Below are positions 1-22,091 of a DNA stretch of 22,091 nucleotides, in pieces. This DNA comes from a virus. Where the stretch lies: IMG/VR virus record IMGVR_UViG_3300036800_000087, positions 1 through 22,091 of that record. One strand, written 5' to 3'. The notes beneath the pieces are model-generated. The model did not search any database and was not told the origin of the DNA. It saw only the letters and a program-made list of their open reading frames with translations. The translations under genes were made by a program, and so were the position numbers. Each line of letters opens with the position of its first letter. Positions within the stretch are counted from its first letter, which is position 1.

Positions 1-670
1 TGGGCGAGCCGGTGTTGCAGCTTCCGGCGAGGTAGGTCACGCCCGAGGTCGTGGGGACCGGCGTGTCGAACCACGCCGCCGGCTGGATTGGGGCGGCGAG
101 GTTGCTGGCGAGGTTTATGGTCCCGCCGTTGTCGATGACGAGGGTCAGGATGCTCCCGTTCGCATCGACCGTCCCGACATGCAGGATCGCGTTGGCGAGG
201 GCCAGGGAGACGTTCTCGCCGACATAGTAGCCGGAGCCGCCGGAACCGAGGGTGTAGCCGTTCACCACCCCGCCCGAGACGGTCCACGAGGCCGTGGCTC
301 CGGAGCCGGCCGAGGGGTTGTCCTGGCAGGTCACGCTGGCGGTGTTCGTGACGGTGGTGAAGATCGGCGTGTTGCTCGCCGAGCCGGTGTGCGGGCTGGT
401 GATCGCGGTCTGAACTTGCCAGTGGCCGCTGTTCGCCGCCTCGCTGATGCAGAGCGAGCCGATGTTGAGGTTCTGCGTCATGCCGAGCGCCGGAGCGTCC
501 ACCATGACGCCGCCGAACTTGGCCTGGGTCAGCGCGCCCATGGTCACGGTCTGGGCGTTGAGGGCGACGACGGGCGGGGTGATGGTCCCGGTGCCGAAGC
601 TCAGAAAGCTCTGACTGTGGGCGCAGCCGGCGAGCGCGAAACAGGTGGTGGCGAGAAGGAGGGAGCGCAC
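1..670 (-). CDS. Putative phage surface lipoprotein or fibre-like protein (3' part beyond the window)
   Basis: This is an open frame from a GTG at 670 to the left edge, with 223 codons visible and no stop. The N-terminus (VRSLLLATTCFALAGCAHSQ) is a short positively charged hydrophobic segment ending in LAGC, a textbook lipobox, so a lipoprotein signal with cleavage before Cys16 is likely. The rest is rich in Gly, Ser, Thr, Ala and Asn (for example SGGVVNGYTLGSGGSGYYVG), a composition typical of beta-rich phage fibre or decoration proteins. The start lies one base after the TAG of the gene before it, so the two are probably translationally coupled. It is the third consecutive product with an export signal. 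I do not recognise a named family. The frame is solid; the function is inference. Confidence 0.72.
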   Translation of the reverse strand, partial: MRSLLLATTCFALAGCAHSQSFLSFGTGTITPPVVALNAQTVTMGALTQAKFGGVMVDAPALGMTQNLNIGSLCISEAANSGHWQVQTAITSPHTGSASNTPIFTTVTNTASVTCQDNPSAGSGATASWTVSGGVVNGYTLGSGGSGYYVGENVSLALANAILHVGTVDANGSILTLVIDNGGTINLASNLAAPIQPAAWFDTPVPTTSGVTYLAGSCNTGSP

Positions 671-671
671 G

Positions 672-1652
672 CTAGTTTTCCTGAATGCCGACAAAGACGC
701 CGTGATTGGTGGTGGCGGCTTCGGCCGAGGAACTCCACGAACTGTTGGCGGGCCACGTCCCATAGGTTCCCGCCAGCGAAATGTACCCGGTCGTCGCGTT
801 GGTGTTTGCCACCAAGCTGCCCCCCGCCGCGAAGCCCGAGAAAGGGCTCATCAGAGCAGTCGCCGCTTGGAAGACGACGGTCGCGTCGTTCGTCTGCACA
901 CACGCCCAATACATACCGGCGCTGATGGTTACCGGACTTCCCGGCGTTGCGGTGATGAAACCCGTTGAGGTCCCAAGCGTGGTGGAGGCAGAGACCGTCG
1001 GGGATGACGCCGGATAGCCGGTCGCGCCGGTCGGGGCGAAAAGGCCCACGGCGACGCTGTTGGTTCCCGTCGCCGTGGCGGTCGTGACCTTCAGGTTGAA
1101 GGCTTTGACCGTCATGGAGTTCAGCGCGACCCAAGGGACACAGAAGACGCCGCCGTTGCCGTTCGCGACCCCGGTGGATAGGAATGTCCCCAGAGACGAA
1201 TACCAGTAGCCGCTCTTGTATGCCGGAAAAGGATTACCACCTCCGCCCGAGCCGCAGTCCGACCCGGTTCCAGTGATGAGGCCCACGCTGCTGACGTGCA
1301 GACACTGTGTCGAGCCGGTGACGTCCGACAGGGTGACGGCCGAGAGGCTGGGCGAATCTCTGACCGCGTATTGGTGCTGGGCACCACCGAAGAAGTGAAA
1401 GGCCCCATTCGACGTGCACCAGAAATCGCCGTTGATCGGCGTGGTAGGCTGTGCGCCCTGACCACAGTTGATTCCGGCCGTGGCGGTCGTGGACGGCGCG
1501 AAACTCTGCGGGCCCGCGGTGTAGGTGTTTGCCTGATTGTTCAGCACCGCGTTGGCGCTCGAACCGCCCCCGGCGGGCGGGATGTAGCCCTGCGCCTGGA
1601 CCTGGGAAACGCACAGAGCCAGCGCGGCGAGAGAAGCCAGAAACGTCCGCAT
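672..1652 (-). CDS. Exported phage fibre/receptor-binding-like protein
   Basis: 326 residues. Residues 1-20 (MRTFLASLAALALCVSQVQA) form a classical Sec signal peptide with an A-Q-A cleavage site. The mature part starts with a Gly/Asn-rich stretch and continues as Ser/Thr/Gly/Ala-rich sequence. A C-terminal half starting near residue 140 (YKSGYWYSSLGTF) resembles small-molecule or glycan-facing domains at the ends of phage tail fibres. A GGGGAG Shine-Dalgarno sequence sits 9 nt before the ATG, which fixes the start. It lies 5 nt downstream of the preceding gene. A signal peptide is unusual for a virion protein assembled in the cytoplasm, so a secreted or envelope role is possible. The family assignment is by sequence flavour only. 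Confidence 0.8.
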   Translation of the reverse strand: MRTFLASLAALALCVSQVQAQGYIPPAGGGSSANAVLNNQANTYTAGPQSFAPSTTATAGINCGQGAQPTTPINGDFWCTSNGAFHFFGGAQHQYAVRDSPSLSAVTLSDVTGSTQCLHVSSVGLITGTGSDCGSGGGGNPFPAYKSGYWYSSLGTFLSTGVANGNGGVFCVPWVALNSMTVKAFNLKVTTATATGTNSVAVGLFAPTGATGYPASSPTVSASTTLGTSTGFITATPGSPVTISAGMYWACVQTNDATVVFQAATALMSPFSGFAAGGSLVANTNATTGYISLAGTYGTWPANSSWSSSAEAATTNHGVFVGIQEN

Positions 1653-1657
1653 GGTGA

Positions 1658-2152
1658 TCAGCTCCCCGTCGCGACGAAGGCATGGCCGGTCGTGGTCGCT
1701 TCGACCTGGATCGCGCCGGTCACGACGACGCCGCTGCCGTTGCAGGTGAACGCCGCGCCGGCCGCCAGACCGATCGAGTTCGACGTCGTGGCTGAAGCGG
1801 CGGTGTAGTGGACGAACAGCGTCTCGGTGGCCGTGATCGGGTTGGCGATCAGGCAGTTGGTCCGCGAGCTGTTCGACGCGAACACGGTCTGAAATGTCCC
1901 GCCGGTGGCGATGGTCCCGGCGGCGTCGGTGGGCGTGACGGCGGTGTTGCCACCCGTTCCGCCGCTGCCGTTTGTGCCTGGCAGGGCGCAGGTTGAGCTG
2001 TAAGGGTACGCCCCCACGACACAGGGCAAATGTGTGCCACTGTCTATCCCCCAGACGCCTACCGTACCGGATGGAGATGGTCCGATCTGAGCGGAGGTAA
2101 TGCCAGCGAACCCAAGGGCTGCGATGGCGGCGAGAAGGAGGGTGCGGCGCAT
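1658..2152 (-). CDS. Exported head-decoration/fibre-type protein
   Basis: 164 residues. Residues 1-21 (MRRTLLLAAIAALGFAGITSA) are a Sec signal peptide. From about residue 80 the sequence follows a pattern common in phage decoration and receptor-binding domains: GGTFQTVFASNSSRTNCLI, then LFVHYTAA, then a Leu-Ala-Ala-Gly-Ala turn, ending with an Ala-Thr-Thr-Thr-Gly-His-Ala-Phe-Val-Ala stretch. Cys43, Cys53 and two later Cys could form disulfides after export. The gene is the first after the portal gene, separated by a 60-bp gap carrying a hairpin and the 20-nt box described at 2172-2191. No strong Shine-Dalgarno is seen. The domain resemblance is from memory of the family pattern. Confidence 0.75.
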   Translation of the reverse strand: MRRTLLLAAIAALGFAGITSAQIGPSPSGTVGVWGIDSGTHLPCVVGAYPYSSTCALPGTNGSGGTGGNTAVTPTDAAGTIATGGTFQTVFASNSSRTNCLIANPITATETLFVHYTAASATTSNSIGLAAGAAFTCNGSGVVVTGAIQVEATTTGHAFVATGS

Positions 2153-2171
2153 GGGGCGGGAGGGTCGCGGC

Positions 2172-2191
2172 GCGAGGTTTCGCGCGGGCTA
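2172..2191 (-). promoter_or_regulatory. Repeated upstream box, copy A
   Basis: Read on the minus strand this is TAGCCCGCGCGAAACCTCGC. It matches copy B at 4001-4020 in 18 of 20 positions, and both copies end exactly 19 nt before an ATG (2152 here, 3981 there), while the 19 nt in between are unrelated. Copy A also overlaps a perfect hairpin, GCGGGC-6 nt-GCCCGC, at 2184-2201. Constant spacing suggests a functional element such as a phage promoter, activator site or translational element. Its nature is unknown. Confidence 0.5.
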
Positions 2192-2212
2192 CAGCGCCCG
2201 CCGTCTAGACGC

Positions 2213-3847
2213 TCAGGCGGGTGACCGCTCCGTCTTGGCGGGCTCCGCCGTCCTGGCCGGATTGCCCCCGGCGCTCGGCTCTTCCCCCGTGCCCATGTCC
2301 GGCGGCTCAGGCACGTCGTCGACGTCGAGGCCGTGGTAGCCGGACTTCGGATCGTTCGCGAGGCGCTTGCGCACCTCCTCGGCCGCCAGCGCGCCGGCGT
2401 CCATCAGCACCGCGTCGGTGTCCGCCTTCGTCTTCTGCACCGCCGCCTCGGCCGCCTGATCGAGCTGCCACAGCGGGACCCACTCGTGGGCGATGTCCTC
2501 GTCGATCTCGCCCCACAGGTGCAGCATCACGACACGCACGACGGTCTTGAGGTTGGCGTCGAACACCGCCTCCTGTTCGGCGCTGATGTTGTCGTAGAAG
2601 ACGCGGATTTCACCGTCGCTGGAGGCGTTGAGGCCAGACGGGGTCGTGCCCAGCAGCTTGACGAGCGGGATCGACCACACGCTGGCCATCTGCTCCTGAG
2701 CCTGCGCCTGCAGGGCGTCAAGCGTACCCAGCGGCGCGGCGACGTTGAACAGGTCCTCGGTCTCGAAATCGATCTCCATCAAGCCGAGGTTCGAGCGGAA
2801 GAGGTTGAACGCCTCGGCGCGCAGCCGCTCGATCTCGGCGCTTCCGCCGTTCAGCAGGCCGCTCATGTTGGTCTTCAGGACCATGATCGAGAAGGCGTTG
2901 AGCGTGTCGCTGACCGACTGGCGGGTGCGCAGCCAGTTGTCGACGTACGGCTTGCCCATCTGGCTGAGCGACAGGCCGGAGAAGGCGTAGGAGGGTTTCA
3001 GCAGGTCCGGCACGGGTCGGCTGATCAGCGTGAGCAAGCGGTCGCGGTGGATTTCGCGGCCCATCACGTACCAGGCGCGAGGGCGGAAGAAGTCGGGCGC
3101 AAGCGGGTTGCGGGCGTTGTAAGCCGCCGGATAGGTCCAGATCGGCTCGACCGCGCGGAAGCCCTTCAGAGCCCCCCGCTTGATCTTGCGCTTGTCTGCG
3201 ATGAGCGGCGTGGCCAGCTCGGCCTTGCCGGCGTCGGTGTCCTGATCGTCGCCCAGGTCGATGAAGATGTGGCCGCGACCGAAGAAGCCGTCATGCTCGG
3301 CCGCCTTGCGGAAGACGTCGCGGACCCGGAACTGCTTCATCGCCTCGTCCAGTTCGGCGATGCGGTCGGCCTTGTCGTCGTCCTCGGCCGTCGAGACGAA
3401 GCGCACCCACTCGCGCGTCATCTCCTTGCCGTAGGTCTCGGCCGCCTTGCGGTACTCCGGACGCTGCGCCAGCTCGGCGAGGTAGGCGAAGCCGGGGAAC
3501 CGCAGGCCCTCGTGATCCCAGCCGCCGGACACCGCCCAGTTAGCCGCGATGTCGATGTCGAAGTCGGCGGCGAGCGCCACGTCGTTGCCGGTCAGAGCCT
3601 TGGTCTTGCCGTCGGCAGCTATCACTTCGGGCAGGACGCCGGGCGGAGGCTCGTACGCCTTGAAGGTGTCGAGCACGGTGGCAAACGCCCCGCCGTTGGC
3701 GAGCGCGCGGCCGCGGGCGTTGAGGCGCACGATAGCCTCGGCCTTGATGTCCATCGGCGGACGCTCGGCCGAGGGTGCGGTCTTGACCGGTTCGGGCGCC
3801 GCGCCGCGATACCAGCTGGGCCGGTTCGCCTTCCACCAGCGGGACAT
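2213..3847 (-). CDS. Phage portal protein (DUF1073/Acb1-N-type)
   Basis: 544 residues from the ATG at 3847. The dodecameric portal forms the DNA gate at one vertex of the capsid and docks terminase during packaging. The order of features fits the DUF1073 portal family: a basic Trp-rich N-terminus (MSRWWKANRPSWYRG), a mixed alpha/beta core containing FFGRGHIFIDLGD and FRAVEPIWTYPAAYN, a helical stem/wing region (FSIMVLKTNMSGLLNGG), WSIPLVKLLGTTPSGLNASS near residue 410, and an acidic, Pro-rich tail. Databases often name this family anti-CBASS Acb1-like because a related N-terminal domain occurs there. I see no paired H-x-T/S motifs of the 2H phosphodiesterase, so no anti-CBASS activity should be assumed. 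A GTG at 3856, overlapping the preceding TGA, is an alternative start in the same frame. Confidence 0.85.
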   Translation of the reverse strand: MSRWWKANRPSWYRGAAPEPVKTAPSAERPPMDIKAEAIVRLNARGRALANGGAFATVLDTFKAYEPPPGVLPEVIAADGKTKALTGNDVALAADFDIDIAANWAVSGGWDHEGLRFPGFAYLAELAQRPEYRKAAETYGKEMTREWVRFVSTAEDDDKADRIAELDEAMKQFRVRDVFRKAAEHDGFFGRGHIFIDLGDDQDTDAGKAELATPLIADKRKIKRGALKGFRAVEPIWTYPAAYNARNPLAPDFFRPRAWYVMGREIHRDRLLTLISRPVPDLLKPSYAFSGLSLSQMGKPYVDNWLRTRQSVSDTLNAFSIMVLKTNMSGLLNGGSAEIERLRAEAFNLFRSNLGLMEIDFETEDLFNVAAPLGTLDALQAQAQEQMASVWSIPLVKLLGTTPSGLNASSDGEIRVFYDNISAEQEAVFDANLKTVVRVVMLHLWGEIDEDIAHEWVPLWQLDQAAEAAVQKTKADTDAVLMDAGALAAEEVRKRLANDPKSGYHGLDVDDVPEPPDMGTGEEPSAGGNPARTAEPAKTERSPA

Positions 3848-3852
3848 GCGGC

Positions 3853-3981
3853 TCACGATCCGAAGGCCGCGTTGACCGCCTGCAGGACGACGATGAGGGC
3901 CAGCATGACGCCGGTCACGACGCCCAGCGCCAAAAGGCCGAACTTCGCCTTTTCCAGGTCCGGGTCTTCGGCGGGCTCCAT
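3853..3981 (-). CDS. Small single-pass membrane protein between terminase and portal
   Basis: 42 residues. The first 13 or so (MEPAEDPDLEKAK) are charged. They are followed by one hydrophobic segment of roughly 20 residues (FGLLALGVVTGVMLALIVVL, residues 14-33) and a short polar tail ending AAFGS. The stop codon lies 5 bp before the portal ATG and overlaps an alternative GTG portal start as GTGA, so it sits in the packaging operon. It could be a holin-like, membrane-anchoring or superinfection-exclusion protein. A single short segment does not decide this, and I recognise no family. The start is supported by the upstream 20-nt box with conserved spacing rather than by a Shine-Dalgarno. The hydrophobic pattern and the fit between neighbours make it very likely a real gene. 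Confidence 0.7.
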   Translation of the reverse strand: MEPAEDPDLEKAKFGLLALGVVTGVMLALIVVLQAVNAAFGS

Positions 3982-4000
3982 ACACCGCAGGCGTGCGCCG

Positions 4001-4020
4001 GCGAGGTTTCGCGGCGGCTA
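4001..4020 (-). promoter_or_regulatory. Repeated upstream box, copy B
   Basis: The minus-strand sequence is TAGCCGCCGCGAAACCTCGC, 18/20 identical to copy A at 2172-2191 and again exactly 19 nt before a start codon (3981). It lies in the 150-bp gap between the large terminase gene and the small membrane protein gene, the largest gap in the packaging region, which is a natural place for a promoter. Confidence 0.5.
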
Positions 4021-4111
4021 CCCCAGTGCTACGCTGAGCGAGACGGTCGCAGCCGGTGGAAGTACCGTTGAGCCTCCCGCAAGGGTGAAGCTCGAAAACC
4101 GCGCGCTGACA

Positions 4112-4127
4112 GCCGGGAAAGACCGGC
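4112..4127 (-). terminator. Hairpin just after the large terminase gene
   Basis: GCCGG-6 nt-CCGGC is a perfect 5-bp stem starting 4 nt after the TAG of the terminase gene (4132-4134). There is no T run behind it in the minus-strand direction, so intrinsic termination would be weak. It may instead stabilise the mRNA 3' end. Confidence 0.25.
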
Positions 4128-4131
4128 AACC

Positions 4132-5625
4132 CTACCTTCGACGGAACGACGCCAGGGCGGCCGGGTCGATGCGCATGGGCGCGTTCTGACCGATCATGCT
4201 GAAGGCGCGCGACGAAGCGTCGACCTGATCGTCCTTCATCCCGTTGGGGAAGCTGGCCAGTTCGTCGCGGTAGGCGTGGTTCCAGTCGCCCCGCAGCAGC
4301 GCGACGTTGCCGACGTTCACCTGGCTGGCGAAGGGTGCGGCGCGCGTCGCCTTGTCGCCGCTCTCCGGGGAGCTGTCGACGCGATAGCCGGCCAGCTTGC
4401 GGGTCAGGTAGAGCACCTGCGTCTTGCCCGCCTGGCCGGGGTCTTGCGGCAGGCCGATGCGCACGATGCGCCCGTCGTCCGCGGCTGTCGTCACGATCAG
4501 CGCCTCGACGTCCTCCGGACCCGCCTGGCGTCGGCGCACGTCGCCCACGACGATCCTGCCCGATGGCGCGCGGCCCATCTTCACGCCAGCCGTGTAGTCT
4601 GGGTTTCGCGTGCCGGTCTGTTTGGTCGCCGCGAGGTCCCAGCCACGCGCCCAAACGGTTCCGGTCGGCGCCTCGTCGATCACCTCGATCTGGCCGACCT
4701 TGAAGAGCGCGCCCTCCGCCGCGACCGGCGTCTGCTGATAGAGGGCGGCCCAGTCCCGCATCGCCCCGGCGGCGGTGAATTCGGCGTGCACCGACTGCAG
4801 CTCAGCGCCGTACGGATAGGCCGGATCGTCCGACCACAGCCATTCGCCGGGCTCACGCCCGAGCGGATCCTCCTCGCCTGCGATCGCCGGGATAGAGACG
4901 ACGCGCCAAAGGCCCGGCTGTCGCTCGAGTAGCCGCCCGCCCAGGTCGTCCATGTGCCATCGGGTCATGATCACGACGATAGCGGCGGAGGGCTTGAGGC
5001 GGGTCCGCAGGTCGGACGTGAACCACGCCCACTGCGACTCCCGCACCGTCTCGCTCTCCGCGTCGGCGCGCGAGCGGGTCGGATCGTCGATCAGGGCGAG
5101 GTCGGCACGCTGGCCGGCGATGGCGGCGCCCACGCCCGCGGCCCGGTAGGTCGACCCGTTCGAGACGTCCCACAGCTCGACGTTCTCGCGACCCAAGCCA
5201 ATGCTCAGCAGGTCATGATTGTCCCGCACCAGACCCATGGCCGCGCGGCTGAACTGTTCGGCCAGCGTCCCGGTGTTCGAGGCTCCGATGATGTTCGCTC
5301 GCGGGCGCCTGGCCATGTACCAGCCGGGGAAGAGCTTGCTTCCGTAGGTCGATTTCGCCGACCCCGGAGGCAGGTTCACCATCAAGCGTCTAGTCTTGCC
5401 GTCGGCTACGGCCTGCAGCTCGCGGCAGAGCAACCGGTGATGCGGCGCAGGCTTCTGGCCGAAGGGGGCCAGCGCCTCGGTGCAGTAGGCCAGGAAATCG
5501 TTCTGAACGTAGGCGCGGAAGTCCGCCGCCAGGGCTTCAAGCTCAGGACCCTTGAGGTTCCTGACAAACCTCTCCCTCAGGTTCGGGGGGAGCAAGGCGA
5601 GCGACTCGCTCAATGAGGGTTGCAC
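4132..5625 (-). CDS. terL: Terminase large subunit (ATPase and nuclease)
   Basis: 497 residues from a GTG at 5625. This start is preferred because GGAGG lies 6 nt upstream; an ATG at 5655 in the same frame would add ten residues. TerL drives DNA into the procapsid with ATP and cuts the concatemer. The ATPase half has Walker A (LPPGSAKST, residues 85-93) and Walker B with the catalytic acidic pair (LALIDD, about 176-181), plus the coupling motif region MTRWHMDD. The nuclease half shows acidic residues of an RNase H fold: GWDLAATKQ, LPQDPGQAGK and the C-terminal MKDDQVDA. This is the Terminase_6/6C arrangement. The gene overlaps the small terminase gene by 83 bp in another frame, more than the 4-bp overlaps usual here. 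Confidence 0.93.
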   Translation of the reverse strand: MQPSLSESLALLPPNLRERFVRNLKGPELEALAADFRAYVQNDFLAYCTEALAPFGQKPAPHHRLLCRELQAVADGKTRRLMVNLPPGSAKSTYGSKLFPGWYMARRPRANIIGASNTGTLAEQFSRAAMGLVRDNHDLLSIGLGRENVELWDVSNGSTYRAAGVGAAIAGQRADLALIDDPTRSRADAESETVRESQWAWFTSDLRTRLKPSAAIVVIMTRWHMDDLGGRLLERQPGLWRVVSIPAIAGEEDPLGREPGEWLWSDDPAYPYGAELQSVHAEFTAAGAMRDWAALYQQTPVAAEGALFKVGQIEVIDEAPTGTVWARGWDLAATKQTGTRNPDYTAGVKMGRAPSGRIVVGDVRRRQAGPEDVEALIVTTAADDGRIVRIGLPQDPGQAGKTQVLYLTRKLAGYRVDSSPESGDKATRAAPFASQVNVGNVALLRGDWNHAYRDELASFPNGMKDDQVDASSRAFSMIGQNAPMRIDPAALASFRRR

Positions 5626-6112
5626 GCACCGCCTCCAGTTGGATCGGGCCGCCATCGGCTCCGGTCAGCTCGACACGCGAAGCCTCGCCGTACTTCTTCG
5701 GCGCGAGTTTGCCCGCCATCCATTTGCGCGTCTCCACCCGAAGCTTCGAGCGCGCCACGAACTCGGCATCCATCATCGGGCCATGCTTGCCCATGATCAC
5801 ATCGCCGCTCGTGTCGTCCGCGATCTCCAGCGCCTCGTCGACCAGCAAATCAGCTTGGCGTTCCCGCGCACGGGCGTACTGCTCCCGAAATTCGGGGAAT
5901 TGGTCCAACCAGCGCATGACCGTCGTCTCGCTTGGCAGGTCGGCGCGGTCTTTGAGTTGGCGAGCCAGGCCGACGTTCGACATGGCGATCAGCTCGCACA
6001 CCTCCGTCGCCACCTTGGTCGAATAGGTCAGCGGTCGCCCGACCTTGCGCCGCTTCGGGGCCTTCACCGTGGCGGAGCCGTACCTCTCGACGAGCGCGCT
6101 GATGTCGCTCAC
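5543..6112 (-). CDS. terS: Terminase small subunit
   Basis: 189 residues from a GTG at 6112 that overlaps the stop of the preceding gene as GTGA. TerS recognises the phage packaging site and loads the large subunit. After a basic N-terminus (KAPKRRKVGRPL, about 18-29) comes a helix-turn-helix: SNVGLARQLKDRADLPSETT and then VMRWLDQFPEFREQYARARE, ending near residue 85. It is followed by the helical oligomerisation region (RQADLLVDEALEIADD) and a segment rich in Lys/Arg (RSKLRVETRKWMAGKLAPKKYG) typical of this family. Position immediately before terL agrees. Identification is by motif order and context. Confidence 0.88.
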   Translation of the reverse strand: MSDISALVERYGSATVKAPKRRKVGRPLTYSTKVATEVCELIAMSNVGLARQLKDRADLPSETTVMRWLDQFPEFREQYARARERQADLLVDEALEIADDTSGDVIMGKHGPMMDAEFVARSKLRVETRKWMAGKLAPKKYGEASRVELTGADGGPIQLEAVRATLIERVARLAPPEPEGEVCQEPQGS

Positions 6113-6495
6113 GCCGCGACAAGCTCCGGCTTGAGGCAGTGCTCGACGAGGGCGATGCCCTTCGCGGTGATCGAGTAGCCGAGCGTGGGGTGCGTGCGGA
6201 TCACATCGTCGCCGTGGGCGTCGCGGATGTGACAGACCATGATGACGATGGCCTTCCGGCTCTCCGTCTCGCAGTCGGTCGTGTCGATCAGCTGGGCCAC
6301 GGAGAGCACGCGGCCGCGAGCACGGTAGAGCGCCAACAACAGACGCGTGTGCTTGGGCGTGAGACGCAGCTTGTCCGCGATCCGGGCCCGCTCATGGGAG
6401 GACAGGGAAAAGCCGACCTCGCTCTCCAGCCAAAGAATGCGGTCGATCAGATCCTCTCGCCCGTAGGCAGCGAAGCGCCCGTCAACGGAGGCCAT
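6109..6495 (-). CDS. OmpR/PhoB-type winged-helix protein
   Basis: 128 residues from the ATG at 6495, chosen because GGAG lies 7 nt upstream; an in-frame TTG at 6501 is less likely. The first 40 or so residues are helical. Residues 45-112 look like the C-terminal DNA-binding domain of OmpR/PhoB response regulators: LTPKHTRLLLALYRARGRVL, then a recognition helix region (KAIVIMVCHIRDAHG) and the wing (VIRTHPTLGYSIT). There is no receiver domain, so this is a stand-alone winged helix. It is encoded directly before the small terminase gene (4-bp overlap) and overlaps the ParB-like gene by 14 bp. It may regulate late genes or bind the packaging site. The role is inference. Confidence 0.75.
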   Translation of the reverse strand: MASVDGRFAAYGREDLIDRILWLESEVGFSLSSHERARIADKLRLTPKHTRLLLALYRARGRVLSVAQLIDTTDCETESRKAIVIMVCHIRDAHGDDVIRTHPTLGYSITAKGIALVEHCLKPELVAA

Positions 6496-7276
6496 CGGCA
6501 AACTCCACCAGCCAGGACGCCACGTCGCGAACCTTCTTGGCGTCGATCATCAGTCGCAGCGCCTTGGGCATTTCCCGCAGCGCGTCCTGAGGAGACGGGA
6601 GGTGCGCCACCGTGGCGATCATGCCTTCGACAGCATGGATGATCGGGCGATGCCGTTCGATCAGCGCGACGCGCTTGGCGTCCTCCTCGCTCTGAGGCTC
6701 GACATCCTCCGGATCGTTACGGCTTCCGAAGCCGCCGCCTCCGCGACCGATGTTCTCGGTGCGCATCGTCGCCTCGGTCCCGTGCTTGGTCAGGTAGGTC
6801 CGCTCACTGGCGTTTCCGCCAGTGGCAGGCCGCATCGATCCGACCAGCTCGTGATTCACACGGCAGGCCCTGGCGATCTCACGGTCCGACCAGCGCGCCC
6901 ATTCCTCGTCGTCGAGCAGCCGCTTCACGGCGCGACGCTTGTCCGCGTTGGTGCGCTTCAGCCCGTGGGCCGAATTCGCGCCGACCGAGAAGAGGATGGC
7001 GTCGCGCCATGTCCCCTGGCGGACATCGCACTGGACGAAGGTCCGGCCGATCTGCCTGGCCGCTGAGACGCGGTGAAAGCCGTCCGCAAGCCAGTGATCG
7101 GTCCCGTCGTAGAACACGACCATGGGCGGGAACTTGTCGCCCCGCTCCATCGCCTCGGCATATTCAGCGACCACGTCCTCGTCGATGAGCGCTCTGGGCT
7201 GAGTGCCGCCGTTGAGACGCAAGTCCTCGACCGGGACCGACGTGACCTTGGCTTCTTCGTCGATGGCTGAACGCAC
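6482..7276 (-). CDS. ParB/sulfiredoxin-fold protein
   Basis: 264 residues from a GTG at 7276 with a GGGAG Shine-Dalgarno about 9 nt upstream. Residues 10-80 form a ParB N-terminal domain: VPVEDLRLNGGTQPR, then PPMVVFYDGTDHWLADGFHR, where the G-x-H-R box is the nucleotide-binding loop of the ParB/Srx fold. Residues 107-150 (NADKRRAVKRLLDDEEWARW, then SDREIARACRVNHELVGSM) look like the KorB/ParB helix-turn-helix. The C-terminus is helical. Family members are CTP-dependent DNA-binding proteins, nucleases or regulators. In phages they often sit near terminase and methyltransferase genes with no partition partner, and I see no ParA here. A hairpin at 7283-7304 would hide the ribosome binding site. 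Confidence 0.85.
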   Translation of the reverse strand: MRSAIDEEAKVTSVPVEDLRLNGGTQPRALIDEDVVAEYAEAMERGDKFPPMVVFYDGTDHWLADGFHRVSAARQIGRTFVQCDVRQGTWRDAILFSVGANSAHGLKRTNADKRRAVKRLLDDEEWARWSDREIARACRVNHELVGSMRPATGGNASERTYLTKHGTEATMRTENIGRGGGGFGSRNDPEDVEPQSEEDAKRVALIERHRPIIHAVEGMIATVAHLPSPQDALREMPKALRLMIDAKKVRDVASWLVEFADGLR

Positions 7277-7282
7277 GAAATC

Positions 7283-7304
7283 GGGCTCCCACTTTCGAGG
7301 GAGC
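7283..7304 (-). promoter_or_regulatory. Hairpin covering the ribosome binding site of the ParB-like gene
   Basis: Minus strand: GGCTCCC, 8-nt loop, GGGAGCC, a perfect 7-bp stem. The Shine-Dalgarno GGGAG of the ParB-like gene is inside the 3' arm, 9 nt before its GTG. If the hairpin forms in the mRNA, it would block initiation unless melted, bound or bypassed. Confidence 0.5.
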
Positions 7305-7398
7305 CGACCAGACGATGGGCAGTGCGCGTCCGGATGTGGACGTTGATTTGGCCAAGCGTCGCTATGCGGCGGGGCGTCGCAGGGATATGGGGGCGCGC

Positions 7399-7797
7399 AT
7401 GAACTGGTTCGGCCACAACAGCGGCAATCGCGTGCCGACCGTTGCCGCCGATCCGGATGACCCTCGCCTCAAGCCTCCGCCTGCGAAGCCTCGCAAGCGC
7501 GGCGTTGCGCCAGAAACCTACGCTCAAGAGACGACCGACTACCGTGCGGCGTGGCGCGCATGGACGGCTGAGGTCGCAGCCTACCAGCGTCAACGGGCGA
7601 TGCGCCTTGGCGTGACGAGCTACGTCTGGAGGTCCGCCCTGCCCGGCATCTGCAGCGTCGCGGCTCGCAACAACGGCCGAACCTTCAGCTTCGACGATCC
7701 GCCTCCCGACGGTCACCCCGGCGAGGGCGCCTGCGATCTCGACTGGTGCAAGGGCTGCATCATGCGCTCGATCATTCGGGGCGTGGAGCGTCGCTAG
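7399..7797 (+). CDS. Stand-alone MuF C-terminal-like protein
   Basis: 132 residues from the ATG at 7399; ATGs at 7387 and 7315 are in frame but have poorer context. It starts MNWFGHNSGN. Residues from about 87 (YVWRSALPGICSVAARNN, then GRTFSFDDPPPDGHPGEG, then CDLDWCKGC) match the end of phage Mu gpF/SPP1 gp7 head-morphogenesis proteins. There the pattern is W-R-S ... R-x-x-H-x-x-x-x-G-x-x-F ... DDPP-x-G-H-P-G-E ... C-x-C. The long helical front domain of MuF proteins is absent. It is on the plus strand amid leftward genes, divergent from the ParB-like gene and convergent with the small gene at 7794-7986; the two stop codons share the palindrome GCTAGC. The role is unknown. Confidence 0.65.
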   Translation: MNWFGHNSGNRVPTVAADPDDPRLKPPPAKPRKRGVAPETYAQETTDYRAAWRAWTAEVAAYQRQRAMRLGVTSYVWRSALPGICSVAARNNGRTFSFDDPPPDGHPGEGACDLDWCKGCIMRSIIRGVERR

Positions 7798-7986
7798 CGG
7801 CCGTCCAGATAGGCGATGGCTTCGGGGCAACCGTCGTCAGCCCAGACGTTGACCAGATCGAGCGCGAACTCGACGGCCGTGCGTCCGGCCAAGCGTTGCT
7901 TTGCAGCGAAGACGGCGAGAGGGACGCTGATCTCCTTGAACCGTTCGATGAGCCACGGCCACTGATCGCCGTCAGACAGCCGGCAT
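7794..7986 (-). pseudogene. Small unknown gene, apparently frameshifted at its start
   Basis: A well-formed reading frame ends at TAG 7796-7794 and encodes a compact helical protein (DQWPWLIERFKEIS, then VPLAVFAAKQRLAGRTAVEF, then VNVWADDGCPEAIAYLDGR). Its only good start is the ATG at 7986, which has GAGGAG 7 nt upstream, but that ATG is in another frame and stops after four codons (Met-Pro-Ala-Val). Removing one base from the CCGGC just after the ATG would give Met-Pro-Leu-Ser-Asp-Gly-Asp joined to the long frame, about 63 residues. The sequence therefore holds a real frameshift, an assembly error, or a CTG start at 7979. I do not recognise the family. Confidence 0.5.
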
Positions 7987-8061
7987 CAGTGATCTCCTCG
8001 GTTGGCGCCTTTGCGCGGGACCATATCCCTCCCCCTCCGTTCCATACCCTCCCCATCTTCC

Positions 8062-8245
8062 CTATGACGACCGAGACAACCGTATATAGGTATTGTTTTG
8101 TAAGGGGTTTCTGAACAGGCTTAAGCTTTCGGTTGTCTCGGTTGTCAAAACGTCGCAGGGCAATTGTGGCAATATATTCGGAGTTTTCCGCCACAATTCC
8201 GCGTTTGTCGCATGACAACCGATCAGAAGCGGAGCCGGTTGTCAT
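8062..8245. other. Octamer/inverted-repeat cluster: candidate replication origin or operator
   Basis: Five exact copies of GACAACCG lie here: 8075-8082 and 8214-8221 on the plus strand, and 8130-8137, 8139-8146 and 8236-8243 on the minus strand. They form nested inverted repeats. A 17-bp arm (8066-8082 against 8130-8146, one mismatch) flanks 47 bp that include an A/T-rich core (TATATAGGTATTGTTTTG). ATGACAACCG at 8212-8221 pairs with CGGTTGTCAT at 8236-8245. A separate 9-bp repeat, AATTGTGGC/GCCACAATT, lies at 8162-8170 and 8190-8198. The last octamer overlaps the stop codon of the primase-helicase gene. Iteron-like sites beside a replication gene suggest an origin; an operator for the small leftward gene is the alternative. 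Confidence 0.55.
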
Positions 8246-10563
8246 AGGGGCCAGTACCACTTCGTCGGCGTTCCGCCGGACGGGGGGGTCGTCTGCCCCA
8301 TGGCGATCAGTTCCGCATCGAGATGGCTCTTCAGGATGTCGTCGAGGTCGCGGCCCTTCATCTTCGTGCCGAGCGCCCGGAGGAGGTCGCGCTTGCTGAC
8401 GCGGCCAAGCTCTCTGATCTTGCGCAGGACGCGCTTGGCCTCCGCCTCGTGGGGGTTGTCGGCCATGTAGTCGGACACCTGCGCCACCATGGTCCGGGTG
8501 CTCCACATGGCCAGATCGCGGCCCCAGACCATGTCTTCGGTCGTGATCGCGGGCGCGTCGGCGGACAGCCCGATGGCGCGGATCGTGGCCAAGCGCTGGG
8601 CCATCTCCGCGGTGCGCATGTAATATTCCCGGTGCTCGGTTCGGTCGTCGAGCGCTTCGGCTAGGTCGTCGTAGATGCGCTGCGCCCGCTCGTCGAACCA
8701 GGGGACGATGACTGCTGGCGCGCCTGGACGGCCGTTCCCCATGGTCGCCGCGGCCAATGTGTTGATCGGCTGATGCACACGGGCAAGGTATGTGAGGATC
8801 CGATCCGGAACCGTCTCGACGTCGAGCTTTGGCGTGACGCGGCGCACCTTGGCGTTGCTGGCGATGAGCATGAACCGGTTGAGGAAGCCGTTCGATATGG
8901 CCTCGCCGTTCAGCGCTCGATAGAACTCCTCGGGGGTCGACGAGCCGTAGATCGACAGCGCCGGGCCATGGATGACCTCGCTGTGCGAGTGGGCGTATTC
9001 GGGGGAGATGTAGGTCTTGAAGGCCTTGCCCCACATGGTGCGCAGGGCGTCCGAAATGGCCTTCTCGTGGCCGCTCGAGCCCTTGGCGAAAACGCGAGCC
9101 AGGAAGCCGCCGAACTCGTCCTGCACGCAGAGGGTGAGGGGCTGACGGACCACGCGATTGATGACGGCGGAGAAGCTCATGAACTGCTGGCCGCCTAGCA
9201 GGCGCTCCATACCGCCGTCGGTCATGATCTTGATCGCCATCTCTTGCGGATGGTCCTTGCCCGCTCCCGTCGGCGCGAGCGCCAGCACATAAAGGTGCGT
9301 CCCGCTCCGGGTGGGGGTCGCGTACTTCCGACCGGCGGCCGTACCCAGAATCGTTAGCGCTGCGCCTAGACTTAAGCCGCGCTGGGGGCGGGGCGCGGTC
9401 CCGACGATCCAGTCGACGATCTCCCCCACGAGGCCGGGGACGCGCGTCAGGACGTCAGGAAGCTCTTCGAACGGGTGCCCTTGATGAACTGGCTCCGCCT
9501 CAATGACGACGCCGTCCGCGTCATGCTCGACGCCGCCGGTGGTCAGGCGCGGCTGCAGCGCGATCACCACGGCGCTCTCGTTCAGCCCGAGCCGGTCGCG
9601 CAGCCATGACGTCGCCTCGGCCTGCTCGACGCCGCGGACGGCCATCACGAGGTCGATGGCGCTGTATCCCTGATCGGTCCCCCAGTCCTTGATGCCGGCG
9701 GGATGAATGGCGAGGTGGAGGTTGCGCTTCTCCAGCGGCTTCCCCGCGAGGCTCGGCCGGAACGAGGCGACGGACCGGTAGCGATCGCCGGAGCGGGTGA
9801 GGCCGTAGAGGTCCAGCTGCGGAACCCAGGCGTCAAGGTTGGCCAGCGCCGCCCGCTTGGTCTCCGCGAAGAAGTCGTCTTCGTCGACCGCCTCCGGCGC
9901 CGCGCGCGCCACCTTCAGCCCGTGCGTCTCCTTCTCCGCCGCCGGGTTCCAGCCCAGCGTCTCCAGCGTCTCTTCGAGCTCGGTCAGGTGGTCGGCGGTG
10001 AAGATCGGCAGATCGACCGCGGCGACCGGACCGTCGAGCCAGATGTAGGGCGCGCCGGTGTCCGGGTGGATAGAAGGCGGCACGACGGTCTGGCGCGTGT
10101 CGAAGCCGGTCAGCACGTCGACCAGGCGGATGCGGTCGCTGGCGCGGTTGTACGGCTTGGAGGTGATCGACTTGTCGGCCAGGTAGAACCGCGTCTCCCC
10201 CTTCGCCCCCTTCTTGCGCATGGGCGTGCGCGGCAGGCTGCGAACGATGGTCTCCGCGTCGTCGAAGTCGGGGGCGTCGACGTCGATGCCGATCAGGTAA
10301 AGGCCGGGAGCGACGGGGGAGCCGAGCACGACGCCGATGTTCGAGGCCGGGAAGTTGGACATCCACAGCTTGAGCTCAAACTGCGTCGGGGCCCGGTCAC
10401 GGAACCGCTGCCACTGGCCCATGCCGCGCCAAGCGCCCGAACGAAACTCGCCCGGCCGCTTCTCCTTCGGCATGATCGGCAGCGGGTGATAGCCCAGCGC
10501 GATCAGCTCGGGCGCGCTCGCGGCGAAGGGCGAGGCGGATACTGTGGCCCCCAGTGCGGCCAT
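8242..10563 (-). CDS. Primase-polymerase/helicase fusion replication protein
   Basis: 773 residues. The N-terminal third is a bifunctional primase-polymerase (prim-pol, archaeo-eukaryotic primase fold): GYHPLPIMPKEKRPGEF (24-40), IGVVLGSPVAPGLYLIGIDV (76-95) with catalytic Asp94 and Asp96, and PPSIHPDTGAPYIW (162-175). A middle segment (YRSVASFRPSLAGKPLEKRN, about 262-281, then GIKDWGTDQGYSAIDLVMA) links to a DUF3987-like ATPase/helicase with Walker A APTGAGKDH at 430-438 and a Walker-B-like region LTLCVQDEFGGF. The C-terminus carries a helical DNA-binding-like segment (RVSKRDLLRALGTKMKGRD). It probably primes and unwinds phage DNA. It begins one base after the stop of the preceding gene. The repeat cluster at its 3' end is a plausible origin. 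Confidence 0.87.
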   Translation of the reverse strand: MAALGATVSASPFAASAPELIALGYHPLPIMPKEKRPGEFRSGAWRGMGQWQRFRDRAPTQFELKLWMSNFPASNIGVVLGSPVAPGLYLIGIDVDAPDFDDAETIVRSLPRTPMRKKGAKGETRFYLADKSITSKPYNRASDRIRLVDVLTGFDTRQTVVPPSIHPDTGAPYIWLDGPVAAVDLPIFTADHLTELEETLETLGWNPAAEKETHGLKVARAAPEAVDEDDFFAETKRAALANLDAWVPQLDLYGLTRSGDRYRSVASFRPSLAGKPLEKRNLHLAIHPAGIKDWGTDQGYSAIDLVMAVRGVEQAEATSWLRDRLGLNESAVVIALQPRLTTGGVEHDADGVVIEAEPVHQGHPFEELPDVLTRVPGLVGEIVDWIVGTAPRPQRGLSLGAALTILGTAAGRKYATPTRSGTHLYVLALAPTGAGKDHPQEMAIKIMTDGGMERLLGGQQFMSFSAVINRVVRQPLTLCVQDEFGGFLARVFAKGSSGHEKAISDALRTMWGKAFKTYISPEYAHSHSEVIHGPALSIYGSSTPEEFYRALNGEAISNGFLNRFMLIASNAKVRRVTPKLDVETVPDRILTYLARVHQPINTLAAATMGNGRPGAPAVIVPWFDERAQRIYDDLAEALDDRTEHREYYMRTAEMAQRLATIRAIGLSADAPAITTEDMVWGRDLAMWSTRTMVAQVSDYMADNPHEAEAKRVLRKIRELGRVSKRDLLRALGTKMKGRDLDDILKSHLDAELIAMGQTTPPSGGTPTKWYWPL

Positions 10564-10564
10564 T

Positions 10565-10780
10565 TCAGAAGGGGATTTCGTCCAGCGCGGGGTTGGCCAT
10601 GGCCGCGGTGACGGCGCCGGCCACCACGACCTGCAGGAAGTCGCCCCACTCGACCTCGTTCAGCGCGCCCAGGTCGAACTTGCCCAGCTTCTCCAGGTAG
10701 GCCCCGGCCGCCTTGCCGCCCGCGAGGCAGGCCTCCCGGTCGATGGTGAAGACGACTTGCTTGGCGTTCTCCGGCGGCAT
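10565..10780 (-). CDS. Small conserved-type phage protein of unknown function
   Basis: 71 residues, acidic to neutral: MPPENAKQVVFTIDREACLA, then GGKAAGAYLEKLGKFDLGAL, ending ANPALDEIPF. It reads as two helices around a short hydrophobic stretch (FLQVVVAGAVTAAMA) that is too mixed for a confident membrane segment. It is sandwiched without spacing between the RadD-type helicase gene (adjacent, 0 nt) and the primase-helicase gene (1 nt), so it is co-translated with replication proteins and may be an accessory factor. I do not recognise a family. The C-terminal DEIPF resembles the acidic hydrophobic tails of ssDNA-binding proteins (DDDIPF in E. coli SSB), which suggests but does not prove contact with replication partners. 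Confidence 0.75.
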   Translation of the reverse strand: MPPENAKQVVFTIDREACLAGGKAAGAYLEKLGKFDLGALNEVEWGDFLQVVVAGAVTAAMANPALDEIPF

Positions 10781-12457
10781 CTAGGCGGCTCTCTCTTCTG
10801 GATGTGGTTTGAACTTCCGCCCGACGATGCGGTGGTAGCCGCCCTCGACGCGGGTCTGGATGATGTCGGGGCGCTTGAGGCGATCGAACAGCGCCAAGGC
10901 CTCGCCGACGTTTTGCGGGTAGAGGACGTCGCCGGTCTCGCCCCAGTGCATGCGCCACCACGCCTTCGCCTTCTCGCCTAGCCACCCGTCGCGCTCGATC
11001 AGCACCCATTCGGGAAAGGTGAGCAGGCCAGCGCCGTAGGTGACCTTCAGGCTGTCGGGCGCGTCCGGCTTGGTGTGGCGCTCGGCCTTCCACCAGATGA
11101 CCGGCTGATCGTCGGGGAGCATCTTCTGCGCGGCGCGCGAGAGCTTGGGCCCGGTGGAGAGGATCGGCGTCTCCGCGTCCGCCGTCGCCTCGTGCTTGGG
11201 CTTCACCTCGATCTGCCACTGATGGCCGCACCAGGTGCACTCGCGGGCGTTGAGGGCGACGTAGGACTGGCAGTCGGGGCAGACCTTGGCCCTGACGCTC
11301 TCCTCCCTGACCTTCCCGTCGCCGTCCGAGCCGCCCTTGCGCTTCGACTCCACCTCGACGGTGTCGACCGGGCCGTGGCGGCGGACGTTGCCCGCGAAGT
11401 CGAGCACGAGGCAGTTCTCCTTGCCGTCCGCCAGACGCGTGCCCCGCCCGCACATCTGGACGTAGAGACCGGTGGAGAGGGTCGGCCGGAGCATCGCGAT
11501 CAGGTCGACGCCCGGGCTGTCGAAACCGGTCGTCAGCACATTGGCGTTTGTCAGCGCGCGCAGCCGGCCGCCCTTGAACTCGCGGATCAACCAGTCGCGC
11601 TCGCCCGACGGCGTCTCGCCGGTGATGGTGGCGCAGGTGACGCCATGGGCGCGGATCGCCTCGGCGACGTGGTGGGCGTGATTGACGCCGGCGCAGAACA
11701 CGAGCCACGAGCGCCGGTCGGCTCCGAGCGTCGTCAGTTCGGCCACGGCCGCGCGGGTGATCGGATCCTTGTCGACGGCAGCTTCGAGCGCGCCGGCGAC
11801 GAACTCGCCCCCCGCCTTCTTCACCCCTGAGAGGTTGAAGCCCTCTGCCGTGGCCTTGGAGACGAGCGGGGCGAGCCAGCCGTCCTCGATCCCCTCGCGC
11901 ACGCCGTAGGAGTAGACGATGTCGTCGAAGAGCCTGCCCTCGCCGTCGTCGAGCCGGCCGGTGTCCAGCCGGAACGGCGTGGCGGTGAAGCCCGCGACGC
12001 GCATGTCGGCGCGCATGTCCCGCAGCTTTTCGAGGAGCTTCAGGTACATCCCATCGCCGCCGGACGGCACGAGGTGCGCCTCGTCGATCAGCACGAGGTC
12101 GATGGGCCCCAGGACTGCGGCCGGCAGGCGGAACACGGACTGGATCGAGGCGAACGTCACCTGACGGTGCGCCTGCCGCTTGCCGAGCCCGGCTGAGTAG
12201 ATGCCCAGCGGCGCCTGCGGCCAGAGCCGCAGCAGCGCCTGGGCGTTCTGAGTCACCAGCTCGCGGACGTGCACCAACATGAGCACGCGCATGTCGCGGT
12301 ACTGGGCGATGAGATCGCGGGTGAGCGTGCCGATCACGACGCTTTTCCCGAGCCCTGTCGCCATGTCGACGAGCGGATTGCCCCCGCCCTCGCGCCAGTA
12401 GTCGAGGACGCTGTCGATCGCCGTCTGCTGATAGGGCCGAAGGACGGTGGCGGTCAT
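10781..12457 (-). CDS. RadD-type superfamily 2 DEAH helicase
   Basis: 558 residues. Helicase motifs appear in order: Q-motif region RPYQQTAIDSV (7-17), motif I ATGLGKS (33-39), motif II DEAH (125-128), motif III TATP (158-161), motif V TTGFDSPGVD (309-318) and motif VI QMCGRGTR (334-341). A four-cysteine zinc ribbon follows (CPDC at 393-396, CTWC at 407-410), the signature layout of RadD/YejH, which acts in recombination intermediates and double-strand break repair. The C-terminal 100 residues hold WWKAERHTKPD and WWRMHWGE stretches of unknown role, shared in spirit with phage RadD-like proteins. The start ATG overlaps the preceding stop as ATGA. Confidence 0.9.
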   Translation of the reverse strand: MTATVLRPYQQTAIDSVLDYWREGGGNPLVDMATGLGKSVVIGTLTRDLIAQYRDMRVLMLVHVRELVTQNAQALLRLWPQAPLGIYSAGLGKRQAHRQVTFASIQSVFRLPAAVLGPIDLVLIDEAHLVPSGGDGMYLKLLEKLRDMRADMRVAGFTATPFRLDTGRLDDGEGRLFDDIVYSYGVREGIEDGWLAPLVSKATAEGFNLSGVKKAGGEFVAGALEAAVDKDPITRAAVAELTTLGADRRSWLVFCAGVNHAHHVAEAIRAHGVTCATITGETPSGERDWLIREFKGGRLRALTNANVLTTGFDSPGVDLIAMLRPTLSTGLYVQMCGRGTRLADGKENCLVLDFAGNVRRHGPVDTVEVESKRKGGSDGDGKVREESVRAKVCPDCQSYVALNARECTWCGHQWQIEVKPKHEATADAETPILSTGPKLSRAAQKMLPDDQPVIWWKAERHTKPDAPDSLKVTYGAGLLTFPEWVLIERDGWLGEKAKAWWRMHWGETGDVLYPQNVGEALALFDRLKRPDIIQTRVEGGYHRIVGRKFKPHPEERAA

Positions 12458-12687
12458 GCCGCCTTGTCCTCTTCGTCTTCGTCGTCCCCCTCTTCTTCCT
12501 CGTCTTCGAGCTGGAACCGCAGCTCGTCGATCTCGTCGATCTGGTCCCTCAGCGCGGTCGTGGCAGGGCGACCGTAGCGTCGCGCCCAGGCGGCGAGCTT
12601 GCCCACGTCATCGTGGCAGAGGTCGAGGTCGAGTAGCGCGACGTCGACGACGTTCTCGTTCGTCAGATCATCGTCGATGACACTCAT
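12454..12687 (-). CDS. Small acidic-tailed protein
   Basis: 77 residues. A leading segment (MSVIDDDLTNENVVDVALLD) is followed by HDDVGKLAAWARRYGRPATT, a helical LRDQIDEIDELRFQLEDEEE, and a run of Asp and Glu to the end. The ATG at 12687 overlaps the methyltransferase stop as ATGA, and its own stop overlaps the helicase start the same way, so the reading frame is well fixed by coupling. The strongly acidic tail suggests binding to a basic partner or DNA mimicry; I do not recognise a family. The central Gly-Arg-Pro-Ala-Thr-Thr region could be a small DNA-binding or docking helix pair. Function unknown. Confidence 0.75.
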   Translation of the reverse strand: MSVIDDDLTNENVVDVALLDLDLCHDDVGKLAAWARRYGRPATTALRDQIDEIDELRFQLEDEEEEGDDEDEEDKAA

Positions 12688-13622
12688 GACGCGAGCGCCA
12701 TCAGAGAGGGCGTCGCCGCCTCGGCCTCGGCCTCGCGCAGGTACTTCAGCGACTGACGGTAGTAACTTTCCTTCAGCTCGGTCCCGATGAACTTCCGGCC
12801 GGCGCGGATCGCAGCGTAGCCCTCGGAGCCGATGCCCATGAAGGGCGAGAAGACGACGTCGCCAGGGTTCGACCACAGCCGCACGGCCCGGTCGGTGATG
12901 TCGAGCGGCATCGGGCAGAGGTGCTTTTCCGCCTGATCGTCGCGCGCCACCTTGGCGTTGAGCACGTCCGTCTCGCGCGTCGAGGTCCAGATGGGCGAGG
13001 CCCACTCCTGCCAGATGTCGAGCGGGAAGGACTCGGGCTCGTGCAGGACCGGAGGCGTCGCCTCCATGTCGGGCCCCCACTTGCGGAAGACGATCAGGTA
13101 TTCCGGCAGGCCGACCCGGTTGCGCGCGGCGTCGGTGCGGAAATTCTTGTAGAGCAGGCCGTCGGGCTTGGCCTTCTGCATCTCCTTCACCGGGCAGCGC
13201 CAGATCGTGACGCGCGAGTGGTAGGCCCAGCCGCCCACGACGCCCGCTCGCTGCGCCGCCTCCTTGCCCGCCTCGACGTGGGCGCGAACGCACTCGCCGG
13301 TGAAGTCCCGGATGCCGCGCGAGCCGTCGGCGCTGGCGTTCGAGTAGTAGACCAAGTCCTTGACGTGGATGGCGCTGAGCCGCCCCGGCTTCGTCACCCG
13401 CCACTTCTCTGCGATCAGGTGCCGGTAGGCGGCGAAGAACTCGTCGTCGCCGGCGACGTTGCCCATGTCGCGTTCCGAGTCGGAGTAAATATACAGGCTG
13501 GAAAACGGCGGCGAGTAGACGCTGAAGTCGACGGAGTTCGACGGCATTTGAGCGGCGAACTCGACGCAGTCCACGTTGTAGGCCGCCCAGCGCTCGCCCT
13601 GCGCCTGGTCAAAGACGTTCAT
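12684..13622 (-). CDS. DNA N4/N6 methyltransferase (beta-type motif order)
   Basis: 312 residues from the ATG at 13622, which overlaps the SNF2-type helicase stop as ATGA; the longer open frame upstream is noise. Catalytic motif IV is SPPF (37-40), near the N-terminus. The AdoMet-binding motif I lies near the C-terminus (PGDVVFSPFMGIGSEG, about 253-268), followed by ELKESYY (282-288). Motif IV before motif I is the circularly permuted beta class. SPPF favours N4-cytosine, though N6-adenine is possible. The variable segment between (MSRVTIWRCPV-like region and NFRTDAARNRVGLPEYLIVF) would hold target recognition. No cognate nuclease is present, so it is probably an orphan phage methylase for host-restriction evasion or regulation. 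Confidence 0.9.
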   Translation of the reverse strand: MNVFDQAQGERWAAYNVDCVEFAAQMPSNSVDFSVYSPPFSSLYIYSDSERDMGNVAGDDEFFAAYRHLIAEKWRVTKPGRLSAIHVKDLVYYSNASADGSRGIRDFTGECVRAHVEAGKEAAQRAGVVGGWAYHSRVTIWRCPVKEMQKAKPDGLLYKNFRTDAARNRVGLPEYLIVFRKWGPDMEATPPVLHEPESFPLDIWQEWASPIWTSTRETDVLNAKVARDDQAEKHLCPMPLDITDRAVRLWSNPGDVVFSPFMGIGSEGYAAIRAGRKFIGTELKESYYRQSLKYLREAEAEAATPSLMALAS

Positions 13623-15031
13623 GCTGCACCTTTGATGAAGGGCGGGAATTCCGCCCGTTGCTGAGGGGTGTAGGGATCGAGGACGCCGCGCCGGCTGATC
13701 GCCCGCTTCATGGCGGCGGTCATCTGCGACTTCATCTCGTCGTGGTCGCCGCTCTTGCGGCTGATCACGTTCCAGATCGCCTCTTCGGTATCGGCGCAGG
13801 CGACGTGGACGTGGACCGGCCGCTTCTGGCCGAACCGCCAGCACCGGCGCACGGCCTGGTAGAAGCTCTCGTAGCTGAACGAGAGGCCCACGAAGGCCTG
13901 TCGCGCGCAGTGCTGCCAGTTGAGGCCGTAGCCGCAGACGCTCGGCTTGCTGATCAGGATTCGCGTCTGACCGCTGGCGAAGGCGGCGAGGCGGTTCTCT
14001 TTCTGAATGATCGAGTGCGAGCCGCGCACCTCCACGGCGTCGGGGATGCGGGCCATGAGGGCGTCGGCCTCGTAGTCGGTATCGCACCACACGACCCAGG
14101 CTTCGCCCGGCTCCAGCGCCACGACGCGCGCGATCTCGTCCGCCCGCATTTCGATGGTCAGGCGCTTCTCGCGGTGGATGGATGTCGCGGAGGTCTCAGG
14201 GATGCGGAAGAGCCGCGCCTGCCCGTCCCGCTCCTCGCCCGTGTCCGTCGAGCGATCGGCGGCCAGGACGTGCCGCTGCAGGACGAGTTCGGGAAGCGCG
14301 AACCCTTCGTCGCTGAATCCGAGGTCAGACGGCTTGGAGACCGCGCGCGACCAGCTGGCGACCCAGTTCCAGAAGTCGAGGATGGCCGGGTCTTTGAGCC
14401 GGTAGCGGCCCATGTTGGTCTGATCGGCGATGAACCAGCGCGAGAGCATTTCGCTCGACGCCATCGCGCCCAGGAAGGCGGAGTGCTGGCCCAGCTCCAT
14501 GTGGTCGTTCGGAGCGGGCGTGGCGGTGCAGGCGAGCCGGAAGGGCGTGCGGTCGAAGGAGGAGATCAGCGCCCGCGTCGTCTTGCCGGTGAACGACTTG
14601 AGGATCGACGACTCGTCGAGGATGACGCCGCCGAAGAGAGCGGGGTCGAAGCGGTCGAGCCGGTCGTAGTTGGTGATGTAGACCTTCGATCCGCGCACCT
14701 GGGCGGCCTCGCGGATCGCCTCGGCGTCGATGCTCCGGGCGTGCGCCTCGCCCTCGTGCTGCTTTGCGCACGCCAGCGGCGCGAGCATCAGCACAGGCTT
14801 GTTCGTGTGCTCGACGACGACGCGGCCCCATTCCAGCGCGCAGAAGGTCTTGCCCAGGCCCGTATCGAGGAAGAGGGCGGCGGAGCCGGCGGCGAGCGCG
14901 AACTCCGTCACCGCCTCCTGGTGCGGGAACATCGCGCCGTTGAGCGCCGGGACCTTGGCGAGCCCGTGCGGCTGGAACTGCACCCGCTTGGCCGCGATCT
15001 GGGCGTGGTAGCTGGAGAGGTCAGCGGTCAT
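13619..15031 (-). CDS. SNF2-type superfamily 2 helicase
   Basis: 470 residues. Motif I DTGLGKT (56-62), motif II LDES (138-141, DExx with Ser), motif III TATPAPND (169-176), and motif VI near the C-terminus (YQAVRRCWRFGQKRPVHVHV), with the Q-x-x-R-R-x-x-R-x-G-Q pattern of SNF2 ATPases. The N-terminal HQEAVTEFAL is the Q-motif region. Phage relatives are commonly encoded next to a DNA methyltransferase, as here (4-bp overlap with the following methyltransferase gene). They probably remodel or unwind phage DNA during replication or recombination. The start overlaps the preceding stop as ATGA, which fixes it. Confidence 0.9.
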   Translation of the reverse strand: MTADLSSYHAQIAAKRVQFQPHGLAKVPALNGAMFPHQEAVTEFALAAGSAALFLDTGLGKTFCALEWGRVVVEHTNKPVLMLAPLACAKQHEGEAHARSIDAEAIREAAQVRGSKVYITNYDRLDRFDPALFGGVILDESSILKSFTGKTTRALISSFDRTPFRLACTATPAPNDHMELGQHSAFLGAMASSEMLSRWFIADQTNMGRYRLKDPAILDFWNWVASWSRAVSKPSDLGFSDEGFALPELVLQRHVLAADRSTDTGEERDGQARLFRIPETSATSIHREKRLTIEMRADEIARVVALEPGEAWVVWCDTDYEADALMARIPDAVEVRGSHSIIQKENRLAAFASGQTRILISKPSVCGYGLNWQHCARQAFVGLSFSYESFYQAVRRCWRFGQKRPVHVHVACADTEEAIWNVISRKSGDHDEMKSQMTAAMKRAISRRGVLDPYTPQQRAEFPPFIKGAA

Positions 15032-15164
15032 GCCGCGTCCTCCAGCTCGTCGTCTTCCCGGTCCTCAGTCTCAGCGTCGAGCGCGTCGAGCCAGTCGATC
15101 GCTGTCTGAGCGACGTATTCGAGCCATGTGCGCAGGGCGGCGCGCGATGCCCCCCCCCGTTCAT
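15028..15164 (-). CDS. Small acidic-tailed protein interrupted by a G9 run after the start
   Basis: The downstream part reads clearly (ASRAALRTWLEYVAQTAIDW, then LDALDAETEDREDDELEDAA) and its stop overlaps the helicase start as ATGA. The matching upstream start should be the ATG at 15164, which overlaps the preceding gene's stop as ATGA, exactly like its neighbours. Between them, plus-strand 15150-15158 is nine C (nine G in the mRNA). With nine G the ATG is out of frame; with ten it gives a 45-residue protein beginning Met-Asn-Gly-Gly-Gly-Ala-Ser. The gap is thus one base. Explanations are a sequencing or assembly undercount, phase variation, or transcriptional slippage. An alternative GTG at 15282 lies inside the other gene and is unlikely. 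Confidence 0.6.
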
Positions 15165-15544
15165 CGCCTGCGCCTCCGCAGGTCGGCGACGGTGACGGAA
15201 TGCAGGTGTGTGTGGCGGCCGAGGACGCGACTCGGCGGACGCCAGGACTTGCGCCCCTCTCGTTGGTCGACGTCCTCGTCACGGAAGGCCGAGGCCATCC
15301 GGCAGATCAGCCGCCAGACGTTGAGGCTGGTGGCTGTGGTGCGCTCGAAGCGCAGGGCCATGAACAGGTCGTAGAGCTCCGCGCCCCGGACCATGCGCCG
15401 ATTGTTGTAGGCGCCGCGGCAGCGGGTAGAGCAGAACTCCAGCCGGTCCCCGCCTTCGAGCGGACTTCCGCACTCCAGGCACTCGCGGACCGGCGCAGCG
15501 CGGCGCGTTGGCTGTGCGTCTAGACGCGAGACAGCGCTCAGCAT
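15161..15544 (-). CDS. Small zinc-finger phage protein
   Basis: 127 residues from the ATG at 15544, which overlaps the preceding TGA by seven bases; the upstream GTG (15571) is less likely. A Cys4 motif spans C22, C25, C38 and C42 (ECLECGSPLEGGD ... FCSTRCRGAYNN), a treble-clef-like zinc knuckle of the type found in small phage and HNH-adjacent proteins, here without HNH catalytic residues. The C-terminal half is basic and helical (FERTTATSLNVWRLICRMAS, then FRDEDVDQREGRKSWRPPSR) and ends in a run of Arg. DNA or RNA binding is plausible. It sits inside the recombination operon. I know no name for it. Confidence 0.75.
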   Translation of the reverse strand: MLSAVSRLDAQPTRRAAPVRECLECGSPLEGGDRLEFCSTRCRGAYNNRRMVRGAELYDLFMALRFERTTATSLNVWRLICRMASAFRDEDVDQREGRKSWRPPSRVLGRHTHLHSVTVADLRRRRR

Positions 15545-15789
15545 GGCGCTTTGCCGTTCCGAGGCGTCCACCAGCGCCCGCGCGACCCGCAGGCTCTCCC
15601 GAGCACATCGAAGATCGGCAGGACGATGCGATGGTCTTCACAAGCCGTGAGCGGCCAGCGGATGTCTTCGCGGGGGATGCCCAGTCGCCTCGCTATGGTC
15701 AGCCTTTCGCGGGGGGTCGACTGAGGCGCGGCGCAGCTGAACCTATTCGGGTGCAGGTGGGCGCAGGTGGCGCAGGTTCGCTTGGTCAT
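15538..15789 (-). CDS. Small cysteine-rich protein
   Basis: 83 residues from the ATG at 15789, which overlaps the nuclease stop by one base (TGATG). Cysteines at 6, 9 and 19 (TCATCAHLHPNRFSC) with a later ACEDH (about 49-53) suggest a zinc site made of Cys and His. The middle (TPRERLTIARRLGIPREDIR) is helical. The end is Trp/Arg/Gly-rich. Similar small proteins with a CxxC near the N-terminus are widespread in phage recombination operons, with no assigned function. The in-frame upstream start at 15819 would run into the nuclease gene and lacks support. Confidence 0.72.
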   Translation of the reverse strand: MTKRTCATCAHLHPNRFSCAAPQSTPRERLTIARRLGIPREDIRWPLTACEDHRIVLPIFDVLGRACGSRGRWWTPRNGKAPC

Positions 15790-16739
15790 CACGCCGCCTC
15801 CCGCAGACCGTCGGTCCACACCTCGCCGCCCGGCAGGCGATAGGTGACGGTCCCGGCCTTGGCGTCGGCGTCGATCTGTTCACCCGGCACGAGGGACGGC
15901 AGGAAGAGGTGCGAGGGACAGCCGCGCTCCTGCGCTTCCCGGTCGAGCACCACGCCGCGCGCAACGCACCGCCAGCGGGCGTCAGGCGCGTCGAGCACGA
16001 CCTCCGAGTTCAGGCACGTCCGGCAGTTGCGCGGCGCCCAGGCCCCGCCGTGGCAGACGCCGTGGGAGGGGCAGAAGCGGCAGAGGAAGGAGTCCGGATC
16101 CTCTGACAGCCTGGGCGGTGCCCGGTGCGTGGTGATCACGCGCCACGCCTTGGCCGACAGCCGCTCCGCCTCCTCTGGATCGAACGCCACGCGCTCGGCG
16201 TGGAGCTCGTCGGTGTCCTTGTTCTTGGCGAGGTAGAAGGCGCGGGTCAGGCCCTTGAGGCGCATGTACGCCTGCATCTGGGCGTAGTGCTCGGGCTTGC
16301 TGATCGCGACGCCGTGCTTCACCAGCTGGGCGAACGACTTGGCGTTGTGCGTCTTGCACTCCAGCAGGTGACGGGCGGCCGGAGCCTCGATGATGCGGGT
16401 GCAGATGCCGTCGAGATGGCCGACGGCGTGGCCGCCGTACTCGCTGACCTCCCACTGATCGTCGGTCGCCGGGTCGCGGTCCAGCACGTCCACGCCAGCC
16501 CCCTGGAGCCAGGCGATCATCCGCGCCTCTTCGATGTTGCCGGTCTCGAACAGACGCAGGATGCGCGCCTCGAACACCTCCGGCGGGCGCGCCCAGCGGA
16601 AGCGGTAGAAGAGATCGCGCTCGCACTTGCCGATGGCGGAGAGACGAACGACGCCGTCTTGCTTGCGCACCTCCTTCGCCACGACCGCCGCCTCTATCGC
16701 GTCGATTGTGGGGGAGCGGAGTTCGGGGAGCGCGGCCAT
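15789..16739 (-). CDS. Cas4/AddB-type Fe-S PD-(D/E)XK exonuclease with extra zinc ribbon
   Basis: 316 residues. The nuclease core shows GHLDGI (107-112, catalytic Asp110), LECK (126-129, Glu127 and Lys129) and the QxxxY motif (Gln154-Tyr158). One N-terminal cysteine (C39, in IGKCERDLFY) plus C220-x2-C223-x5-C229 (CRFCPSHGVC) match the 4Fe-4S cluster spacing of Cas4, AddB and Dna2. A second cysteine set (C239, C242, C258, C274) could be a zinc ribbon. In phages such nucleases resect DNA ends to make 3' single strands for an annealing or recombinase protein, which fits the Sak4-like ATPase encoded upstream. No cas genes or CRISPR array are present here. The start overlaps the preceding stop by one base. 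Confidence 0.87.
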   Translation of the reverse strand: MAALPELRSPTIDAIEAAVVAKEVRKQDGVVRLSAIGKCERDLFYRFRWARPPEVFEARILRLFETGNIEEARMIAWLQGAGVDVLDRDPATDDQWEVSEYGGHAVGHLDGICTRIIEAPAARHLLECKTHNAKSFAQLVKHGVAISKPEHYAQMQAYMRLKGLTRAFYLAKNKDTDELHAERVAFDPEEAERLSAKAWRVITTHRAPPRLSEDPDSFLCRFCPSHGVCHGGAWAPRNCRTCLNSEVVLDAPDARWRCVARGVVLDREAQERGCPSHLFLPSLVPGEQIDADAKAGTVTYRLPGGEVWTDGLREAA

Positions 16740-16939
16740 CAGGCGGCCTTCCCGAAGATGCGCTTCAGGGCGTCGGCCAGCGTCTCCGCGACCTTCCCCG
16801 CCACTTCGAGCCGGCGCTCTCGCGCTTGCCGGTTGAGGTGCCGCTGCAGGTTGCGGGGCGAGTGGATGGGACGGCCGGTGTTGCCTTCCATCACCCTGCC
16901 GAGGACGGTCGGTCCCTGGAGCTTCGGACGCCGCGCCAT
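16739..16939 (-). CDS. Small basic protein of unknown function
   Basis: 66 residues: MARRPKLQGPTVLGRVMEGN, then TGRPIHSPRNLQRHLNRQAR, then a helix ending LADALKRIFGKAA. Very basic. The ATG at 16939 is chosen because GGAGG lies 7 nt upstream. A GTG at 16987, overlapping the previous stop as GTGA, is in frame and would add 16 residues. The many Arg/Lys residues and amphipathic helices suggest nucleic-acid binding. It ends by overlapping the nuclease start by one base (TGATG), so nuclease translation may depend on it. No family recognised. Confidence 0.7.
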   Translation of the reverse strand: MARRPKLQGPTVLGRVMEGNTGRPIHSPRNLQRHLNRQARERRLEVAGKVAETLADALKRIFGKAA

Positions 16940-16983
16940 CACGCCGCCTCCAGATCGCGCCGCTCGACGCGGAGGGTGACGAC

Positions 16984-17241
16984 TCACACCGCCGGCTTGC
17001 GGAAGGCGTTGAGGTCGACGCCGGCGGCCGTGGCCTTGGCTTCGTCGATCGCGCCCTTGCGGGTGGAGAGGGTCTGGCTGGCGATCCATTCGTCGCCGCC
17101 GAGGCTGTCGTCTGAGCCCATGAGGCGGGAGATTTCCGCCTTCAGGTTCTCCTCGACCTTCTGGAGGTCTTTGATCTGCGCGCGGACGTCCGCGCGCAGA
17201 TCCACAACGTGCCGGTTGCCGGGCACACTTCGAGCGTTCAT
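16984..17241 (-). CDS. Small coiled-coil protein
   Basis: 85 residues from the ATG at 17241; CAGGAG 8 nt upstream selects it over the GTG at 17250. Residues 17-43 or so (ADVRAQIKDLQKVEENLKAE) form a heptad-like helix, likely a coiled coil. The second half (STRKGAIDEAKATAAGVDLN) is helical and polar, ending FRKPAV. Proteins of this shape commonly accompany phage exonuclease genes, possibly as a nuclease partner, but I recognise no named family. The in-frame sequence past the stop stays open for 14 codons and ends at a TGA overlapping the next ATG; see findings. Confidence 0.72.
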   Translation of the reverse strand: MNARSVPGNRHVVDLRADVRAQIKDLQKVEENLKAEISRLMGSDDSLGGDEWIASQTLSTRKGAIDEAKATAAGVDLNAFRKPAV

Positions 17242-17316
17242 CGTTCGCACTCCTGTGCGCGATGCCGTGAGGCGTCGGGTGAAAGGGAGCCGGGCGGCGA
17301 CGGGTCTAGGAAATCA

Positions 17317-17332
17317 GCCGCCGCCCGGCGGC
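17317..17332 (-). terminator. GC-rich hairpin after the DUF669-type gene
   Basis: A perfect GCCGCCG-GG-CGGCGGC inverted repeat starts 4 nt after the TAG at 17339-17337, in the 95-bp gap before the coiled-coil gene. In the minus-strand direction it is followed by TGATTTCC, only a weak T tract. It may attenuate or process the operon transcript rather than end it. Confidence 0.35.
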
Positions 17333-17336
17333 TACG

Positions 17337-17843
17337 CTATCGGTTCCAGGGGCGAGAGCCGCCGCCGGCCGCCGCGCGTTGCGGCTCCGACTGCTGCGCT
17401 TGCGGCTGGGATGCGGGACCATGCGAAGGGGCGGCGCCGCTCAGCGGCTCGTATCCCTTCACGACGTTCTGGGCCCGGTACTCGCCCTGCGCCGGCTTTG
17501 TGGCGATGCGAACACGCACCGGCTTGAACTGCAGGTCGTCGCCGTTGCTGAGCACCCCGACGTGGCCCACGGCGAGGCAGATCTTCTTCAGCGTGCGCTG
17601 AGCGATCTCCTGAGCCTGGGCGTTGCCGTTGACGATGTTGAGCTGGTCCCAGACCTTCCGGCCGCGACAGTCGCCTTCCAAGACCTCCACGGTCAGCTTC
17701 AGCATCTGACCGTTGCCGGTCTTGGTCGCGACGAGGTCGTTCTCGGTGATCTGGCCGATGTACCAGCCGTCCGGCATGAGCGGAAAATCGCGCTCGTCGT
17801 CGGCGACCGTGGACGGGTCGAAGGTTTGATTAAGCAGGGCCAT
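17337..17843 (-). CDS. DUF669-type single-strand DNA-binding/annealing accessory protein
   Basis: 168 residues. The start MALLNQTFDPSTVADDERDF, followed by PLMPDGWYIGQITENDLVAT and KTGNGQMLKLTVEVLEGDCR, is the typical DUF669 opening: a beta-barrel, OB-like core (GRKVWDQLNIVNGNAQAQEI, then the LNI/N and W residues). Members are found next to phage Sak4-like ATPases and are thought to act as SSB-like partners. The C-terminus is disordered, Gln/Pro/Gly-rich and ends GGGSRPWNR. The gene is 4 nt downstream of the ATPase gene. The ATG at 17843 is set by this spacing; the longer open frame upstream is the antisense of other coding. Confidence 0.85.
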   Translation of the reverse strand: MALLNQTFDPSTVADDERDFPLMPDGWYIGQITENDLVATKTGNGQMLKLTVEVLEGDCRGRKVWDQLNIVNGNAQAQEIAQRTLKKICLAVGHVGVLSNGDDLQFKPVRVRIATKPAQGEYRAQNVVKGYEPLSGAAPSHGPASQPQAQQSEPQRAAAGGGSRPWNR

Positions 17844-17847
17844 GGCC

Positions 17848-18654
17848 TCAGGCCGCCTTCTTCTTGGCGGGCGTCTCGACGACCTCCGCCTGATGGATGG
17901 GGAGGTAGGGCGAGAGGGCGGTGAAGCCCTTGCCCCGCTCGAACGGCACGCGCGGCGGCATGTCGAAACGGTTGCCCGCATCGAACGCCGGACGGCCCTC
18001 GGCATAGATCCAGCGCATGTCGCCGCCGTCCGCCCGCGCCCGGCCGTCGCCCTTCTTGGCGTTCGGCCCCTCCAGCTTGATCGTCACGTCCTTCTTGATG
18101 AGAAGGATCGCGTCGACCTCGCGCTTGAGGATCGCCAGCGCCCGCTTGTGCAGGTCGATGGCGTAGCGGGAGTAGGACTGCGTCTCGGGATCGTCGAACC
18201 GCTCGGTGACGGCGTGACCGATCAGGATCACCGTCATCCCCAGGCTGTCGCGCAGGAACCGGCAAGCCTCGATCAGCTCGCCCCACACGTAGTCGGTCTC
18301 GGCGTAGCCCTTGCCGTAGCCGGGCTGTTCGATGCTCGACCAGTTGTGACGCCGGCAGACCTCGGCGAAGACCAGCTTTTCGAGCTTGCTGATGCTGTCG
18401 ATCACGACGGTCTTGAACGGCACGTTCTCGGTGGCCAGGACCGTGAGCGCGTCGAGGACGTCGCCGAAGGTCTCCATCAGCCCGAACGTGGTCAGCTCGA
18501 GCTGGCCGCTCGCGCCGTCCTCGGTTTGGATGAACACCGGCGCCGGGAATTCGGCGGACAGTGTCGTCTTGCCCATCTTCTCTGGGCCGTAGATGAGCAA
18601 GATCGGAGGCTTGTCGGCCTTGACCTTCCTCAGTGAGTTGATGTCGATAGCCAT
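17848..18654 (-). CDS. Sak4-like RecA-fold ATPase (phage recombinase)
   Basis: 268 residues from the ATG at 18654. Walker A is YGPEKMGKTT (22-31) and Walker B is VVIDS (83-87) in the PFKTVVIDSISKLEKL segment. A middle region (GYGKGYAETDYVWGELIEAC) and an ILIGHAV strand follow, as in the AAA_24/Sak4 family. Sak4 proteins are minimal RecA-like single-strand annealing/recombination proteins that work with a phage SSB; the DUF669 protein encoded 4 nt downstream could be that partner. The C-terminus is Lys-rich (PAKKKAA). The gene follows the resolvase gene by 2 nt. The recombination role is inferred from family and neighbours. Confidence 0.88.
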   Translation of the reverse strand: MAIDINSLRKVKADKPPILLIYGPEKMGKTTLSAEFPAPVFIQTEDGASGQLELTTFGLMETFGDVLDALTVLATENVPFKTVVIDSISKLEKLVFAEVCRRHNWSSIEQPGYGKGYAETDYVWGELIEACRFLRDSLGMTVILIGHAVTERFDDPETQSYSRYAIDLHKRALAILKREVDAILLIKKDVTIKLEGPNAKKGDGRARADGGDMRWIYAEGRPAFDAGNRFDMPPRVPFERGKGFTALSPYLPIHQAEVVETPAKKKAA

Positions 18655-18656
18655 GG

Positions 18657-19163
18657 CTATGCGACCTCCTCTTCCGGTTGCGGACCTTCGATGAACCAGC
18701 CGCCCAACGGTCCGGAGGAGGCAGGCTGGAAGCGCAGGACCATGGGTCCGGCGGATTGGATGGCGATGCGCATCAGGCCGTCGCGCGGCGGGTTCCACGC
18801 GATCGCGATGCCCGCGACGTGGCGGTCGTCGTCGATGACCTTGTGCTTGACCAAGAGGTCGAGCGTGGCCTTCACGCGGTTGTCGATGTCGGCCATCGCG
18901 CTCGTGCGCTCGATGCCGATGATGATCAGCACCGGGCCGTGGACGGTTTCCGGGTTCTGGAGCCGCAGCTTCCACCCGGCGTTCGCGAGCCAGGTGTCAT
19001 AGAGCGGCGTGCGCACCCTCCCCTTGCCTGGCACGTTCTTGAAGAGCGTGTTGGCGGACGGCGGAGCGGGGAGCGTCAGGAAGGTGGCGGACGGTTCGGG
19101 GGCGGTCGAAGCCGCCCCCTCCCCTGCGCACCCCGGCGCCTGGTCGGCTCCCGGTGTCTTCAC
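18657..19163 (-). CDS. RusA-type Holliday junction resolvase
   Basis: 168 residues from a GTG at 19163 that overlaps the preceding stop as GTGA. RusA is a dimeric endonuclease that cuts four-way junctions. The opening LTLPAPPSANTLFKNVPGKG (about 29-48) and the core MADIDNRVKATLDLLVKHKV, with Asp92, Asp94 and Asn95, plus the DDD at 111-113, match the RusA catalytic pattern (D-x-D-N ... K ... D-x-L ... D-D). The N-terminal 28 residues are low-complexity, and a downstream start is possible. The role here would be resolving or debranching phage DNA before packaging. Confidence 0.87.
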   Translation of the reverse strand: MKTPGADQAPGCAGEGAASTAPEPSATFLTLPAPPSANTLFKNVPGKGRVRTPLYDTWLANAGWKLRLQNPETVHGPVLIIIGIERTSAMADIDNRVKATLDLLVKHKVIDDDRHVAGIAIAWNPPRDGLMRIAIQSAGPMVLRFQPASSGPLGGWFIEGPQPEEEVA

Positions 19164-19339
19164 GAGGCGTAGCGCTGGCCGGCCCTGATCAGGGCTTCCG
19201 CCGCGGCGTTGAGGGTGCGCGCGAGCCATCCCGAGCCCCTAGAGCCCCACGCGAGCGCTTTGGCCGTAGCCAGAAGCGCTGAGGCGATGGCGGGTCGCAG
19301 AAAGGCGGCGCTGGTCCGCCTCCAGTCGGGCGCGGTCAT
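19160..19339 (-). CDS. Small Ala/Arg-rich protein overlapping the upstream gene
   Basis: 59 residues: MTAPDWRRTSAAFLRPAIAS, then ALLATAKALAWGSRGSGWLA, then RTLNAAAEALIRAGQRYAS. AAAGGA lies 6 nt before the ATG at 19339, a good ribosome binding site, and the stop overlaps the resolvase GTG start. It overlaps the preceding gene by 101 bp in another frame. The moderately hydrophobic middle could be an amphipathic or membrane-associated helix. No family recognised. Confidence is reduced because both overlapping frames cannot be tested from sequence alone. Confidence 0.55.
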   Translation of the reverse strand: MTAPDWRRTSAAFLRPAIASALLATAKALAWGSRGSGWLARTLNAAAEALIRAGQRYAS

Positions 19340-19646
19340 GCGCGATCCTTTGGTGTTCGGTCTCAAGCCAGTCCTCGACGGTCGAGCCGATGACGGCCGC
19401 GTCGACCTCCAGCATGACGCGCCAGCCGCCGCGGCGATGACGCTTGATCTTGTCGACGACGGTCCGCGACGCCTGGGCGTAGACGACGCCCTTCGCCTGG
19501 CCCTCGGTAAGCTCCCACAGGGCCATGACTTCGGGGATCGTCTTCGTGGGGAAGCGGCGCCGCACGTAGCGGGCCAGTCCGTTGGCCGTCGAGAATTCTC
19601 GGATTCCTCCGATTTCTTCACGGATATGCATCGCGATCACCGTCAT
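19239..19646 (-). CDS. Putative helix-turn-helix/coiled-coil early protein
   Basis: 135 residues from the ATG at 19646: MTVIAMHIREEIGGIREFST. Residues about 28-58 (YVRRRFPTKTIPEVMALWEL, then TEGQAKGVVYAQAS) look like a helix-turn-helix. A basic KIKRHRRGGW patch follows, then DAAVIGSTVEDWLETEHQRI and a C-terminal coiled-coil-like helix (HDRARLEADQRRLSATRHRL). This could be a DNA-binding early regulator such as a delayed-early or antitermination-type factor, but no family is recognised. It appears to be the second gene of the leftward operon after the Cro-like gene. Confidence 0.72.
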   Translation of the reverse strand: MTVIAMHIREEIGGIREFSTANGLARYVRRRFPTKTIPEVMALWELTEGQAKGVVYAQASRTVVDKIKRHRRGGWRVMLEVDAAVIGSTVEDWLETEHQRIAHDRARLEADQRRLSATRHRLSASGYGQSARVGL

Positions 19647-19678
19647 GGTTGCCACGCGGTGAAGCTTGGAAGGCAGCG

Positions 19679-19849
19679 ATGGAGGTGGATCAGTTTGCGT
19701 TGAGGGCGGCGATGCGTTGCGAGCGCGAGGCCGCGAAGAGAGAGAACAGATGGATGGCGGCGCCTTTGCGAGAGGCCGCGTCCCGACACTGGCACAGAGC
19801 ATTCGGACTGGCGGGTCGCGTCGCGCAAACGGCGCGGCCCAACGTCTGA
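19679..19849 (+). CDS. Small plus-strand protein inside the leftward operon
   Basis: 56 residues: MEVDQFALRAAMRCEREAAK, then RENRWMAAPLREAASRHWHR, ending AFGLAGRVAQTARPNV. GGAAGG lies 5 nt before the ATG. The composition (Ala, Arg, Glu, Trp) is that of a helical coding protein. The competing minus-strand frame (19643-19870) is Arg/Ser/Pro/His-rich as antisense frames tend to be, although its ends fit the operon's overlaps well. If the plus gene is real, it faces read-through from the leftward promoter and could be a separately expressed cargo gene. No obvious promoter was seen. Confidence 0.45.
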   Translation: MEVDQFALRAAMRCEREAAKRENRWMAAPLREAASRHWHRAFGLAGRVAQTARPNV

Positions 19850-19873
19850 GAATGTGAGCGCCCCCGCCATCGG

Positions 19874-20077
19874 TCAGGCGGCCTGATCGTGCCGAGCAAG
19901 ATGTTGCTCAAGCTCTTCGAGGGACACTTCGGAGAAGGTGCGCGACAGCGAGAGCCAGAAGGCGGCCGGGATGCGGTCCCTATTCTTCCACTGCTGAACG
20001 GCGCCACGAGACACGCCAAGGGCGGCGGCCACTTTGGGCATGCCGATCTTCAGCAGGATGTCCGCGTGAGTTCTCAT
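19874..20077 (-). CDS. Cro-like helix-turn-helix regulator
   Basis: 67 residues from the ATG at 20077. A helix-turn-helix spans about 13-33 (MPKVAAALGVSRGAVQQWKN), followed by RDRIPAAFWLSLSRTFSEVS, the layout of Cro/YdaS-type phage regulators. It is the first gene of the leftward operon. The promoter proposed at 20085-20114 would place +1 about a base from the ATG, and no Shine-Dalgarno is present, so the mRNA may be leaderless. Operator O1 covers its promoter. It is the likely antagonist of the CI-like repressor. Confidence 0.82.
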   Translation of the reverse strand: MRTHADILLKIGMPKVAAALGVSRGAVQQWKNRDRIPAAFWLSLSRTFSEVSLEELEQHLARHDQAA

Positions 20078-20084
20078 CGGCGGC

Positions 20085-20114
20085 ACGATACGCTTTGTAT
20101 CGCACAGGGGTCAA
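20085..20114 (-). promoter_or_regulatory. Leftward promoter of the switch
   Basis: Minus strand: -35 TTGACC (20114-20109), 18-bp spacer, -10 TATCGT (20090-20085). It has the same hexamers as the rightward promoter at 20580-20608. Operator O1 (20086-20102) overlaps the -10. Confidence 0.6.
20086..20102. promoter_or_regulatory. Operator O1 (CGATAC-N5-GTATCG)
   Basis: Perfect palindrome CGATACGCTTTGTATCG. Identical arms occur in O4 at 20591-20607. It overlies the -10 element of the leftward promoter. Confidence 0.75.
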
Positions 20115-20118
20115 GCGA

Positions 20119-20135
20119 CAATCCAACGTGTATCG
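20119..20135. promoter_or_regulatory. Operator O2 (degenerate)
   Basis: Right arm GTATCG is exact; left arm CAATCC matches CGATAC at four of six positions, with the same 5-bp spacing. It lies upstream of the CI-like gene, near where its -35 would be, so it could allow autoregulation. Confidence 0.4.
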
Positions 20136-20159
20136 TACATTTTGTTATCTCTACCGCGC

Positions 20160-20516
20160 ATGGAGCGCTGGGAACGGATGCGCTGGGCGCGCAAGCGTGC
20201 TGGCTTCGACACCGCCAAGGAGGCGGCTGACCGCCTGGCGATCAGCGACGTCACCTATCGTTCCTATGAGAAGCCGATCGAAAATGACGGACGCTGGCCT
20301 CGCACCAGCCAGTTGCAGCGGATCGCGAAGGTCTTCCGTGTAGATTGGGCGTGGCTGGAGACGGGCCAGGGCGATCCGGGGCCGACCGGTGTGGCCGAGG
20401 ACGTGGTGGAGTTCTTGCACGACGCCCAGGAGAAGGCAGAGGTCATTGACCTGACCAAGCGCCGGGAGGCCATGCGCGCCGCCCTCTCTGTGCTCGAAAG
20501 CTTCCGCAAGGCCTAA
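20160..20516 (+). CDS. CI-like phage repressor, HTH only
   Basis: 118 residues from the ATG at 20160. An HTH of the XRE/Cro-CI type spans about 5-60: MRWARKRAGFDTAKEAADRL, then AISDVTYRSYEKPIENDGRW, then SQLQRIAKVFRVDWAWLETG, where the W-L-x-x-G end is typical of phage repressors. The C-terminal 45 residues (GVAEDVVEFLHDAQEKAEVI and onward) are helical. No S24/LexA peptidase Ser-Lys pair is possible at this length, so RecA-triggered self-cleavage is not expected. No Shine-Dalgarno is seen; TGTTAT at 20143-20148 could be a weak -10, putting +1 near the ATG. It divides the two operator clusters and is the likely repressor of both. Confidence 0.85.
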   Translation: MERWERMRWARKRAGFDTAKEAADRLAISDVTYRSYEKPIENDGRWPRTSQLQRIAKVFRVDWAWLETGQGDPGPTGVAEDVVEFLHDAQEKAEVIDLTKRREAMRAALSVLESFRKA

Positions 20517-20535
20517 CCCTCTGACGAATCAGTGG

Positions 20536-20552
20536 CGCTGCGGTGCGTATCG
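20536..20552. promoter_or_regulatory. Operator O5 (degenerate)
   Basis: Right arm GTATCG exact; left arm CGCTGC matches CGATAC in four of six positions, 5-bp spacer. It is 30 bp upstream of O3. Confidence 0.35.
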
Positions 20553-20565
20553 TTTTGTGGCGTGA

Positions 20566-20582
20566 CGATACATTTTGTATTG
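20566..20582. promoter_or_regulatory. Operator O3
   Basis: CGATAC-ATTTT-GTATTG, one mismatch to the palindrome. It overlaps the first bases of the -35 of the rightward promoter. Confidence 0.65.
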
Positions 20583-20608
20583 ACCCGTTGCGATACGTTG
20601 CGTATCGT
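20580..20608 (+). promoter_or_regulatory. Rightward promoter of the switch
   Basis: -35 TTGACC (20580-20585), 17-bp spacer, -10 TATCGT (20603-20608). Predicted +1 is near 20615, about 20 nt before the ATG at 20635. O3 overlaps the -35, and O4 covers the spacer and most of the -10, so bound repressor should block it. Confidence 0.65.
20591..20607. promoter_or_regulatory. Operator O4 (CGATAC-N5-GTATCG)
   Basis: Perfect palindrome CGATACGTTGCGTATCG within the rightward promoter, with arms identical to O1. Confidence 0.75.
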
Positions 20609-20634
20609 CTCCCTACCAACACGGGAGACGCCCC

Positions 20635-21006
20635 ATGCTCGAAGATCACCGCCCCATCCGGATCGCCGGTGTCGCAGGCGAGACGACGTTCTCTGAATTC
20701 CTGGCCGCCAACGCCGACGGCATCGACCTGGACGAGGCGCTGGAAATCCAGGGCGCGCTCGACCGCCAGGGCTTCTACCGGGGCGGCGGCGGCGCGGCGG
20801 CGGAATGGCGGATCGACGTGGTCCGCTCCGCGCGCTGCCCCTCCTGTTCCAACCGCGGTTGGGTTCCGTCCTACCGCGCGCCGATGGACTTCAGCCTGTC
20901 GCTTGCCGATCAGGCCCGGGCCAACGAGCGGGAGCGCACCGCCCCCCGCCTCCCCTGCCCCGCCCGCTGCGAAGCGGTGTCGCGCCTCGTCTGTGAGGCC
21001 GCCTGA
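20635..21006 (+). CDS. First gene of the rightward operon; putative zinc-binding protein
   Basis: 123 residues. GGGAG lies 7 nt before the ATG. The N-terminal half (TTFSEFLAANADGIDLDEAL, then EIQGALDRQGFYRGGGGAAA) is helical with a Gly-rich turn. The C-terminal half holds CPSC (about 63-66) followed by PCPARCEAV and a final VC, a possible Cys4 zinc site. It is driven by an operator-covered promoter, so it should be expressed on induction. I do not recognise the family, and a role in early takeover or regulation is only an inference from position. Confidence 0.72.
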   Translation: MLEDHRPIRIAGVAGETTFSEFLAANADGIDLDEALEIQGALDRQGFYRGGGGAAAEWRIDVVRSARCPSCSNRGWVPSYRAPMDFSLSLADQARANERERTAPRLPCPARCEAVSRLVCEAA

Positions 21007-21257
21007 TGGCCGCCGCATCACAGAGCGGCGGCGTCGTCTTCGTCGGCCCCGTCCGCCTCTCGCTGCGCAAGGCGCGGGAGACGGCGCTGTATTTCACCGA
21101 CCTCGCCGCCGCGACCGGCGACCGGGCCATCGCCATCGAAGCTCTCGCGCTCGCTGAGGCCCACAACGAGGCGCACCGCTGGCGTCGGGCGTCCGGCTGG
21201 GCAGACCCATACGCGGCGGATCGCGCCGCTCCGATCCAATCCCAAGAGGGGAACTGA
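21006..21257 (+). CDS. Small unknown early protein
   Basis: 83 residues. The ATG overlaps the preceding TGA by one base (TGATG), so it is co-translated with the putative zinc protein. It reads VVFVGPVRLSLRKARETALY, then FTDLAAATGDRAIAIEALAL, then a helical AEAHNEAHRWRRASGWADPY and a polar tail. It has a helical-bundle look with no motif I can name. It precedes the repeat protein gene by 4 bp. Confidence 0.68.
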   Translation: MAAASQSGGVVFVGPVRLSLRKARETALYFTDLAAATGDRAIAIEALALAEAHNEAHRWRRASGWADPYAADRAAPIQSQEGN

Positions 21258-21261
21258 AACC

Positions 21262-22091
21262 ATGGCTACTCGCGCCAAGAAGACGGCTGCGCCCGAAGCG
21301 ACCGCTGAGGTCGTCTACGAGTACGGCATTCGCACGTGGGAAGCCGGGGGCAAGTCGCATGGCGACTTCGCCTGGGACCTGCGGCCCGGCGCCCGCAACG
21401 AGGCTCCAGATTGGAAGCCGACGAAGGAGTGCGGCTACGGCCTCCACGCCAACCGGTTCGGCATGGAAGATTGGTCGCTCCTGGGCGACATCAGCGGCGT
21501 GAAGCGGGGCGGCCGCGTCCTGGGCGTCGTGCGCTGGGATAGCGCCCTCGCGATCGATCTGGACGGCAAGCACAAGGCCCCCTGGATGGAGGTCGTGCTC
21601 ACTACTGAGACGGCCGATCTGGCCTCTGTGCTGGCGGCTATCTCTCGCCATCGCAACGATCATCTCTTCACCCTGGCCGAGCGCCTTGCGAAGCAAAAGA
21701 AAACGCTGGCGACGACGGGCGAGGGCTCCGCTGCGGCGACGACGGGCAACCGGTCCGCTGCGGCGACGACGGGCTACGGCTCCGCTGCGGCGACGACGGG
21801 CAACCGGTCCGCTGCGGCGACGACGGGCTACGGCTCCGCTGCGGCGACGACGGGCTACGGCTCCGCTGCGGCGACGACGGGCGAGGGCTCCGCTGCGGCG
21901 ACGACGGGCTACGGCTCCGCTGCGGCGACGACGGGCTACGGCTCCGCTGCGGCGACGACGGGCAACCGGTCCGCTGCGGCGACGACGGGCTACGGCTCCG
22001 CTGCGGCGACGACGGGCTACGGCTCCGCTGCGGCGACGACGGGCTACGGCTCCGCTGCGGCGACGACGGGCTACGGCTCCGCTGCGGCGAC
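21262..22091 (+). CDS. SAAATTG-repeat protein (3' part beyond the window)
   Basis: An open frame with 276 codons visible and no stop. After a Lys/Ala-rich start (MATRAKKTAAPEATAEVV) comes a globular domain of about 130 residues with the features GIRTWEAGGKSHGDFAWDLR, ECGYGLHANRFGMEDWSLLG and WMEVVLTT. It is followed by a helical linker (LASVLAAISRHRNDHLFTLA). From residue 153 it is pure 9-residue repeats, G-x-x-S-A-A-A-T-T, with x-x being Tyr-Gly, Asn-Arg or Glu-Gly. Such N-domain plus repeat proteins occur in phages and prophages; the repeats likely fold as a beta-solenoid. Function is unknown; binding or anti-host roles are guesses. An AAGAGGGG Shine-Dalgarno sits rather far upstream (10-11 nt). 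Confidence 0.8.
   Translation, partial: MATRAKKTAAPEATAEVVYEYGIRTWEAGGKSHGDFAWDLRPGARNEAPDWKPTKECGYGLHANRFGMEDWSLLGDISGVKRGGRVLGVVRWDSALAIDLDGKHKAPWMEVVLTTETADLASVLAAISRHRNDHLFTLAERLAKQKKTLATTGEGSAAATTGNRSAAATTGYGSAAATTGNRSAAATTGYGSAAATTGYGSAAATTGEGSAAATTGYGSAAATTGYGSAAATTGNRSAAATTGYGSAAATTGYGSAAATTGYGSAAATTGYGSAAA
21718..22091 (+). repeat. Tandem 27-bp coding repeat, at least 14 units
   Basis: Units start at 21718 and every 27 bp after; the 14th is cut by the window end. Within a unit, the 18 bases encoding Ala-Ala-Ala-Thr-Thr-Gly are the same throughout. Only the two residues after Gly change, in the order EG, NR, YG, NR, YG, YG, EG, YG, YG, NR, then four YG. Identity at the DNA level, including synonymous sites, indicates recent expansion by slippage or recombination. 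Confidence 0.95.

Follow-up and report, generated by a model that had tools for sequence, protein, structure and literature searches.

A cluster of short repeats lying directly behind a primase-helicase gene is probably an iteron-type replication origin of a tailed phage, with the primase-helicase as its initiator. The window in which it lies is an entire virus contig record of 22,091 bases. The cluster itself is confirmed as real and non-random. A preliminary description of this DNA had suggested a phage origin recognized by its own initiator, and among the readings considered this is the one that comparison of related loci supports best: the position of the cluster recurs, its GC content is low, the arrays are opposed, the motif is specific to each lineage, and the winged helix of the initiator and the repeats have been replaced together. 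The group-wide pattern, with reader and site apparently exchanged as a cassette, is the more interesting part of the result.

The repeat cluster and its gene neighborhood

Five exact copies of the octamer GACAACCG, at 8075(+), 8130(-), 8139(-), 8214(+) and 8236(-), fall within 169 bp, in agreement with the five in about 170 bp reported in the preliminary description, and a sixth copy with one mismatch, GACGACCG, stands beside them at 8066(+). When the whole record was scanned, the sole exact copy outside the cluster was at 18877(-). The total of six compares with 0.83 expected and was reached in none of 100 shuffles. Within 300 bp past the primase stop, matching 8-mer pairs number 28 against 1.7 expected (z 18).

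The sites are arranged in inverted repeats (Table 1). The longest has arms of 18 nt with one mismatch (8065-8082/8130-8147), where 17 bp had been described; the 10-nt exact repeat (8212-8221/8236-8245) and the 9-nt AATTGTGGC/GCCACAATT repeat (8162-8170/8190-8198) are as described. These repeats had been called nested, but in the single-strand fold, which is well beyond that of shuffled sequences (z = -6.0), three hairpins lie side by side. The last octamer of the cluster overlaps the primase stop codon. An A/T-rich core separates two inverted site pairs, as had been noted for this otherwise GC-rich phage; GC content is 0.483 over 8066-8245 against 0.676 in the window, and every one of the lowest-GC 180-bp windows in the record falls at the cluster. 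A short sequence repeated several times where noncoding DNA adjoins the initiator gene, and an A/T-rich segment (34% GC) inside the array, are features of iteron origins. GC skew, which had been proposed as a further check, was of no help in the window.

Table 1. Coordinates of the repeat cluster, its neighboring genes and the block replaced between two related loci.
Feature	Position	Strand	Remarks
Tandem site pair GACGACCGA-GACAACCG	8066..8082	+	9-bp spacing; first copy with one mismatch
A/T-rich core, 34% GC, 47 bp, starting TATATAGG	8083..8129		Candidate unwinding element (putative role)
Second tandem site pair GACAACCGA-GACAACCG, reverse orientation	8130..8146	-	18-nt arms with 8065-8082
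AATTGTGGC/GCCACAATT inverted repeat, TATATT in loop	8162..8198	.	Repeat search and fold
Third site pair (8214-8221 +, 8236-8243 -)	8212..8245	.	10-bp inverted repeat over primase stop codon
AEP Prim-Pol + MCM-like AAA+ (DUF3987) + C-terminal winged helix, 773 aa	8242..10563	-	Pfam and predicted structure
C-terminal winged-helix coding, residues 704-773	8245..8454	-	Proposed repeat reader, from the predicted model
Possible small leftward gene, downstream of cluster	7794..8024	-	Frame broken by in-frame TGA after 12 codons
ParB-like protein gene	6482..7276	-	phrog_1033; considered as binder, not favored
OmpR-type winged-helix protein	6109-6501		Family match
Replaced block	L097:6679-7442 and L101:8223-8653		Covers primase winged helix and repeat cluster

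The genes of the record run mostly leftward. A Sak4-like recombinase, a Cas4-like exonuclease, helicases, a DNA methyltransferase and the primase-helicase are followed by the gap that holds the cluster, and then by the ParB-like protein, the OmpR-type winged-helix protein, the small and large terminase and the portal. The small frame next to the cluster reads MVPRKGANRGDH-stop-CRLSDGDQWPWLIERFKE... and is otherwise open apart from this single TGA; possible readings are a disrupted gene, an error of sequencing and a pair of overlapping starts (TGATG). It gave no family match above the cut-off and none in phages, and a DNA similarity search of the phage collection with the cluster region returned no match. 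Elsewhere in the record, the helicase and methyltransferase frames at 12684-15031 (-) overlap, and each matches parts of the long phrog_16/phrog_62 helicase families, which suggests a split or rearranged helicase-methyltransferase. At the right end (21708-22091), a 27-bp unit is repeated in tandem in 14 near-perfect copies (93% matches), within a reading frame that matches phrog_18079, a phage protein family of unknown function.

The proposed initiator

The primase-helicase has Pfam matches to Prim-Pol (PF09250) and DUF3987, the latter a predicted helicase (Kazlauskas et al., PMC5862659). The same authors predicted that the C-terminal winged helices of such primases may read the origin. An AlphaFold2 model built from 56 sequences has a pLDDT of 88.8 and a pTM of 0.58, the latter value leaving the relative placement of the domains uncertain. 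In this predicted model, the fold of residues 375-699 resembles that of MCM helicases (best Z 19.2, 3.2 Å over 260 residues), and residues 704-773 form a winged helix with many fold matches (best Z 11.1). Together, these predictions would place a primase, a ring helicase and a DNA-binding domain in one chain, and the DNA-binding domain is modeled as separate from the helicase, as in iteron initiators. A PDB sequence search with the primase found no relative. The winged helix of P4 alpha is absent among the fold matches listed for the C-terminal domain, which has no bearing either way.

The arrangement recurs in related loci

Protein searches yielded 80 viral and 3 genome loci related to this one, in addition to named phages; for most of them, 6 kb of flank were covered. 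Many of the best relatives have an A/T-rich noncoding stretch directly after the primase stop that carries 4-11 copies of a word of 7-10 bp. We scored this in 54 non-redundant loci by the number of matching 8-mer pairs relative to dinucleotide-shuffled sequence, with a threshold of z>5. A repeat cluster within 300 bp past the primase stop, in most cases with an A/T-rich core, was found in 26 of the 54, an automated count in which two doubtful-looking clusters are retained, that of L057 (coding-like GCC repeats) and that of L131. In 17 of these loci the cluster is the strongest window of the whole locus, against 0.62 expected. By a different measure, a 9-mer family within 600 bp beats all 25 shuffles in 35 of 77 loci, with motifs that differ between lineages.

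What recurs is the arrangement and not the word. A search for the octamer itself in relatives, as the preliminary description had proposed, found that GACAACCG is not conserved, and the idea of one word common to the group was rejected. The closest relative (L056, 50%) has the word CTCTTCAC, which leaves the present record as the only one seen to carry the exact GACAACCG sites; Rhizobium and Sinorhizobium phages have TTTGGAATT, and other lineages have TTGCAACAG, GAGCGTGC, ACGAACTGT, AACCCGTAG, TTGGGAATT and CCGATTAT, among others. To count the octamer's absence from close relatives against an origin, as had been suggested, would therefore have misled.

A particularly clear form of the arrangement comes from the cultured Achromobacter phage phiAxp-1 (L150, NC_029033), in which nine copies of CCGAAAAC, four one way and five opposite, occupy the 250 bp after the primase (4411-4651; z 64). 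The annotation has no feature in this interval, and the description of the phage makes no mention of a replication origin. Copies in other loci, too, tend to lie in opposed arrays: orientations form 92 runs where 110 are expected (p 0.0006, a test that includes phiAxp-1 as the one locus entered by hand), and both orientations are present in 27 of 30 loci, while some clusters (L105, L113) consist of direct repeats only. In two relatives with complete genomes, phages AP-16-3 and RHph_TM3_3_14B, no other 250 bp of the genome are as low in GC as the cluster; as in the window, GC skew does not help there, with no turn at the cluster.

The pattern has exceptions. About half of the loci have no significant cluster within 300 bp of the primase stop. 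In four loci (L089, L097, L120 and L143) an array lies 0.3-0.5 kb downstream of the primase, and candidate arrays are found elsewhere in others, upstream in L115 and L144 and at +1.5 kb in L116. Presence of the winged helix alone does not predict a cluster, as several loci with an intact C-terminus have none nearby, and none was found downstream of the primase in Prim-Pol relatives that include a Septimatrevirus, an Iggyvirus, Erwinia AH03 and Vibrio 1.005.

Winged helix and repeats are replaced together in a pair of related loci

The key pair for linking the repeats to the primase-helicase is that of L097 and L101, two loci which are 90-95% identical in DNA over more than 9 kb except for a single unrelated block (Table 1). 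The block begins 199 nt (L097) or 184 nt (L101) before the primase stop and ends 566 or 248 nt after it; beyond, identity is again 92%. Protein identity is 48% in the winged helix and 98% in the remainder of the primase, and the motifs differ as well, with 11 copies of TCCGATTAT in L097 and five of CCGAAAACC in L101. A third locus, L089 (about 74% DNA identity), has the L097 type of winged helix (77%) and the same motif, and its DNA between primase and array does not align with that of L097. The corresponding interval has also been replaced between L137 and L138, a second pair, whose words are still partly alike.

Replacement of a cassette moves any neighboring DNA too, so joint replacement alone is no proof of recognition. 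It could be neutral linkage; the comparison of L089 with L097 argues against this, in one case only. The winged helices are 62-99% identical in all six listed pairs with near-identical motifs (similarity 0.88-0.96), and every pair with winged helices more than 76% identical shares a motif. When the motifs of 30 loci were compared in every pairing with the identity of their winged helices, a Mantel test gave a null result (rho 0.05, p 0.16); the words of distant pairs are unlike whatever the protein identity, so that only close pairs are informative. In the informative cases (L097/L101 and L089), winged helix and motif seem to travel together.

These observations raise a broader possibility, which we advance tentatively and regard as somewhat less than an even chance: that this is a large undescribed group of tailed phages with exchangeable origin cassettes, in which the last ~65 amino acids of the initiator and the repeats are replaced as a unit and near-identical phages gain different origin specificities. 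If such exchange takes place, it would perhaps avoid interference between co-infecting relatives, satellites or origin-targeting defenses.

Proposed origin function and alternative explanations

From the predicted domains and by analogy with P4 alpha, SaPI Rep and pRN1 ORF904, a course of initiation can be suggested. The C-terminal winged helix of the primase-helicase would bind the GACAACCG copies, and the opposed tandem pairs flanking the 47-bp A/T-rich core may load two helicase rings face to face. The MCM-like AAA+ domain would then melt the core, and the Prim-Pol domain would lay the first primers on the exposed strands.

Other proteins encoded near the cluster might bind it instead, and the preliminary description had named an operator for the small leftward gene and a ParB-like binding site. 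A phage repressor or activator acting at the repeats could control the small leftward unit downstream of the primase: the cluster separates the primase stop from the next leftward frame, operators typically contain palindromic pairs, an OmpR-type winged-helix protein is encoded nearby, and some initiators are autoregulated at sites that overlap the origin. We nevertheless consider such control an unlikely account of the cluster. A promoter scan found no sigma-70-like promoter there, an internal stop codon disrupts the small frame, the genes downstream are unrelated between most lineages that keep the cluster, and in the key pair L097/L101 the motif changes along with the primase winged helix. 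The complete genomes of AP-16-3 and RHph_TM3_3_14B bear on both suggestions. They keep the arrangement and share the primase, helicase, methyltransferase, exonuclease and Sak4 genes with the record, but contain no detectable match to the small frame, the OmpR-type protein or the ParB-like protein, which weakens the operator and the ParB readings alike. If the ParB-like protein, whose gene is 1 kb away, were the binder, the cluster could be a centromere-like (parS) site or one related to packaging. This would fit the clustering of short repeats, typical of such sites, and the terminase genes that come next; it seems highly improbable, given also that loci found through the ParB-like protein have no homologue of the primase in their 5-kb flanks. 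With these other candidate binders unmatched in the two genomes and the downstream genes unrelated between most lineages, the primase-helicase is the constant partner in the loci examined, mostly with 6-kb flanks.

It could also be that the hairpins matter and not the repeated word, the cluster being either a large stem-loop of the kind put forward for pRN1 or a set of transcription terminators. The region folds far better than shuffled sequences, the 18-nt stem and 47-nt loop resemble the 21-nt stem and 58-nt loop of pRN1 (PMC4234260), and hairpins occur in many relatives, with fold z<-3 in 10 of 24 clustered loci against 0 of 162 coding controls. Yet hairpins arise automatically from inverted sites, 14 of the 24 clustered loci miss this fold threshold, making the repeated words the more regular feature, and some clusters are direct repeats only. 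A terminator scan found no T-run terminator at the cluster, and we judge a purely structural element to be very unlikely. Loktanella phage pCB2051-A (L017) has two very long imperfect inverted repeats (7285-7430 and 7524-7657; arms of 41 nt at 93% and 56 nt at 79%) within the 500 bp of noncoding DNA that follow its primase gene, with a fold z of -11.8; these are closer to the pRN1 stem-loop type.

Significance and comparison with known systems

Few tailed phages have mapped origins. The literature we searched, outside which most subscription journals lie, yielded no paper on the origins of phages with this primase. If an iteron-type origin is the right reading, the origin could be located from sequence, just past the primase gene, in many phages with this type of primase, cultured or not. 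Winged helices paired with their motifs would then offer natural material for reading how such domains select DNA. Cassette exchange would suggest selection on origin identity, a timely subject given phage satellites and defense systems.

By analogy, the present system may work like those of SaPI Rep/ori, P4 alpha/ori and the pRN1 origin. SaPI provides an initiator helicase whose C-terminal DNA-binding domain reads short iterons directly downstream of rep (PMC7581432, citing Ubeda 2007), and Cch2 of SCCmec binds repeats downstream of its operon (PMC7581432). The SaPI primase is a separate protein, whereas here an AEP Prim-Pol is fused to an MCM-like AAA+ domain, in tailed phages. P4 alpha likewise joins a primase and a helicase to a C-terminal winged helix that binds origin repeats (PMC4234260). 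Its primase differs, being of the TOPRIM type, whereas the one here is an AEP Prim-Pol (PF09250). The P4 ori and crr lie apart, not simply behind the alpha gene.

The plasmid pRN1 has its essential origin just 3' of the gene for a Prim-Pol/helicase/winged-helix protein (PMC4234260). The same order of Prim-Pol, ring helicase and C-terminal winged helix is predicted here. An origin of the pRN1 type was proposed also for phage BIP-1/BPP-1, the pRN1 authors having pointed out that the replication gene of BIP-1 is followed by a stem-loop like that of the plasmid (PMC4234260). In pRN1 the origin sequence is the least conserved part of the neighborhood while its structure persists (PMC4234260), and in the present phages the arrangement is kept and the sequence is not. 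A large stem-loop (18-nt arms, 47 nt, z -6.0) also lies 3' of the corresponding gene here; pRN1, in contrast, has one 100-nt stem-loop and no iterons (PMC4234260), and its helicase is described as SF3, whereas the fold predicted here is MCM-like. As a family, the present system would be set apart by its chain of Prim-Pol and MCM-like domains and by its place in tailed phages.
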